Shown here: one piece after another, positions 1 through 64,000 of the stretch
Layout of the letters: each line of letters begins with the position of its first letter
Numbering within the stretch: the stretch's first letter is position 1
From: Desulfosporosinus acidiphilus SJ4
GTDB taxonomy: Bacteria; Bacillota; Desulfitobacteriia; Desulfitobacteriales; Desulfitobacteriaceae
Assembly (NCBI RefSeq): GCF_000255115.2
Contig: NC_018068.1
Coordinates: forward strand, 558,001-622,000
Length of the DNA: 64,000 nt
Direction: 5' to 3'
Translations under genes and position numbers: made by a program
Notes under the pieces: generated by a model
What the model saw: the letters and a program-made list of their open reading frames with translations, nothing else
The model's database searches: none
Told to the model about the DNA's origin: nothing

Positions 1-742
1 TTAAGCGAATTGAATCGTGGGGGCAATTTTTGATGCAGCTTCCGCAAAGATTGCAATTGGCGTTGTTTTCCATAGCCATCGGAAATTCAAACATCGGACA
101 CCCCGGTGCGTTAGCCCCACCTTTGTAACAATCGCGCGTTTTACAGGTTTTACAAACATTCTTATCAGCGCGCAGTTCTAACATACCAGCCCGGGAATAG
201 TTGCCGGACAAACTACCGAGAAAACAGAGGTAACGGCACCAAGTACGGCGTTCAAAAAGCAAGGCACTTACCATAACTCCGCCTAGTATGAGCAATAAGA
301 GAGTTCCGGACCCTCGCGGGGATTCCACAATCCCCCAAATGTGATCGGACCAGGTGATTAAAATAAAAGTGATATCAATTATCCAAAGACCATTTTTCTT
401 AATGAAATTGGGAACTTTAAGGTTAGCTCCAAATAACTTCTGTGTTAAATCACTCACCCAGGCAAACGGGCAAATCCCGCACCAGAAGCGTCCCAGGAGG
501 AAAAAGAAAAAAGGGATTAACGGCCACCAAAGAACCCAGGTTGCAGCAGAACCAAAGTTATTGTCTACGGCAGTAGGTCCTGCAAGGGTCTCAAACATAA
601 TCACTGCAAAAACGATCACCGTAATCCATTGGAAAATTCGTGGGTAAAAATAGCTCGTTAGAAACCGTTTAAGCCAGCGAACGTTAAGAAGATTCGTCGG
701 TTGTTTAGTCGGTTGCTTGTTGATGGAATTTGTTGAAGACAT
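1..742 (-). CDS. 4Fe-4S membrane polyferredoxin, NosR/NapH/CcoG-like (partial)
   Basis: The frame is open from the ATG at 742 to the window edge, giving 247 codons; the stop lies outside. Several hydrophobic segments are seen, with Cys motifs between them: WCGICP near the first half, WCRYLC, then CKTCKTRDC and a classic CNLCGSCIKNCP cluster near the visible end. This is the layout of integral membrane ferredoxins that pass electrons across or along the membrane (NosR, NapH and CcoG families). It follows the YtkA-like gene by 18 bases, so the two are probably co-transcribed from the sigma54-type promoter at 1392-1407. Sequence resemblance to copper or nitrous-oxide accessory systems is suggestive only; the electron acceptor is unknown. 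Confidence 0.8.
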   Translation of the reverse strand, partial: MSSTNSINKQPTKQPTNLLNVRWLKRFLTSYFYPRIFQWITVIVFAVIMFETLAGPTAVDNNFGSAATWVLWWPLIPFFFFLLGRFWCGICPFAWVSDLTQKLFGANLKVPNFIKKNGLWIIDITFILITWSDHIWGIVESPRGSGTLLLLILGGVMVSALLFERRTWCRYLCFLGSLSGNYSRAGMLELRADKNVCKTCKTRDCYKGGANAPGCPMFEFPMAMENNANCNLCGSCIKNCPHDSIRL

Positions 743-760
743 ATCCAGGCCTCTACTTTC

Positions 761-1351
761 TTACTTTTTCCTTCCTTTTAAGGCAGCAGCGATAATTCCA
801 GCAATGACGACAACACCGGCGACACTGCCAATAAGCACATAATCAGGTCCTGATTTTCCGACCGTTATTGGAAAATTGACCGTACTTTGGCCTAGGGACG
901 AAGAAATAGTAATTGCTTGGTTCCATTGGCCAGGTTGGTTGAAGTTCATGTTTTGCATCATATAGGAACCTGGCTCCATGGACATTGACCCCATGGAAGA
1001 TTGTTCTTGCATGACCATTCCGCTTTGGCTATCCATGCTTGATGACATATTCATACCCGCCATGTTTCCACCATCATTGGAGTTAGAGCCCATCATGGTG
1101 GGATTGCTCATCGTAACTTTTGCTCCGGTTACGGGTTGGCCTGTTGCCTTATTCTTAACGATGATGGTCATGGTTCCGGATTGGTTAGCCATGGGTGTTT
1201 CCGGGTTCATTTGCATAATGACATGATAAGGGCCGGCGTCTTGCTCAAGCTGAGATGCCGCGAAGGCATTGGTTGCAAACATAAAAGTCAAGAGTAAAAA
1301 GGATGATAAGGTAAGAAGGATTTTCGAAATAGGTTTTCTTGGATAACTCAT
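761..1351 (-). CDS. Exported Met-rich YtkA/FixH-like protein with C-terminal anchor
   Basis: 196 residues. An N-terminal signal peptide (hydrophobic core about residues 12-30, ending AFAAS) is followed by an Ig-like beta domain resembling YtkA/FixH/CopC-type modules. A Met/Ser/Asn-rich loop (about residues 88-130, many MxxM and GMxM pairs) looks like a copper- or silver-binding strip. The C-terminal hydrophobic helix ends GRKK, which should anchor it on the outer face of the membrane. It is the first gene after the sigma54-like promoter, upstream of the polyferredoxin. A role in metal delivery or sensing is inferred from the Met-rich loop, not shown. Confidence 0.75.
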   Translation of the reverse strand: MSYPRKPISKILLTLSSFLLLTFMFATNAFAASQLEQDAGPYHVIMQMNPETPMANQSGTMTIIVKNKATGQPVTGAKVTMSNPTMMGSNSNDGGNMAGMNMSSSMDSQSGMVMQEQSSMGSMSMEPGSYMMQNMNFNQPGQWNQAITISSSLGQSTVNFPITVGKSGPDYVLIGSVAGVVVIAGIIAAALKGRKK

Positions 1352-1391
1352 AAAACACGCTCCTCTAATTTATTGAGACGGCAATTATCAA

Positions 1392-1407
1392 TGCAAAAGT
1401 CATGCCA
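1392..1407 (-). promoter_or_regulatory. Sigma54 (-24/-12) promoter
   Basis: Read on the minus strand, the site is TGGCATGACTTTTGCA, with GG and GC separated by exactly ten bases as the sigma54 consensus (TGGCAC-N5-TTGCA) requires. The predicted start point is about 30 bases ahead of the YtkA-like gene. A sigma54 activator gene lies divergently next to it. Confidence 0.75.
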
Positions 1408-1617
1408 AGTTGCGCTTAATATCAAATTATGATGTAATAGCACTATGATTATGGAGTTTTGTCGACTTGTATTGGCATTTTCGAGTATTCTATTCATACT
1501 AACTTGTAAAATATAGATCAATTAAAAGAAGAAAGTACAAAAAAGTGTGGGAGAAGACACAGTTTACTGCGCCTTTTCCCACAACAATCCTAAGTGCAGG
1601 TCTAAGGGGATGAAATA

Positions 1618-2967
1618 GTGCGACGGATATTAGTTGCCGATGATGAAGTAAATATGCGCTGGGTTTTAGAGCGAGCCTTAACAAAAGCAGGATATGATGT
1701 TGAAACTGTAGCAGATGGGCAATTAGCCATAGAACGGGCACTGTCGGAACGCCCGGATCTTGTTCTTGTTGATTTAAAGATGCCCAAGGCTGATGGGTTA
1801 AGTGTGCTGCGTACATTGAAAGAACATTATCCAGATTTATTATTTGTCATGATGACAGCGCACGGCAGTACGGAAATAGCGGTGGAGGCGATGAAGGCAG
1901 GGGCTCATGACTATCTAATGAAACCGTTTGAGATTGATGAACTACTCATCACTGTTGAGAAGGCCTTAGAAGTAGAAAGTCTGCGTGAGCAGGTGGACTA
2001 CCTGAAGGGGGAGGTTCAGCCTAATCGCTGGCAATTGGTTGGAAACAGTGACAAAATGCAAACTTTAAAACTTCTTGTGGAGCGGGTTGCGCCAACACCG
2101 GCAACGGTTCTTATTCAAGGGGAGTCCGGTACAGGTAAAGAATTAGTTGCCCACGCTATTCATACCTTAAGCTCGCGGGCTAATGGCCCTTTTATCCGAG
2201 TCAATTGTGCGGCTTTGACTGAGACTTTATTAGAAAGTGAATTATTTGGACACGAGAAAGGTGCTTTTACCGGAGCCCATACACGCAGAATCGGACGTTT
2301 TGAATTAGCAGATGGCGGAACGCTTTTTCTCGATGAGATCGGTGAGCTGTCTTTTAATGTTCAAGCAAAGCTGTTGCGAGTACTTCAGGAACGGACATTT
2401 GAACGGGTCGGGGGTGAAAAAACCATTCAAGTTGATGTGAGGATCATTGCCGCCACGAATCGGGACTTGTTAAGAGAGGCTCAAGAAGGACGGTTTCGCG
2501 AAGATTTATATTATCGATTGAACGTCTTTCCAATATTCGTTCCTCCTCTGAGAGAACGCCGGGAGGATATCTCCGTCCTTGTTGAACATTTCTTAGACAA
2601 ACTCAGTGCCTATGGGAAAAACAAGACTCTCGGACCGGGAGTTCTTGCTCAGCTCATGGCTTATACCTGGCCGGGAAATGCACGAGAACTCGAAAATGTC
2701 ATTGAACGAATGGTTATTATTTCTCCTGGAGCTGCAATCGGTCTTGATGGGGTGCCAACCTTAAATACATCTAATCAATCAGAGAAGACCTTGGATCCCT
2801 TTATTCTTCCGCCGGAGGGTATATCCCTTGAAGAGATTGAAAAGTCCTTTATACGTCAAGCAATGGAACAAACGGATGGTAATCAAAGCCAGGCGGCCAA
2901 AAAGCTGGGACTTTCCCGTTACGCCTTTTTGTACCGTATGGAAAAATACGGGATAAGCCCACATTAG
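1618..2967 (+). CDS. NtrC-family sigma54-dependent response regulator
   Basis: 449 residues from a GTG start with AAGGGG upstream. The receiver domain covers residues 1-120 (acidic pair D8/D9, phospho-acceptor D52, T80, K102). The AAA+ domain follows, with Walker A GESGTGKE at about 168-175, the sigma54-contacting GAFTGA loop at 215-220 and Walker B LFLDE near 236-240. A Fis-type helix-turn-helix ends the protein (about 423-447). It should bind upstream sites and activate RNA polymerase-sigma54. The only sigma54-like promoter seen nearby is the divergent one at 1392-1407, so the YtkA-like/polyferredoxin pair is the likely target. The partner kinase follows 30 bases downstream. Confidence 0.95.
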
Positions 2968-2997
2968 GACAGCTGATACCTGAGAGGAGTGCTTTTA

Positions 2998-4137
2998 TTG
3001 CCAAGCTATAAACTCGATCTCAAAAATCGTCATCGAGTCTATTTTGATTTGCTGATCATTAGCATCGTAATTGTCATTTTAACGGTCATTCATTATACAA
3101 CTTACCATTACACCATGAATTATCACATCATGTTACAATTTGCCTACTATCTCCCTGTGATTTATGCGGCTATGCGCTTTGGTTTAGCAGGAGGGATTTT
3201 ATCAGGGTTATTGATAACCGTTCTGATTCTTCCGTTTATGACTTTTTTTCAAACCATGACAATGACTTCATCAGCTATGCTAACTCAATGGGTGGAAATT
3301 GGCCTAACTAATGGAATTGGTTGGTTAACTGGTTTTCTAATTGAACAGGAACGGAAAGCGACACGTAAGCATCAACTTGCACTTCAAATTCAGAAGGAGT
3401 TAGTAGAAAAGTTAAAACATGAAAGCCTAGAACGTGAACGCTTGCAAAGCGAGATCCGGCAAACTGAACGGTTAATCGCGCTTGGGCACCTGAGTGCCGG
3501 ACTGGCTCATGAAATACGCAACCCACTGGGGATCATGAAAGTAAGTATTCAGCTCTTGGCTCAGGATAAGAGAGAAGATAGAGAGGTTTTAGAATATTGT
3601 CGTGTGCTTCAAGAAGAGTGTGAACGCTTAAATCGGTTAGTTAGTGAGTTCTTAAGTTTTGCCCGTCCTAAAGAATTGGTGCGTGGAAGGGTTAAGTTAG
3701 GAAAACTCTTGGCGGAGGGAGTTTCGTTAATTCAGCCTGCTCTGCGGCAGCACCAGATTGAATTATCTCAAACAGGAGGACAAGTTGATGATTACGAGGT
3801 TGAAGCAGACTCTGACCAGATTAAACAAGTCATTTTAAATATCTTACTTAATGCCATAGATGCCCAAGGAGAAGGCGGAAGGATTCTTCTGGAGGGTATT
3901 CAACCAAAAGACTTTGTAGGATTTGCCGTTAGCGATGAAGGGCAAGGAATTTCGCCCGATGTCTTGCCTTACATATATGACCCATTTTTTACAACAAAGG
4001 AGAAAGGAACCGGATTAGGCTTGTCGGTGGTACATCGTATCCTAGATCAACACGGCGGGAAGATATCCGTTTCAAATCGAAATGGGCGGGGAACAAGAGT
4101 TGAAATTTTGTTGCCTCGATGTGAGGAAGGACCCTGA
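2998..4137 (+). CDS. NtrB-like membrane sensor histidine kinase
   Basis: 379 residues. The TTG at 2998 is preferred because GAGGAG (2984-2989) lies 8 bases ahead; the in-frame GTG at 2989 overlaps that site. Four or so hydrophobic helices occupy residues 20-115, then a coiled linker. The H-box LAHEIRNPLG (His near 171), N-box NILLNAIDA and the G1/F/G2 boxes (DEGQGI, PFFTTKEKGTGLGLS) are all intact. It autophosphorylates and passes phosphate to the adjacent NtrC-like regulator. There is no PAS domain or large extracellular loop, so the signal is probably sensed inside the membrane or by a partner protein. Confidence 0.93.
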   Translation: MPSYKLDLKNRHRVYFDLLIISIVIVILTVIHYTTYHYTMNYHIMLQFAYYLPVIYAAMRFGLAGGILSGLLITVLILPFMTFFQTMTMTSSAMLTQWVEIGLTNGIGWLTGFLIEQERKATRKHQLALQIQKELVEKLKHESLERERLQSEIRQTERLIALGHLSAGLAHEIRNPLGIMKVSIQLLAQDKREDREVLEYCRVLQEECERLNRLVSEFLSFARPKELVRGRVKLGKLLAEGVSLIQPALRQHQIELSQTGGQVDDYEVEADSDQIKQVILNILLNAIDAQGEGGRILLEGIQPKDFVGFAVSDEGQGISPDVLPYIYDPFFTTKEKGTGLGLSVVHRILDQHGGKISVSNRNGRGTRVEILLPRCEEGP

Positions 4138-4284
4138 TTGAAATGTTCAGGGCGTCCCATAGCAAATCGTTCTGAAGTTTAAGGCCTCTTTAAATCTTGC
4201 ATGTGTGAAAATATCACAATAAGTCGAAATAGCTCGACAACCTATTTTTCGTATGCTAAAATATGAGTAATTAAATATCGAGGG

Positions 4285-4460
4285 ATAAGTAATCTTTTCC
4301 TGAGGGAAAGGATTGAAAAGGGAAGTCAGTTGAAGACTGACGCGGTGCCCGCCACTGTGAAGGGGAGTTAACTTACTTAATGTCACTAGGATAAAACTTG
4401 GGAAGACGTGAGTTGACAATGATCTTGAGCCAGGAGACCTGCTTATTCCGAAGTTTAAAC
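4285..4460 (+). promoter_or_regulatory. Cobalamin (AdoCbl) riboswitch
   Basis: The conserved core is present: GCGGTGCCCGCCACTGTGA at about 4339-4357 (B12-box region) and GAGCCAGGAGACCTGC at about 4426-4441. The preceding arm contains AGTCAGTTGAAGACTGAC. It lies ahead of an intrinsic terminator and the NiCoT gene, so high cobalamin should shut off cobalt uptake. Outer limits are approximate. Confidence 0.92.
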
Positions 4461-4528
4461 TACCTACGGGATGTTAGGGAGGTGTATATCGGTGTCTTTA
4501 GTTGTTGATACTGGTTAGAACTCTTACG

Positions 4529-4557
4529 AACCCTTTCAGATAGTGAAAGGGTTTTTG
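4529..4557 (+). terminator. Riboswitch expression-platform terminator
   Basis: AACCCTTTC and GAAAGGGTT form a 9-bp stem around AGATAGT, followed by TTTTTG. It sits between the cobalamin aptamer and the permease start. Confidence 0.85.
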
Positions 4558-4591
4558 TTATTTTATTTAAATTTTTATGGGGGTTTTAATA

Positions 4592-5611
4592 ATGAGTAAT
4601 ATTTCCACCCAGAGGCATTTCGACGCGATTAAGTATGGATCAGCAATCTTAGCGATACTTATTACAGGGGTGTTGCTTCTCTCCACGGGTGTTTTTAAAT
4701 ATCCTCAACTTCTAGGCTTGGCCGTAATCTCCTATACCTTTGGACTAAGTCATGCTTTTGATGTAGATCATATCGCAGCGATTGATAATATGACCCGCAC
4801 GTTGGTTCAAAGAAAGAGCAAAACAAAAGGTGTAGGCTTCTTCTTTTCCTGTGGACATTCAACTGTAGTTATTGTTATGGGCACATTAACTATTTTTGCC
4901 GTTAAGTGGGCGCAAAAAGCACTTCCGCAATTTCAAGCTGTCGGCGGGGTTGTGGCCACTTTAGTTTCTGGTTCTTTGCTGCTTATCCTAGCTCTTGTAA
5001 ATTTGATGATATTAAAGGATATTGTAAAAACTTTTAATAGTATGGCGAGAGGTAAGTACATTTCAGAAAGTGTAGAACGGCCCGATAAAGGATTTATTAA
5101 TCGTTCAATAAATCGGTTATTTAACCTTGTTAGTAAGAACTGGCAAATTTACCTAATAGGGCTTTTGTTTGGACTTGGATTTGATACGGCAACACAAATC
5201 GCGGTCCTGGCAACATCAGCCTCTGCCTCGGCGAGTGGTGTACCTTGGTTCGCTGTTTTATCTTTCCCTATTCTATTTACTGCTGGTATGAGTATGATGG
5301 ATACCATGGACGGTTTCTTTATGTCGACCGCATATCAATGGGTACTTACTTCACCTTTGAGAAAAGTTTATTATAACCTAACTATCACGGGCCTTTCAAT
5401 CTTGGCTGCAGGAGTTATCGGTATTATCGAAGTCGGCCGGGTGTTTGCCCAAGAAAGCGGGCTTAACAGTGGGTTTTGGCTCTGGCTACAAAACTTGGAT
5501 TTTAACAAGATGGGTTTTATGCTTGCAGGAATGTTCATATTGGTTTGGTCTGTGTCATTGATCGGCTGGAAAGTGTTCCGACTTGGTGAAAAAGAAAGTA
5601 GTTTTGTATAA
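4592..5611 (+). CDS. NiCoT-family nickel/cobalt permease
   Basis: 339 residues. The ATG at 4592 has GGGGG 8 bases upstream; the ATG at 4577 has none. The family signature HAFDVDHIAAIDN (H-X4-DH metal motif) is in the second hydrophobic segment, and LGFDTATQ and GMSMMDTMDG match later NiCoT motifs. About eight transmembrane segments are expected. It imports Co2+ or Ni2+ across the cytoplasmic membrane. Control by a cobalamin riboswitch argues that cobalt for B12 synthesis is the relevant substrate. Confidence 0.93.
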   Translation: MSNISTQRHFDAIKYGSAILAILITGVLLLSTGVFKYPQLLGLAVISYTFGLSHAFDVDHIAAIDNMTRTLVQRKSKTKGVGFFFSCGHSTVVIVMGTLTIFAVKWAQKALPQFQAVGGVVATLVSGSLLLILALVNLMILKDIVKTFNSMARGKYISESVERPDKGFINRSINRLFNLVSKNWQIYLIGLLFGLGFDTATQIAVLATSASASASGVPWFAVLSFPILFTAGMSMMDTMDGFFMSTAYQWVLTSPLRKVYYNLTITGLSILAAGVIGIIEVGRVFAQESGLNSGFWLWLQNLDFNKMGFMLAGMFILVWSVSLIGWKVFRLGEKESSFV

Positions 5612-5742
5612 GATATTTTGTTTTCCCATTGTGTAATGTTTTTTCTATGAACCCCTAAAAATGCTTATTGATGATGACTGGTTAGACTAGGATAACCCAA
5701 GTTTTATGAAATTGAAGGAACAGTATGCAAATTGTGAAATAG

Positions 5743-5877
5743 ATTCTTGGGACATTCAAAAGAGAAATCAATTCAAAGAGAAAAAACAATACTGCTTTAA
5801 CGATTCTGAAAGAGAGATATGCCAAAGGCGAAATTTCTTCAGAAGAGTTTCAACAGATTTACAAGAATATTTTATAA
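5743..5877 (+). pseudogene. SHOCT-domain remnant (no start codon)
   Basis: After an in-frame stop at 5740-5742, this frame encodes a clear SHOCT motif near its end: LKERYAKGEISSEEFQQIYK, then a stop at 5875-5877. No ATG, GTG or TTG precedes it in frame, and upstream coding sequence appears to be in another frame. The likely explanation is a frameshifted or truncated small SHOCT protein. An overlapping frame at 5706-5903 is open but has no family resemblance. Confidence 0.5.
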
Positions 5878-6129
5878 GGGGAATCGTTCGAAAGCTGCAG
5901 TAACTAAATTATTGAGATCGTCGTTCACACAGAACCATATGATTCGGCAACCAGCATTGGCAACTGTTTCCAAAATATTGTCATAGTGTACTTTTTGGGG
6001 ATCATAACTAATTACAGTTTGTTGGTTATGCACATGACAATCAGTAATTCCTTTCTTCGATAGCAGAATGTTTTGAATCTCTATTTCATTACAATAGCTA
6101 GTAACCAAAACAATTTCAGAGCTGATCAT
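5872..6129 (-). CDS. Small HMA-like fold protein without CxxC
   Basis: 85 residues, start preceded by GGGGG and TTTTAGG. The pattern of a short strand (SEIVLVTSY), a helix (EIEIQNILLSKKGI), two strands (TDCHVH, TVISYDP), a helix (HYDNILETVANAG) and a final strand matches the heavy-metal-associated beta-alpha-beta fold. The CxxC metal site in the first loop is replaced by SYCNE, with a single Cys. It ends at the SHOCT remnant and lies downstream of the chromate transporter gene by 82 bases on the same strand, so the two may be co-transcribed. Metal binding is uncertain. Confidence 0.6.
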   Translation of the reverse strand: MISSEIVLVTSYCNEIEIQNILLSKKGITDCHVHNQQTVISYDPQKVHYDNILETVANAGCRIIWFCVNDDLNNLVTAAFERFPL

Positions 6130-6211
6130 CCTAAAACCCCCATCAATATCATAAGATTCTCGGGAATAGAAACAAGGAATAGGAATAGTGACGCACTTTT
6201 AAATGTTGACG

Positions 6212-7474
6212 TTAGAAAATGATGCACGACAAAATTGCTCCAGTAATAATAATCCATAAAGTATCAATTTTCGTAAACCGCTGTACACCAAAGGCTCCTA
6301 GAGCAAGCCCTATCGTTGGTAAATCAACTAAGGAACTGCCGGTTAATTTAATGATGACAGCCCAAAGCGTTCCAATGAATGCAGCGACAATTCCGCCGAT
6401 CGCCATTTTGAATAGTTCTATCTTACCCGCGCGGTTATAGAGATCGGAAATAATATTAACAACGGCAAAGGACGGAAAATACATATTCGCCATAGCTAGG
6501 GCAGCTCCGAAGACGCCAGCCACTTTATAGCCAATAAAGGCGGAAATCACGGTAACCGGACCCGGCGTCAATAAGCTCAAAGCCAAGGCCACCCCAAATT
6601 CCTTGTCAGTGACAAAGTGAAATTGATTAACCATAGTATTCTGAATGAACGGCAGCATAGCGTAGCCACTTCCAAAGGTTAGGCCGCCGATCCCAAATAA
6701 CGTATTGCCAAGACTCCGAAAGGTCGGGTTACTAAAGTTAATCAAAAAGTTAATGACTATTAATACCCCAAGCATTATTAGCATAGTTACATACTTTTTC
6801 TTACTAAACTTAAATTTTAGGGCGGAAGTTTCTTTTTGAGAGGACTTCTTAGTAACCCAGAACTTTTTATCCATAACCGATTTCCAACCATAAACCTTGT
6901 ACGACAAGAAAGTAAAAGCCAGGCTAACAATTCCGGCGACGATAAGAAGAACCATGATATTGACCTTCAAAAAATACACCATAAAAAAACCTGCAGCTGC
7001 TAGGATCGTTAACTGAAGAGTGTTTACTCCTTTTTTCCATAAATCGATGATGGTGTTAAAGACAAGCCCCACAACGAGTGCGCCGACGCCTTTAAATAAG
7101 GAGGATACGACAGGTAAATTATTATAATTGAGGTAGAGGTGGGCAAGAACGACCATCGCCAGAAAACATGGAATAACAAAAAAGATACTAGCCACTAATG
7201 CGCCGGGAAAACCCCTTACAAAGTATCCAATGTAGGTATTGAGGTTAACCGTAGGTGCTCCAGGTAAAAGCTGAGAAAGGGCTAAACCGTTTAAATATTC
7301 CTCATCGCTCATCCAGTGTTTCTTATCGACCAATGCTTTTTTGGCTTCTCCAAGAGCAGCTAGGCTATAAGATACAAACCCTATGTGAAGAAAAGTTTTT
7401 GCAATTTCAAATAGACTCACGACTTTAGGTTGTTCCAGTGACCGACTAATTTCATTTCCTATTTTTGTTTCCAT
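6212..7474 (-). CDS. chrA: Chromate transporter, full-length CHR family
   Basis: 420 residues, ATG preceded by AGGAGG. Two homologous halves are present: the N-terminal half has the LPGAPTVNLNTYIGY motif and the C-terminal half LTPGPVTVISAFIGYK, typical of two-domain CHR proteins with ten or more membrane helices. Characterised members export chromate, but many anaerobe members have no tested substrate. It is transcribed leftward; a second, rightward copy lies at 9944-11137. The gene symbol is by family only. Confidence 0.88.
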   Translation of the reverse strand: METKIGNEISRSLEQPKVVSLFEIAKTFLHIGFVSYSLAALGEAKKALVDKKHWMSDEEYLNGLALSQLLPGAPTVNLNTYIGYFVRGFPGALVASIFFVIPCFLAMVVLAHLYLNYNNLPVVSSLFKGVGALVVGLVFNTIIDLWKKGVNTLQLTILAAAGFFMVYFLKVNIMVLLIVAGIVSLAFTFLSYKVYGWKSVMDKKFWVTKKSSQKETSALKFKFSKKKYVTMLIMLGVLIVINFLINFSNPTFRSLGNTLFGIGGLTFGSGYAMLPFIQNTMVNQFHFVTDKEFGVALALSLLTPGPVTVISAFIGYKVAGVFGAALAMANMYFPSFAVVNIISDLYNRAGKIELFKMAIGGIVAAFIGTLWAVIIKLTGSSLVDLPTIGLALGAFGVQRFTKIDTLWIIITGAILSCIIF

Positions 7475-7654
7475 TGGCTCTGCCTCCTAATTCCCAAAAT
7501 CCCCAAATTAAACAAATGTCAGGTGGGGTAAAAATTCATTAGATAGGGTGGGCATTATCCTCTTTCTCTCAATAAGTGAATCAATTCACATTAAATTAAT
7601 CGAAAGGCTAGGAAACTAACAATTAATGCCATGCGAAAAATTGTTATTACGAGC

Positions 7655-7732
7655 TCAGAGACCTTTACAGACTTGGATTGTTTTTTCAGCGGAGTAATCA
7701 CTTTTAGTTATAATGTCAATGATTAAACCCAT
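7655..7732 (-). CDS. Possible 25-residue peptide
   Basis: An ATG at 7732 follows AAGGAGG with a spacing of about 8 bases, a better ribosome-binding site than many real genes here. The 25-residue product starts MGLIIDIITKSDYSAEKT and has one Cys near its end. I recognise no family. It lies in the roughly 300-base gap between the CHR transporter and the WtpA-like gene and could be the truncated start of a lost gene. Confidence 0.35.
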   Translation of the reverse strand: MGLIIDIITKSDYSAEKTIQVCKGL

Positions 7733-7771
7733 GCCCTAAGCCTCCTTATCATGCACCAACTTATCCAATGA

Positions 7772-8590
7772 TTAACAAGGAATTAAACCGCATTCTTCTA
7801 GAATCGAAGAACCTTCCTGGCCCGTAAGAAAATCAACAAACGATTGGGAAATGTCGGGTTGGCTACTGTCCTTTGCTATTCCAATAGCAAATTCTATAGG
7901 GCTACCATGGATTATTATATTTGTTCCTGGGATCTTACTTTCGAGGCTTACAGAAGCTTGGTCATAAAATTTGGCATAGGCAGGATTCGATAGATTAATT
8001 TTCGGTGGTAGAACAATATACGGAAGTCCTAATTGTATAACCTCTGAGGAATAAAGAAATGCGTAGTCAACTTTGCCCTTTAGTAAAGCCCTCGAAAGGT
8101 CAAGTGATTTAGGATAGATAGTATAAGGGATACATGCTGCTTCCATAGTTGAGTATAGTCCGGCTCTATTATAGAATCTTTCAGCTAATTGCCAAACCAT
8201 AAGAGTCCTATAACCGCATGGGTCTAGACGATGGTCGGAACGAGCAAAATTAACTTGGGGCTTTAGTAGCACATCGACCCAATTTTCAGAAGTAATTTCT
8301 TTGTTTTCAATCGAAGTGTGATGACAGCCAATAACAATTTGGTCAGTAGCAAAAACGAAGTAATTTTTTATGAGATTGGGCACAAGTAATTCAGTAAATA
8401 ATGCTTGGTCCGCTAGTGCTACGATGTCAAATTTTTCTCCAGAGAGTAGTCGTTTTGCGCCCTCTCTTGAACCAACTCCCTCCATCTCAATTCGAAGACC
8501 TTGGTTGTATTGTGAAAAATATTCTTGACATTTTTCCATAACATGTTGCAAAGCACCTGCATGGATTATTTTAAGAGTCTTTTGAACCAT
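7772..8590 (-). CDS. WtpA/ModA-like oxyanion-binding protein lacking a signal peptide
   Basis: 272 residues from the ATG at 8590, which has AGGTGGTGA 8 bases upstream; an in-frame GTG at 8605 overlaps that site. The fold looks like a type II periplasmic binding protein of the tungstate/molybdate (WtpA) group: IIHAGAL at the start, DIVALAD, and RSDHRLDPCGYRTLMV in the middle where WtpA has its oxyanion site. There is no signal peptide or lipobox, and no permease or ATPase gene nearby. It follows a PadR regulator by 21 bases. It may act as a cytoplasmic oxyanion sensor or storage protein; that is inference. Confidence 0.75.
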   Translation of the reverse strand: MVQKTLKIIHAGALQHVMEKCQEYFSQYNQGLRIEMEGVGSREGAKRLLSGEKFDIVALADQALFTELLVPNLIKNYFVFATDQIVIGCHHTSIENKEITSENWVDVLLKPQVNFARSDHRLDPCGYRTLMVWQLAERFYNRAGLYSTMEAACIPYTIYPKSLDLSRALLKGKVDYAFLYSSEVIQLGLPYIVLPPKINLSNPAYAKFYDQASVSLESKIPGTNIIIHGSPIEFAIGIAKDSSQPDISQSFVDFLTGQEGSSILEECGLIPC

Positions 8591-8611
8591 CTTTATCGTC
8601 ACCACCTATAT

Positions 8612-8992
8612 TTATTGTCCAGGGTGTGAATTGTTAAATTGTTGATAAGTCTCTAAGAAATTCTCTAACTTTGTCTTTTGTCGAACAATGTATTTCGTCC
8701 AGACAATTAAGGACTCTTCCCCTTGAGATGTCAGCTTATAAAGTCTCCTGCCTGGCCCCGTCTCACCGACTTCCCATTGAGAGTTTATCAATCCCTCCTT
8801 GTCCATACGTCTTAAATTTCTATAAACTGTAGCTGCGTCAACTTCTGCACTCTTAAATTCACTATCATTTAGGCGTTGGATTAATTCATATCCGTGAGAA
8901 GGTTTTTGTTTTAAAAGAAGAAGTAATTCCGCTTGAATGACACGCTCCATAGATAGTGACAATTCAGGCTCATTTACCTTCTCTCTATCCAT
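8612..8992 (-). CDS. PadR-family transcriptional regulator
   Basis: 126 residues, start preceded by GAGGTGAG. The winged helix is recognisable: KPSHGYELIQRL, the DAATVYRNLRRMDKEGLI recognition region, and GPGRRLYKLT in the wing. A short C-terminal helix should dimerise. It is the first gene of a pair with the WtpA-like protein and probably represses its own promoter; a GTATTAATAC palindrome lies at 9028-9037 in the upstream region. Confidence 0.9.
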   Translation of the reverse strand: MDREKVNEPELSLSMERVIQAELLLLLKQKPSHGYELIQRLNDSEFKSAEVDAATVYRNLRRMDKEGLINSQWEVGETGPGRRLYKLTSQGEESLIVWTKYIVRQKTKLENFLETYQQFNNSHPGQ

Positions 8993-9310
8993 ATATACTC
9001 ACCTCAACTATTGTCATCATGCACATAGTATTAATACATACGTATTCTGCGTTATTGTAAAAAGTCCTTCTTTTACTAACTAAAAAAGAAAAAACTTCTG
9101 AGATGATTCAACACATTAAAAACCGCAGTACGAAACATGACTTAGTTTAGTAACTGGCCCTAGATAATATAAATTAGGCAATTTCTTATGGTATGGTTGT
9201 ACCTCTAATAATAGGTGTTAAAAATTAAAGCGATCCGAAAATTCGGTTGTATTTTAAAATTTACCTTATATAATTAAGTTATTACTTAAATGGTTAGGCG
9301 GTTTGATAAG
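8993..9310. other. Intergenic region between PadR and ArsR genes
   Basis: AT-rich divergent promoter region. A perfect GTATTAATAC palindrome at 9028-9037 could be a PadR operator. I see no RNA gene or coding frame here. Confidence 0.4.
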
Positions 9311-9769
9311 ATGGAACTCTTGGAAACACTAAAAATTTTGGCGGATGATACACGATTCAAAATCATTCAATTGTTAATATCAAATGATTTTTGTGTGGGG
9401 GCACTGGCAAGGACGTTAGGCATATCGGAAGCCGCCGTTTCCCAACACATTCAAGTATTAAGGAGAGGAGGGTTTTTAAGAGGGGAAAAACGTGGTTACT
9501 GGACGCATTATGTAGTAGAAAAAAATATCCTTATCCAAATGGCAGATGAGCTTAAAGTATTATCAATACCACCCGTAAATAAGCAGTTTATTTGCCTTCG
9601 GGAGTCCATGAATAAAGATAATAATTTAGGAGGGAGAAATATGTGTAAATGTAAATGTGAGCATCCGGAAAAGCTACAAGGAAAACCAGGGGATTGTAGT
9701 AAAAAGCAAATACAAGAATGTCACGGTGATGAAAATCATTCTTGCGATAGTGAGAAAAAAGAGAAATAG
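9311..9769 (+). CDS. ArsR-family regulator with Cys-rich C-terminal tail
   Basis: 152 residues from the ATG at 9311; an ATG at 9290 is in frame but has no ribosome-binding site. Residues 1-85 are a standard ArsR/SmtB winged helix (LKILADDTRFKIIQLL, SEAAVSQHIQVLRRGGF). After about residue 110 comes a Cys-rich segment, MCKCKCEHPEKLQGK, then further Cys and His. A perfect ribosome-binding site and ATG (9641) lie inside the frame just before this segment, so the tail can also be made as a separate protein. It precedes the second CHR transporter, which it may regulate. Confidence 0.85.
   Translation: MELLETLKILADDTRFKIIQLLISNDFCVGALARTLGISEAAVSQHIQVLRRGGFLRGEKRGYWTHYVVEKNILIQMADELKVLSIPPVNKQFICLRESMNKDNNLGGRNMCKCKCEHPEKLQGKPGDCSKKQIQECHGDENHSCDSEKKEK
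9641..9769 (+). CDS. Internal in-frame start: 42-residue Cys-rich protein
   Basis: AGGAGGGAG (9628-9636) precedes the ATG at 9641 by about 5 bases. The product is 42 residues with six Cys and several His, beginning MCKCKCEHPEK. It is in the same frame as the ArsR gene, with no stop between, so it is either a separate small metal-binding protein or one that became joined to ArsR by loss of a stop codon. Small stand-alone proteins of this type occur in Clostridia as far as I recall; not checked. Confidence 0.5.
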   Translation: MCKCKCEHPEKLQGKPGDCSKKQIQECHGDENHSCDSEKKEK

Positions 9770-9783
9770 AATTATACAAGCAT

Positions 9784-9826
9784 GGGAGCAGGCATAATTT
9801 TAAGATATTATCCTGCTCCCTTTCTC
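9784..9826 (+). terminator. Terminator after ArsR gene
   Basis: GGGAGCAGG and CCTGCTCCC form a 9-bp stem with a 19-base loop, followed by TTTCTCC. Confidence 0.7.
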
Positions 9827-9943
9827 CATACTTAAATAAAACTAATCGGTTATTGTACGATTCAAAACTCATAATCAATCAAGGTAAGCGCTTTTTTGAA
9901 TTCTTCATAAAGTATGGTTTATAAATTAAGGGGGCATAAAGAA

Positions 9944-11137
9944 GTGACTGCATTCTCTCAGTCTCAGAAAAAGCAAATAAGTTTGCAGGAAATTTTCTGG
10001 GCTTTTTTTAAGATGGGTTTAACAGCTTTCGGCCCAACAATGGCGGCAGAAGCAAAAAAGAATATAGTAAAGCGTAAACAGTGGCTCAATGAACAGGAAT
10101 TCCTTAATGGTCTAGCATTGGCCCAATTTATCCCCGGTGCCACTTTTGTCACCTTAACAATCTTCATGGGCTACCGCTTGAGGCGTCTGGCGGGTGCTGT
10201 AGCGAGTTTCACGGGGTTCCTTTTGCCCCCTACGGCATTGATGATTTTGTTGTCATACCTGTATTTTAGTTACAGTAATTTACCACTGGTGGCGATAGCC
10301 TTCCGTGGATTGGAAGCAATAGTAGTGGCACTAATCGTTAACGCAATCGTTGACCTGGGCCGTTCTGCGATTAAAGATTGGCAAACATTGTTTGTGGCGG
10401 TAGTGTCGCTGACGATAGCTTGCTTTAATCAAAATGTATTTTTGATTATCCTTTTGGCCGCCTTTCTAAGTATTATTGTATTCTCACCATGGAAAAGGGA
10501 ACCGTCGGTAAAGAGAGCTGAAATAGCAGAGGGGGTTTTTCACTGGCGTGAAATAGCCATTGTATTGGCGGTTGCCATAGGTATTGTCGGTATATCTGCC
10601 TTGTATCCAGTGCTCTTACAATTGGAAAACGCCTTTTTCTGGATCGGATTTCTAGTCTTCGGTAACGGATTCACGATGATTCCCATGATTCAGCAGCAGG
10701 TAGTCAATGTCCATCACTGGCTTAACCTGGATCAGTTTACGGCCGGTATTGCTCTAGGTCAGATTACTCCAGGCCCTATTCTTATCACAGCTACTTTTAT
10801 CGGCTATAAAGTTGCTGGGGTATTGGGAGCTATAGTGGCCACTTTAGCTATTTTTTATCATTGCTTCGTAATGATTATTCCAGTTATGCCCATCTATGCC
10901 AAGATTAAAGACAATCCCTGGGTCAAAGCAATCTTTAAGGGTTTAGTGGCATCCTTCGTCGGCTTGATGGTGGTGGTAGCAATCGGCATGGGCCGGAACA
11001 GTCTGACTGATTATACAACAACGGTACTGTCCGTTGCTGCTCTGGCAGTGCTTCGCTTGACTAAAATTGATGTATTATGGGTTGTATTCGGGGGGACAAG
11101 TATATTTCTGTTACTTGCCAAGGTGTTTGGGTTGTAA
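9944..11137 (+). CDS. chrA: Chromate transporter, full-length CHR family (second copy)
   Basis: 397 residues from a GTG at 9944 with AAGGGGG 9 bases upstream; the ATG at 9914 has no ribosome-binding site. Two CHR halves are seen, with FIPGATFVTLTIFMGY in the first and ITPGPILITATFIGYK in the second. It is a diverged paralogue of the leftward copy at 6212-7474. The ArsR gene lies upstream with a terminator between, so it probably has its own promoter near 9840-9930. Chromate as substrate is a family assumption. Confidence 0.88.
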   Translation: MTAFSQSQKKQISLQEIFWAFFKMGLTAFGPTMAAEAKKNIVKRKQWLNEQEFLNGLALAQFIPGATFVTLTIFMGYRLRRLAGAVASFTGFLLPPTALMILLSYLYFSYSNLPLVAIAFRGLEAIVVALIVNAIVDLGRSAIKDWQTLFVAVVSLTIACFNQNVFLIILLAAFLSIIVFSPWKREPSVKRAEIAEGVFHWREIAIVLAVAIGIVGISALYPVLLQLENAFFWIGFLVFGNGFTMIPMIQQQVVNVHHWLNLDQFTAGIALGQITPGPILITATFIGYKVAGVLGAIVATLAIFYHCFVMIIPVMPIYAKIKDNPWVKAIFKGLVASFVGLMVVVAIGMGRNSLTDYTTTVLSVAALAVLRLTKIDVLWVVFGGTSIFLLLAKVFGL

Positions 11138-11188
11138 GAATTATTAAGGGCTTTACACAAACCAATATTTAAGAAGGGGTGATTGACA

Positions 11189-11239
11189 ATGTCTGCATGT
11201 ACTGAAAATTGCTATACTGCTTCAGCAAAAAAACATTAA
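11189..11239 (+). CDS. Possible 16-residue Cys-containing peptide
   Basis: ATG preceded by AAGGGGTGA at a 6-base spacing; the product MSACTENCYTASAKKH has two Cys. It stands between the CHR transporter and the MFS pseudogene. It may be a leader peptide or the start of a lost gene. Confidence 0.25.
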   Translation: MSACTENCYTASAKKH

Positions 11240-11275
11240 AAATCAAATAAGTGGATAGATAGGAGGGCAGATAAA

Positions 11276-11705
11276 ATGGAACAAAATTTTTGCTAATTCT
11301 TGGCATAGCTGGTTTCACGGTAATGGCAGATAACTGGGTGGTTTCTCCTATCCTACCAGCCATTAGTAATAGCTTTAATGTGGCTGCTATTCAAGCTGAT
11401 GTGTTGATTACTGCCTATATGATTCCCTTTGGTCTCTTTCAATTGGTGTTCGGTCCTCTGGCGGATCGGTTCGGTAAACGCCAGGTGATTAACATAGCCA
11501 TGTTTTGCTTTGTCGTATCTACTGCCCTTTGCACCATCGCCAGTAGCCTTTCGGATCTGACCGTTTACCGGGCTTTAACCGGTTTTACCTGACTTACTGT
11601 CTAGGGTTACTGGTATTGTTGGTTGCAACTTATATATTCATGAGCCACGATCAAAAAGATTTATCCAATTCACAGCTTCATACCAATACAAATAAAATGG
11701 TTTAA
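11276..11705 (+). pseudogene. MFS transporter pseudogene
   Basis: A good ribosome-binding site (AGGAGGG) precedes the ATG at 11276, but the frame stops after six codons. A one-base deletion in CAAAATTTTTG explains this: from 11290 the next frame gives a typical MFS start (GIAGFTVMADNWVVSPILPA, then GPLADRFGKR) that stops at 11592. Downstream, another frame gives GLLVLLVATYIF and a hydrophilic tail ending at 11705, as at an MFS C-terminus. About 250 residues between are missing, so the gene has a frameshift and a large internal deletion. Confidence 0.8.
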
Positions 11706-12176
11706 TAAATATGTTCAACGAGAGTTTCATAATACCTATTGAGTTATAAAGGTGAATGAGGTTGGCTGCTTCTCTCCGAAAAATCAGATTCTAGATTAGT
11801 TTTGCTTTAAATACAAATATTTGTTTTTTAGGCTATTTTCTAAAGCCTTTGATGGAAGGTATATTACCATAAGTAAAACTGAGATATTCTATGGGGTGCC
11901 CTTTACTGTTTAACTGCACAAAGAACTGATTTTAACAGATGATTTTTTTTAGGGTTACCAACTATTCCAATACGTACTAACAAGCTTAATATAGTAGAAA
12001 ATTCTAGATCTAGTTTTAAATCTATTTCCATGAAAAGAGGTTAGGGCGTAATATTAATGCTCTATTCATGTTAAGTGGCTTTAGTTAATTTAATAAAAGG
12101 CAGGGCATTCTGAACAAGCGACAATGTCTAGAAGGATATTCCTCTTGGTTATCATTAGAAAAATGGAGGAGAAAGT
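11706..12176. other. AT-rich intergenic region before PTS gene
   Basis: No coding frame, tRNA or clear riboswitch is visible. The last 20 bases carry the ribosome-binding site of the PTS gene. No RAT/LicT-type antiterminator site was recognised. Confidence 0.4.
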
Positions 12177-13505
12177 ATGTCTAAAGAGAGAGGGTTGTCG
12201 AAAAAAATTCTTAATGCCTTTGGTGGCAAGGAAAACATAAAAGCAGTTACGTATAATATGAACAGTTTGAGTTTGACGGTTGTTAATAACGGACAAGTAA
12301 ATGAAGAGGGTCTCAAGAAAATTAAGGAAGTAATAAGATTGGTTGAAGATTCCGACCAATTGCAAGTTATTTTGGGTCCGGGTTTGGCTAATAAAGTTGC
12401 AGCGGAAATAACTGCTCTCATCAGAATGCAAATGATTGACGTTCAAAACCCCAAATCTATAATAAGCGATAATAGGCAGACGCCATATGAAATGTTTCTG
12501 CGTAAACTATCGAGCATTTTTATTCCTCTAATTCCTGCTATTGTTGCTTCCGGTATGATCACGAGTTTAACCAACGTGGCTATACAGATGGGGATAACTC
12601 CAGAAAGTCTAATCATCAATATCCTTAAAACTCTTGGTAACGGCATTTTTGCTTACCTTGCAATCTTTGTCGGCATTAATGCCTCCAAGGAATTCGGTGG
12701 TACTCCAGCCATGGGAGGTTTGGCCGGTGTGCTCTTAATCAACCCGGCGATAGCTAATATCAAGATTTCCGGGGTTGCCTTAATTCCTGGTCAGGGTGGG
12801 ATCATTGGGGTACTGCTGGTTGCCTGGTTTATGAGCTGGGTTGAAAAACAATTGCGTAAAATAATTCCCAATGCTATAGATATTATTGCGACTCCGGCAT
12901 TAACCTTGTTGATCACTGGCTTTGCCACGTATATTTTCCTGCAACCCATTGCGGGTTATTTGTCTGATGGCATTGTCTACGCCTTTAAAAGTTTAACTAA
13001 TGGCGGTGCCATTGCGGGCTTCATCCTAGCGGGAACAAACGTGCCGTTGGTCATAACAGGGTTGCATCATGGCTTAAATCCTGTGAATATGGAATTTCTG
13101 AATACGTTTAGACAGAATCCTTTACAACCTATCATGGCGATGGGAGGAGCAGGACAGGTAGGGGCAACGTTTGCGGTATATGTCAAGACCAAAAACCAGA
13201 GACTTAAAAACATCATCAAAGGCGCTTTACCGGTTGGAATTCTGGGCATTGGCGAACCCCTTATCTACGGTGTAACTTTGCCTCTCGGACGCCCCTTTGT
13301 AACAGCTTGCATCGGGGCTGCTTTCGGTGGTGCTGTTCAGGCTAGTTTCCATGTATCTACCATTGCCATGGGGGTGTCCGGATTGCTACTTACTTTCCTG
13401 ATTAAAAACGGGAGTGCCTTTTACTATCTCCTGGGTATTTGTGTTGCCTATGTCGCTTCGTTCTTGGCTACTTGGTTTGTGGGCTTTGACGATCCTAGGG
13501 AATGA
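12177..13505 (+). CDS. PTS EIIBC-type sugar permease with degenerate EIIB
   Basis: 442 residues, ATG preceded by GGAGGAG. Residues 1-80 align with a glucose/sucrose-type EIIB domain (ILNAFGGKENIKAVT), but the phosphorylated Cys of the HCxTRLR motif is Asn27 and the following residues are MNSLSL. Residues 100-440 form the EIIC domain, with TGLHHGLNPVNMEF and GIGEPLIYGV near the substrate site, as in ScrA, TreP and MurP. No EIIA, kinase or hydrolase lies nearby. With no Cys the protein could not take phosphate through its own EIIB. It may use another EIIB or transport without phosphorylation; both are inference. Confidence 0.85.
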   Translation: MSKERGLSKKILNAFGGKENIKAVTYNMNSLSLTVVNNGQVNEEGLKKIKEVIRLVEDSDQLQVILGPGLANKVAAEITALIRMQMIDVQNPKSIISDNRQTPYEMFLRKLSSIFIPLIPAIVASGMITSLTNVAIQMGITPESLIINILKTLGNGIFAYLAIFVGINASKEFGGTPAMGGLAGVLLINPAIANIKISGVALIPGQGGIIGVLLVAWFMSWVEKQLRKIIPNAIDIIATPALTLLITGFATYIFLQPIAGYLSDGIVYAFKSLTNGGAIAGFILAGTNVPLVITGLHHGLNPVNMEFLNTFRQNPLQPIMAMGGAGQVGATFAVYVKTKNQRLKNIIKGALPVGILGIGEPLIYGVTLPLGRPFVTACIGAAFGGAVQASFHVSTIAMGVSGLLLTFLIKNGSAFYYLLGICVAYVASFLATWFVGFDDPRE

Positions 13506-13619
13506 ATGGTAAGTACATTAATGAAATTTATTCCTAGAAAAGACATAGTTCATGGGTATTCTTCAAGAACTGAGCTAAATATTCAGGCATGCGTTTGAAC
13601 AAGTTTTTGCGCAACAACC

Positions 13620-13636
13620 TACTATTGACCTTAGTA
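13620..13636 (+). promoter_or_regulatory. Candidate BlaI-type operator
   Basis: TACTA and TAGTA half-sites separated by seven bases (TTGACCT) form a perfect 5-bp dyad 44 bases ahead of the BlaI-like gene. TTGACC within it resembles a -35 box. The assignment rests on symmetry and position only. Confidence 0.35.
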
Positions 13637-13679
13637 AGTTGACGATGTATCATTAAACTTGAATTGGAGGTGACCTGAG

Positions 13680-14111
13680 TTGAATAGGATGAATTTTTCC
13701 TTTCGACCCAATAAAAAAGGCTTTGAAAAAATTCTTGGGGAATTAGAGACCCAAGTCATGGAGATTGTTTGGCGGAGAGAGGAAGTGAGTGTGCGGGAGG
13801 TATTCGATGAGTTGAACCAAAAAAGGCCTCTTGCTTATACAACTGTTCTTACCACAATGAAAAACCTTTACTTGAAGAAACTTCTAGAGCGCAGACAAAG
13901 TGGTATAGCTTTCATTTATGTTCCTGTATACACCCGGGATGAACTGAGCCGTTTAGCGGTAGAAGAGGTTGTAAATGGACTTTTGAACGATTTTGCGCAA
14001 CCGTTTATAGCTTGTCTCACCAACCTCCATCATAAAGACGAACTTTCTGATATCGTAGGGCAATTGGAGCAATTACTTAAGGAAAAGGGCAAAGGGGATA
14101 GCAGTCAATGA
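13680..14111 (+). CDS. BlaI/MecI/CopY-family repressor
   Basis: 143 residues from a TTG with GGAGGTGA 6 bases upstream. The winged helix shows LGELETQVMEIVWRREEVSVREV and YTTVLTTMKNLYLKK, both hallmarks of the Penicillinase_R family. The C-terminal half should dimerise. It overlaps the M56 sensor-peptidase gene by four bases (ATGA), the usual BlaI-BlaR1 arrangement. In the classical system the membrane peptidase triggers repressor loss when an antibiotic binds. Here the likely targets are this operon and the ABC genes beginning at 15288. Confidence 0.93.
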   Translation: MNRMNFSFRPNKKGFEKILGELETQVMEIVWRREEVSVREVFDELNQKRPLAYTTVLTTMKNLYLKKLLERRQSGIAFIYVPVYTRDELSRLAVEEVVNGLLNDFAQPFIACLTNLHHKDELSDIVGQLEQLLKEKGKGDSSQ

Positions 14112-15115
14112 ACCACTATCTGGGGATTTTTCTGATTTACCCATATTTTAGGCAAGTGATATTAGATTCGATTTTTACATTCGGTCTAATTTGGGTAATG
14201 GTACGTGTCTTTAGCTTTAAGGAAGCCCGACTTCAAGCAGCTGTTTATTCTGCGCCACTTTTAGTTCCGGTGCTTTTGCCCTTTATCCCTGATAGCCGTT
14301 TGTATTGGGGGCCGTTTATGCTCATTCAGAACCTGCACTGGGGTCAGTTCACAGAGTTTAAATGGTTAGTGACTGTTTGCTATTTACCATTTATCGTTGC
14401 TGTTTTGCAATTACTTATTTCCTATTTAGCGTATCGCCGTATGCTGTCCGGATGCCGAGAAGTGACGGTAGAAAATGCTCCACAACTTTTTGCTCATCTT
14501 GATCCCTTGGTCAGAAAAACCGGAATCGCGAAACTACAGGTTTATATTCTGCCGCCGGAGAGGGGGGTGCAAATCTTTGTCAGCGGTATAAGGCGTCCCC
14601 TCTTGGTTATTTCCCCATTGTTATTGTCGGCCCTTTCGGATTCCGAGTTACAAGCTGTTTTAGCCCACGAATTGGCTCATTTAGTGCGTCGGGATCAGAT
14701 CGCCTCTATGGTTACATTTTTGTTACGAAGCTTGATGTTCTATAACCCTCTTCTCTATCCTCTGGTGAAATGGTTAAAAGAAGAACGGGAAAAAGCCGCT
14801 GATGCTTTAGCCACCCGTTGGACAAAAAAACCATTTGCCCTTGCCGGAGGTCTTGTCAAAGTGACCAAGCTTATGCTAGAGCAAAGACCATTATATACTT
14901 CCTATGGATTATCCACTATAGAATTAACGAGCGGGGGAGCTTTACGGGAGCGGGTGCGTCTCTTACTTGATCAGACTAACGAGCCGAGAAAAGAGATGCC
15001 CAAACGGATTTGGTTTTTCCTGGGATTGCTTTTTACATTGGAAATTGCCTTTGCCCATTGGGCTTTGTTACCGCTTAACCAGCATTTTTCCTGCGTCTTA
15101 TGGCAGTTTCATTAA
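14108..15115 (+). CDS. BlaR1/MecR1-like M56 membrane metallopeptidase
   Basis: 335 residues. Hydrophobic segments occupy about residues 5-30, 40-60, 85-110 and 300-320. The zinc site HELAH is at 187-191, followed by EEREKAADALA, as in M56 peptidases. It lacks the large extracellular penicillin-binding domain of BlaR1 (true BlaR1 is about 600 residues), so the stimulus is not necessarily a beta-lactam. It is translationally coupled to the BlaI-like repressor. Confidence 0.9.
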   Translation: MNHYLGIFLIYPYFRQVILDSIFTFGLIWVMVRVFSFKEARLQAAVYSAPLLVPVLLPFIPDSRLYWGPFMLIQNLHWGQFTEFKWLVTVCYLPFIVAVLQLLISYLAYRRMLSGCREVTVENAPQLFAHLDPLVRKTGIAKLQVYILPPERGVQIFVSGIRRPLLVISPLLLSALSDSELQAVLAHELAHLVRRDQIASMVTFLLRSLMFYNPLLYPLVKWLKEEREKAADALATRWTKKPFALAGGLVKVTKLMLEQRPLYTSYGLSTIELTSGGALRERVRLLLDQTNEPRKEMPKRIWFFLGLLFTLEIAFAHWALLPLNQHFSCVLWQFH

Positions 15116-15236
15116 ATCAATGTTCGCGTGAATATGTTAGAGTGAATGTCTGGTGACCAGAGTCCTGGAGGTATTCATTTTGGTTCTCTCAATGTATTAC
15201 ATTTAAGGGGGGGATGTTGTTTTTTTTAAAATTACC

Positions 15237-15268
15237 TACTAAGATACTACGTACTATATTGCTAAGTA
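15237..15268 (+). promoter_or_regulatory. Candidate operator ahead of the ABC operon
   Basis: Dyad-rich stretch with TACTAAG at one end, CTAAGTA at the other and TACGTA at the centre, 20 bases ahead of the first permease start. It shares TACTA half-sites with 13620-13636, which suggests control by the BlaI-like repressor. Confidence 0.35.
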
Positions 15269-15287
15269 GGAGAGGAGGAATCAGAAC

Positions 15288-16550
15288 TTGATAGGAGTTA
15301 GAATCCATTATGTCCTAAAAGAAATATTAGGTCGAAAAAACCGTTCTCTGTTAATGCTCGCAGGCTTAACACTCGGAATAACTTTTTTACTCTGTGTAAA
15401 TGCCCTGGCAAACGCTTATGATCAAGCAGCCTCAGTTCCATTACAACAGTTAGGAGCCGATTTAACTGTGCAAAAAAGTAATGGTCCGATTCCGAATAAA
15501 TTTGAGGGAGCAGTTCTCCCATGTGCTAATAACGTCATTAGCGAGCCGGAAAAAATCCGGAATATTCCGGGCGTTGAACAAGTAACTTCGGCACTGCTTT
15601 TGTGGGTTTTTGATTCAGGTCAAGATAATGCCGGTGATTTTAAGATGGTATTGGGAATTGAACCAGACAGCAACATCGGTCCTGGCAAATTAAAAGGAGG
15701 CATCCAGGCCGGTCGATATCTTACTTCTTCGGATCATAATAAAGCTATGGTGGATAAGAGTTATGCTAGTGCAAAAGGCATCAAACTCGGAGATGTTTTA
15801 CATATTTCCGGAAGAGACTTTCCAGTCATCGGGATAGTCACGACACCTTCCACCACACTGCTCGGTACAACTAACGTTTATATTTCCTTGTCCGACGCCC
15901 AGGAAATTGCCGCTAAAGCATCTGAGATTAGTCATTTCCAGCAGAATGACGTTAACGTACTGTTTATTAAAGCTGATCCAGCACGGTTGGCTTTAGTACA
16001 AGGAGCTGTCAGCAAGGCTCTGCCAGGAGTCACAGTGTCAACACCACAGAGTTTCTTGGGTATGATGGGGGGAGTCGCAGCGGCTGCCAAGCTGATCGCC
16101 AGGTTGGGAAGTTTGATCGCTGTTTTAGCCACAGGGGCTATGGTCATGCGCACTACTGCTAGCAGTATCATGGAACGTAAGCGCGATATCGCGATTATGA
16201 AGGCAGTAGGCTGGAGTGCGGCCAATGTACGTGGTCAGATAATGAGTGAGAACCTGCTTTTGGGTCTGGGCGGCGGAGTGCTGGGCTTGATTGTTTCTTA
16301 TGGTTTTACTTTACTCCTACGCGGACAAATTGTGGAAATTCCTCTGCCATGGGAACTCGATCCTTACCCACATTTCTATTTAACTAGTAGCGCAGAAAAG
16401 TTTCTCAAAGTACCCCTTGCTGTCAATCTATCCTTAACCTCAGTTATATTCGCCTTGGTCCTCGCGGTAGGATTAACCCTTTTAACGACTCTCCTGCTTG
16501 CCAGGCGTTTAACAAATATCAAACCTGCGGAGGTGTTACGTTATGATTGA
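15288..16550 (+). CDS. FtsX/MacB-type ABC transporter permease
   Basis: 420 residues from a TTG preceded by GGAGAGGAGG. One N-terminal transmembrane helix (about 18-40), a long extracellular domain (about 45-260) and three C-terminal helices follow the MacB/FtsX plan. The cytoplasmic signature IMERKRDIAIMKAVGWSAAN is clear. It overlaps the ATPase gene by 8 bases. Such permeases usually couple ATP hydrolysis to movements in the outer domain rather than moving solutes through the membrane. It is paired with a second permease at 17826. Confidence 0.9.
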   Translation: MIGVRIHYVLKEILGRKNRSLLMLAGLTLGITFLLCVNALANAYDQAASVPLQQLGADLTVQKSNGPIPNKFEGAVLPCANNVISEPEKIRNIPGVEQVTSALLLWVFDSGQDNAGDFKMVLGIEPDSNIGPGKLKGGIQAGRYLTSSDHNKAMVDKSYASAKGIKLGDVLHISGRDFPVIGIVTTPSTTLLGTTNVYISLSDAQEIAAKASEISHFQQNDVNVLFIKADPARLALVQGAVSKALPGVTVSTPQSFLGMMGGVAAAAKLIARLGSLIAVLATGAMVMRTTASSIMERKRDIAIMKAVGWSAANVRGQIMSENLLLGLGGGVLGLIVSYGFTLLLRGQIVEIPLPWELDPYPHFYLTSSAEKFLKVPLAVNLSLTSVIFALVLAVGLTLLTTLLLARRLTNIKPAEVLRYD

Positions 16551-17211
16551 AATTATAGCGGCTAAAGGAGTAGGCAAAACTTTTGGTAACCTCGATGTGG
16601 TGCGTCACGTCGATTTTAAGCTCCAAAGCGGTCAGTTTGTTGCCCTCCTAGGTCCTTCCGGTTCCGGCAAGAGTACCTTTATAGCCATGTTGAGTGGCTT
16701 GGAAAGACCATCATCCGGCGAAATATCCGTCGCTGGACGTAGTTTAACATCCTTAAGTGAGGATGATCTGTCCCTAATGCGTCGTGAGAAAATCGGTATA
16801 GTCTTTCAGTTTTTTAATTTAATTCCTACCTTGAATGCTCTGGAAAATGCGGCTTTTCCTCTTTTTCCGGTAACTCTGCCTGACAAAGAAAAGAGGCAAA
16901 AGGCTGCGAAAGCGTTAGAGTTGGTTGGCATGTCCCATCGTGCAACTCACCGCCCAGGTGAAATGAGCGGTGGAGAAAGGCAACGCATAGCCATTGCCAG
17001 AGCGTTGGTTAACGACCCCGTGATTATTCTGGCCGATGAACCGACCGGCAATCTCGATTCCACGACCGGGCAGGAGATTGTCAATCTTTTGGCTTCTTTA
17101 AGCCGAGCCCGCGGTACAGCCCTATTGGTAGCTACCCACGATGATAAATTAGCTAAGGCAGCAGAGCAAGTTATTTATATGAAAGATGGTGAGTTAGTTG
17201 AACAAACATAA
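16543..17211 (+). CDS. MacB/LolD-type ABC transporter ATPase
   Basis: 222 residues. Walker A GPSGSGKST is at about 37-45, the signature SGGERQRIAIARAL at 142-155, and Walker B IILADEPTGNLDS at 161-173. The family-typical FNLIPTLNALENAAFP Q-loop region is present. It overlaps the permease before it and the exported protein gene after it, so all four genes form one operon. Confidence 0.95.
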   Translation: MIEIIAAKGVGKTFGNLDVVRHVDFKLQSGQFVALLGPSGSGKSTFIAMLSGLERPSSGEISVAGRSLTSLSEDDLSLMRREKIGIVFQFFNLIPTLNALENAAFPLFPVTLPDKEKRQKAAKALELVGMSHRATHRPGEMSGGERQRIAIARALVNDPVIILADEPTGNLDSTTGQEIVNLLASLSRARGTALLVATHDDKLAKAAEQVIYMKDGELVEQT

Positions 17212-17821
17212 ATTTTTTGGAATGGTATTTTTAATGTTTATTGTGTCTGTCTTGATGTTTCCGGCAGCTGCCCTAGCTGCCCCTGTGAAAGTTGAAGCCT
17301 TGGGCTTTTTTGACCATCCGCCCTTGCAGCCTACTAAAGATGCCATTCAGAAAGTCTGTCAGGAATTCGGTGACCAAGTCCAACTGGTTTTTCATGTTGA
17401 GAATACAGCTGACGGTAATAAATTTATGAAAGACAATGGTTTATCGGGGCACCTGCCTGTGGTACTTTATATCGATGGTTCTGTCGCCCAAAATATCAAC
17501 GGTAAGACGGTGGTTTTTAGGGATTTTGAAGGACAGGGCTGGACCAGCCAGGATTTGGAGCAGGTTCTCAAACTCAATGTTGCCGGTCAAAAAACAGCTG
17601 TTTCCCCACCGGCTAACGCCTTGACAGAGGCCTGGAATCCGGGGGCCATCCCTCCGGGAGCAGCAGCCTTTGCTAACGGGCAGTCTCCCGGGGCTGACAA
17701 TTCATCGACAGGAAATCAATCCTCGCTTTTTCCAATCTATTTGATGGGCGCAATTATTCTCCTTCTTGTAATCATAATTATTATCAGCGTAGTGCGGCGT
17801 CCTGCAGCAGGGAGGAAGTAA
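17198..17821 (+). CDS. Exported thioredoxin-like protein with C-terminal anchor
   Basis: 207 residues from a TTG that overlaps the end of the ATPase gene; an in-frame ATG at 17221 is an alternative. A signal peptide (about 9-28, ending AAALAAP) is followed by a domain with the strand-helix pattern of thioredoxin (VKVEALGFFDHPPL, then LPVVLYIDG) but with no CxxC. A Pro/Ser/Gly-rich linker leads to a C-terminal transmembrane helix and RRPAAGRK. It probably stands on the outer face of the membrane beside the two permeases. Function unknown. Confidence 0.7.
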   Translation: MNKHKFFGMVFLMFIVSVLMFPAAALAAPVKVEALGFFDHPPLQPTKDAIQKVCQEFGDQVQLVFHVENTADGNKFMKDNGLSGHLPVVLYIDGSVAQNINGKTVVFRDFEGQGWTSQDLEQVLKLNVAGQKTAVSPPANALTEAWNPGAIPPGAAAFANGQSPGADNSSTGNQSSLFPIYLMGAIILLLVIIIIISVVRRPAAGRK

Positions 17822-17825
17822 AGGT

Positions 17826-19049
17826 ATGAATCTCGCCCTTTACGCATGGCGGGAAATTACCAAGCGCCCAGGGCGTACTTTTCTAAATGCTTTGGGTGTA
17901 TCTTTTGGTGTGGCCTTGGTAATTCTCCTTTTTAGCATCACCTTGGCCTATAAAGAGGCCGTAATGGTACCGTTCACTACTTCGTCTACAGATATTACCC
18001 TAACCAGGCCTGGACAAGAAAAAGCTTCAGTTCCGGTAGCCCAGGGAGTAATACTTCCGGCTTCAAATCAGGCAATTGGAACCGATGTTCTTAAGCGGTT
18101 AGCCCAGATGACGGAGGTCAAACAAACAGCAACTGTTCTCGAACTTTGGAGTTTTGATCCCGGACGGTTTAAGGTGATTGTAGGTCTTGATCCTAATTCG
18201 CAACCACTCGGACCGGCAAAAGTCCGCGAGTGGGTAAAGGAGGGGCGTTTCTTTGGTTCGGGTGAAAGAGGGGTAGCCGTTTTGGATAGTCATTATGCCC
18301 GTTTCTTTGGCTATAAAGTAGGTTCACAGATAATAATCGCCGGGCAAAAGTTTAATGTGATCGGCACTTGTGAGATGAAAGAAGGCGCACAGTTGACAGC
18401 GGCCAACATTTACCTTCCTCTTACTGACGCCCAGATACTTGCCGGGGTGGGACCGGAAACAGTAAACTCCGTTTATGTGGAGCTGAAGGATGCCAGCCGT
18501 TGGAAGCAATCTATTGATACGATTCACCAAGTCTTTCCGGAAGTAACCGTTACTTCGGCGGATTCTGCTCTGGCCATGTCGGACAGCATATTGGCCCTTT
18601 TAGATAAACTGGCCTGGCCGGGTGCTGTGCTGGTCATTGCGCTAAGTGTGCTTTTTGTCCACCGCAGCTTGGCTGCCAGCACTTGGGAAAGAATTGGGGA
18701 ATTCGGCACCATGAAAGCTCTGGGCTGGTCCCGGCGTGATATCCAACGCGCCTTAATGCTGGAACTCTTCTCCCAGGTGCTGATTGGGTCTGTACTAGGT
18801 CTTGGTATAGCAGCTATAGGCAGTTTACTAGCAGGTCATTGGCAGGTTAATATTTCTCCTGTAGGCAGTGCCCCGCCTTTACCCGGAATGGCTCCATCAA
18901 CAAATACTATTCAACTGCCTGTTGTTTTTTCTACTTCTCTTTATCTGAGTGCTTTAGGTTCATCACTCTTAGTTGGTTTGATAGTAGCTGTAACTATAGC
19001 CCAAAAAGTGGTAGAAATTAAGCCTGCCGAAGCGTGGCGTCATTTGTAA
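17826..19049 (+). CDS. FtsX/MacB-type ABC transporter permease (second)
   Basis: 407 residues, start preceded by GGGAGGAAG. It is a diverged paralogue of the permease at 15288: same N-terminal helix, extracellular domain, and the TWERIGEFGTMKALGWSRRDI cytoplasmic motif before the last helices. Together they should form a heterodimer with the shared ATPase. The BlaI/M56 pair upstream suggests induction by envelope stress or an antimicrobial compound (inference). Confidence 0.9.
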   Translation: MNLALYAWREITKRPGRTFLNALGVSFGVALVILLFSITLAYKEAVMVPFTTSSTDITLTRPGQEKASVPVAQGVILPASNQAIGTDVLKRLAQMTEVKQTATVLELWSFDPGRFKVIVGLDPNSQPLGPAKVREWVKEGRFFGSGERGVAVLDSHYARFFGYKVGSQIIIAGQKFNVIGTCEMKEGAQLTAANIYLPLTDAQILAGVGPETVNSVYVELKDASRWKQSIDTIHQVFPEVTVTSADSALAMSDSILALLDKLAWPGAVLVIALSVLFVHRSLAASTWERIGEFGTMKALGWSRRDIQRALMLELFSQVLIGSVLGLGIAAIGSLLAGHWQVNISPVGSAPPLPGMAPSTNTIQLPVVFSTSLYLSALGSSLLVGLIVAVTIAQKVVEIKPAEAWRHL

Positions 19050-19070
19050 TAAGTAATTTACCCAAGCTTT

Positions 19071-19232
19071 GGATGCTCTACTAAAGAGGTGGCAGAGATC
19101 CTTAACATTTCGGTTGAATTGGCGAAGTGGCGACTGTACAGGGCCCGGATGATCCTTCGCAAGTCTTTAACCCAAGGTAATGGCTATGAGAATATGGGTC
19201 CATTTAAATTAACTACGGCTGGAATAGAATAA
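19071..19232 (+). pseudogene. ECF sigma factor remnant (region 4)
   Basis: The frame encodes GCSTKEVAEILNIS followed by VELAKWRLYRARMILRKSL, the helix-turn-helix of sigma region 4 from an ECF factor, then a stop at 19230-19232. There is no start and no region 2 upstream; the preceding 20 bases follow directly from the ABC permease stop. It is the 3' end of a deleted gene. Confidence 0.75.
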
Positions 19233-19266
19233 ATTATCCATTAGGTGGAAAACTCAATGATTACAG

Positions 19267-19608
19267 GTGTTTGTTGGGCACGGTTCCCCGATGAACGCGA
19301 TTGAGGATAACCAGTTTACACGGAATTGGGTCGAGATTTCCAAACAAATTCCGAAACCCGAAGCAATTTTAGCGATATCCGGCCATTGGGTGACGGATGG
19401 AACCCGCATCAATGATGATCCCCATCCGGAAATAGTTCATGACATGTACGGTTTCCCTAGAGAACTGTATGAGGTTGATTACCGGCCAAAAGGGGCACCG
19501 GAATTAGCCCATTTCACAAAAGATTTGATTCGGGAAAATGTGCAAATTGATAATAGCTGGGGCATTGATCATGGAACATGGTCGATCTTGAACAAGTTAT
19601 CTGCTTAG
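19267..19608 (+). pseudogene. DODA/YgiD-type extradiol dioxygenase, truncated
   Basis: 113 residues starting FVGHGSPMNAIEDN and including ISGHWVTDGTR and GIDHGTWSILNK. These are the N-terminal and middle metal-site motifs of the 4,5-DOPA extradiol dioxygenase (LigB/YgiD) family, which is normally about 260 residues. The frame stops just after GTWSILNKLSA, and the C-terminal half is missing. The start is also unclear: a GTG at 19267 has no ribosome-binding site, while the ATG at 19257 is out of frame. It is probably inactive. Confidence 0.75.
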
Positions 19609-19640
19609 GGAATGAATAGGTTAACGACTATGAACCAATC

Positions 19641-19686
19641 ACCTCTTGCTAAAGAATTAATTTCTGTAGCAGGAGGTTTATTTTAT
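19641..19686 (+). terminator. Terminator-like hairpin
   Basis: ACCTCTTGCT pairs with AGCAGGAGGT (one G-T pair) and is followed by TTATTTTATCC. It lies between the dioxygenase remnant and DoxX; the rest of the gap to 19869 shows only the DoxX promoter region. Confidence 0.55.
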
Positions 19687-19869
19687 CCGTTAATGATACA
19701 AGTATCATGACTGAGCGAGAAGACTAACATCATCTAGCTATAAATAATTAAACAAAACTTTTTTATAACTTCCCTATCCTTTTAAAAATCTTTCCGTCTT
19801 AATATATGAAAGTAGGTTGGCGCCACCTATTGAACTTTAAAAATGTTAATTTTTGAAGGAGCTTAAAAA

Positions 19870-20307
19870 ATGAAAAATAAAATATTCGCTACAGTTGAGT
19901 CCAACAGTTTCTTAATTTTGCGTCTTGCGTTGGGAATTATCTTTTTCGCTCATGGAGCTCAAAAACTCCTGGGTTGGTTTGGCGGTTACGGGTGGACAGG
20001 CACTATCGGTTTCTTTTCTTCATTGGGTATTCCCGCTGCATTAGGCGGTTTAGCCATATTAACCGAGTTCTTTGGCGGGATCGCAATTATTCTTGGCTTT
20101 TTAACTCGTCCCGCTGTACTTGGGCTTGCCATTGTCAATTTGGTAGCCATAGCCAAAGTCCATGGGGCTAATGGATTCTTCTTAAATGGCCCCACTAATT
20201 CCGGCATTGAATACGTTTTTGCTCTGTTCATGATTTCCCTCTTCTTGCTAATTAAGGGTGCAGGATCACTCTCAATTGATAATGCCATTTCAAAGAAACT
20301 AAAATAA
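19870..20307 (+). CDS. DoxX-family membrane protein
   Basis: 145 residues, ATG preceded by AAGGAG. Four hydrophobic helices with the family motifs LRLALGIIFFAHGAQKLLGWFGG near residue 17-39 and ILTEFFGGIAIILGF in the second helix. DoxX proteins sit in the cytoplasmic membrane and are linked to thiol and oxidative-stress protection in some bacteria. It is followed at 11 bases by a BFD-type iron-sulfur protein and then by a CDGSH protein, which suggests a small redox module. Confidence 0.9.
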   Translation: MKNKIFATVESNSFLILRLALGIIFFAHGAQKLLGWFGGYGWTGTIGFFSSLGIPAALGGLAILTEFFGGIAIILGFLTRPAVLGLAIVNLVAIAKVHGANGFFLNGPTNSGIEYVFALFMISLFLLIKGAGSLSIDNAISKKLK

Positions 20308-20318
20308 CGGAGGATAAA

Positions 20319-20528
20319 ATGTTAAAATCGCTCATTTCAAAAATATTTTCTAAAGAACAAAGCCAAGTAGTATGCGGCTGTATGAAAGTCACTGCCCAAG
20401 AAATCGTAAATGCAGTCAAGAATGGCGCCAAATCCTTTGAAGAGGTTCAAACCGTAACAAAGGTCGGAACCGGTTGCGGAAATTGCGTAGAAAGCAATAA
20501 AGCATTGGTCGCATTACTATTGAAATGA
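20319..20528 (+). CDS. BFD-like [2Fe-2S]-binding protein
   Basis: 69 residues. Four Cys in the pattern C19-x-C21 and C53-x2-C56 (VVCGCMKVT, GTGCGNC) match the bacterioferritin-associated ferredoxin-like [2Fe-2S] domain (Fer2_BFD), also found in NirB and NifU. An N-terminal amphipathic stretch precedes it. It probably transfers electrons; the partner is not evident. It follows DoxX in the same direction. Confidence 0.88.
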   Translation: MLKSLISKIFSKEQSQVVCGCMKVTAQEIVNAVKNGAKSFEEVQTVTKVGTGCGNCVESNKALVALLLK

Positions 20529-20622
20529 TTAAAGATTTCTTACGGTATAGATCAAAAGGAGCCTTTTCACGTTCGAAGAACTGATTCCGTATTATAGGAA
20601 GATAGAAAAAGGAGATTGAATA

Positions 20623-20874
20623 ATGGATAAACCGGTAATCACTCAAAAATCTCCCGTCCCTGTAGATCTTAAAAAGGGTGAAACTTATTATTGGTGTACT
20701 TGTGGCAAAAGTTTTACCCAACCGTTCTGCAACAGAGCACATCAAGGTACTTCCTTTACGCCGATGGCATTTACGGTAGAAAAAGATGAAACTGCTTATC
20801 TCTGTGCTTGCAAGCAAACCAAAAATCCTCCTTATTGTGATGGGACACATAAACTCTTTAAGCTTTGGCAGTGA
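20623..20874 (+). CDS. CDGSH iron-sulfur protein with two domains
   Basis: 83 residues, start preceded by AAAGGAG. Two CDGSH-type sites occur: C25-x-C27...C36...H40 and C61-x-C63...C72-DGTH76. The first is degenerate (CNRAH in place of CDGTH) but keeps the 3Cys-1His ligands. Such proteins bind redox-active, labile [2Fe-2S] clusters. With the BFD-like and DoxX genes just upstream it forms a compact redox cluster. Confidence 0.9.
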   Translation: MDKPVITQKSPVPVDLKKGETYYWCTCGKSFTQPFCNRAHQGTSFTPMAFTVEKDETAYLCACKQTKNPPYCDGTHKLFKLWQ

Positions 20875-20972
20875 TTTAATCCCCTTAGAAGCATCCATAC
20901 CTCCTATTCTAGAAATATCTTCTGGGAATGAGGTCAAATTTTATTGCTCTATCCCAGGCTTTCCACGTTAAA

Positions 20973-21010
20973 AACACACGGTGATTTTTTGAGAAACACC
21001 GTGTGTTTTT
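20973..21010 (+). terminator. Terminator after CDGSH gene
   Basis: AACACACGGTG pairs with CACCGTGTGTT and runs into TTTTTG. Confidence 0.8.
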
Positions 21011-21321
21011 GTGTGAGTTCGAAGTTTCGCAAATACGAACTTAATCTAATTCTTAAACTGGGATGCATTCAAAAAAAGAAAACTTGGATAGCGCTAATAA
21101 ATTAATATGTGCTTTGGAACAGACTTTCGCTGAACTCCCATAAGTTAAATTCACAAAATCCATAAAACTCAACATTGAAAAACACTTATAGAATACTGCA
21201 ACTGTTACTGCAACCGAGCTCAAAAATTGCAGTATAAGCTAGTATACAATGTAAATTGAGAACTACAAAACCCTTCAAAATAGGACGTTTCAGGACAATG
21301 AAGAACTAGTTAGGATGCTAG
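21011..21321. other. Non-coding stretch before tRNA remnant
   Basis: AT-rich, with repeated ACTGCAAC words near 21197-21215 and no open frame with a start. It resembles sequence left at the edge of an integrated element, but no integrase frame survives. Confidence 0.3.
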
Positions 21322-21374
21322 TCAACTCACTCGTAATGAGCAGGCCGTCGGTTCGATTCCGACCATCGGCTCCA
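21322..21374 (+). pseudogene. tRNA-Thr(CGT) 3' fragment, probable attachment-site scar
   Basis: From the anticodon arm on, the sequence is a normal tRNA-Thr: loop CTCGTAA between CTCA and TGAG, T-arm GTCGG-TTCGATT-CCGAC, acceptor strand CATCGGC, T and CCA. The 5' acceptor strand (GCCGATG expected) and a proper D-arm are absent upstream. A 3' tRNA fragment of about 53 bases is what integration into a tRNA gene leaves behind. Confidence 0.7.
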
Positions 21375-21386
21375 CTGGAAGGGTAG

Positions 21387-21412
21387 ACCCCGCAAGCGAT
21401 TGCGGGGTTTTT
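21387..21412 (+). terminator. Terminator after tRNA fragment
   Basis: ACCCCGCAA and TTGCGGGGT form a 9-bp stem around GCGA, followed by TTTTCG. Confidence 0.8.
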
Positions 21413-21705
21413 CGTTTCCGTTTTTCGTAGGTGAGCATCCATTTTGGCTATAAAATGTTGGGTAGGACCCATTATAGAGTTCCACCTTCTGTATGGCCAT
21501 TTGGTTAACGTGTCGTTCGCCCATGATGGCCTCAATTTCTGGGGTATTCATAGCGTTCGTTATTGTACTAACATTACCTGAAGTTATTGTTTTCTGCATT
21601 GTGCCTGTTCCACGGTGGTCAGTTTCACAATGGGGTTAATGGGAAGAATGGGTCGCAGAAATTCATAACTTCTTCACGGCTTATTTGAATTACGACTAAA
21701 GAAAA

Positions 21706-21750
21706 AAACACATGCGGTCTTTAAGTGTGGCTTAAAGACCGCATGTGTTT
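21706..21750 (-). terminator. Strong bidirectional hairpin terminator
   Basis: Perfect 20-bp inverted repeat (arms at 21706-21725 and 21731-21750) with a 5-base loop. On the minus strand it runs into seven or more T residues, so it should end transcription of the small gene at 21806-21901. Confidence 0.85.
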
Positions 21751-21805
21751 AAGGATGCTTGGCATTCTTGCACCTCAGAATTTTAATGTTTCTTATTGAG
21801 CATGT

Positions 21806-21901
21806 TTACTTTGCTGCAATATTGGCCAATGTTTCTTCTGATTCCTTAACTTCAACATATACAGGGCAACCCATAACGTACATTAAAAGTTGTTTTTTCA
21901 T
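21806..21901 (-). CDS. Small 31-residue protein, unknown
   Basis: ATG at 21901 preceded by AGGAGG at an 8-base spacing. The product begins MKKQLLMYVMGCPVYVEVKE and ends in an acidic helix; the single Cys follows a strand-like start reminiscent of a glutaredoxin MYVxxCP turn, but it is far too short for that fold. A strong terminator follows 56 bases downstream. The tight start and terminator make it a believable gene. Function unknown. Confidence 0.55.
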   Translation of the reverse strand: MKKQLLMYVMGCPVYVEVKESEETLANIAAK

Positions 21902-22288
21902 TATTGACACCTCCTATTATCTAAAGTTAGATACCAAACGGTACATATTTGGCAATGTAGTTTGTAAGTCCTAGCCAGTAATACCTTGAATTACTATATA
22001 TATCATCTCCTGGTTTCTATATTTATTTTAAATCTTCTTTTAGCATAAGTAAAATACATAGTTAGAATATAATTTATTGCCAAAATGAATAAATGGAGCT
22101 GGGGAATTGATCCTCACCGGTTCAGTGAGTTACTTCCAGTTATTATTTCTGCAGTAAGGCCACTGCAGACCATGACCGTGAAGGTAAGTGTACAGCCTCA
22201 AAAGTATGCGTTAAAATACATATATAGTATATAAAAGATTCCATTTGTCTATAAATATAAACCATAAACCCAACAGGAGGATATACCT
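21902..22288. other. Intergenic region before LysR gene
   Basis: Divergent promoter space. A frame at 22085-22234 (49 residues, MNKWSWGIDPHRF...) lacks a ribosome-binding site and resembles nothing I know. The LysR ribosome-binding site AGGAGG lies at its right end. Confidence 0.3.
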
Positions 22289-23179
22289 ATGGATATTCGC
22301 CAATTAGTTTATTTCGCTGAGGTTGTAAAACAGAAAGGCTTTTCTAAGGCAGGAGAATCCCTTCATATTACTCAGCCAACTATTAGTAAGATGATCAAAA
22401 GCATGGAAGACGAATTGGGAGCCACTTTATTGGAACGGACGACTAAAAAAGTTGAACTCACTGATTTAGGAGAGGTTGTCTACAGGCATGCGCTAAACAT
22501 TGTTCAATCCATGGAAAGTCTTGAAGCGGAATTAGACGATGTACGGCAAGTACGAAAAGGTTATATACGAATGGGCCTTCTCCCTATGATCGGTTATAAC
22601 TTTATTTCAAGGATCATAGCAGAATTTCAGAAACTTCATCCGCAAATAACGATTCGGATTTTGGAAAACGGTGCACGAGAAGTGGAACATGCTATCTCCC
22701 AAGGTGATATTGATCTAGGAATCGTCGTTTTGCCCGTTAGCGAAGACATTTTTGAATGTCTTCCAGTTGTCGAAGAGCACCTGAAGTTACTGGTCCATCC
22801 GAAACACCGCCTAGCAAGCAGTAATGAGGTTCGCTTAGAAGAGTTGAAAGAGGAAACGTTTATTTTCTATCCGGAAAACTTCGCGCTTTACTATCACATA
22901 AAGGAAGCCTGCCAGAAAGCAGGCTTTAATCCTAATGTACTTTATGAAAGTTCTCAATGGGATTTTATAAGTGAAATGGTTGCAGACAACCTTGGAATTG
23001 CTTTTTTGCCGGATAGTATATGCAAAAATTTGGATTCTTCCCGAATAAAGGTTATTCCTTTGGCACCGCCAGGTATACCTCGTTACTTGGCATTCATTTG
23101 GCAGAGAAATACTTATCTGAAGTTTGCGGCAAGGGAATTTATTAGTTTTGTCAGATCACAACTAGATCCGGTGCTATAG
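22289..23179 (+). CDS. LysR-family transcriptional regulator
   Basis: 296 residues, start preceded by AGGAGG. The N-terminal helix-turn-helix reads MDIRQLVYFAEVVKQKGFSK then LHITQPTISKMIKSMEDELG. Residues 90-290 form the two-lobed effector domain. The overall pattern is close to the CidR/YwbI/CitR group that responds to small organic acids. No obvious target lies beside it; the gene to the right is convergent. It is probably autoregulated. Confidence 0.9.
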   Translation: MDIRQLVYFAEVVKQKGFSKAGESLHITQPTISKMIKSMEDELGATLLERTTKKVELTDLGEVVYRHALNIVQSMESLEAELDDVRQVRKGYIRMGLLPMIGYNFISRIIAEFQKLHPQITIRILENGAREVEHAISQGDIDLGIVVLPVSEDIFECLPVVEEHLKLLVHPKHRLASSNEVRLEELKEETFIFYPENFALYYHIKEACQKAGFNPNVLYESSQWDFISEMVADNLGIAFLPDSICKNLDSSRIKVIPLAPPGIPRYLAFIWQRNTYLKFAAREFISFVRSQLDPVL

Positions 23180-23199
23180 GATGTTTTGGTGCGCTTTTT

Positions 23200-24075
23200 C
23201 TAAGCATTGGCAACACGAGAGGTCATATCTTTTACTTTTTCAATAAATTTTACGAGTGCACTGGTCATTACAGTTTCTTTATGCCTAATAAAGAAGATTT
23301 TTGCTGTACTATACTGTGGAGGAACTGGGAATGACTTCAGTAAGCCTTTTTCTTCATACGTTCGGATGGAAGAATGAGGCACAAAGGAAGCCCCTAAGTC
23401 TGCAACCACACCCTCAATAATAGAATCTAAATTATTGAATTCCATATACCTAATATTGCATATTCCCTCAGCTTGGAGCCACTTCTCCAAGCTTTTTCTG
23501 TTTGGACAACCGGCAGTATTCATCAGAAACGGTTTGCAGCAAATAGTTTTTAATTCACTGTATGCTGGATTTGCAATGAGAACAAGGTTTTCCTCATATA
23601 CAAGTTCTTCTGCGATATTTTCATGATGAATGGATCTTCCCTTAACAAATGCGCCGTCTAATTTAAACTGAAGGATCTTATAGATCAGGTCATCCACATT
23701 AGAAGTAATAAGGGATAAATCCACATTAGGATACTCTTTATGGTATTGGGAGAGCATTTCAGGAAGTTTTAGAGAAGAAATATAATAACTTGTACCAATG
23801 GATAAACGTCCTGTTGGGGTATTAGAATCAGTCAATTCTTTTTCGGCTTCGTTAAGCAATTGCAAAATTTTTATAGCATGGGGAAGAAGCTTTTCACCGT
23901 CCGGAGTCAGAATCATTCCATGCTGTCTATAAAACAAAGGAGTTTTTAATTCCGCCTCTAACTGTTGAATTCTTGCTGTAACATTGGACTGTACATAGCC
24001 TAGTTTATGAGCCGCTTTCGTTATACTGCCTTCCTGAGCAACCGCCCGGAATACTCGTAGATCACCACTCTCCAT
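23200..24075 (-). CDS. LysR-family regulator, divergent from MFS exporter
   Basis: 291 residues from the ATG at 24075, which has AAAGGAG upstream; an earlier in-frame ATG at 24096 lies ahead of that site. The helix-turn-helix reads MESGDLRVFRAVAQEGSITK then GYVQSNVTARIQQLEAEL. The effector domain follows. It is divergent from the DHA2 exporter at 24288, with about 210 bases between, the classical layout for a LysR activator and its target. Confidence 0.9.
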   Translation of the reverse strand: MESGDLRVFRAVAQEGSITKAAHKLGYVQSNVTARIQQLEAELKTPLFYRQHGMILTPDGEKLLPHAIKILQLLNEAEKELTDSNTPTGRLSIGTSYYISSLKLPEMLSQYHKEYPNVDLSLITSNVDDLIYKILQFKLDGAFVKGRSIHHENIAEELVYEENLVLIANPAYSELKTICCKPFLMNTAGCPNRKSLEKWLQAEGICNIRYMEFNNLDSIIEGVVADLGASFVPHSSIRTYEEKGLLKSFPVPPQYSTAKIFFIRHKETVMTSALVKFIEKVKDMTSRVANA

Positions 24076-24287
24076 TTTGAAGACTCCTTTTATCAAATTA
24101 AGTGATATACTATATATTTTTATATCATTATATATAATGGATTATAGCGTTGCAAACCTCTCATATCATTTTAAGTGAATGCCGAAATCATTTATAATCG
24201 TTTTACGAGATATAAGAATTCTAATATACTTATCTCATCTTAAAAGAAAGAGTTGAAGAGAGACCTTTCTGGAATGGAGAGATTTGT

Positions 24288-25724
24288 ATGCAAAAATCAA
24301 ATTTAAACAAATGGCTTATTTTACTTGTTGTTACTCTTGTTTCTTTTATCACGAATGTTGACTCTACCATTGTAATTATAGGGCTTCCGAAGTTGATGCA
24401 AGGGCTTAATATGTCAATCGAAGTTGGGTTGTTATCTATAACTTCATACATCATCGCGAGTACGGTTCTATTGTTACCGGCCGGGAGATGGGCTGATATT
24501 ATTGGGACCAAAAGAGTATTTATTCTGGGGTTTTCTATTTTTACGATAGGTACTGTTTTATGCGGAATTGCCTCGTCTGAGACTGGATTGATTTTGTATA
24601 GGGTGATTCAGGGAGCCGGAGCAGCCTTAGCCTTGGCGACAGCCACCCCCATCATTGTGAAAAATTTCCCAGAGGAACAGCTTGGATTAGCAATAGGCAT
24701 CAATGCCACCTCTTGGGTAATTGGGGCATTAATCGGGCCTGTAGCAGGAGGAGCATTAATCGGAAGCTTTGGCTGGCGTTCAATTTTTTTCGTAACCGTA
24801 CCGTTTGCTTTGTTTGGAGTTATTGGTGCTGCACTAGTATTAAAAGATAAAGAGACTTTGAAGAAAACAGAAACGGACTATCTAGGTATCTTCACGTTTG
24901 GACTGGGATTGACTGCTTTAATGGTGGTCCTTTCGGTGGGACAATCCTGGGGATGGGCGTCTACTCCAGTTTTCGAGTTATTTGCAGTCGTTATTGTTAT
25001 GTGGGGAGCATTTTTAGCTATAGAGATGCGAATTCGACATCCTTTATTCAATTTAAGGCTGTTTAAGTACTTTAAATATTCTACAGGTTTGGGAATTACA
25101 TTGTGCTATTGTATTGCCTACTTTTCAATAACACTGCTTTTAAGTATTTATCTGCAAGGAGCGCTGCATTTAGATGTTATGGAAGCGAGTTTATTAATGA
25201 CAGCGTTATCACTACCACAACTCATTATGGGACCTCTGGGGGGAAAGCTTGCTGACCGTTTCGGTGCGACACGTATGATGGTAATAGGTCTTGTGTTTTT
25301 AATCCTTGGGATGTTTGCGCTGGGACACCTTGGGAAACAGCTGAATAAGACGTCTATTATTGTTCCTTTAGCGATTATGTCGATATCTAATGGAATAGCC
25401 TGGCCATCTATAGCTAAAACTGTATTATCTGCAGTACCACGAGATCAAGCGGGGTCTGCCTCAGGGATGTTTTATACGCTTTATAATTTAGGGCGAGCCT
25501 TAAGTCAAACACTTGCCATATTAGTGATTGAGATCAATGTTCCGCCTGCTACTGTCACGAAAGCAATCGTTGGGATGGCGGATTTCGCAAATTTACAGGT
25601 CAAGGGGGATTTGATTCATTCTATTGACTCCGGTTTTTACTTCTTCATTATTTTTTTTGCGGCAGCATTTTTATTAGGGCTATCTCTTTTATTTAAGCAT
25701 CATAAAGAAATAGTGAACAATTAA
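24288..25724 (+). CDS. MFS multidrug exporter, DHA2 (14-helix) family
   Basis: 478 residues with about 14 hydrophobic segments. Family motifs are present: NVDSTIVIIGLPKL in helix 1 (motif D1), GRWADIIGTKRVFILG (motif A) and the motif C region ALIGPVAGGALIGSFGWRSIFFVTVP. It exports drugs or lipophilic ions in exchange for protons. Expression is probably controlled by the divergent LysR regulator. A terminator follows at 25794. Confidence 0.92.
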   Translation: MQKSNLNKWLILLVVTLVSFITNVDSTIVIIGLPKLMQGLNMSIEVGLLSITSYIIASTVLLLPAGRWADIIGTKRVFILGFSIFTIGTVLCGIASSETGLILYRVIQGAGAALALATATPIIVKNFPEEQLGLAIGINATSWVIGALIGPVAGGALIGSFGWRSIFFVTVPFALFGVIGAALVLKDKETLKKTETDYLGIFTFGLGLTALMVVLSVGQSWGWASTPVFELFAVVIVMWGAFLAIEMRIRHPLFNLRLFKYFKYSTGLGITLCYCIAYFSITLLLSIYLQGALHLDVMEASLLMTALSLPQLIMGPLGGKLADRFGATRMMVIGLVFLILGMFALGHLGKQLNKTSIIVPLAIMSISNGIAWPSIAKTVLSAVPRDQAGSASGMFYTLYNLGRALSQTLAILVIEINVPPATVTKAIVGMADFANLQVKGDLIHSIDSGFYFFIIFFAAAFLLGLSLLFKHHKEIVNN

Positions 25725-25793
25725 GGACTAAAAACAGCGCATTTTATAAGGCAAATGTAACAATAAATTGCCCGCATATTCTCAATTGCTGTT

Positions 25794-25815
25794 AAGCACC
25801 CAAAGGGTGCTTTTC
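25794..25815 (+). terminator. Terminator after MFS exporter
   Basis: AAGCACCC and GGGTGCTT around AAA, followed by TTCT. Between here and 26041 only a minus-strand terminator is seen. Confidence 0.8.
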
Positions 25816-25869
25816 TATGTTACTGCACTGATTTATTTTTTAAAAGGTGCCTTCAAATGGGCATGGGGC

Positions 25870-25900
25870 GAAAAAAAGACCCTCATCAAAGAATGAGGGC
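25870..25900 (-). terminator. Terminator for leftward small gene
   Basis: On the minus strand CCCTCAT and ATGAGGG form a stem around TCTTTG and run into TCTTTTTTT. It serves the gene at 26042-26284. Confidence 0.75.
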
Positions 25901-26041
25901 TAACCTGATAAGATTTAAGACGTTGTCCAAGGACCGGCTTAGCTAAGCACATTAAATTTTATGATGTTTTGTTTCACTATGTTACTAGATATTGTACAAA
26001 ACCTAGTATGAAAAAATATTTTCGGGAGGAGTGTGTGGAAG

Positions 26042-26284
26042 CTACATAGGTTTTCTTAGCTTATATGTTGTATTAGGATTACTGTCATTGAGTATTCTAA
26101 TCTGCATCTTTTCACCTAATGAACATCTTGTATGGGCCTCTCCGCCTGCTTTGCATCCCAAGCCAATTTCACCATAGGATTGGCAAATGAGAATATTATA
26201 ACAGTCGAAAACGTAAACATGGTTACCCTTGTCGTTTTGCTCGATCTTATCGGATAAGCTTTCACCATTAATTGGGTAGTTCAT
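26042..26284 (-). CDS. Small Cys-containing protein, unknown
   Basis: 80 residues, ATG preceded by AGGAGG. The sequence is hydrophilic with a core VYVFDCYNILICQSYG and later GLGCKAG and TRCSLG, four Cys in all, which could bind a metal. I recognise no family. It stands alone with its own terminator about 140 bases downstream. The strong start signal supports it as real. Confidence 0.6.
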   Translation of the reverse strand: MNYPINGESLSDKIEQNDKGNHVYVFDCYNILICQSYGEIGLGCKAGGEAHTRCSLGEKMQIRILNDSNPNTTYKLRKPM

Positions 26285-26451
26285 GGATATTTCGCCTCCT
26301 ATAAAATGTTTTAGCCGTTCTTAAGTACGTTTTTGATTCGACATGAGTGGAAAAAAACCTGCTAGAATTGTCTTGAAATAAAATTGATATAATATTACTA
26401 TTAATATAACATAAAAATAATTTTAAATAAACTACAAAAAGAGGTGAACTT

Positions 26452-26526
26452 ATGAGATTAATTATTTCCTTATTATCATGTGGTCTTATATTTGCCTTTT
26501 TTAAGAATCCTGTCATTAATGATTAA
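26452..26526 (+). CDS. Possible 24-residue membrane peptide
   Basis: ATG preceded by GAGGTGA at a 5-base spacing. The product MRLIISLLSCGLIFAFFKN... is one hydrophobic helix followed by a short polar tail. It resembles small regulatory or toxin-like membrane peptides in shape only. Confidence 0.35.
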   Translation: MRLIISLLSCGLIFAFFKNPVIND

Positions 26527-26707
26527 ATGATACTCAAACATCAGAGGGATTTCTACTTTTAGAGAGCTCGTACTATAACCAAAGGTCATAATTAAGTTGA
26601 GAATTATGAATTTGACGTATTCTTGGATAAGATTTATTATTATCACATACCTCAGTTATCTACTAGCAAGCGTTGTATTTTCAAATCTATTCCACCTTCT
26701 TTTAATA

Positions 26708-26733
26708 CCCCTCCAAGAGAGGGGCTTTTTTTT
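26708..26733 (+). terminator. Terminator preceding repeat copy 1
   Basis: CCCCTC and GAGGGG around CAAGA, followed by CTTTTTTTT. Confidence 0.75.
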
Positions 26734-26735
26734 AA

Positions 26736-26872
26736 TATCAGAAAGTATAACCTTTGGTTGTATACTGCAAGAAGAGCTAATTCGTGCGAAGACAGTGTCT
26801 TCGTCTTCTAGCATAAGTGCAACTAACCTGCCGCTTTCGCCGGAGGCTTAGCGCCAGCTAAGTTTTCTTTAC
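26736..26872 (+). repeat. Dispersed intergenic repeat, copy 1
   Basis: Begins TATCAGAAAGTATAACCTT and contains ACTGCAAGAAGAG, GACAGTGTCTTCGTCTTCTA and TGCCGCTTTCGCC, all shared in the same order with the minus-strand copy at 32911-33077. It includes a short hairpin (GAAGACAGTGTCTTC). It follows a terminator, as does copy 2. Reading frames through it are not convincing as genes. Confidence 0.75.
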
Positions 26873-26991
26873 CGGGCTTGGGATAAGGACAAACTGTGAA
26901 CACTTAAAGATACCCAAGCATAAACTGGACTAAGAGGCGGATAGTATTGGAAGAACATTAAGGTTTCAAAGCGAGGCACGGAGGAGTTATG

Positions 26992-27252
26992 ATGGGGGAT
27001 ATGGAAATCCAGACTCTCAAAGAAGTTGTCATGGAAATCAAAGGTGACGTAAAGGAAGTTAAAGATGCTGTTGCCCGCTTACATCTGCTTATGGTAGAAA
27101 ATTATGTAACCAGAAAAGAGTTTGAAGCCTATAAGGAGCAGGAATTAAGCAGTCGTCGATGGTGGGTAACGTTTGTAGTCGGGGCAGCTACAGTAGCCAT
27201 GGCAGTAATTAACGTTGCGAATCATTTCCTTAGTAAATTTATGACGAGATAG
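26992..27252 (+). CDS. XhlA-like small membrane protein
   Basis: 86 residues; GGAGGAG ends 5 bases before this ATG, while an ATG three bases earlier is too close. An N-terminal coiled coil (LKEVVMEIKGDVKEVKDAVARLH) leads to a C-terminal transmembrane helix (WWVTFVVGAATVAMAVINVA) and KFMTR. This is the plan of phage haemolysin XhlA/holin-associated proteins. No holin or endolysin gene is beside it, so it is an orphan or a remnant of phage origin. Confidence 0.65.
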   Translation: MGDMEIQTLKEVVMEIKGDVKEVKDAVARLHLLMVENYVTRKEFEAYKEQELSSRRWWVTFVVGAATVAMAVINVANHFLSKFMTR

Positions 27253-27414
27253 ATTCGATCCTAGAGAATTGTTAAGGAATCGAAGATTGTCATACTCTTG
27301 CTCAGAAACAAATGATTTGAATCACTGTATACAATATTATGTATCGAGAAGGCTAGACACTTATTAAGAACAAAGTTATAATTGAACTACGATTTTTTCG
27401 TTTGTAAGGAGCAA

Positions 27415-27461
27415 AGAGGCTCTACGGCGTACTTAGTACGCTGTTTTAGAGCCTCTTTTTT
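27415..27461 (+). terminator. Terminator with long stem
   Basis: AGAGGCTCTA pairs with TAGAGCCTCT, with an inner GCGTAC/GTACGC stem, and ends TTTTTTC. It ends the transcript from the XhlA-like gene. The remaining gap to 27625 holds the Amt promoter region and an unconvincing 31-codon frame. Confidence 0.85.
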
Positions 27462-27625
27462 CTTGCGAAAATACTTTTTCTTCCTACTCTATGAGCCGAA
27501 AAGGTTCCTGAATGTTTACACTATTTGATCCCCTTATCGTACAAAATGGCACCACGGATGATGAAGATATGCATTTTCAAAATAACGGAAGCAGCGACGA
27601 CATTTAAGGCGGGAGGTCAACTAAA

Positions 27626-28885
27626 ATGGCTTTAAACTCCGGGGATATCGCGTTTGTATTTTTGTCTACGATCTTAGTATTTTTAATGACTCCGGGATTG
27701 GCGTTGTTTTACGGAGGAATGGTCAGAAAACGAAATGTCCTCTCAATTATGATGCAAAGTTTTGCTGCAATAGGTTTGGTTACAGTAGTTTGGGTAATAT
27801 TTGGATACTCTCTGGCCTTTGGTCCTGACCATGGACATATCATTGGAGGGTTTAACTGGTTTGCACTGAAAAATGTCGGACTCACGCCTAACCCGGATTA
27901 TGCAGCTACAATTCCTCATTTGTTGTTTTTTATGTTTCAGCTAATGTTTGCTATTATCACTCCGGCAGTTATAAGCGGTGCAACTGCAGAAAGAATGCGT
28001 TTTCCGGCATTTCTCCTGTTCATATTCTTTTGGAGCACTTTCGTTTATATCCCTCTAGCCCATTGGGTGTGGGGAGTTGGCGGCTGGATGAGAAATCTTG
28101 GAGTCATGGATTTCGCAGGCGGAACCGTTGTAGAAATGGCCTCAGGAGTGTCAGGCTTAGTAGCGGCTTTAGTTATCGGAAAACGTTTGAGAGTGGGATA
28201 CGAATTTAATATTCCTCATAATATGCCCAATGTTCTCCTGGGAGGAGGACTGTTGTGGTTCGGTTGGTTTGGTTTCAATGCCGGGGGCGCAATGGGAGCA
28301 AATGGACTCGCTGTTTTAGCTCTAACTACAACCCAAATAGCTGGAGCAGCCGGAATGATCGGATGGGCGCTTCTAGAGTGGTTCCATCGTCGGCAAATTA
28401 CTGTATTTGGAGCCATCAGCGGTATTATTGCTGCTTTAGTGGCGATAACGCCGGCAGCAGGGTTTGTTTCTTCCGGAAGTTCTTTACTCATTGGATTTAT
28501 TGCTGGAGGAATTTGCTACTTGGGTGTAAGTGTACTTAAGGATAAGCTAGGTTACGATGATGCCCTCGACGTTTTTGGCATTCATGGGATTGGCGGCACG
28601 TGGGGTACACTGGCCACAGGGATTTTTGCAGATGTAAGACTTAATTCTCAGGGCCATAATGGTTTGTTCAATGGGGGGGGAATTCATCCGGTGTTAATCC
28701 AGCTTCTTGCCATTGTTGCAACGTACGTATTTACGAGCATCATGACGTTTGTTATTTTGAAAGCAGTTGCTTTGTTCACGCCTTTAAGAGCAACAGATGA
28801 TGAGCAGGTCAACGGCTTAGATTTAACTCAGCACAGGGAAAATGCTTATCCGGATTTTGAACTTAATGAGAATGTGTATATTTAA
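27626..28885 (+). CDS. amt: Ammonium transporter, Amt family
   Basis: 419 residues, start preceded by GGGAGGTC. Eleven hydrophobic segments with Amt landmarks: DIAFVFLSTILVFLMTPGLALFYGG at the start, the central DFAGGTVVEMASGVSGL, LLWFGWFGFNAGGA, and the twin-His helices (DVFGIHGIGGTWG near residue 317). It conducts ammonium/ammonia across the membrane. The P-II gene is convergent and ends 2 bases away, rather than downstream in the same operon as in most bacteria. Confidence 0.95.
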   Translation: MALNSGDIAFVFLSTILVFLMTPGLALFYGGMVRKRNVLSIMMQSFAAIGLVTVVWVIFGYSLAFGPDHGHIIGGFNWFALKNVGLTPNPDYAATIPHLLFFMFQLMFAIITPAVISGATAERMRFPAFLLFIFFWSTFVYIPLAHWVWGVGGWMRNLGVMDFAGGTVVEMASGVSGLVAALVIGKRLRVGYEFNIPHNMPNVLLGGGLLWFGWFGFNAGGAMGANGLAVLALTTTQIAGAAGMIGWALLEWFHRRQITVFGAISGIIAALVAITPAAGFVSSGSSLLIGFIAGGICYLGVSVLKDKLGYDDALDVFGIHGIGGTWGTLATGIFADVRLNSQGHNGLFNGGGIHPVLIQLLAIVATYVFTSIMTFVILKAVALFTPLRATDDEQVNGLDLTQHRENAYPDFELNENVYI

Positions 28886-28887
28886 GC

Positions 28888-29226
28888 TTAAAGCGCAGTC
28901 TCACCGTGTTCTCCGGTTCTGATTCGGATGGCATCTGCAACATCGTAAACAAAAATCTTGCCATCGCCAAATTTTCCTGTTTTTGAAGATTCAACAAGGG
29001 CAGTGATGACCTCATCAACCTTAACAGAAGTTACAACAACTTCAAGCTTTATTTTTGGTAATAGTTTAGATACTATTTCTTGACCACGATAAAATTGGGT
29101 ATATCCTTTTTGATTTCCAAATCCTGAAACATTGGAGACGGTCATTCCATTAATTCCAAGATCAGAAAGAGCTGTTTTAACATCGTTTAGTTTTTCGGGT
29201 CTTATAATCGCCTCAATTTTTTTCAT
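28888..29226 (-). CDS. glnK: P-II nitrogen regulatory protein
   Basis: 112 residues. The T-loop reads GFGNQKGYTQFYRGQEIVSKLLPK, with the Tyr (Y46) of the YRG motif that is uridylylated in proteobacteria. The B-loop TGKFGDGKIFV and C-loop RIRTGEHGETAL are complete. It senses 2-oxoglutarate and ATP/ADP and should block the neighbouring Amt channel with its T-loop. It is transcribed toward the amt gene, so the two are expressed from separate promoters. Symbol chosen for its amt linkage (could equally be called glnB). Confidence 0.93.
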   Translation of the reverse strand: MKKIEAIIRPEKLNDVKTALSDLGINGMTVSNVSGFGNQKGYTQFYRGQEIVSKLLPKIKLEVVVTSVKVDEVITALVESSKTGKFGDGKIFVYDVADAIRIRTGEHGETAL

Positions 29227-29479
29227 AGTTACACCGCCTATTTATCGTTTCTTTTGGGATAATTTTTACATTCTAATTCAGATATGAAATACTAATCTTA
29301 AAATTTGATACAATCTTCTTTATTATAACAGAAAGATATTCGAGATAAAATCCTAGTCAAGATGTAATAGGGCTGGGCAATGTTGCGCACACAGGTTCAT
29401 TTTGAGCCTGGGCAACCAGTTAACAGTGATTTACGATAATAGGTTCACGCTGAAAATTTAATATTTGCTATTTATAAGA
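29227..29479. other. Upstream region of P-II gene
   Basis: AT-rich promoter region up to about 29350, then a GC-richer stretch with GGGCTGGGCAATGTTGCG and GCCTGGGCAACC. I see no gene in it. Confidence 0.35.
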
Positions 29480-29504
29480 AAAACCGGGTCTTAAACCCGG
29501 TTTT
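29480..29504 (-). terminator. Terminator overlapping small gene's stop codon
   Basis: ACCGGGT and ACCCGGT form the stem; on the minus strand it runs into TTTTTC. The loop contains the TAA of the 31-residue gene at 29491-29586. Confidence 0.75.
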
Positions 29505-29586
29505 GTGGTGTCTTCTTTTTAAATGGCGAATTTTTCCCTCGATCAGGCTTGCCGGTTTGTGCAGAATCTGCCGCTTTATTTGACAT
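29491..29586 (-). CDS. Small basic hydrophilic protein (31 residues)
   Basis: ATG at 29586 preceded by AAAGGAGGGGTGA. The product begins MSNKAADSAQTGKPDRGKNS and continues PFKKKTPQNRV; it is polar, basic and without hydrophobic core. Its stop codon lies in the loop of the terminator stem. It is followed upstream on the same strand by another small hydrophilic protein at 29746-29880. The composition recalls small acid-soluble spore proteins, but I see no defined family motif. Confidence 0.55.
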   Translation of the reverse strand: MSNKAADSAQTGKPDRGKNSPFKKKTPQNRV

Positions 29587-29745
29587 AAATCACCCCTCCT
29601 TTAATTGATAAAGTTCCCTAACGGAGTTAAATGATACCGTGGAATTCATCTCAAAGTTTTACGCTAGGATTTAAAACTGGTTTTTCGTAGTTTCTGTTAG
29701 CCAAAGGTGTTGATTGTACGGAACGATTTGCGGTTTGAATAAGCT

Positions 29746-29880
29746 CTACTCAGGATAAGTAGTTTCTTTGTCTTTTCCATAATCGGTCCGCCCATCCTGG
29801 TCTGGTGAATGCCCGCCAGGAAGTGTTTCACGTTTCGGAAAGGGGCGTTTTTTCGTCGAGGGCTGATCCTGCTTCTCCAT
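29746..29880 (-). CDS. Small hydrophilic protein (44 residues)
   Basis: ATG at 29880 preceded by GAGGAGGG. The product begins MEKQDQPSTKKRPFPKRETL, and its second half is rich in Asp, Gly and Lys. It has no hydrophobic segment and is likely disordered. It lies 159 bases ahead of the 31-residue gene on the same strand, possibly in one transcript ending at 29480. Function unknown; a spore-associated role is a guess. Confidence 0.55.
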   Translation of the reverse strand: MEKQDQPSTKKRPFPKRETLPGGHSPDQDGRTDYGKDKETTYPE

Positions 29881-30077
29881 GGTTATCCCTCCTCTTGATA
29901 CATTTAGGTTTCCCAGTCCAATCGTAAATTTATACGAAAATCAGATGACTAAAAGAAGAAAATTGGAAGATAAAAGGTTAAGAGATTTGGAAATGGCTTC
30001 TGTAGTACTATACAAAGATTATATTGACATGGTATGTAACACATGTTAGACTCAGCGTAGTGAATTTAATAAGTATG

Positions 30078-30205
30078 CTCTTATCCGGAGTGGTGGAGGG
30101 ACTAGCCCAATGAAGCCCGGCAACCCGCTTGCTGCATTCAGTAATATTGTGTGCGCAAGCATGGTGCTAATTCTTGCAGGAGTGAATTCTTCTGATAGAT
30201 AAGAG
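30078..30205 (+). promoter_or_regulatory. SAM-I (S-box) riboswitch
   Basis: P1 is CTCTTATC paired with GATAAGAG. The S-box core GAGTGGTGGAGGGACTAGCC, ATGAAGCCCGGCAACC and GGTGCTAATTCTTGCAG is complete. A terminator follows at 30226. It controls the homocysteine operon, so S-adenosylmethionine represses it. Confidence 0.96.
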
Positions 30206-30225
30206 GAGTGTCGATGAATAAATTT

Positions 30226-30253
30226 GGCCTCTTCGAACTAGAAGAGGCCTTTT
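30226..30253 (+). terminator. Riboswitch terminator
   Basis: GGCCTCTTC and GAAGAGGCC around GAACTA, followed by TTTTCG, about 130 bases ahead of the DUF39 gene. Confidence 0.85.
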
Positions 30254-30382
30254 CGATGCCTATAAATGGGCTTTCGAAACGAATTTTTCAGGCCTAGCTC
30301 TAGATTACTCTATTTAGAAGGGGAAGTTCTTTGGGAATACGGAAGGATAAAGCGGGAATGAAATCTGGAGGTGGGATGTTTC

Positions 30383-31579
30383 ATGAGTATTGAGAAAACA
30401 TATGCAGAGATCAACGCGAAGATCAAAGCGGGGAAAGCAGTTGTCGTAACTGCCGAGGAACTTATAGCTCTGGTGGATGAAAAAGGGCTTACAGAGGCAA
30501 CCCGTCAGGTAGATGTTGTCACAACAGGGACGTTCGCGCCCATGTGCTCGTCGGGAGCTTTTTTAAGTTTTGGACATACAAAGCCACGGATGAAAATGCA
30601 GAAAGTTTGGTTGAACGGAGTATCTGCCTATGCTGGGATTGCAGCTGTAGATGCCTATTTGGGTGCTGCGGAATTGCCTGAGGACGACCCGTTAAACAAT
30701 AATTTTCCGGGTGAGTTCCGCTATGGCGGCGGTCATGTTATTCAAGATTTGGTGGCCCGCAAACCGGTTAAGCTTAAGGCTATAGCCTATGGAACGAATT
30801 GTTATCCTCGCAAGGCAATTGAGACGATGATAACTCTGGATGAGATCAATGAGGCTATCCTTTTCAATCCGCGCAACGCTTATCAGAATTATAACTGTGC
30901 GGTGAATTTAACGGATCGGACGATCTACACTTACATGGGAATGTTGAAACCTCATTTAGGCAATGCAAACTATTCCACCTCAGGAGAACTGAGCCCCCTT
31001 TTGAAAGATCCTCATTTTAAAACCATTGGGGTAGGGACGAAGATTTTTCTCGGCGGTGGAGTGGGCTATGTTGCCTGGAACGGTACGCAGCATTTTCCAT
31101 CGATTACGAATGTCGACGGAAAAGAACTTTGTGGCGCCGGAGGCACATTAGCTGTCATCGGAGACCTGAAGCAGATGAGTCCAAAGTGGCTGGTGGGCAC
31201 TAGTTTTCTGGGTTATGGTGCAACTCTCAGCGTTGGAATAGGGATACCAATTCCCATACTTAATGAAGAAATCGCTCGGTATGCCGCTGCGAAGGACGAA
31301 GAGTTATTTGCACCCGTCGTAGACTACGGAGAGGCTTATCCTTCGTTTACTCCCGGAAACTTGGGTTACGTCAGTTATGCAGATTTGAAAAGCGGTAAGA
31401 TCACGGTTCAGGGAAAAGAAATTCAAACGTCACCGCTCTCAAGCATGCCAAGAGCCAGAGAGATTGCCTCGACTCTCAAAGAATGGATCCGCAAGGGCGA
31501 TTTCTTATTGACTGAGCCGGTTAAACCCCTTCCATCCCCGGCAGATGGGATTGTGGCTCACAGTATAAAGGAGGTATGA
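30383..31579 (+). CDS. Homocysteine biosynthesis protein, DUF39/COG1900
   Basis: 398 residues. ATG at 30383 is used because GGAGGTG covers the earlier in-frame GTG at 30371. Conserved Cys motifs APMCSSGAFLS (about residue 50) and GTNCYPRK match the family whose methanogen members, with a NIL-ferredoxin partner, convert aspartate semialdehyde and sulfide to homocysteine. The C-terminal CBS pair of some archaeal members is absent. The next two genes complete the set and a SAM-I riboswitch controls all three, which strongly supports a role in methionine synthesis. Confidence 0.9.
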   Translation: MSIEKTYAEINAKIKAGKAVVVTAEELIALVDEKGLTEATRQVDVVTTGTFAPMCSSGAFLSFGHTKPRMKMQKVWLNGVSAYAGIAAVDAYLGAAELPEDDPLNNNFPGEFRYGGGHVIQDLVARKPVKLKAIAYGTNCYPRKAIETMITLDEINEAILFNPRNAYQNYNCAVNLTDRTIYTYMGMLKPHLGNANYSTSGELSPLLKDPHFKTIGVGTKIFLGGGVGYVAWNGTQHFPSITNVDGKELCGAGGTLAVIGDLKQMSPKWLVGTSFLGYGATLSVGIGIPIPILNEEIARYAAAKDEELFAPVVDYGEAYPSFTPGNLGYVSYADLKSGKITVQGKEIQTSPLSSMPRAREIASTLKEWIRKGDFLLTEPVKPLPSPADGIVAHSIKEV

Positions 31580-31581
31580 TT

Positions 31582-31983
31582 ATGGCTCCGAAAAGAATTG
31601 TTTTGCGCTTCGGAACTGATATTTCGGTAAAGCCGATCGTTTACCGTCTGGTAAAAGATTTCGATTTAGTCGTTAATATTGTCAAAGCAGATGTTAATCC
31701 TCAAAAAGAGGGAACCATGGTTTTAGAGGTCACAGGAGAGCAAAGTGAAGAAGGACTGGCCTATTTACGTGGGTTGGGGGTTTCGGTAGAAGATCTTAGG
31801 CAGGGAATTGTCCGCAATGAAGAAAAGTGTGTGATGTGCGGAGCATGTACTGGACTTTGCCCGACAGGGGCCTTATACCTAGAGCGCCCATCCATGGAAG
31901 TTCATTTTGATGAAGATCAGTGCATTGTCTGCATGCTTTGCACTAAAATTTGTCCCATGCGGGCCATGGAGGTTCATCTCTAA
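31582..31983 (+). CDS. NIL-domain 4Fe-4S ferredoxin, homocysteine synthesis partner
   Basis: 133 residues. AAAGGAGGT lies 6 bases ahead of the ATG at 31582; the ATG at 31576 overlaps it. Residues 1-75 are an NIL domain (KRIVLRFGTDISVKPIVYRL), the small fold at the end of methionine ABC ATPases. Two 4Fe-4S clusters follow: CVMCGACTGLCPTGA and CIVCMLCTKICP. It is the bacterial counterpart of the methanogen protein that works with DUF39. It starts 2 bases after the DUF39 stop. Confidence 0.92.
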   Translation: MAPKRIVLRFGTDISVKPIVYRLVKDFDLVVNIVKADVNPQKEGTMVLEVTGEQSEEGLAYLRGLGVSVEDLRQGIVRNEEKCVMCGACTGLCPTGALYLERPSMEVHFDEDQCIVCMLCTKICPMRAMEVHL

Positions 31984-32730
31984 GTGGACTTTACAGAACG
32001 CACATACCGCCAGCGGCACCGGCAAGATGATCTTCTGCATTTTCAAGTCACGGTCCAAGAAACTGATCTGGATATTGGAGTGCGCAGAGAACGATTTTCC
32101 CGAGAATTGGTGGAATGGATCGAAGAAACAATCAGAGCTTGCCGAAAACCACTAGAAACTTATATTCAGCAGGATTCGGAATTTCTAAAAGCATTAACTC
32201 CCTATGAAGTACCAGAAGATGCCCCGGCCATCGTGAAAACTATGGCAGAAGCCGGACGAATGGCCGGGGTTGGCCCTATGGCGGCTGTAGCTGGGGCTGT
32301 GGCAGAGTGGGTGGGCAAAGCAATAGCTAAACGTTCTCGGGATGTTATTGTCGAAAACGGCGGGGATATTTTCATGAAAACAACTCGTTTTCGCAAAGTA
32401 GGAATCTTCGCCGGGGACTCTCCCCTGTCAAATCGGATAGCTCTTGAAGTCCATCCGGAACAAACTCCTCTTGGGATTTGCACGTCCTCCGGCAAAGTGG
32501 GGCCATCGTTAAGTTTCGGAAAAGCCGATGCCGTAGTCGTTCTTTCATCCTCTGTGGCTTTGGCCGATGCTGTGGCAACAGCTTGTGGTAATCTTGTGCA
32601 ATCGGAGCGGGATTTGGAAAAGGCCGTCAACTTTGCCTCTCAAATCCCAGGAATTAGCGGGTGTTTGGCTATCAAGAAAGATCAGTTAGCTGCCTGGGGA
32701 ACTATGAAAATAGTTCCCATGAAAGTATAA
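31984..32730 (+). CDS. UPF0280/COG2122 (ApbE-like fold) protein
   Basis: 248 residues from a GTG that abuts the previous stop; GGAGG lies about 13 bases upstream. Motifs include MAGVGPMAAVAGAVAEWVG, VENGGDIFMK and GICTSSGKVGPSLSFGKADA, typical of UPF0280, which shares the ApbE fold. COG2122 proteins have been linked genetically to homocysteine formation in Methanosarcina, and the gene is the third in this SAM-controlled operon. Its exact reaction, perhaps sulfur delivery, is not settled. Confidence 0.9.
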   Translation: MDFTERTYRQRHRQDDLLHFQVTVQETDLDIGVRRERFSRELVEWIEETIRACRKPLETYIQQDSEFLKALTPYEVPEDAPAIVKTMAEAGRMAGVGPMAAVAGAVAEWVGKAIAKRSRDVIVENGGDIFMKTTRFRKVGIFAGDSPLSNRIALEVHPEQTPLGICTSSGKVGPSLSFGKADAVVVLSSSVALADAVATACGNLVQSERDLEKAVNFASQIPGISGCLAIKKDQLAAWGTMKIVPMKV

Positions 32731-32910
32731 ATTGATTAAAGTTTTACCGAAATAATTAAACCAATCAGGTAAACAATATAGTGAGTTATTAGTTATATTC
32801 TAAAGTCTCTATGATTAAAATGATAAAAGTATTAAAAAAGTATAAACAAATAAAAAAGTATTAACGAATAAAAACAGGATGGCAAATATGACATAAATAT
32901 AATGAAAATA
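32731..32910. other. Non-coding AT-rich stretch
   Basis: Rich in AAAAAGTAT words; no gene. With the repeat, terminator and promoter region after it, the whole span 32731-33359 has no convincing coding frame. Confidence 0.4.
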
Positions 32911-33077
32911 AAGAAACCTTAGCTTTCGCTAAGATACTGTCTTCGCAAAAATTAGCAGTCTTGCAGCCTCTGGCGAAAGCGGCAGATTTGGTTTGACTTA
33001 TGCTAGAAGACGAAGACACTGTCTCGCACCTATTAACTCTTCTTGCAGTCTTTAACAGAAGGTTATACTTTCTGATA
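32911..33077 (-). repeat. Dispersed intergenic repeat, copy 2
   Basis: Read on the minus strand it shares with copy 1 (26736-26872) the ordered blocks TATCAGAAAGTATAACCTT, ACTGCAAGAAGAG, GACAGTGTCTTCGTCTTCTA, GCATAAGT and TGCCGCTTTCGCC. It has an extra segment near the end in which GACTGC...GCGAAGACAGTATCTT repeats an earlier part. An open frame through it is likely chance. Confidence 0.75.
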
Positions 33078-33083
33078 GGCATA

Positions 33084-33110
33084 AAAAAGGCCTCCCCGTC
33101 GGGAGGTTTT
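33084..33110 (-). terminator. Terminator preceding repeat copy 2
   Basis: CCTCCC and GGGAGG form the stem around CGTC; on the minus strand it runs into CTTTTTT, on the plus strand into TTTTAG. Confidence 0.7.
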
Positions 33111-33359
33111 AGTTTTGCGCAATTATCTTTATCTTTCATCTTTTTGATCCTTTGTACAACCCTAATTTAGCACGAAATACGAAAGGAATCAATGCCCATT
33201 TTTTGGCTGACTTTTTCTTACAAATATTATAGAAATTAGTTTTGTCAAGGAGATAATTAATCATTTTTTTTTTGATCTTTAACGGTAACTCGAGTGCTAA
33301 TTATAATGATTGCAGGATAGGATAAATTGAATAAAAATGCCCAAGACAGGGGGCTGGTT

Positions 33360-34367
33360 ATGAGTAAGATGTCAGAACTCATGGATTTTCCGGAAAATTG
33401 GCTGCCTATTGGCGGAAATCTCGCATCCAATTGGAATTTTAACCAGGATTCACAGGATCAATTTTGCTTAGAGATTTCTAATTCGGGAAGCAATAGAGCG
33501 GGAATTATCCAAACCGAAAATAATTGTTTAGAGGTTCGCGGCAACAAACGCTGGTTTATATGTGGAGTTTATCAAAGCGAATACCCGAACGTAAAGGCCT
33601 ATGTGCGGCTCTATCCCATATTTGCAAATGGAGATGTGCCGTTACCATGGATGTTTTGCTTTAACTCAAGGTCAAAAACTGGAAAAACGTTTGAATTTAG
33701 GCACTTTATTAATATCGATCCGAAGATTGTAGCTCTGCGTCTGGAGACGGGAATTATCGGATCCGGTCAGCTCATAATCAGTAAATTAATTGCTTATCCC
33801 ATGATCCCAAGACATTATCGAGGAATCTACAAAGTTGAACCGGTAAAACAGGTGGATCATATCCACTCAATTGGAGAGATTCTTAAACCGGTCCGGCTTG
33901 CGGCACCAATTCCCTTAAACATTCCCGTTAATGTTCAAGCGAGGGTTGATAGTGATATTCGTAATTTAACTTCACAGCGTGACAGGGTACAAATCTATGG
34001 AAGCAGCCATGTGCCTTTGGCGACAACCGGTACCGGCCGGGTCCAAGCGGAAATCAGCGGCCATGGATTTCAAGAAAGTATTGAAGAGGCAGAAGTCGGT
34101 CAGACGATCTCATATTCAACGATTCGTGATGTTTCAGCACTTTCCCGGTATTCTTTTGCTGTTTACAATAGGGGATCACAGCCTGCCAATGTGCAGGTTG
34201 AGCTGAGTCCCGATGGCCTACACTGGCTGAAGGTGGGGAAGAGAGAAAGGGTGGAACCGGAAACCTTGATTATGATTCCCCCCCAAGAATTCCTGCGCTA
34301 TACTCGTGTAAGCTGTGAGGCGGAAGGTTTAACCACCTTAAGAATTTGGGTTCAAGCTCAAAATTAA
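33360..34367 (+). CDS. DUF6385-like spore-surface candidate A
   Basis: 335 residues from the ATG at 33360, preceded by AGGGGG at 6 bases; a TTG at 33327 is in frame. An N-terminal beta-sandwich (FPENWLPIGGNLASNWNF to about 150) resembles carbohydrate-binding modules. A linker with VPVNVQARV and TSQRDRVQIYGSS leads to a C-terminal domain ending SPDGLHWLKVGKRERVEP and FLRYTRV, shared with the genes at 34432 and 42381. I believe this matches what databases call DUF6385. No signal peptide, as expected for proteins assembled on the spore from the mother cell. Confidence 0.75.
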   Translation: MSKMSELMDFPENWLPIGGNLASNWNFNQDSQDQFCLEISNSGSNRAGIIQTENNCLEVRGNKRWFICGVYQSEYPNVKAYVRLYPIFANGDVPLPWMFCFNSRSKTGKTFEFRHFINIDPKIVALRLETGIIGSGQLIISKLIAYPMIPRHYRGIYKVEPVKQVDHIHSIGEILKPVRLAAPIPLNIPVNVQARVDSDIRNLTSQRDRVQIYGSSHVPLATTGTGRVQAEISGHGFQESIEEAEVGQTISYSTIRDVSALSRYSFAVYNRGSQPANVQVELSPDGLHWLKVGKRERVEPETLIMIPPQEFLRYTRVSCEAEGLTTLRIWVQAQN

Positions 34368-34431
34368 ACGCAAAAACATAGCATGTAAGGAGTGAATTTC
34401 ACTAGTTTATTACGTAAAAGGTGGGGCGGAA

Positions 34432-35454
34432 ATGGCTTTAGTGAATCAGGTCTATAATAGTCATTTCCTGTTAGGTCAAGAAAACCGTCCGGATTTTCCT
34501 GATGGCTGGGTTCAAGCAGGTGGAGACAGTGCTACAACGTGGGAATGGCTTGGCTCTCCTCAGGGATCAAGGGCCGTGGAGATCATTCATCCGTCGGGGC
34601 CAAGAGCAGGGATTAGCTTAGGAAATGATGTTTTAGTCCCGGCGGGAGAAAGTCAGCGCTGGGAACTTAAAGTTGTTCTTCAGGCTGAACCAAGCGGAAT
34701 TCCTTGTTACATCCGTATCTACCTTGGTGCCGTAAGTCAGCTCCAATTTGCTGTGCGCCCGGAATCGGAGCCGGAATCTTTTACGCGAGTTTTTGCGACG
34801 CCTGTTGGGGTCACAGCCCTTAGGATTGAAGTAGGGATTTTGGGAGCGGGAAGTCTGACAATTCACGAGGTTCAGGCCTGGAGGCTGTACCCTGAGCGAG
34901 AATTACGCTTAGATGATAAAGGACAAGTGTATGTTCGCCATATCGACTCTCTTGGGAAAATTCAAACGCCGGTATCGGTGAATGTTATTAACAAGACCCC
35001 CCTGCCCGTTGATATAAGAACACCTATAAAAACGGAGCTGCGTAATCTGATGCCTTCTCGCGATGGTGTGAAAATTTTCAGCAGCGAAGGTGCCCCTATT
35101 ATCTCAAAACCTGATGGTTCACTTCCGGTAACGGTGTCAGGAAGAAAATTTCTTCAACGAGTGGAGATGGTAAGCTCCAGAGATATGGGTTCGACCGTTA
35201 CGAACGATGTCTCTGAAGCAACTGTCTATTCTTATGCAATATATAATATGGGAATCGAAGAAAGTCTCGTTCAACTCCAAATAAGTCCTGATGGAGTGAT
35301 TTGGACTGCAGATGATGTGGACAGAGAAGTTTTGCCGGGTGATCTTATTGTGATTACTCCTAACTATTTCCTTCGTTATATTCGTCTGGCATATCAAGCA
35401 CAGATTCCCGGGTCTATGATTTCTTTAATGATTTGGTTTCAAAGCCAAAATTAG
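34432..35454 (+). CDS. DUF6385-like spore-surface candidate B
   Basis: 340 residues. Paralogue of the preceding gene along its whole length: FPDGWVQAGGDSATTWEW at the start, GAGSLTIHEVQAWRLYP in the middle, VKIFSSEGAP, and the C-terminal QISPDGVIWTADDVDREV and FLRYIRLAY. The two genes are 64 bases apart in the same direction. CATAGCATG at 34375-34383 resembles a sigmaK -10 with one mismatch. Predicted all-beta; no signal peptide. Confidence 0.75.
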   Translation: MALVNQVYNSHFLLGQENRPDFPDGWVQAGGDSATTWEWLGSPQGSRAVEIIHPSGPRAGISLGNDVLVPAGESQRWELKVVLQAEPSGIPCYIRIYLGAVSQLQFAVRPESEPESFTRVFATPVGVTALRIEVGILGAGSLTIHEVQAWRLYPERELRLDDKGQVYVRHIDSLGKIQTPVSVNVINKTPLPVDIRTPIKTELRNLMPSRDGVKIFSSEGAPIISKPDGSLPVTVSGRKFLQRVEMVSSRDMGSTVTNDVSEATVYSYAIYNMGIEESLVQLQISPDGVIWTADDVDREVLPGDLIVITPNYFLRYIRLAYQAQIPGSMISLMIWFQSQN

Positions 35455-35535
35455 GAAGTTTATCATGAACGAATTGTTCTCCCTCAAAATATACTGGATT
35501 ACATGAGAGGCTCGTATATAGAGGGGTGTTTGGCT

Positions 35536-35850
35536 ATGGATGGTTTAGCTTTAATTTTTATTTTGGCCGTAGTGGTGGAAAAAATAGTTGAAATCTTTAA
35601 GGATATCGTTTATGCAATCCCATTTTTCCCGGATAAGTTTAGACCTTTAACTTTAGAACTTCTGAGTTTAGCTTGCGGATTAGTTCTTGCCTTTCAGTGT
35701 AACATCAACGCCTTACTATTGATCAATGTTAATACAACGAATCCAATCATAGGATTTATTATTACCGGCTTGGTCATTGGCAAGGGTGCTAATTTTGCTC
35801 ATGATTTTTTTCATACGGTGGGAAAAAATCGACTTTCTCCCAAGGTATAA
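35536..35850 (+). CDS. Small membrane protein, holin-like in shape
   Basis: 104 residues from the ATG at 35536, preceded by GAGGGGTG. Three hydrophobic segments: LALIFILAVVVEKIVEIF, LTLELLSLACGLVLAFQC and PIIGFIITGLVIGKGANF. The size, the topology and the VEKIVEIFKD stretch resemble phage holin-type or spore-associated small membrane proteins, but no family is certain. Its 3' end overlaps the convergent glycosyltransferase gene by about 62 bases. Confidence 0.6.
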   Translation: MDGLALIFILAVVVEKIVEIFKDIVYAIPFFPDKFRPLTLELLSLACGLVLAFQCNINALLLINVNTTNPIIGFIITGLVIGKGANFAHDFFHTVGKNRLSPKV

Positions 35851-38497
35851 GGTTGGGTGCCGGGTCTAAAATTGATTGATATTGTTCTAGTTTTCCATAG
35901 GTGCCCTCAGGATCAAGCTCTTTATAACGGTAGTATTTAGCTAAACGGTCTTGCGGTCTGATCCAGCCAAGATGTTTGATTCGGAGAGGGCTGGCGGCGC
36001 TTCGTAATTCAATAATATTAACTGGAAACCTTCCGCAGTGTTGGGGGGTTTCCCGCCATTTTGCCTGAAACCCTTGAACATTGCGAACAATAAAGGGACG
36101 ATACCAATGGTGAGCCTGCCAGAGTGAGTCATCACGGTAGTGAGTTTCAGTCCATAGATCATAAAGACGAAAGCTATAATAATCGACATCTTGGGAGTAC
36201 TTTAGCAATTCTCTCAAGTGGCTTGGAGCATTTTCCTCAAACAGTTCATCAGCATCTAAAATGACAATCCACTCTGAATTGGAAGACAGAGCCATTTCCC
36301 AGAGTTGCTTGCGGAGAAAAATTTCGTTATGAAACATGGGTTTGTGGTTAGAATGGAGAGTTAAAGGAATTCCCCGAAGGAGTTCCCGACAGAGATGAAC
36401 AGTATTGTCTACACTGGCGTCATCTAATATTACTGCCTGGTCGATATACTCTGTTGCTTGCTTAAGGACTCTTTCAAGATACCGGTCGGATTCATTGCGT
36501 ACCAGCATAGCCAGCGTAATTTTTCCCTTTTCAACATGAACCTGCGGATGGGAATTCAACTGTGAAAGCTTTTGTTGGGAAGGGAGTGGCGGAATTTCGT
36601 TGAGACTGATAACTTGTTGTAATTCTGCTAGAGTTTCTTTGTAGTTTTGTAATTTTTCCAGTTCAGATTCCCGATAGATATGAAACGGCGGGTAATGAGT
36701 GTCAGCGAAGAGCTCAAGGCCCAAAGCTGCAGCTCTTATACAGAAGTGGCGATCTTCGCCGGTCAGCCCCAAATTATAGATCTCCTGAAACGATACGCCT
36801 TGTTCCAGAGCATGCCGGCTTATTAGTGTACAAGCGCCCAGGCCTCCGACTTTATAAGTTCCGGGACGGGAAAGCATTTGCATAAAGTCCTGTGTTCGGA
36901 GATTTGTTTCCTCTTCAGTAAGTGATTCATCTCTTCCCGAGGAATAGAGGGTATATTGATCGCGAATCCATACTTGTGGCAGAGGAATTAAGTCCGGGTT
37001 CCAACGAGTCCAAAAAACTTCGGAGACAATATCTTTATTGAGTGAAAGAAGATGAACAAGGGTATTAGGGTTAAGCCAGAGATCAGAATCTACGAGAAAA
37101 AGATAATCGAACATTTCGTCGAGGGCGAGTTTAATAAAATGATCTTTATAACAGGCAACCTTCCAAATGAGGTCCTCCCTCCAATGATGAGTAGTTTCAT
37201 CGCGGAGATAATCCCCATTAAGGTTACCGGGATAAATTCGAACCTTAGGTTGATCTTGGGCAAATTGGGACAGGAGTTGGTGGTCATTTTGATCATCAAT
37301 GAATGCAAAGTGGACTTCTAGATTTGTTGTCTTCAATTGAGTCAAAGAAGCAAGAAATTCGGAGAGAATTTTTTCATTTTGTTTGACGGGGCTGGCAATC
37401 AGAACCCGGTGTTTCATTGCTGTTTGTTCCTGCCTTTCCTTTGGGTAGTTATCACCATACATTATGCAATTGTTTTTAGCAGGAAGAGGGAATTCATATG
37501 ATGTTTCAGCGAAAGGATGACTATCCATAGAAGCTTGAAGGATATTTGTGAGCAGACTTTTTGCCTGCTCATGGGTAAAAAGTCTAAGAGTGCCAATTTG
37601 GAGGCAGCGTTCTAGGTCTAATCTTGCCGCAGGGTGGTTCCTGAACAAGAAGTGTGCCGTTCCTCTAAGAAAGAGGAAATCCGCATGGTCTGGGTACATG
37701 ATGAGTACCTTGTTTGCGAAACTTCGTAAGCTGACTACATCGCTTAACTGTAAATATCCAAGGGCCACATTTAATAACACATCTTCAAAGTATCCCTCAC
37801 GGCCAGTCATGTTGGCGAGGGCTTTCGTCATGTGATTTAGTCCTGCCGCTATAGAGTTTTGCTGGTAGTATTCCAGTCCAAGACAGTAGAGAAGAAATGG
37901 GTTTCCGGAGTCTTTGAGTAATTCGTTTTGGATAATCTCGCAGTTGCGGGCGAACTTATTTTTTAATTTTAGACGGTCTTTAAGATAACCCGAGTGGTGA
38001 ACTGTAAGATTGGCAGAGGTTAAGCCCGTGCCTCCCTTTCTTCTTAGGATAGCCGGAGTGACTTGTTCATGAATGGCTCCCTCAAATCGATACTCCGGTT
38101 TATTTCGAAATAAGCGCACTGCTTGATCTTCCGATTCTCCCAGTGACGGCCCCAGATAGCTTTTAATGGTTAGAAAATAGCCTTCCACTTGCCGATTATT
38201 TAAAAGCTCGAAAAAAGAATCTACGTTCACAGTCTGAAGTTCTTCATCAGCATCTAAAACCAAAATCCAGTCAGAAGAGGCATTCTCAAGGGAAAAATTT
38301 CTCGCGGCGGAGAAATCCCCGGTCCAAGCAAAAGGAATCACTTTTGCCCCCCAAGCAAGGGCTATATCGGGTGTTCTATCGTTACTTCCCGTATCTACCA
38401 CAATCATCTCGTTCACTAAACCTTGGACACTTTTCAGGGAAGCGGGGAGGCAATCGGCTTCGTTTTTTACGATCATACATAGACTAACAGTTGACAT
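35789..38497 (-). CDS. Three-domain glycosyltransferase
   Basis: 902 residues from the ATG at 38497 (GGAGAG 9 bases upstream; ATG at 38503 is too close). Domain 1 (1-110) is a GT2 domain: SLCMIVKNEADCLPASLKSV, VVDTGSNDRT, DFSAARNFSL and LDADEE. TPR-like helices follow to about 340. Domain 2 (about 365-620) is a second GT-A fold with FLVDSDLWLNPNTL. Domain 3 (about 665-895) is another GT2 with LAMLVRNESD, LDDASVDNT and ILDADELF. It is the last gene of a leftward trio. It probably glycosylates surface proteins such as the DUF6385-like or collagen-like ones; acceptor and sugar are unknown. Confidence 0.85.
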   Translation of the reverse strand: MSTVSLCMIVKNEADCLPASLKSVQGLVNEMIVVDTGSNDRTPDIALAWGAKVIPFAWTGDFSAARNFSLENASSDWILVLDADEELQTVNVDSFFELLNNRQVEGYFLTIKSYLGPSLGESEDQAVRLFRNKPEYRFEGAIHEQVTPAILRRKGGTGLTSANLTVHHSGYLKDRLKLKNKFARNCEIIQNELLKDSGNPFLLYCLGLEYYQQNSIAAGLNHMTKALANMTGREGYFEDVLLNVALGYLQLSDVVSLRSFANKVLIMYPDHADFLFLRGTAHFLFRNHPAARLDLERCLQIGTLRLFTHEQAKSLLTNILQASMDSHPFAETSYEFPLPAKNNCIMYGDNYPKERQEQTAMKHRVLIASPVKQNEKILSEFLASLTQLKTTNLEVHFAFIDDQNDHQLLSQFAQDQPKVRIYPGNLNGDYLRDETTHHWREDLIWKVACYKDHFIKLALDEMFDYLFLVDSDLWLNPNTLVHLLSLNKDIVSEVFWTRWNPDLIPLPQVWIRDQYTLYSSGRDESLTEEETNLRTQDFMQMLSRPGTYKVGGLGACTLISRHALEQGVSFQEIYNLGLTGEDRHFCIRAAALGLELFADTHYPPFHIYRESELEKLQNYKETLAELQQVISLNEIPPLPSQQKLSQLNSHPQVHVEKGKITLAMLVRNESDRYLERVLKQATEYIDQAVILDDASVDNTVHLCRELLRGIPLTLHSNHKPMFHNEIFLRKQLWEMALSSNSEWIVILDADELFEENAPSHLRELLKYSQDVDYYSFRLYDLWTETHYRDDSLWQAHHWYRPFIVRNVQGFQAKWRETPQHCGRFPVNIIELRSAASPLRIKHLGWIRPQDRLAKYYRYKELDPEGTYGKLEQYQSILDPAPNLIPWEKVDFFPPYEKNHEQN

Positions 38498-40268
38498 ATT
38501 CATTGACTCTCCACTCGCTTCCGAAAATTTTTATAAAGTTTTGTTTGAGGTTTTCCAGCCTTTGATCGTATCCCCTAAGAAGAAAAGATAAACCATTCTC
38601 AGAAGACTTCAAAAGAGTTTCCAGGGCTTCGCCCCAACGCTGAACAAAATGATTTGGGGATTTCCGAGAGGATGGGTGATTCAGGTAACGGAGGTAATCC
38701 TGATAGAGTTCAGTAGCCATGGGAATTGTTTCTCGCTCACGAATGTTGGGCAGGTCGGGTTGAATAGTACCTTTGTTATCTTGAACAATATTACGGATGA
38801 TAGAAAGGAGAATGAATGCTTCACCTCGGTTTAAGGGGTTTCGCCAGAGATGGATGGCGGAGAGTTTTGCTTCCGGATAATTTCCGAGGAAGATTAAGGC
38901 AATGATGGAGAGAGTTTGAGCTGAGGAAAAATAAGATGAGTTCTTTGGTATTTGACGTAATAGGTTTAACCCCATGTTCAACCTTCCGGAATAAATGCAG
39001 TACTTGCCTAAATCTAAGAGAAAACGTTTATCTTCAAGAAAGCATTCTCTGTTAGAGTCAAGACAAAGGAAAGCTTCTTCAACATGGCCGGAAAGATAGA
39101 ATAAGTTTGCCGCAGTGAGGCAGAGGATCGGATTTGCCAGGTATCCTTTTTGGGCTAGAATTTGATAACAATTTGCCGGACCTTTTTCACTGAGCAGGAT
39201 CAAAATGAGAGGATAGAGGGGGTAGGGATACTTGGGATTGGTGTCGAGAGCAGTGACATAGGCATTGAAAGCCTCAGCTTTTTTGTCAAGTTTTTCATAG
39301 CAAAAACCAAGATGATAATGAGCTAAGAAACTTTCCGAACCTGTAAGATGACTAAACAATGCCGGGGGACTGCCGCAGAGGAGTGCGTGGTTAAACCATT
39401 TGAGGGCTGCAAGATATTCCCCCATCTCTTCCAGGAGAATTCCGCCGAAGTAAAAGATATCTGTGTAGATGGGGTAGCTGAGGCTTGCTTCAAGGCAGAG
39501 GCAAAAAGCTTCATCAGGTTTACCCAGCTCTCGCAAGCAAAGAATTAGATATTTCAAAGCCGGGGCACGAAAAAGGAGATTTTCATCACCGAGGCTGCGA
39601 TAGGCTTTCTGTAAAAGGGGAAGAGCATAGCTTCCTTTGCCGAGCATGAGCCATTCGACTCCCAGATAATACTGCAAAAAGGGATTCAGGGGGTTTTCTT
39701 TTGATGCTTGGAGCAGTAAGCGAAGATTGCGGTTTCGCTTTTTATGCTGAACGCGCAGAGGAAGAGGTTTGTGCTCTATCAATGGACTTTGAGCAAGGCC
39801 AACCTTTTCCGGGTCGGGAATGGATACTTGTTCATGAATCTTTCCCACGTAACGATAGAGATCATTATTTTTGAATATTCTTATGACATAGAACGTATTA
39901 AATTCTCCGGTGGAATTCGAAATCGGGTTATGCAAAGGAAGTAAAAATGCTTCTTTGTCACCTGCATCCCTAATAAGCATCCGAAGACTGCCAGGTTCAC
40001 CTTGGATAATTTCGTCGGCATCCAGAGATAAGATCCAGTCTCCTGCTGCCTGTTGAAGCGCAAAGTTGCGAGCAGCACTGAAATCTCCAGTCCAAGAAAA
40101 AGTATAAATTTGGTCGGTAAAACGCTGAGCAATGGTTAAGGTCTGATCCGTCGAGCCTGTGTCGACAATGATGATTTCGTCAACTTCATGGCGGACATGT
40201 TCCAGGCATTCAGCCAGAAAGGCAGCTTCATCTCTGACGATCATCGTTAGGCTAATCTTTGGCTTCAT
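38484..40268 (-). CDS. GT2 glycosyltransferase with TPR tail
   Basis: 594 residues from the ATG at 40268, preceded by AAGGAGG; longer in-frame starts lie inside the upstream gene. GT2 domain at 1-230: SLTMIVRDEAAFLAECLEHV, VDTGSTDQT, DFSAARNFAL, LDADEI. The remainder is helical repeats of TPR type (for example AALKWFNHALL and AHYHLGFCYEKLDKKAEAFN). It overlaps both neighbours by 14-17 bases, showing translational coupling. The architecture recalls SunS-type peptide glycosyltransferases, where TPRs bind the acceptor. Confidence 0.88.
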   Translation of the reverse strand: MKPKISLTMIVRDEAAFLAECLEHVRHEVDEIIIVDTGSTDQTLTIAQRFTDQIYTFSWTGDFSAARNFALQQAAGDWILSLDADEIIQGEPGSLRMLIRDAGDKEAFLLPLHNPISNSTGEFNTFYVIRIFKNNDLYRYVGKIHEQVSIPDPEKVGLAQSPLIEHKPLPLRVQHKKRNRNLRLLLQASKENPLNPFLQYYLGVEWLMLGKGSYALPLLQKAYRSLGDENLLFRAPALKYLILCLRELGKPDEAFCLCLEASLSYPIYTDIFYFGGILLEEMGEYLAALKWFNHALLCGSPPALFSHLTGSESFLAHYHLGFCYEKLDKKAEAFNAYVTALDTNPKYPYPLYPLILILLSEKGPANCYQILAQKGYLANPILCLTAANLFYLSGHVEEAFLCLDSNRECFLEDKRFLLDLGKYCIYSGRLNMGLNLLRQIPKNSSYFSSAQTLSIIALIFLGNYPEAKLSAIHLWRNPLNRGEAFILLSIIRNIVQDNKGTIQPDLPNIRERETIPMATELYQDYLRYLNHPSSRKSPNHFVQRWGEALETLLKSSENGLSFLLRGYDQRLENLKQNFIKIFGSEWRVNEYVNC

Positions 40269-42240
40269 GATAATCAGAGCCTCCTTCTGCCAGCTTAACG
40301 AAGGTTTGATTGGCCGGGAATTTTGCCAAAGCTTCCTGCAGGATGTTCTGCCGCGAAGCGGTATAAAGATCAATAAGTCGCAGGTAAGGGCGGGGGGAGT
40401 TGGGATCCAATTTCAGGGCGACTTGGTAATCCTGTTCCGCTTCGAATAATTTACCTAGATGGGAATAGATTTCTGCACGTTGAAAATGAATTTCGGAGGT
40501 TGGTTTTTGTTCGAGTGCTGTATTTAAAAAAGGAAGGGCCTGAATTTCTTGTCCATAGTTCATAAAAATCTGGGCTATTTGCAGGGCATATTCACATAAG
40601 CATTCCGAAGTAATGGTTTGTAAGAAAAATAAGGCTCTCTCTATTTCTTGTAAATTGACGAGACGCTGAACAATATCCAGCAATAACAGCACGCCGTCTG
40701 AATTCAGGTTTATTTGCCCGGAAGGATTTGTTTTATCCTGTGTCATTAAAAACAAAGAGAGGACATTTTCCGTATTTTGTTCTAAACCCAGAGCATAGAG
40801 TTCTTTCCATATGGAGCGAACTTTGTGAGGCATATCTTGAAGCCAATAGCAAAACAAACGATTTAAAACAGCGAGTGCATAGTCGGGGCTTTCAGGAGTA
40901 AAGTCTTCCAGGAGTCTTAAACTTTCAAAGTATCTTCGAGCCTGCAGGAGGCAAATTGCTCTTTTTAATTTAAGCTGCGACATTACCGGGACGCCGTCAG
41001 CGGCTTTTTCAAAATAGTCTAAGGCAAGGTCATAGGCTCCATGTTTATAGTAGATTTCTCCCATGAGTCGGTTTGCTTCAGGAGTACAAAAATCACAAAT
41101 TCTTTTAAGGCATTCCTCCGCATAGTCCGGTTCTTGAGCGGGTTTCAAGATACTGACAAGGCTTTCCAGAGCAAGAGTGAAATTGGGGTTGTCCCGAAGG
41201 CTTAAAAGATAGTATTTAAGTGCTTCTTCTTCATCTAAAAACAATTCGGCAATTTGGGCCAGGCAGTAATACGAACGAAAGCCTCTAACCCCGCCAAAGG
41301 AAGCGTATTGAGGAGGCTGTTCCGGCATGGATAGAGCTTGTAGAAAAGCATTCCGGGCTTGAGAATAATGTTTAAGGTCTCGCTGCAGGAGCCCGCTATA
41401 ATAATAGAGGTCAGCATAGTTTGGGAAAAGCTTTAAACCAATTTCCGCAGTATTCAGAGCTTCCTTTAATTGTCCGGAGGACTGTTGAGCGATCACAAGG
41501 TAGCGTAAAAGCTTAGGGAAATAAATCGTATGGGGGTCAGTATTTTCAGCAGCCTGGATGAAGATCTCGGACGCTTCCGTATAACGTTCAGCACGAAAAA
41601 GCTCCACGCCGTAATGGAATTGCAGCAAACGATTGGCCGGTTGTTTGGCAAGTTCTTTTTCTATCAACGAAATGTTACGGTATTTTTTATCTTTAACCTG
41701 GATCAAATGATCTGAATAGCCGTAATGAAGAATTGTAAAATCTTCGGCAATCTGATACTTTGCCTGGGTATTTTTCTCTAAAATAACGTCGGCTATTTGT
41801 TCATGAATAGCTCCGCGAAAGCGATACTCCTTCTTATTGCGAAAAAGCCGGAAAACAAGATCGGGGACGGTTTCGGTCCACCCTTCCCTTCCCAGGTAAT
41901 TGATGATTTTCACGAAATATCCTTCAATGTCTTCGCACTCAAGTAATGGGGTCAAACGATCCCGGCTGGAAGGCGATAATTCTTCATCAGCGTCCAGAAA
42001 AAGTACCCAATCCCCTTGAGCTCTATCTAAGGAGGAGTTTCGAGCATCGCTAAAATTGTCATTCCAAAGAAAATGGTGAACTTTTGCTCCATGTTGTTGA
42101 GCTATGTCACAGGTTGAATCGGTGGAACCTGTATCAACAATGATGATTTCATCGACAATATCGGATACACTCTTTAAGCAGCGGTTTAAATTGTCTGCTT
42201 CGTTTTTTACAATCATACATAAACTGATTTTTATGGCCAT
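40252..42240 (-). CDS. GT2 glycosyltransferase with TPR tail, first of trio
   Basis: 662 residues. GT2 domain at 1-230: SLCMIVKNEADNLNRCLKSV, VDTGSTDST, NFSDARNSSL, LDADEE; then about ten TPR-like repeats to the end (for example DLYYYSGLLQRDLKHYSQAR and EIHFQRAEIYSHLGKLFEAE). It is the promoter-proximal gene of the trio. CATATAGTA on the minus strand (42276-42284) with GTAAAG 16 bases before it looks like a sigmaE/sigmaK promoter. It probably modifies spore-surface proteins. Confidence 0.88.
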   Translation of the reverse strand: MAIKISLCMIVKNEADNLNRCLKSVSDIVDEIIIVDTGSTDSTCDIAQQHGAKVHHFLWNDNFSDARNSSLDRAQGDWVLFLDADEELSPSSRDRLTPLLECEDIEGYFVKIINYLGREGWTETVPDLVFRLFRNKKEYRFRGAIHEQIADVILEKNTQAKYQIAEDFTILHYGYSDHLIQVKDKKYRNISLIEKELAKQPANRLLQFHYGVELFRAERYTEASEIFIQAAENTDPHTIYFPKLLRYLVIAQQSSGQLKEALNTAEIGLKLFPNYADLYYYSGLLQRDLKHYSQARNAFLQALSMPEQPPQYASFGGVRGFRSYYCLAQIAELFLDEEEALKYYLLSLRDNPNFTLALESLVSILKPAQEPDYAEECLKRICDFCTPEANRLMGEIYYKHGAYDLALDYFEKAADGVPVMSQLKLKRAICLLQARRYFESLRLLEDFTPESPDYALAVLNRLFCYWLQDMPHKVRSIWKELYALGLEQNTENVLSLFLMTQDKTNPSGQINLNSDGVLLLLDIVQRLVNLQEIERALFFLQTITSECLCEYALQIAQIFMNYGQEIQALPFLNTALEQKPTSEIHFQRAEIYSHLGKLFEAEQDYQVALKLDPNSPRPYLRLIDLYTASRQNILQEALAKFPANQTFVKLAEGGSDYHEAKD

Positions 42241-42275
42241 GATCTCTCTGCCTTTTTAAGTTTTCTCCACTGCAA

Positions 42276-42306
42276 TACTATATGCGCTCGAAAAGTGAAA
42301 CTTTAC
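42276..42306 (-). promoter_or_regulatory. Candidate sporulation (sigmaE/K) promoter for GT trio
   Basis: Minus strand: GTAAAG, 16 bases, CATATAGTA. The -10 matches CATANNNTA fully. It is divergent from the promoter at 42305-42332 and overlaps it by two bases. Confidence 0.5.
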
Positions 42307-42332
42307 GGGACAAATGGGAATAGCATATAGTA
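42305..42332 (+). promoter_or_regulatory. Candidate sigmaK promoter for repetitive DUF6385-like gene
   Basis: AC at 42305-42306, exactly 17 bases, then CATATAGTA at 42324-42332. This fits the sigmaK consensus AC-N16/17-CATANNNTA without mismatch. Confidence 0.6.
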
Positions 42333-42380
42333 TGCAATCTGTTAAAAAATGGATTGCACAAGGAAGGAAGGGAGAATTCT

Positions 42381-43148
42381 TTGGCCAACTTTAAAATTTT
42401 TCAAGACAACCCTGACCAAGTGAAGATTAAGATTTACGGGAGTAATAACACAGCCTTCAACACGGATTCATCGGGTAACCTGACGATTACGTCCACAGGG
42501 CTGGCGATCACTCCCCCGACCGACGGTTTGTCGATCACGTCGACAGGACTGGCAATCACAGCGCCAGCAAATGGTTTAACGGTAACAGCCCCAGCCAGCG
42601 GTCTGGCCATTACCCCGCCGACGGGTGGTTTATCGATCACTCCCCCGACGGGTGGTTTGTCGATCACGTCGACAGGACTGGCAATCACGGCGCCGGCAAA
42701 TGGTTTAACGGTAACAGCCCCAGCCAGCGGTTTAGCCATTACCCCGCCAACTGGCGGTCTATCCATTACGCCGCCGGTTAATGGTATTCTCGTAACCTCA
42801 CCGGGACTCGCCATTGTCAGTGCAACAACCGATGTTTCCGCAACTCACGCCAATATCACGGATACTGCAGGGAGTGGAGATACAACCTACAATGTCTTAG
42901 ACGTGCGAACATGGACCTTCGGTGTGGTCAACGAATCCTTAGCAACGAACGCACAAGCACTTGTCAATTTACAGATCAGTCCTGACGGAACCAACTGGCT
43001 GACTGAAGCAGGACCGGTGACAATTAACCAAAATTCCTTAACCACGTTAGTATCTTCAATTTTCCTTAAGTATGCCCGGGTGTACTATAGTGCTGTGAAT
43101 GCAGCCAGTGCTGTAACCTTGAACATTTTCTTCCAAGGAATTTTGTAG
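42381..43148 (+). CDS. Repetitive DUF6385-like spore-surface candidate C
   Basis: 255 residues from a TTG with GGAAGGGAG 6 bases upstream. A short N-terminal strand motif (NPDQVKIKIYGSNNTAF) is followed by about 14 imperfect 7-8-residue repeats of the form GLAITPPTG/GLSITSTG (about residues 30-150), which should stack as a beta-solenoid or extended stalk. The C-terminal domain (DVRTWTFGVVNES, LQISPDGTNWL, FLKYARVYY) is shared with the genes at 33360 and 34432. DNA encoding the repeats includes a 129-base duplication. A sigmaK-like promoter precedes it. Confidence 0.8.
   Translation: MANFKIFQDNPDQVKIKIYGSNNTAFNTDSSGNLTITSTGLAITPPTDGLSITSTGLAITAPANGLTVTAPASGLAITPPTGGLSITPPTGGLSITSTGLAITAPANGLTVTAPASGLAITPPTGGLSITPPVNGILVTSPGLAIVSATTDVSATHANITDTAGSGDTTYNVLDVRTWTFGVVNESLATNAQALVNLQISPDGTNWLTEAGPVTINQNSLTTLVSSIFLKYARVYYSAVNAASAVTLNIFFQGIL
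42531..42745 (+). repeat. 129-base internal direct duplication
   Basis: The block starting TCGATCACGTCGACAGGACT at about 42531 recurs at 42660, about 129 bases (43 codons) later, almost unchanged for some 85 bases. It lies in the repetitive part of the gene at 42381 and suggests recent unequal exchange. Confidence 0.7.
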
Positions 43149-43172
43149 CAGTCAACCAGCAAAAAACGGTTA

Positions 43173-43215
43173 ACTCAAGGAGCCCTGACAATATGGGCTC
43201 CTTGAGTAATTTTAT
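43173..43215 (+). terminator. Terminator after repetitive gene
   Basis: ACTCAAGGAGCC and GGCTCCTTGAGT form a 12-bp stem; AATTTTATCC follows. Confidence 0.8.
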
Positions 43216-43313
43216 CCAATCGTGAGACTTCTTCTATAAGTGGGAGTGGTCTCCGTTCTCTGCTTCGGTGGGGGGGTGGAGTCCCCGAAGACCCGATGTT
43301 CAGCTTTCGCTGA
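43216..43313 (+). other. Structured intergenic stretch
   Basis: Several hairpin arms are present (CTTCGGGG/CCCCGAAG type near 43263-43292 and GTTCAGC-TTTC-GCTGAAC at 43299-43315). It is GC-rich relative to its surroundings and may be another dispersed repeat. No second copy is seen in this window. Confidence 0.4.
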
Positions 43314-43340
43314 ACAAGTTCACTAACTGTGCATACCTTA
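43314..43340 (+). promoter_or_regulatory. Candidate sigmaK promoter for zinc-ribbon gene
   Basis: AC at 43314-43315, 16 bases, then CATACCTTA at 43332-43340, matching AC-N16/17-CATANNNTA. Confidence 0.5.
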
Positions 43341-43364
43341 ATACAGAGGAAAGGTGGTGTGAGT

Positions 43365-43586
43365 ATGGCGGAATCCCGATGCTTAAAATGCGGCAATACT
43401 CATTTCGAGGTTGTCCACGCTAATAATTTGGAAGGAACCACGCGTGCAATACTTTTTGTCCAGTGCTCAGATTGCGGATCTGTGATCGGAGTCTTGGATT
43501 TCCTTAATATCAGCGTCCAGGCAGAACGTGTGAAGAACGATATGAAGACCAAACTCGAAAACATTTGGCATCAGCTTAACCATTAA
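43365..43586 (+). CDS. Small zinc-ribbon protein
   Basis: 73 residues from the ATG at 43365, preceded by GGAAAGGTGGTG. Two CxxC pairs (C6/C9 in CLKCGN and C34/C37 in CSDCGS) make a zinc ribbon. A C-terminal helix follows (QAERVKNDMKTKLENIWHQL). It overlaps the convergent GT4 gene by four bases. The sigmaK-like promoter upstream suggests late mother-cell expression. Function unknown. Confidence 0.7.
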   Translation: MAESRCLKCGNTHFEVVHANNLEGTTRAILFVQCSDCGSVIGVLDFLNISVQAERVKNDMKTKLENIWHQLNH

Positions 43587-44620
43587 GCTTCATCATTAGG
43601 TCTAACCGGAGGTTTCGGTTCATGATCTTCAATCATCGTTCTGTAAGCTGCTAGGGTTTTTTCTGCCACTTTCGACCAGGTAAAATGTTTGTGGATATGC
43701 TGCATGAGCGGGAGCGGCGAAGCAGCAAAGGATTGTTCAAGTGCCCTGCGCAGGCCGGAATTATCAAGCGGACGCACATAAAGGGCCATGTCTTGGAAGT
43801 ATTCTTTAGGACTTCCTTGATCTGTCGAGATAACGACGGAACCACAGGCCCCGGCCTCTAAGCTCGATAACCCCGGGGTTTCGAACCAGCTTGGCAAGGC
43901 GTGGACTTTAGCCGCCGCATAAGCCGAGGCGAGAAGGGAGCCTTGCAGAGTTCCAAGATGGTGTACGGTGGAAAAAGCGGTGACTTGTTGATAGTACTGA
44001 GGATCATTGACAGGTCCCAGCAGGATAAGCGGAAGATGGAGATCCTGACAAACTTCAGCCAGCCAATGCTGATTTTTTCTGGGAGCAATTCGCGCAGCAC
44101 AGAGAACAAATTCTTCGGGCAGATTGGGGAACTGTTCCCGAAATCGAGCAGGAGTTGCTCCTATGAATGAATCTGGAAAGCCATTGGGAACGACTCGATA
44201 AGAGGCTGTTTTGGAAAAATCCCGGCGCAGGACATCCATTTCCAGTTGGCTGTTAGGGAGCAGAAGATCTGCGTCCGCTGCCAGACGCCCCCGCATGGGC
44301 TGCATGTGATTCCATGCCGCCAGGGCATTGGGGCTGGCTCCTTCTCGCTTTAAATAGGCATTAGGTGACCAATAAATAGGGGAAATGACAATCTTTTTCT
44401 TTTGTTTTTGAGCATTGTAAAAGTACATATAACTTTCCTTGATGCGGGTGATGTTGAAAATATGAACAAGGTCATAGGATTCTAATTCAAGATTGGGATC
44501 TGTAGAAATATGAACTTCTACCCCCAGAGCTTTAAGCCCTTGTCCGGTGGATACAATCTGAACGGAATCTCCGGCAGGGTTTTTCAGGAAATCCGGGCGG
44601 ACTTGAAAAAGGACTCGCAA
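43583..44620 (-). CDS. GT4-type glycosyltransferase
   Basis: 345 residues from a TTG with AGGAGGAG 6-7 bases upstream. GT-B fold: N-terminal lobe DLVHIFNI and DADLLLPNSQLEMD; C-terminal lobe with VVPNGFPDSF, VLCAARIAPRKNQHWL and ALPSWFETPGLSSLEAGACG, the sugar-nucleotide E-x7-E motif of GT4. It follows the CgeB-like gene by 17 bases and is probably the last gene of an operon beginning near 47545. Confidence 0.9.
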   Translation of the reverse strand: MRVLFQVRPDFLKNPAGDSVQIVSTGQGLKALGVEVHISTDPNLELESYDLVHIFNITRIKESYMYFYNAQKQKKKIVISPIYWSPNAYLKREGASPNALAAWNHMQPMRGRLAADADLLLPNSQLEMDVLRRDFSKTASYRVVPNGFPDSFIGATPARFREQFPNLPEEFVLCAARIAPRKNQHWLAEVCQDLHLPLILLGPVNDPQYYQQVTAFSTVHHLGTLQGSLLASAYAAAKVHALPSWFETPGLSSLEAGACGSVVISTDQGSPKEYFQDMALYVRPLDNSGLRRALEQSFAASPLPLMQHIHKHFTWSKVAEKTLAAYRTMIEDHEPKPPVRPNDEA

Positions 44621-44637
44621 AAAAAACTCCTCCTAAG

Positions 44638-45588
44638 TTATCCCTTCTCGAGCAGCGCACGTATTGACTCAATGCGGTGACGATAGGTGTGATTTTGGTA
44701 GACTTCTTCTTGACCTTGACGAGCAATTTTTTCTCGAAGATCGTCTCGCTGTAAATAAAACTGAATAAGTTCTAAAGTTTCATCCGGATGGCGACTCCAG
44801 ACTAAGTGGACGTGGTTTTTGAAAAGTCCTTCAATGGCCGGAGTCCAATGCGTTAGAAAAAAGGCACGACATCCCAGGGCTTCGAAGGTGCGCATGCTCA
44901 TCATGGTGGGAGAATTAATCACTGAATGCAGGCCCAAAACAATTTTGGCCGAGGAATAAGCTGAGGGTAAACGGGTGTAAGGCAGATACCCTTGATAGAC
45001 ATTTTGAGGCAAGGTGTAACGGTCGGTATTGGCCACCCACTGCTCATTGCCAAAAACTTTTAAATTCAATTTACTTGCTAATAAGGGTGTTAGGATGGTT
45101 TCAATACCGACTTTTCGGTGTGGGTAGGATGTATAATAATTGGCTGCCAAAAGTAAATCACTTTCGTATTCAGGTAAGGGCGGCACGGGGCGGTGAAAAG
45201 AGGGATTACAGGCAAAATGGAAATAGGAGGCTCGGATTTTTTCCCGTTGATAAAGAGGCAGACATTCTTGAGCCGGGGTGAGAACGAGGCTGGCTCCCCG
45301 GGCTAAAGGGCGGGACATGCGGCGCCAGTCCGGCGGATCATCGATCGCCCAATAGATTAAGGGCAGGGAATGGCGGCGCAGCAAAGGGAAGAGTTTTCTG
45401 GCCACGGTGGAGATAGATACACCTTCCGCGAAAGCATAGTTGGGTTTCCAGAGATTTAACAGCTCCTCCAAAAGGGTTTCCCAGTTTGGCAGGTGCACGG
45501 GCAGGGAACGGATCTCATCTTCTGAGGAAAACCCTGAGGTCAATCCATAGTTTAAGAGGGGAGAATCGTTTAAAAGCAAGAGTTTCAT
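44638..45588 (-). CDS. CgeB-like glycosyltransferase
   Basis: 316 residues from the ATG at 45588. This ATG overlaps the stop of the DUF1858 frame as TGATG; an upstream in-frame ATG at 45603 lacks a good ribosome-binding site. The N-terminal half has WAIDDPPDWRRM and the C-terminal half HSVINSPTMMSMRTFEALGCRAFFLTHWTPAIEGLF, matching the CgeB/DUF3880 family. CgeB is a sporulation protein of Bacillus subtilis involved in the spore's outermost glycosylated layer, which supports a spore-surface role here. Confidence 0.85.
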   Translation of the reverse strand: MKLLLLNDSPLLNYGLTSGFSSEDEIRSLPVHLPNWETLLEELLNLWKPNYAFAEGVSISTVARKLFPLLRRHSLPLIYWAIDDPPDWRRMSRPLARGASLVLTPAQECLPLYQREKIRASYFHFACNPSFHRPVPPLPEYESDLLLAANYYTSYPHRKVGIETILTPLLASKLNLKVFGNEQWVANTDRYTLPQNVYQGYLPYTRLPSAYSSAKIVLGLHSVINSPTMMSMRTFEALGCRAFFLTHWTPAIEGLFKNHVHLVWSRHPDETLELIQFYLQRDDLREKIARQGQEEVYQNHTYRHRIESIRALLEKG

Positions 45589-45818
45589 CAATCGTGTCTC
45601 CATTGATGATGCCCATGTTCAATGACAACCTCCAGAGATTTTAGCAGAGATGCAGTATTGAGATGGTATCGTTGAGCAGCCTGCTCAACGCTCATATTGA
45701 GTATGCTTTTGGCTCCTCAGCCGGAGACCGAAATACCGAATTTGCGAAAAACAGTAAGTGTTTGAGGATACAAAGACAGGATTTCGGAAATATTTGTCTT
45801 TAAATTTAAGTTATCCAT
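45588..45818 (-). CDS. DUF1858 protein with in-frame TGA (selenoprotein candidate or pseudogene)
   Basis: A 76-codon frame from the ATG at 45818, with AAGGAGG 12 bases ahead inside the end of the upstream gene. The sequence matches DUF1858 on both sides of one TGA (codon 34, 45717-45719): ISEILSLYPQTLTVFRKFGI before, and MSVEQAAQRYHLNTASLLKS after. The family has GxxCxGC at this place; here the first Cys is Val and the second is the TGA. The frame ends at 45588-45590, overlapping the CgeB-like ATG. An 8-bp hairpin follows the TGA. Reading TGA as selenocysteine would give one complete protein; a Cys-to-stop mutation is the alternative. Confidence 0.6.
45670..45690 (-). promoter_or_regulatory. 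SECIS-like stem-loop downstream of in-frame TGA
   Basis: On the minus strand CGTTGAGC and GCTCAACG pair perfectly around AGGCT, starting 26 bases after the TGA. The apex GC-AGGCT-GC is similar to GC-AGGUCU-GC in the Escherichia coli fdhF SECIS. The loop G pair is about 36 bases past the TGA, near the far limit of usual bacterial spacing. Confidence 0.4.
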
Positions 45819-47545
45819 TTGTTCCAGAAACCTCCTTTTGATCGGTCGGATCGTTTCTCATCTTGGAGCTGACTTACTTGTTGACCCAAAGTTTCCAGAG
45901 AAGAGTCGCTTTCTTCTTGTTTGACGAGCATGGTTTGGAGAACTTGAGATATGGTTTGAGTTTCCTTTTCCAGATTAGCCATAGCTTCTATGAATGGTTC
46001 AAGTTCTTCCAGGGGAATCTCAGGTGAGGATTGCTCTGCAGGTATTGGGGGTATGGGATTTTCCGCTTGTTTGGCCCGGAGAGTATTTTCGGCGAAAGCA
46101 TCCAGGATTTGATCAAACTTAGACATCATAGTTTGAAGAACGAGATTTAGATTAGAACTTTCTTGTTCCAGGTTGGCTACTGTGGCTATTAAACGATCGA
46201 GTTCTGAGTTGTCCTTCAAGGGAGGAGCAGAGGGCGACTCTTCTGTCGCTGGTTCGAGGGCTGAAGGAATTGAGGATTCCTCTGATCCAACGGAAGGTAT
46301 GTCTTCTGGGCTGGCATTTAATATTTCTAGAGTGATCTCGGGTTCCTCCGTTTCCTTAACTATAGGCAGTGAAGAAACGACTTGGTCCTGTCTTGTCAGA
46401 CTTTGAAGGGGATAGGGATTTGAGGATAAAGAAATCGTTTCGGGATGAAAAGCCGGTACAGGAGGAGGAACCACTGCCGGATTAACCGGCGTTATATAGG
46501 TTGTGTCCTGATCGGGACTGAGCCTTTGGCACAGATTAAGGCCTAATTCATGGCAATAAGCAGGAGTACGGGGTATTGCTTGGTCTTCAAGCCAGTAGGT
46601 TTGCTGGACATTCCGTTGGCCGTTGTGTATCCATTTAAGAGGCTGTTGTGAAAAACTGTTTGTGAGGACAGATTTCCAACCGGTACCATCGTTTAACAGC
46701 AGCGTTTCATTTCCGGTATGGGCCAGAAGCCAAAGAACTCCGTTGATTTCGATGGCCCCCAAGTTTCTCCAGGGAGGAGAGAAGGTTTTAATGGGTGCAG
46801 GTGAGGGCTGCCAATTGCCTGTTAATTCCAGGGCATTAGTCTGTTGGGCCCAGCGAATCTCATAATGGCCGTTAGGAGCCTTTGCGACCCAAAAGAGATG
46901 CTGGACATTATCAGTGGTCATAAGTGATGTCATATCAACGACTTCACCGGGTATTTTCAGTGTTTCTGTGGGAGATCCCCAGATATGAAATGTTCCGTTA
47001 AAACGATTTGTAAAAAGAAGAGAATGCCTTCCTTGAAAAGTCATGGTTAATAAATGGAGGTTTCCTTGCTGATCAAGGTTTACGTGATAAAGAGGTTCAC
47101 GGGGATGAACAACTTCTCCCATATGGACACTGTTCCAGGTGGAACCGTTCCAAAAACGATGTTCAATACGCCAAAGATCGCGAATTGCTTGATGGGAATA
47201 AGCATAGAAAATATGTACCATTTTTCCCTGAGGGAAAATCAGGAACCGGCGGTATTTTGTCGTACGAACATCTAATTTAGCGATAAGCGTTGTTTGAGGA
47301 TTGGAAAATCCGGAAATTAGGGTATAGCACAGTTCTCCGTTCGTTTTGAGAACAACAAGGTGAACCGTTTTAATATCTGTCATGATCCCTTCAGCTAAAA
47401 GCAGGGGCTCTTGGATGCGGTAATAGGGCTCTGAACTTTCCGGTTTGAAAAGGGCACATCCCTGAGGAGTAATATGCAGATACATAGATTCATTCTCATA
47501 GGTCAGGAGATGAGGGATGTATTTGGATTTGCTCAGTTGAGCCAA
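45806..47545 (-). CDS. Beta-rich protein with Pro-rich linker and coiled coil
   Basis: 579 residues. The TTG at 47545 has AAGGAA 9 bases upstream; an in-frame GTG at 47554 touches it. Residues 1-350 contain repeated strand patterns (for example LYHVNLDQQGNLHLLTM and VQHLFWVAKAPNGHYEIRWA), like a beta-propeller. A Pro/Glu/Ser-rich linker (about 375-450) is followed by two coiled-coil heptad stretches (LIATVANLEQESSNLNLVLQ, FIEAMANLEKETQTISQVLQ). No family recognised. Its last codons contain the start of the DUF1858 frame. Probably a spore-surface structural protein. Confidence 0.7.
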   Translation of the reverse strand: MAQLSKSKYIPHLLTYENESMYLHITPQGCALFKPESSEPYYRIQEPLLLAEGIMTDIKTVHLVVLKTNGELCYTLISGFSNPQTTLIAKLDVRTTKYRRFLIFPQGKMVHIFYAYSHQAIRDLWRIEHRFWNGSTWNSVHMGEVVHPREPLYHVNLDQQGNLHLLTMTFQGRHSLLFTNRFNGTFHIWGSPTETLKIPGEVVDMTSLMTTDNVQHLFWVAKAPNGHYEIRWAQQTNALELTGNWQPSPAPIKTFSPPWRNLGAIEINGVLWLLAHTGNETLLLNDGTGWKSVLTNSFSQQPLKWIHNGQRNVQQTYWLEDQAIPRTPAYCHELGLNLCQRLSPDQDTTYITPVNPAVVPPPVPAFHPETISLSSNPYPLQSLTRQDQVVSSLPIVKETEEPEITLEILNASPEDIPSVGSEESSIPSALEPATEESPSAPPLKDNSELDRLIATVANLEQESSNLNLVLQTMMSKFDQILDAFAENTLRAKQAENPIPPIPAEQSSPEIPLEELEPFIEAMANLEKETQTISQVLQTMLVKQEESDSSLETLGQQVSQLQDEKRSDRSKGGFWNKWIT

Positions 47546-47576
47546 TGTTATCACTTCCTTGGTTGTTGAATATGTA

Positions 47577-47606
47577 AGAAAAGGCCGTTGAGACGGCCCT
47601 TTTCTT
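47577..47606 (-). terminator. Terminator between beta-propeller and coiled-coil genes
   Basis: GGGCCGT and ACGGCC pair around CTCA on the minus strand and run into TTTTCTT. The sequence works in both directions. Confidence 0.7.
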
Positions 47607-47648
47607 ACTAGAAGGGCATATTATTTCATAAGATGAGATTTAAGAGGA

Positions 47649-49199
47649 TTAGCAATTATCCAATTGCGGCGGGAAGAAATCACTGGGGAAAGGTGTGAGT
47701 GTAGTGTCAAAGAAGTTAAGGCAAGGATTTTCCGGAATAACGGGGAATTCCTCACAAACCGGAGGTTCTGGGCAGAAGCCAAAGGCCGGGACGAGGAGCT
47801 GAACTACACCTGTTACCTTGGTTATGACAAAACTTCCGATAGCCAGTTGGATTGAAGCTGTTGTAAACAAGGGGCTCGTTAAGACTTCTGTTCTCGTTTC
47901 GACCCGCAAATTGAAATCGAATTCCGGTCGTGTCGGAGGGAAATACATAACAATGTCCTTGTTGATATCCGGGAGGTTTCCTGTGAGTGTAAAGAGAGCT
48001 CCTGTTGAATCCCGCAGAGTTAAGGTGTAAGGAATTTGAATCGTAAATTGAACTCTGGAGAAATTGGGGCGGGATGGGATAGGAGTTATTACAATGCTGC
48101 TAGGAACAATAACACCGTTGGCGAATGTCATGCTGACGAAGGTAAAGGGAGGTACGCCTGTTGGTAACGTGACAGTAAAGGCCGGGAAACATTCCCTTTG
48201 CATGCAGCTGGCATAAACTTTTTCGACGATGATGCAGACCGATTCAGTGATTTCTTCAAGTTGATAGGGATCGAGCAGGTCAATGGGTTCACTTGGTGAT
48301 AGTGCTGACCCCACTCTTCCTACGGTAACTCCGCGAGGAGGGAACGATGTGGGGAGCGCTGCTGCTATTGTATTCGTTGTGGTGTTAATAATGCTGATAG
48401 AACTGTCCCCTTCATTGGCTACCCAAACTTGAGTTCCGTCTCCGGTAACACCCAAACCCAGAGGATTAACACCAACAGGGACCGTGGTAACGACGTTAAG
48501 GCCGGCAGTTGAGATGACACTTACACTGTTTGAACCGAAGTTGGTAACATACATGAAAATCGGGTTTACAGGGTTGGCTGCGATTTTCTGGGGATTTAAG
48601 CCGACAGGGATGGTGCTGATTAAGGTGTTGTTCGAGGTGTTGATGACGCTGACCGTATTATCGCCGCTGTTGACAACAAAGAGTTTGGAATTATCTAAGC
48701 TGAGTGCTAAACCGTTCGGTGATGTTCCAACGGGGATTGTAGCTATTACGGTGTTCGTAATAGGGTTAATTACGGAAACTGAATTGCTTCCAGAATTGCT
48801 GACATAGACTCGGCTGCCGTCACGGGCAATGGCCACATCCACAGGGTTTGTACCAACGGTAATAGTCGCTACTACTGTATCCGTAGGAATACTGATGACG
48901 GAAACAGTTCCGGCTGCGGAGTTTGTCACATAAGCTGTGGTGCTGGTTGGGTCAATGGCCACGGCAGTAGGTGCAAGCCCTACGGGAATAGTTGCCAGAA
49001 CACGATTCGTCGATGTGCATAAGATTGAGACAGTGTTGCTCCCTTGGTTAGGGACTAAAACTCTGGTACCATCCGGCGTGCGCAGTGGGAAAGCCGGTGC
49101 AATGCCCACAGGGATGGTAGCGACGAGCACATCGCTGTATACGTTATATATGGCGACTGCGTTGTCGAGAGTCACCCAAGCATGGGTTTCAAATAGCAT
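47649..49199 (-). CDS. YVTN-type beta-propeller protein with unique C-terminal domain
   Basis: 516 residues. Residues 10-310 hold about seven repeats of the YVTN/YncE type (VSVINTSNNTLISTIPVGLNPQ, VYVSNSGSNSVSVINPITNT), forming one seven-bladed propeller. Residues 325-516 are a separate Pro- and aromatic-rich domain with several Cys. No signal peptide is seen. Start ATG preceded by a GGGGGGG tract. Such propellers are common in surface-layer and spore-coat structural proteins. It has its own terminator. Confidence 0.85.
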   Translation of the reverse strand: MLFETHAWVTLDNAVAIYNVYSDVLVATIPVGIAPAFPLRTPDGTRVLVPNQGSNTVSILCTSTNRVLATIPVGLAPTAVAIDPTSTTAYVTNSAAGTVSVISIPTDTVVATITVGTNPVDVAIARDGSRVYVSNSGSNSVSVINPITNTVIATIPVGTSPNGLALSLDNSKLFVVNSGDNTVSVINTSNNTLISTIPVGLNPQKIAANPVNPIFMYVTNFGSNSVSVISTAGLNVVTTVPVGVNPLGLGVTGDGTQVWVANEGDSSISIINTTTNTIAAALPTSFPPRGVTVGRVGSALSPSEPIDLLDPYQLEEITESVCIIVEKVYASCMQRECFPAFTVTLPTGVPPFTFVSMTFANGVIVPSSIVITPIPSRPNFSRVQFTIQIPYTLTLRDSTGALFTLTGNLPDINKDIVMYFPPTRPEFDFNLRVETRTEVLTSPLFTTASIQLAIGSFVITKVTGVVQLLVPAFGFCPEPPVCEEFPVIPENPCLNFFDTTLTPFPSDFFPPQLDNC

Positions 49200-49282
49200 G
49201 TGTGTATTCCCCCCCTTTTTTGAATCGAGAAATAGTTAGACTGAGACTTTCAACGTATTGTATTCTATCGCCCTGTAGGGTG

Positions 49283-50293
49283 TTACACACTTTCTTGATT
49301 TCGATTGCTCCTGATTAAAATTTGCTGCAGGATTCTGCCGCTTCGCTCTGTCCAGTCATTGGCTTGAGCATAAGCCATACGCTCCGCCTTGCTGGGATCT
49401 GTTTCTGCCACTAAATGACGCAAGCGGAGAGAGAAGCGATGAGGATCACTTTCTAAGTTGATTTTTGGAACGGCGAGCAATTCCTGAAGTGGTGTAGCTA
49501 GCACTTGGATGCCGGAGGCATAATATTCAAAAAGCTTGATGGGGTTGCACCCCTTTGTCATCTCAGTTTGCAGAAAGGGAATTAGACCCACATCGAAGTG
49601 ATGGAGATAAGCGGGAAGATCAAAATATGATTTCAACCCCAAATAGAAAACATTTTTATAGTTGTTTAAGGGAAATTGATGAAGTTGAAAGAAGGCACCG
49701 ATAAATACAAAGTTAAATTCAGGATTCTCTTTGATCACTAATTTTAATAACTCCCAGTCAACCCAGGGGGCTATTGCTCCACTGTAGCCAATAATTGGTT
49801 TCCCTTGCGGGAGGTCAATGGGACGCAGAGATGGCTGCGGCGAAAAATGGATATAATCGACACCGTTGGGTACAAGATAAACTCGCGGATGTCTTGAAAT
49901 AAAATATTCATAGATGCTTCGGCTGCTGCAGAAGATAAGATCTGCGTTTTGAATAATTGAAGGATAGTACGGCGCCCAGCTGGCAAACTCGTCTTTAGGT
50001 TCATCAACTGCATCATATATAATCAGATCTGGATCATAGCGGGAAATAGAATTTATATGTGAGGGAACCGTTAACCATAGAAGGCGGGGACGGGGATGAG
50101 AAATATTCGTGGCGGAAATCCCTTGGCAGAGATGCAGGTAAGGCGATAGACTCCTAATTCTGGGCTGAGAGAAGTTCCCTAAGTCTTCATAAAGAACAGT
50201 ATTGCCAGACATCGAAAACTGAGCAAGAAGCTGCTGCGGGCGTTGAAACATCCAATTCCAAGGGATTGAGGGAGGATAAATAAAGGTTGGCAT
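49283..50293 (-). CDS. GT4/GT1-type glycosyltransferase
   Basis: 336 residues, start preceded by GAGGAGGTAA. N-terminal motif PPSIPWNWMFQRPQQLLAQF, then IIYDAVDEPKDEFASW, NADLIFCSSRSIYEYF and YLVPNGVDYIHFSP. The C-terminal lobe has VGLIPFLQTEMTKGCNPIKLFEYYASG. This is the pattern of UDP-galactopyranose-transferase-like GT-B enzymes often found in surface polysaccharide loci. CATATCCTA at 50340-50348 (minus) resembles a sporulation -10. Confidence 0.88.
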   Translation of the reverse strand: MPTFIYPPSIPWNWMFQRPQQLLAQFSMSGNTVLYEDLGNFSQPRIRSLSPYLHLCQGISATNISHPRPRLLWLTVPSHINSISRYDPDLIIYDAVDEPKDEFASWAPYYPSIIQNADLIFCSSRSIYEYFISRHPRVYLVPNGVDYIHFSPQPSLRPIDLPQGKPIIGYSGAIAPWVDWELLKLVIKENPEFNFVFIGAFFQLHQFPLNNYKNVFYLGLKSYFDLPAYLHHFDVGLIPFLQTEMTKGCNPIKLFEYYASGIQVLATPLQELLAVPKINLESDPHRFSLRLRHLVAETDPSKAERMAYAQANDWTERSGRILQQILIRSNRNQESV

Positions 50294-50339
50294 TAGTTAC
50301 CTCCTCGAGCTCTGTCTAATAAAATGTTGCTTTAATAAT

Positions 50340-50348
50340 TAGGATATG
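50340..50348 (-). promoter_or_regulatory. Candidate sporulation -10 element
   Basis: CATATCCTA on the minus strand fits CATANNNTA, about 50 bases ahead of the GT4 gene. No AC is present at 16-17 bases upstream, so only the -10 is supported. Confidence 0.35.
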
Positions 50349-50434
50349 CTCGTGATTCCTAATTGGGAATCGGAAGCTTGTATCGTATTTAAGTGAAGAC
50401 AAAGGGCAGGAACGAAAACTTTTAGAAAAGAATT

Positions 50435-50482
50435 AGGGGCTGATGCTCTGCAAACTAAATTGTTTACAGAGCATCAGCCCCT
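50435..50482 (-). terminator. Long-stem terminator
   Basis: AGGGGCTGATGCTCTG pairs perfectly with CAGAGCATCAGCCCCT across a 16-base loop. It ends the CheX transcript on the minus strand, where TAATTCTTTTC follows. Confidence 0.75.
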
Positions 50483-50542
50483 GCTGTTTAATCAAAAGTA
50501 CAACATTTAATTGTAGCTTTCCTCCGGAATAAGAGTAATTAA

Positions 50543-51013
50543 CTATTTGCTTTCAATCAAACCTACATAGATATCAATCGGGATACCATCGACGTCAAAT
50601 TGAACTGCGATTGTTTGAGGTACCGGCAAGGTAGCTTGTCCATTGTGACCGATAAGCAGGACCGGAGGTGAGATATCAAGGCCATTGATTCCTACCTTGC
50701 TAAACTGGGTACAAGTATTGGCACATACCATGTTTCCCATTTCGGAGATTGCGCTTTGTGCCAGAGAATCAAAGTCTGTTACAGGCATACCCATCATCAT
50801 TTTTGAGGCAAACTGCTTGGCTGAGTCCAAGCTCATGCCGATTAAAACAGCACCCTTCAGGGCTCCTACTAAAGAGATATTTACAAGTACCCCATCATAA
50901 TCTAAGGTCGAGCCAATTAAGGAGAGACCCCGGCGTTCAACAGACTGAAAACCAATCTGAGGAAGTACTTCAGTAAATGAGAGGATTAGTGGATTGATAA
51001 GATTTATATCCAT
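50543..51013 (-). CDS. cheX: CheX-like chemotaxis phosphatase-family protein
   Basis: 156 residues, start preceded by AAAGGAG. The family core SAISEMGNMVCANTCTQF carries the E-x2-N motif (E-M-G-N) that CheC/CheX use to remove phosphate from CheY. It overlaps the CheY-CheX fusion gene by 10 bases, so the two are coupled. No other chemotaxis or flagellar gene is in the window. It may dephosphorylate the fused receiver. Confidence 0.88.
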   Translation of the reverse strand: MDINLINPLILSFTEVLPQIGFQSVERRGLSLIGSTLDYDGVLVNISLVGALKGAVLIGMSLDSAKQFASKMMMGMPVTDFDSLAQSAISEMGNMVCANTCTQFSKVGINGLDISPPVLLIGHNGQATLPVPQTIAVQFDVDGIPIDIYVGLIESK

Positions 51014-51867
51014 GATGCCGCTCCTTTTTTAAAGCCAATTCCCAATAAGATTGGACCAAACGACGTTTGGGCAAGAGATGATTGCATTTTCAAATTTGGG
51101 CTGGCGATTTCAGAACTACTGTTAAAAAACACACTAGGAGGAGATACACGTAAACCAAAGGTTTTGTCCTTTTTATTCAGCATCGAGCAAGCCACCCCGG
51201 CAATGATATTGGCAAGTTCGGCTACCATTGCTATCACTTCTTCTCGATTTTTGCTGGGTCGATGCAAAAGAGCTTCGACAATTTGTTCGGCAGTTTCAAG
51301 TGATAAATCCAAAATCATGGATCCGGAATATCGTCCAATGATACCGATAACAGTTGTAATTCCTTTTGAGACATAATTGACATCAAATGTTTCCATTGGC
51401 TCAAAGGATACGGGTGTCTTAGCCATACGCGTGATATTTTGCGATATAGCTTCGTTAAACGTCTCTGGGGCCAATTCAATAAGTTGTTCATACAAAGTAT
51501 CCGGTGACAGTATGTTCTTAATGACATTTAAAAGGTATTCACCATCGACGGGCTTTTGAACATATCCGGCGATACCTATCCGTTTAGCTTCCGCCTCCGT
51601 TTCTTCATCTTTCATTGAACTTACAAGTATTATTTTAGCCGAGGGATCATTCATCAGAAGGGATCTGCTGCATTCAAAACCATCAGTTCCAGGCATAACA
51701 ATGTCCATGGTAACAATATCAGGTTTGCAATCGTTATATGTTTCAATTAAAGAGTCGAAGGAGTCGGCCTCTCCGACAACTTCACATCCTCCAAGCTGCA
51801 GAGTTTCGGCTATAAGTGTTCGAGAAAAAAACGAGTCATCGACGATCATAACTTTTGTAGCACTCAT
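51004..51867 (-). CDS. CheY-CheX fusion response regulator
   Basis: 287 residues from the ATG at 51867, preceded by GAGAGGAAAG; a GTG six bases earlier overlaps the spacing. The receiver domain (1-120) has VMIVDDSFFSRT, phospho-acceptor in DIVTMDIVMPGTDG, LVSSM and YVQKPVDG. The second half (about 135-287) is a CheX/CheC-type domain with MVAELANIIAGVACSML, where E and N of the phosphatase motif are both present. It may act on its own receiver or on another protein. CATAGAATA (51918-51926, minus) precedes it, but so does a sigmaA-like TATAAT. Confidence 0.9.
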   Translation of the reverse strand: MSATKVMIVDDSFFSRTLIAETLQLGGCEVVGEADSFDSLIETYNDCKPDIVTMDIVMPGTDGFECSRSLLMNDPSAKIILVSSMKDEETEAEAKRIGIAGYVQKPVDGEYLLNVIKNILSPDTLYEQLIELAPETFNEAISQNITRMAKTPVSFEPMETFDVNYVSKGITTVIGIIGRYSGSMILDLSLETAEQIVEALLHRPSKNREEVIAMVAELANIIAGVACSMLNKKDKTFGLRVSPPSVFFNSSSEIASPNLKMQSSLAQTSFGPILLGIGFKKGAASWI

Positions 51868-51917
51868 ACACACTTTCCTCTCAAAATGTTTTTACTATTT
51901 CAACGAAATAACTACCT

Positions 51918-51926
51918 TATTCTATG
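51918..51926 (-). promoter_or_regulatory. Candidate promoter element for CheY-CheX pair
   Basis: CATAGAATA fits CATANNNTA. A TATAAT-like sigmaA -10 lies about 20 bases further upstream, so the sigma factor is uncertain. Confidence 0.3.
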
Positions 51927-52184
51927 ACACTTTACAAGACATATTATAGCATATCTCTTTTAAATTAAGCGGAATAATTTATTAAATAGTGATTAATTTG
52001 TATTTAAAAATAACAGTTCTTAGTAAATAATGGCAAAAATTAGATAATATAACAAAAAGTTAAACCGTTTTTTATACATACTTATAAAATAACAATTTAT
52101 TTCTGTGCTACTAAATGTTTTGAAATAATTATGTAATTTTATGTTAGATTTAAATAAAACTTCTACACTCATTAATGCTTGTCG
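51927..52184. other. AT-rich divergent promoter region
   Basis: No gene. It separates the chemotaxis-like pair from the rightward glycosyltransferase. Confidence 0.4.
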
Positions 52185-52193
52185 CATAGAATG
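52185..52193 (+). promoter_or_regulatory. Near-consensus sigmaK -10 ahead of GT4 gene
   Basis: CATAGAATG (one mismatch to CATANNNTA) with AC 16 bases upstream. The expected start point falls just ahead of the ribosome-binding site. Confidence 0.35.
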
Positions 52194-52213
52194 AAAGTGT
52201 GGAGGTAATCTGA

Positions 52214-53332
52214 ATGAATGTCTTATCCTTGACCAACGAATTTGAGGAAGAGAGCTTTGGTGGGGCAGGTACAGCAGTCAGTGGTATTCTGCACCTGTTT
52301 AATCGCTTAGGTGTAGGTCAAACGGTTATTGTGCCGCGCAGTGATCTGACGCTGCCGAGATGGGAACTGCGTGGATTACAGTTGAAAGTTTTAGGATTGC
52401 CTCGGAACAGTCAGTATTTTGGTAACTTAGGTATGATCAAGGCAGAAACAGTACTTCACGAATTCCCGGAACTTAATCAAAGGTGGGACTTAATTCATTG
52501 TCATGCCATTAATTTTACCTCCCTAGCCTATACCCTTTCCGGCGGCGTAATACCGATTCTTTATTCAGTATATTCCTTTTTGCGCAAGGAATTGGGAGAT
52601 AGAGCAGAGGCGGAGCTGCAAGCACAATTTAATATTCAGGAGGATCTTTTGCTGCGCTGCCGGCGAATTCATGTGATAAGCCAAAGTGAACGAAACTATT
52701 TGCTGGATAGATTTCCTCGATACCTCTCTAAAACTGAAGTCGTATCCCTCGGCATTTCCCGGCCCCCTCAATGCTGGGAGCCAAAAACAGCAAATGAGTT
52801 TCTTTATGTTGGCAGGTTGCTGAATTATAAAGGGATCGAAGATTTAATTTTGGCTATAAATTTAGTAAGGCAGAGCGGGCGGCAAGTCCGGCTTAATATT
52901 ATTGGAAAAGCGGCGGACAGCTCCTATGAATCCCGACTAAGAAGCCTTGTCAATTCTAGAAAACTTGGAGCATCAGTCAAATTCTTGGGTTGGCTGCCAA
53001 GTTCAGAGGTATGGCGTTCGATGGGGCAGGCAGCAGGATTAGTGGTTCCCAGCCGGCGTGAAGCTTTCGGGCTTGTAGCCTTGGAGGGCATGGCCATCGG
53101 GGTTCCGGTGATTGCTTCCGGAGCAGGAGGACTTGCAGAATTAGTCACCGATGCTTGTGGTTTAACCTTTGAACCAGGGAATATCAAACAGTTAGCCAAT
53201 ACTTTGCGAAAAGCCATTGACCATCCGGCAATCCTAAGAAGTCTTGCCATCAGAGGCCATGAGAAAGCCGCAAGTTTAGAATGGGAGCGGCTTGCTCCGC
53301 GATATCTGATGCTCTTAAATTTCGCGAAATAG
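52214..53332 (+). CDS. GT4-family glycosyltransferase
   Basis: 372 residues, start preceded by GGAGG. The N-terminal lobe starts NVLSLTNEFEEESFGGAGTAV, as in glycogen-synthase-like GT4 enzymes. The C-terminal lobe has EFLYVGRLLNYKGIEDLI, VKFLGWLPSSE and VPSRREAFGLVALEGMAIGVP with the E-x7-E motif. It probably adds a sugar in the spore-surface or exopolysaccharide pathway. It has its own terminator and stands before the nucleotide-sugar operon. Confidence 0.92.
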   Translation: MNVLSLTNEFEEESFGGAGTAVSGILHLFNRLGVGQTVIVPRSDLTLPRWELRGLQLKVLGLPRNSQYFGNLGMIKAETVLHEFPELNQRWDLIHCHAINFTSLAYTLSGGVIPILYSVYSFLRKELGDRAEAELQAQFNIQEDLLLRCRRIHVISQSERNYLLDRFPRYLSKTEVVSLGISRPPQCWEPKTANEFLYVGRLLNYKGIEDLILAINLVRQSGRQVRLNIIGKAADSSYESRLRSLVNSRKLGASVKFLGWLPSSEVWRSMGQAAGLVVPSRREAFGLVALEGMAIGVPVIASGAGGLAELVTDACGLTFEPGNIKQLANTLRKAIDHPAILRSLAIRGHEKAASLEWERLAPRYLMLLNFAK

Positions 53333-53380
53333 TAAAATCCTATCGAGAAGGTCAAAATTTACTACGATTAAAACTCGGAA

Positions 53381-53417
53381 AAAGGAGCCCTTTGCTTAAA
53401 CGAAGGGCTCCCTTCTG
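53381..53417 (+). terminator. Terminator after GT4 gene
   Basis: GGAGCCCTT and AAGGGCTCC form a 9-bp stem, followed by CTTCTGC. Confidence 0.75.
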
Positions 53418-53477
53418 CATCCCTGCAGGAATCCGATTGCTTTATTGTACAAAGTGTGTCAGATATACGAACCCTGA

Positions 53478-53486
53478 CATAGGATA
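53478..53486 (+). promoter_or_regulatory. Candidate sporulation -10 for sugar operon
   Basis: CATAGGATA fits CATANNNTA, 33 bases ahead of the dehydratase start. No AC at the expected spacing. Confidence 0.4.
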
Positions 53487-53519
53487 TAGCAATCAGTGTT
53501 GAAGGGAGAAACGTCAAAA

Positions 53520-54506
53520 GTGTTGGAGGGAAAGCGGGTTTTGGTCACAGGAGCCGGTGGCTTTATCGGCAGTCACCTCACGGAAAACTTAGTCAGGAAT
53601 GGGGCTAAAGTCCGTGTTTTTATTCGTTATAATTCCCGTGATGGTCGTGGAAACTTAGAGGATTTGGAGCCGAGGATTCTTGATGAAATCGAAATCGTTG
53701 CCGGGGATTTGCGCGATGCTGATGTTATTGAGCGCTCGCTAAAAGGGTGCGATACTGTGTTTCATTTAGGTGCTTTAGTGGGAATTCCTTATTCCTATAA
53801 AAATCCTCGGGAAGTCGTGGAAACTAATGTTATGGGAACATTTAATGTTCTTACAGCCGCAAGGGATCTTGGCGTGGAACGAATTGTTCATACTTCAACC
53901 AGTGAAGTCTATGGTTCTGCGCGCTACGTTCCTATCGACGAAAATCATCCTCTTCAAGGCCAGTCTCCGTATTCAGCCAGTAAAATCGGGGCGGATAAGT
54001 TGGCTGAAAGCTTTTATGCTGCCTACGACTTACCTGTTGTGACAGTTAGGCCCTTTAATTGCTACGGGCCGAGGCAATCAGCGAGGGCCGTTATACCAAC
54101 GCTGATTACCCAGGCTGTGGCCTCTCAGGAAATACGACTTGGCAATATAGAAACTTTACGCGATTTTACTTTTGTAACAGATACAGTGGATGGGTTTCTA
54201 AAAGCTTCACAAAGGGAAGCTGCTCTTGGTAAGGTCATCAACGTTGGCTCGGGAAAAGAAATATCCATTGGAGAGTTGGCTCAGGTTATTATAAAGACTT
54301 TGGGAAGCAAGGCCCAGATTTTCATCGATGAGTCCAGGGTTCGCCCGAAACGCAGTGAGGTTAACCGTCTTCTGGCGGATAATCGCTTAGCTAAGGAAAT
54401 TCTCGGGTGGGAACCTCGTGTTTCCTTGGAAGAAGGGATCACTAAGACGATGGAGTGGATTTCCGGTCATTTGAACCGTTTTCAAATAGGAAAATACCAG
54501 ATATAG
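53520..54506 (+). CDS. NAD-dependent nucleotide-sugar 4,6-dehydratase (LegB-like)
   Basis: 328 residues from a GTG at 53520 with GGGAG about 11 bases ahead; a GTG at 53496 has no site. Extended SDR fold: VLVTGAGGFIGSHLTENL (NAD site), STSEVYGSARYVPIDENHP, catalytic YSASK, and RPFNCYGPRQSARAVIPT. The closest family I know is the LegB/UDP-N-acetylglucosamine 4,6-dehydratase group of legionaminic acid synthesis. It opens a five-gene operon with a nucleotidyltransferase, a reductase, a second dehydratase and a glycosyltransferase. Confidence 0.9.
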   Translation: MLEGKRVLVTGAGGFIGSHLTENLVRNGAKVRVFIRYNSRDGRGNLEDLEPRILDEIEIVAGDLRDADVIERSLKGCDTVFHLGALVGIPYSYKNPREVVETNVMGTFNVLTAARDLGVERIVHTSTSEVYGSARYVPIDENHPLQGQSPYSASKIGADKLAESFYAAYDLPVVTVRPFNCYGPRQSARAVIPTLITQAVASQEIRLGNIETLRDFTFVTDTVDGFLKASQREAALGKVINVGSGKEISIGELAQVIIKTLGSKAQIFIDESRVRPKRSEVNRLLADNRLAKEILGWEPRVSLEEGITKTMEWISGHLNRFQIGKYQI

Positions 54507-54523
54507 GGGAAGGGGGGAAGACA

Positions 54524-55216
54524 ATGCAAACCATTATATTGGCGGGCGGTCGTGGAATACGGTTAGATCCATTTTCCCGAATTTTGCCCAAACCTCTTTT
54601 TCCGATTGGCGATAAACCCATTGCAGAGATCCTTGTGGAACAACTCAAACTTGCAGGTGTTCAAGAAATCATCATGTGCTTAGGTTATCTTGCTGATCTT
54701 ATGAAACTTTACTTTCAAGATGGAAGCTATTACGACTTAACCATTCGTTATTCACTAGAAACAACCCCTTTAGGAACGGCAGGTCCTTTAAGATTGGTTG
54801 ATAACTTAGAAGACAATTTTTTGGTTGTCAATGGGGATGAATTGACAACCTTAGACTTTAGGAGGTTGTATGACCATCATTTAGCAACAAAGGCTGATAT
54901 GACGGTGGCGGTGCATAAGAAGTCTGTTAGTTCGTCATTCGGGGTCTTGGAAACGAAGGATGGTCAAATCATTTCTTATTCAGAAAAACCATCGATGGAC
55001 TATTGGGCAAGCATGGGGATTTATGTGGTTAATAAGAGAATTCTTCCCTTGATTCCAGAAAATCAACGATTTGATATGCCGGACCTAGTTCAGCGCCTTC
55101 TCCTTGAACAAGCCAAGGTTGTGAGCTATGAGAGTCAAGACCTTTGGTTTGACATTGGGACGATGGCGGATCTTGAAAAAGCCAAAGAACAATTTGACAC
55201 GGTTAGGTTTTTATAA
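54524..55216 (+). CDS. Sugar-1-phosphate nucleotidyltransferase
   Basis: 230 residues from the ATG at 54524, which has AAGGGGGGAAG upstream; longer in-frame starts lie in the previous gene. The active-site motif IILAGGRGIRLDPFSRILPKPLFPIGDKP is at the N-terminus, and VVNGDELT carries the metal Asp. It joins a sugar phosphate to a nucleoside triphosphate to make the donor sugar for the operon. Similar to mannose-1-phosphate guanylyltransferase-like proteins; the base is not predictable. Confidence 0.92.
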   Translation: MQTIILAGGRGIRLDPFSRILPKPLFPIGDKPIAEILVEQLKLAGVQEIIMCLGYLADLMKLYFQDGSYYDLTIRYSLETTPLGTAGPLRLVDNLEDNFLVVNGDELTTLDFRRLYDHHLATKADMTVAVHKKSVSSSFGVLETKDGQIISYSEKPSMDYWASMGIYVVNKRILPLIPENQRFDMPDLVQRLLLEQAKVVSYESQDLWFDIGTMADLEKAKEQFDTVRFL

Positions 55217-55232
55217 GGAGCGAGAGAAGGGT

Positions 55233-56117
55233 ATGAAAAAAGTATTGGTCCTGGGCGCAACAGGGATGTTAGGGCATACCCTCTTTAATTATCTTTCGGA
55301 AGCACCCTGTCTCGATGTCTATGCCACGGTTCGTTCAGCGAAGGAATTATCGGGTTGGCTGTCAATCGCCAAAATTAAGAAGCTCTACTCCGGTATAGAC
55401 ATTCTGCAGACAGACTGTATTGTCAAGGTTTTGTCTGAGGTTAAGCCCGATATCGTTGTGAATTGTATTGGAATCATTAAACAGCTTCCCGAAGCCCAAG
55501 ATCCAATCACGACGCTAACGGTGAACGCCCTGTTACCCCATCGCTTAGCCCGGCTTTGCAGTGCCTCAGGTGCGCGCTTTATTCACATCAGTTCAGATTG
55601 TGTTTTTGATGGGTCAAAAGGGAATTATGATGAACGTGATTTTTCGAATGCCGCTGATCTTTACGGGAGGACTAAATTTCTTGGGGAAGTTACCTATCCT
55701 CATTGCCTTACGCTTCGCACCTCCATTATTGGCCATGAATTAAAAGGTAACTTCGGGCTGGTTGAATGGTTTTTGGGCCAGAAGGAAAAGGTTCGGGGGT
55801 TTAGAAAAGTCGTCTATTCCGGGTTGCCCACCGTTGAATTTTCAAGGATTATCCGTGACTACGTAATCCCGAATCCGGAATTAAGCGGACTTTATCACGT
55901 ATCAACCAGTCCTATCTCAAAATATGAGCTGCTTAAACTTATTGCCGTAAAGTACAAGAAAACGATTGATATTGAACCGGATAACAGTATTCGGCTGGAT
56001 CGATCATTAGACTCTTCCAAATTCCGCGCTCTTACGGGTTATAATCCGCCCGGGTGGGCAGAACTGATCCGTGAGATGCATCACCACTATTTGCAAGGCC
56101 CATATCAAATACGTTAA
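55233..56117 (+). CDS. RmlD-like nucleotide-sugar reductase
   Basis: 294 residues from the ATG at 55233, preceded by AGAAGGGT. Motifs: VLVLGATGMLGHTLFNYL (cofactor site), NCIGIIKQLPEAQDP, HISSDCVFDGSKGNYDE and the catalytic YGRTKFLGE. It belongs to the RmlD (dTDP-4-dehydrorhamnose reductase) superfamily. Lying directly before a CapE-like dehydratase, it could reduce that enzyme's keto product, as CapF does in UDP-FucNAc synthesis. Confidence 0.9.
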   Translation: MKKVLVLGATGMLGHTLFNYLSEAPCLDVYATVRSAKELSGWLSIAKIKKLYSGIDILQTDCIVKVLSEVKPDIVVNCIGIIKQLPEAQDPITTLTVNALLPHRLARLCSASGARFIHISSDCVFDGSKGNYDERDFSNAADLYGRTKFLGEVTYPHCLTLRTSIIGHELKGNFGLVEWFLGQKEKVRGFRKVVYSGLPTVEFSRIIRDYVIPNPELSGLYHVSTSPISKYELLKLIAVKYKKTIDIEPDNSIRLDRSLDSSKFRALTGYNPPGWAELIREMHHHYLQGPYQIR

Positions 56118-56140
56118 GAGGTCTATCAAGGGGGATGAAC

Positions 56141-57202
56141 ATGGAACTTTTTGATGATAAAGTCATCGTCATTACCGGGGGAACGGGTTCACTGGGTAAG
56201 GTCCTGACCCGCCGACTGTTGAAAAAGGAGCTTGGTTCCCCGAAGAAAATTATTATTTTTTCCCGGGATGAAGCAAAGCAACATGCCATGCGGGTTGAGT
56301 ATCAGAATAAACAGAAGGTTACGGACGAAGTTATTTATGACAATTTCACTCGCTTAATTGAGTTTCGTATCGGAGATATCCGGGATTATCCGTCCGTTTG
56401 TTCGGTATTAAAGGATGCCAACATTGTTATCAATGCGGCAGCTTTAAAACAAGTTCCGTCATGTGAGTATTTTCCCTTTGAGGCTGTGCGAACGAATATC
56501 ATCGGAGCGGAAAATATCATACGCGGCATTGCCGAAAACAATCTTCCAGTAGAAACAGTTGTTGGAGTTTCAACGGATAAAGCTTGTAAGCCGGTAAACT
56601 CGATGGGAATTTCCAAAGCTATGCAGGAAAGAATGTTTATCACTGCCAATGTGCTCATTCCCAAGACGAGATTTATTTGCGTACGTTACGGTAATGTTTT
56701 GGCTTCCAGGGGTTCGGTGATTCCCTTATTTCATGAGCAGATCAAGCATGGTGGTCCTCTAACGATTACTACGAAAGAAATGACCCGCTTTTTATTACCC
56801 TTAGAAAGTGCTGTCGATACCATTATTGCAGCTCTGACAGGGGCAAAACCCGGTGAAATCTATATTCCTAAAATTCCCGCAGCCCGGATTGAGGATGTCG
56901 CGAAAGCCCTCATTGGAAACCGCCAGATTCCCATAACTTATACAGGAATTCGCCCGGGAGAAAAAGTGCACGAAGTTTTAATTTCCGAAGAAGAGGCTTG
57001 GAGGGCCTATGATCGGGGCGATTATTATGCCATTAAGCCGATGCTTCCTGAACTGTTTGTGGCAGAACCCGGCCAACAGCCTTTAGTAAAAGAGTATAGT
57101 TCCGGAGATTTTCTTATGACCTTTGAAGAAACGGCAGCTTTATTAAAAAAACAACACCTTTTAATAGAACAATTTCGAGATGAAGGAGAATTTTTACGTT
57201 GA
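56141..57202 (+). CDS. UDP-N-acetylglucosamine 4,6-dehydratase (CapE/PseB-like)
   Basis: 353 residues from the ATG at 56141, preceded by AAGGGGG; the ATG at 56135 overlaps that site. Motifs: VIVITGGTGSLGKVLTRRLL, FSRDEAKQHAMR, AALKQVPSCEYFPFEAVRTN, VGVSTDKACKPVNSMG and the ISK active-site region. These match the Polysacc_synt_2 group (CapE, PseB, FlaA1). It removes water from UDP-GlcNAc to give the keto sugar used for FucNAc- or pseudaminate-type sugars. It overlaps the next gene by four bases. Confidence 0.92.
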   Translation: MELFDDKVIVITGGTGSLGKVLTRRLLKKELGSPKKIIIFSRDEAKQHAMRVEYQNKQKVTDEVIYDNFTRLIEFRIGDIRDYPSVCSVLKDANIVINAAALKQVPSCEYFPFEAVRTNIIGAENIIRGIAENNLPVETVVGVSTDKACKPVNSMGISKAMQERMFITANVLIPKTRFICVRYGNVLASRGSVIPLFHEQIKHGGPLTITTKEMTRFLLPLESAVDTIIAALTGAKPGEIYIPKIPAARIEDVAKALIGNRQIPITYTGIRPGEKVHEVLISEEEAWRAYDRGDYYAIKPMLPELFVAEPGQQPLVKEYSSGDFLMTFEETAALLKKQHLLIEQFRDEGEFLR

Positions 57203-59988
57203 AGAACTACAGCATCGTTTGTATATGCCAAATCTATAATGAACTCTGTAAGGACAACCTGGAACGGTTTGTGAATTATGTCCTGCCTTTAGTGAGTCAT
57301 TTGGTGGTTTATGATGACGGCAGTACAGATGGCAGTTACGAATATTTGCTTCAACGAACTCCCTATGTAATCAGAGGCACGAAGAATGACTTTGTGAACG
57401 AGCGAAGCCACAAGCAGCTTCTTTTGGAGGAGGCTCTAAAGCTTGACCCGGATTTTATCTTGTGGCTGGATGCGGATGAAGTGCTGACGGCCAATGCCGC
57501 GGAGAAACTTCAAGAGTTATGCAGAGAGTGTGATGAAAATCAGTTCGACGCTGTCAATATGCATGAGATAAATCTCTGGCGCAGTAATTCATGGCAAAGG
57601 ATGGACAGCTTGTATGATCAAGGCTGGTTTTGCCGCCTCTGGCGGGTTGTCCCCGGAATTCGTTTTTACGACACTAAACCCGGACTTCATCAACCGTTAT
57701 TTCCTTCAACGATCCGGAGCGTAAAATGGACTCTTGACGTCCAGGTTTTGCATTACGGTTTTTCCTCTAAGCAGCGGCTGGCTTATAAGTATCTTATTTA
57801 TAAGTCCCACGGACAACGGGGCTATGATATGCTGGATCGCTTAATCAGCGAGGAGAAACTTGTAACCGCAAGGGTTCCTCAGGAACTCTTTCCGGAAGGT
57901 TTGTGGGTCGATGACGCAGAGCCCCAGCCTTTGACCTTTGAGGAATCTCTTGCCTATGTGGAAAGCTATCGGGAAGAAGTGTTCCGACCGAGATTTTCTA
58001 TTGTCTGTTTGGTTTATAAGAGCGTGGAATGGTTGAAATTTGTTTATGAACAGGTCTTTAAGTATAACGATATGAGTGATAAAGAATTTTACTTTGTGGC
58101 TAATGATGCCAACGCGTCCGTGCTGAATTATTTAGCCGATCATTACATTCCTCATTATGTTTTTACCAATACTCCCGAGCAGCAAAAGGAATGGTATGTC
58201 AATAATGTATATCGTGCCTACAATTTTGCTGCGGCCAAAGCCCAGGGAGATTTTATTATTTTTATCAATACGGATATGGCTTTTTCAGCGGGTTGGTTTG
58301 ATCATCTGTGGCGTGCTTATGACGGAAAGAATTGTGTTGCTTCGCGCTTAGTGGAGTCCGGGAAGCTGCCCAGCGGTCAGTACGGAGTGGAAAGAGACTG
58401 CGGCAGGGATTATTCCACGTATCGAGAGGACGAGTTTTTGGAATTTGCCCGAGGGCTTTCAGAATCCAAATTAATGGACGGCGGGCTGTTTATGCCCCTT
58501 TTAATCCGTAAAGAACATTTCCTAAGTGTCGGGGGCTATCCGGAAGGACAGGTTGTTTTGGGCAGTGATTTAAATCAGCCGGTGATTGCTCGAAGGGGAG
58601 AAGCTTGCCTATCCGGGGATACCGCTTTAATGTTAAAACTTCAGGCCTTGGGGATAAAGCATCAAACAGCCTTTGACAGCATCGCCTATCATTTTCAGTG
58701 GGGAGAACTTGATAGTTTAGCAACAACGCAGGCAGTTTCTAAGGAAATTAAAATTGCCGTCTGCAATGATTTATCTTTAGGATCGATGGAGGAAAAAGTT
58801 TTTTGGACAACTTTGCAAGAATCCTTGCCTGCTTCAGTTAATGTCCATCAGCAAATTGCCGGGATAAAGGGCAATTACACGGATAAGGCCCGAAACTATA
58901 TTTATCGACATCATCCGGAAGTCGAAGTGATACTGCAAAATGCGGCATTTATTAATACCATTGATGAAACACGTTATACAATAGCCTTTCTGCAAGATAA
59001 TGTTAGATCCTTAGATATAGACAATGAGCAGCAAGAGGAAAACCTCCGGCGAGCCGACAAACTCGTCACGAATTCTATTCAAACCGCCTTAGCCTATCCG
59101 GAATATGACTTTGAAATCATTCCTTGTGATACTGATGCAAGACAAAAGTGGCAGCAGTTACTACAGGCCATTTTTAAAGAACTTATGATAAAGAAAGTTA
59201 CCTCTCAAAGGAAAGCCCCGAAGCATAAGGTATCCATCATAATTACCACCTTCCAGAGAACTCATTTGTTAAGGTGGGGCCTTTATTCCTTATCCCTCCA
59301 GACGATCCCTTATGAGTTTGAAACCATTGTGGTCAATGACGGTATAGAGGATGAAACAGAAGAGATCTGCAACGAGTTCAAGGAAAAGCTTAATTTGAAC
59401 TATATTTTTACCGGGCAAAGAAATGTAGGTAGTGCTCCAGTTTGGCGAGTGCCCGGATTCGCGATAAATATTGGGGTAAAGCAGGCTTCCGGGGACATTT
59501 TGGTTATGTGCTGTGCGGAAATGTTTCATGTCAATGAAACCATAGCTAAGCTTATCAAGCCGATCTTAGATAAGCCGAAACTATTAGCTATTCCTGTGGG
59601 AAAAGATGACCGTACGGGTGCTTTGTTGGCAAGTGTCGACAGAAATAACGGAACCTTTGAACCGGAAATTTTCGACGGCTGTATCGGGTTAGATACAAGG
59701 ATGCCATTTTTGATGGCTTTGCACCGCAGTCAATTTACCGAGATAGGAGGCTACGATGAAGATTTTATCGGGATTGCCTATGATGATCGGGATTTGATCG
59801 ATCGTTTATTGCAGAATGGCTGTAAATATTGTCCGACAGATGCGGTAACGGTGCATTTGTATCATCCGCGAGCAGAGGGTTATTATGAAGGCGGAGGTCC
59901 TCCGGAATGGGATTATAACAAGAATCTCTACTTTTCCAGGGTAGGTAAAATTATCAGGAACGAGGGCAGAGAGTGGGGGAAATTATAG
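57199..59988 (+). CDS. Three-domain glycosyltransferase
   Basis: 929 residues from a TTG (AAGGAGAA 8 bases upstream) that overlaps the dehydratase stop. Domain 1 (1-230) is GT2: CQIYNELCKDNLERFV, VYDDGSTDGS, LWLDADEVL. Domain 2 (about 270-500) is GT2-like: SIVCLVYKSVEWLKFV, FIIFINTDMAFSAGW, GGYPEGQ. A middle region of unclear fold follows. Domain 3 (about 670-929) is GT2: VSIIITTFQRTHLLRWGL, VVNDGIEDET, and IGGYDEDFIGIAYDDRDLI. It closes the sugar operon and may build a short oligosaccharide on a surface protein. Confidence 0.9.
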   Translation: MKNYSIVCICQIYNELCKDNLERFVNYVLPLVSHLVVYDDGSTDGSYEYLLQRTPYVIRGTKNDFVNERSHKQLLLEEALKLDPDFILWLDADEVLTANAAEKLQELCRECDENQFDAVNMHEINLWRSNSWQRMDSLYDQGWFCRLWRVVPGIRFYDTKPGLHQPLFPSTIRSVKWTLDVQVLHYGFSSKQRLAYKYLIYKSHGQRGYDMLDRLISEEKLVTARVPQELFPEGLWVDDAEPQPLTFEESLAYVESYREEVFRPRFSIVCLVYKSVEWLKFVYEQVFKYNDMSDKEFYFVANDANASVLNYLADHYIPHYVFTNTPEQQKEWYVNNVYRAYNFAAAKAQGDFIIFINTDMAFSAGWFDHLWRAYDGKNCVASRLVESGKLPSGQYGVERDCGRDYSTYREDEFLEFARGLSESKLMDGGLFMPLLIRKEHFLSVGGYPEGQVVLGSDLNQPVIARRGEACLSGDTALMLKLQALGIKHQTAFDSIAYHFQWGELDSLATTQAVSKEIKIAVCNDLSLGSMEEKVFWTTLQESLPASVNVHQQIAGIKGNYTDKARNYIYRHHPEVEVILQNAAFINTIDETRYTIAFLQDNVRSLDIDNEQQEENLRRADKLVTNSIQTALAYPEYDFEIIPCDTDARQKWQQLLQAIFKELMIKKVTSQRKAPKHKVSIIITTFQRTHLLRWGLYSLSLQTIPYEFETIVVNDGIEDETEEICNEFKEKLNLNYIFTGQRNVGSAPVWRVPGFAINIGVKQASGDILVMCCAEMFHVNETIAKLIKPILDKPKLLAIPVGKDDRTGALLASVDRNNGTFEPEIFDGCIGLDTRMPFLMALHRSQFTEIGGYDEDFIGIAYDDRDLIDRLLQNGCKYCPTDAVTVHLYHPRAEGYYEGGGPPEWDYNKNLYFSRVGKIIRNEGREWGKL

Positions 59989-59996
59989 AAGCGTTG

Positions 59997-60038
59997 AGAT
60001 GTCGGCTGCTGAGTTAAATTAGCAGTCGCTTCTTTTTG
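59997..60038 (+). terminator. Terminator of sugar operon
   Basis: Nested stems: AGAAGCG with CGCTTCT outside and CTGCT/AGCAG inside, followed by TTTTTGG. Confidence 0.75.
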
Positions 60039-60148
60039 GGTAGAAGAGTTTATTTTCATAACCGCTGGTTTACTCTTCTTTCGAAGTTACCTTGCTTGAG
60101 GTCTGAGTTCTGAAATGGGATATTAATGAAAATAGACCTTTATTTGTA

Positions 60149-60176
60149 ACGTTAAGTGGACAAAACCAATATAATA
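60149..60176 (+). promoter_or_regulatory. Near-consensus sigmaK promoter
   Basis: AC at 60149-60150, 17 bases, then AATATAATA (first base mismatched to CATANNNTA). It precedes the first TTGL-domain gene. Confidence 0.4.
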
Positions 60177-60207
60177 AAGAAGCTTATTAAACCTGGAGGT
60201 GAATTGC

Positions 60208-60552
60208 TTGCCATATTTTACAACAGGATTAATTAATAATTCCTGGAATGGCGTCGGGAAAAAGACTGTAAGTCTTAACGTAGAGATTTCTAATGAGGAT
60301 ACATCGACAGTTGCGGTTCAAATTGACGGTTATTTTTATAAAGGACAGCAAAAGTTCAAGTATGTCGATGAATTCTTCGTTATATCTTCCGGAACTGTAG
60401 ACCAAAGAAATTTTAACAGCATTTATGATGACTTCGAATTTCAGGTATTTGTAAGTTCTTATGATACCCATGTTTCTATCAGGCGAGTGGAGGCAAACGG
60501 AAAGGCTACACCAGTCTTGCCGATGATCTCTTCAGAATTGCATCCGATCTAA
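60208..60552 (+). CDS. TTGL-domain protein 1, spore-surface candidate
   Basis: 114 residues from the TTG at 60208, with GGAGGTGA 5 bases upstream; a GTG at 60199 overlaps that site. It is a single all-beta domain: YFTTGLINNSWNG, VSLNVEISNEDTSTVAVQI, FFVISSGTVDQRNF, FEFQVFVSS, ISSELHPI. It is the most diverged of four tandem paralogues (60208, 60696, 61087, 63058). No signal peptide. In the two collagen proteins the same domain stands at the N-terminus, suggesting that it anchors or caps them. Confidence 0.75.
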   Translation: MPYFTTGLINNSWNGVGKKTVSLNVEISNEDTSTVAVQIDGYFYKGQQKFKYVDEFFVISSGTVDQRNFNSIYDDFEFQVFVSSYDTHVSIRRVEANGKATPVLPMISSELHPI

Positions 60553-60639
60553 AGACCATCGGTAGATGGTAACTTTCAAAGACTTTTCTCAGAGTCATGC
60601 TTATAGATCCAGTGAAGATCTATGTTAAGGAGATCTGTA

Positions 60640-60667
60640 ACAAATCGTGTACAAGCTGCGTAATATA
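60640..60667 (+). promoter_or_regulatory. Near-consensus sigmaK promoter
   Basis: AC at 60640-60641, 17 bases, then CGTAATATA (second base mismatched). It precedes the second TTGL-domain gene. Confidence 0.4.
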
Positions 60668-60695
60668 AAGTACCGCAAACAAGGAGGTGCTGGGA

Positions 60696-61040
60696 ATGGC
60701 TTCATTAACGACTGGTTTGATAGATAACACTGCGGTATCGGGCGTTAGACCAAGTACAACGCTTTCAGTATTGATATCAAACGATGATATTACAAGCGCA
60801 TCAGTTCAAATTGAGGGATTTTTCCAAAGCGGGAGTACAAAAGTGCAGTATGTACAAGAACTGTTTTCACTGCCTGCAGGAGGCGTAGCTTCAAGAAATT
60901 ATAATGTTCAATTTGATGCTTTTGAATTTCAGTTTATCGTAAGTTCTTCAGCCGTCAATGTATCGGTTTGGGGAAAAGATTCTGCAGGAAACCTAACGAC
61001 AGCACAGAGATTGGTTGCTCAGGAGGTTAATCCTTTTTAA
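60696..61040 (+). CDS. TTGL-domain protein 2, spore-surface candidate
   Basis: 114 residues, ATG preceded by AAGGAGGTG. SLTTGLIDNTAVSGVRPS, ISNDDITSASVQIEGFF, LFSLPAGGVASRNYNVQFDA, VSVWGKDSAGNL and RLVAQEVNPF align along the whole length with the N-terminal domain of the next gene. It stands alone without a collagen tail. It is 47 bases upstream of the collagen gene and probably co-transcribed with it. Confidence 0.8.
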   Translation: MASLTTGLIDNTAVSGVRPSTTLSVLISNDDITSASVQIEGFFQSGSTKVQYVQELFSLPAGGVASRNYNVQFDAFEFQFIVSSSAVNVSVWGKDSAGNLTTAQRLVAQEVNPF

Positions 61041-61071
61041 ACGTGTTTTAAATTCAAAATAAAAATGATGA

Positions 61072-62754
<1,683 letters not shown>

Positions 62755-62772
62755 TTTCTATATCAAGGGCCA

Positions 62773-62810
62773 GCTGCACTATGTATGAATTGTAGTGCAG
62801 CATTCTTTTT
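62773..62810 (+). terminator. Terminator after collagen gene
   Basis: GCTGCACTA and TAGTGCAGC form a 9-bp stem, followed by ATTCTTTTTG. Confidence 0.85.

Positions 62811-64000
<1,190 letters not shown>

Follow-up and report, generated by a model that had tools for sequence, protein, structure and literature searches.

A lone-selenocysteine variant of the DUF1858 family is very probably encoded through a conserved in-frame UGA in Desulfosporosinus

A DUF1858 selenoprotein of the CxxU type (WP_012065717.1), with selenocysteine (Sec) at the second Cys of the motif, has already been included in reviews (PMC9312934, PMC13188914), and the 2026 review (PMC13188914) regards differing Sec motifs within one domain as separate subfamilies. 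A DUF1858 variant with a lone Sec is not among the families of PMC13188914, including those it lists from Haft and Tolstoy 2025, and priority for such a variant is not certain. The main text of the two papers that the reviews cite for the DUF1858 selenoprotein does not name the protein, and our searches for literature joining selenoproteins with exosporium, spore or Desulfosporosinus found nothing relevant. WP_012065717.1 was compared here by its description in the review, while the sequence-level comparison was made with relatives from Lutispora. CxxU relatives carrying a TGA turned up in 22 of the 391 genomes sampled from the Lutispora class (E<=1e-9), and in Lutispora the CxxU gene lies directly after a gene for a thioredoxin-reductase-like pyridine nucleotide-disulphide oxidoreductase (Pyr_redox_2). 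In a Lutispora genome, two more DUF1858-like frames (G084:C34:44154-44342 and G084:C35:49848-50039) also had a TGA inside the stretch that matched, and these TGA codons may be ordinary stops.

The window, i.e. the whole 64-kb stretch of Desulfosporosinus acidiphilus DNA that was analysed, carries a DUF1858-type gene which, by ordinary stop-codon rules, would be read as two fragments or a pseudogene. The coding sequence (45588-45818, stop codon included; 76 residues), its TGA and a downstream hairpin are all on the minus strand. The translation from 45818 to 45588 reads MDNLNLKTNISEILSLYPQTLTVFRKFGISVSG, a stop, GAKSILNMSVEQAAQRYHLNTASLLKSLEVVIEHGHHQWRHD and the terminal stop; the TGA at 45719-45717 is the sole in-frame stop and would encode Sec as residue 34, at the second-Cys position of CxxC. 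The original prediction, a reading of the DNA by itself, had described a DUF1858-like frame split by one TGA at the second motif Cys, starting inside the previous gene with a good ribosome-binding site and overlapping the next ATG at its end. These features were all found where it had placed them, on a strand that it had not named: AAGGAGG is located within the upstream gene (45831-45837), the start shares 13 nt with the 582-aa gene at 45806-47554, and the end shares bases with the next ATG (TGATG). On comparative evidence we consider it almost certain that this gene encodes a functional selenoprotein with Sec decoding at the UGA, which is what the original prediction had proposed, and the proposal is now supported by a conserved UGA, Sec/Cys exchange, the hairpin and the Sec machinery.

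When Cys was substituted for the TGA, the window protein scored 30.7 bits against DUF1858 (PF08984; E 3.4e-07), where the Pfam cut-off is 32.2 bits. Three congeners scored over this cut-off (33.2-37.4 bits), and in alignment A1 each of the 22 members matched DUF1858 at E<=0.001. The AlphaFold2 model was all-helical with a mean pLDDT of 87.9, and its best Foldseek matches were 2k5e (TM-score 0.76) and 2k53 (0.65), which we take to be DUF1858-type structures. In a profile search against the PDB, the residue of 2k5e that aligned with the Sec was the second Cys of its CxxC. The DUF1858/TIGR03980 redox-disulfide domain proteins (2k5e, 2k53) have the fold and motif position seen here; however, 2k5e carries an ordinary CxxC, and the window protein is below the TIGR03980 cut-off (33 vs 44.95 bits). 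There was also a distant likeness in sequence and fold to the N-terminal domain of ScdA/YtfE (DUF542), but the window protein is below the cut-off of that family and has no further domain.

The DUF1858 domain and Sec at the second Cys are common to the window protein and the CxxU DUF1858 selenoproteins, and the SECIS-like hairpin of the Lutispora relatives has the same sequence as the one in the window. The Cys three residues ahead of Sec, on the other hand, is not present in the window protein. This position is Val, as the original prediction had pointed out, Thr in 22 of the 27 genomes of the genus and Cys in one, so that the first Cys is missing in 26 of 27 congeners, and alignment A1 contains no further conserved Cys. 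The distance from the UGA to the hairpin loop also differs, at 35 nt here compared with 29 nt in the CxxU relatives (two extra codons here), as does the gene neighbourhood. With its first motif Cys replaced and its setting different, the window protein is a distinct variant. The family itself is not new, as DUF1858 selenoproteins of the CxxU type were already in reviews, and this qualifies the original prediction. Read as a selenoprotein, the gene extends a poorly understood family by a conserved variant with a lone Sec, for which the natural Cys forms provide ready comparison proteins.

The gene is the fourth of a cluster on the minus strand that begins with a glycosyltransferase-like gene (49283-50293), followed by a gene for a 516-aa beta-propeller protein containing eight Cys (47649-49199) and the gene for the 582-aa protein, which has no confident Pfam domain. 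After the selenoprotein gene come two glycosyltransferase genes, Glyco_trans_1_2 (PF13524; 44638-45603) and Glyco_trans_1_4 (43583-44620). The Desulfosporosinus loci share this order with g3 and g4, within the reach of the contigs, and the neighbourhood is kept over several genera, with gene overlaps at both ends of the selenoprotein gene in the window and in many congeners. In g5 and g7, a counterpart of 44638-45603 was not detected, and neither downstream glycosyltransferase was detected in G034. The beta-propeller protein is about 85-94% identical across the genus, and its eight Cys, one of which is the last residue, are kept in every locus that could be compared. Ahead of the first gene, with a spacer of 46 nt, is the motif CATATCCTA (50340-50348, minus strand), and in most congeners CATATCNT or CATACCTT is found 41-61 nt ahead of the first gene of the cluster. 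These motifs resemble the -10 element of promoters recognised by sigma E/K, the mother-cell sporulation sigma factors. Together, the neighbourhood and the sigma E/K-like -10 motif suggest that the cluster could be a spore-surface operon.

The best-supported mechanism is SelB-dependent Sec insertion, in which SelB on the hairpin at 45690-45670 would bring a Sec-tRNA-Sec with the anticodon UCA to the UGA codon (45719-45717). The product would be a 76-residue DUF1858-fold protein with one Sec in an x-x-G-U-G motif (mostly T-S-G-U-G), in which Sec replaces the second Cys of the family CxxC and the first Cys has been lost in most species. The selenol would be expected to be redox-active. Thiol/selenol redox is the likely activity because of the family CxxC motif and the neighbour gene of the CxxU relatives, and we regard a thiol-redox function as probable. 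Without a resolving Cys of its own, however, the selenoprotein would need a partner thiol, for which the propeller protein with its conserved Cys is one candidate. Thiol/selenol exchange could then take place with the eight conserved Cys of the propeller protein or with Cys of a glycosyltransferase, possibly in the mother cell during assembly of the spore surface.

A role in spore-surface maturation is put forward tentatively, on the basis of the neighbourhood and the promoter-like motif, and the more specific idea of a lone Sec without a resolving Cys, dedicated to spore-surface assembly through propeller or glycosyltransferase thiols in the mother cell, is slightly more speculative. The selenoprotein in a spore-surface operon of the original prediction is thus upheld for the selenoprotein, while its spore-surface part is drawn from the neighbourhood and the promoter-like motif. 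Another possible function, compatible with Sec decoding, is a general redox role away from the spore surface, perhaps in partnership with a reductase of the thioredoxin type. We would give this a little less than an even chance: it is in keeping with the Lutispora CxxU relative located directly after a thioredoxin-reductase-like gene, but against it stand the neighbourhood shared by several genera, with the gene overlaps described above, and the loss of the first CxxU Cys in this protein. To our knowledge, a role of this selenoprotein at the spore surface would, if true, be the first link of selenium to the endospore surface. As the lone-Sec variant is tied to a conserved cluster of glycosyltransferase and surface-protein genes over several genera, a role for selenium in spore-surface assembly becomes directly testable.

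Other genes in the window were also observed. A protein with collagen repeats and a C-terminal BclA domain is encoded at 61078-62754, about 15 kb from the selenoprotein gene, and is preceded by two small proteins (60199-60552 and 60687-61040) with related N-terminal TTGL segments; together these look like an exosporium-type set. The other strand from that of the glycosyltransferase genes encodes, at 42354-43148, a DUF6385 protein that contains a series of repeats of the ITPPTGGL/ITSTGLA type.

In a search of 61 relatives, the one-TGA frame was found in this genome and in 26 further genomes of the genus, and the position of the TGA codon was identical in all 27 gene-carrying genomes. Nearly all named records of these loci are Desulfosporosinus. 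In a class-wide survey, the TGA also occurred in three further genera (G031, G032, G035, G061 and G066), while two other genera have a Cys codon (TGC/TGT) at the same position in a continuous frame (G033, G034, G062, G063 and G064). All orthologues therefore have TGA or Cys at the exact place, which had been proposed as a check, and both UGA conservation across species and Sec/Cys exchange in homologues, as used to recognise bacterial selenoproteins, were found. At three nearby comparison codons (Gly28, Ala36 and Leu58), only 26-30% of sequence pairs had the same codon, compared with 27 of 27 genomes for the UGA, which points to retention of the UGA beyond chance. The gene was absent from three congeners. 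Completeness is about 79% for two of them, but G028 has no copy in a nearly complete genome that does contain SelB and tRNA-Sec. In a short-protein tree with few columns and partly unresolved, the proteins of the family grouped together and the two Cys groups were apart from each other, suggesting more than one Sec/Cys exchange.

The original prediction had noted good conservation of the frame past the TGA, and this was confirmed by pN/pS values of 0.26 ahead of the UGA and 0.30 past the hairpin. Stops were present in the remaining two frames downstream of the UGA in every congener. Synonymous divergence (pS) was about halved over the spacer (0.36) and the hairpin (0.33), compared with 0.69 ahead of the UGA and 0.61 past the hairpin. 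From these comparisons, purifying selection is seen to act on the codons beyond the UGA. This genetic code uses UGA as a stop, and if it were a true stop here the functional product would be a 33-residue peptide, perhaps with a coupled downstream restart. This is very improbable given that purifying selection goes on past the UGA, orthologues with Cys have one continuous frame, a SECIS-like hairpin is tied to the UGA, and both halves are needed for the modelled DUF1858 fold.

The hairpin, CGTTGAGCA-GGC-TGCTCAACG, was present at 45670-45690 as the original prediction had stated, on the minus strand and with a 9-bp stem, and it is the only perfect hairpin with 9 bp and a 3-nt loop within the window. 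Its 21 nt have a folding energy of -11.7 kcal/mol in the congeners, and the extended form in the window has -13.2. The original prediction considered it rather far from the TGA, but the loop begins 35 nt past the UGA, which is inside the 16-37 nt published for bacterial SECIS elements (PMC13188914), and the GGC loop, the 9 bp and this spacing fit the bSECIS model quoted there. The loop is GGC or GGT among Sec forms, and the hairpin is conserved in TGA forms, which was another of the proposed checks; the Cys forms compared are without it. The stem contains a single mismatch in some species and is degraded in G015 (L016). An Rfam search of 42000-50600 gave no match, hence no curated RNA family covers the hairpin.

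Within the family alone, the hairpin is nearly invariant and covariation was not above that of shuffles; because it is so conserved, covariation cannot be judged at this level. When CxxU forms from Clostridia were added (42 Sec forms, 35 distinct), three pairs changed on both sides, giving 10 doubly changed cells. None of 500 shuffles matched this number or the covariation score, in a control that does not remove relatedness. Directly abutting the SECIS stem is a small stem, CTCA-ATA-TGAG (45691-45701, minus strand), starting with the leucine codon CTC at position 40, which does not vary among the 32 Sec forms in alignment A3. The small stem was not seen in Cys forms or Lutispora relatives, and it could possibly offset the longer spacing between UGA and hairpin.

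The genome also encodes SelA (566 bits), SelB (345.6 bits, over the cut-off), SelD (399.8 bits, itself with an in-frame TGA) and a tRNA-Sec (64.9 bits; anticodon TCA by ARAGORN), the complete set for which the original prediction had advised looking. UGA readthrough occurs in bacteria, and the UGA could in principle be read outside the Sec pathway, by a near-cognate tRNA or as an amino acid such as Trp. We consider this highly unlikely, as homologues without the UGA all have Cys at the aligned position, the Sec machinery is complete, and the hairpin fits the bSECIS model in spacing and loop and has a covarying stem.

Least probable of all is a pseudogene whose TGA is a Cys codon that was recently mutated to a stop or was misread in sequencing: in one genome a TGC/TGT-to-TGA change would look alike, which had been a worry from the beginning, and Cys is indeed found at the position in G034 and the G033 group, but the same TGA in 27 of 27 congeners and three further genera, the lack of any additional in-frame stop and the pN/pS of 0.30 after the TGA are hard to reconcile with it. 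The pseudogene, the true stop and the non-Sec readthrough were all rejected on the evidence given for each. Of the observations named beforehand as counting against Sec, i.e. other sense codons, extra stops or frameshifts, missing selB/selC, or a sequencing error, none was found.

Of the genomes with a Cys form, four have SelB and one does not: SelB is kept in the G033 group although the codon is Cys, while no SelB over the cut-off was found in G034, whose best tRNA-Sec score was 48 bits, and this pairing of Cys with missing SelB in G034 favours Sec decoding of the UGA. Weaker matches at such a level occur in every genome here and are probably other tRNAs. Within the genus, G003, G022 and G027 each contain a pair of SelB genes that exceed the cut-off as well as a pair of strong tRNA-Sec matches, which suggests that some species have a second set for Sec decoding.
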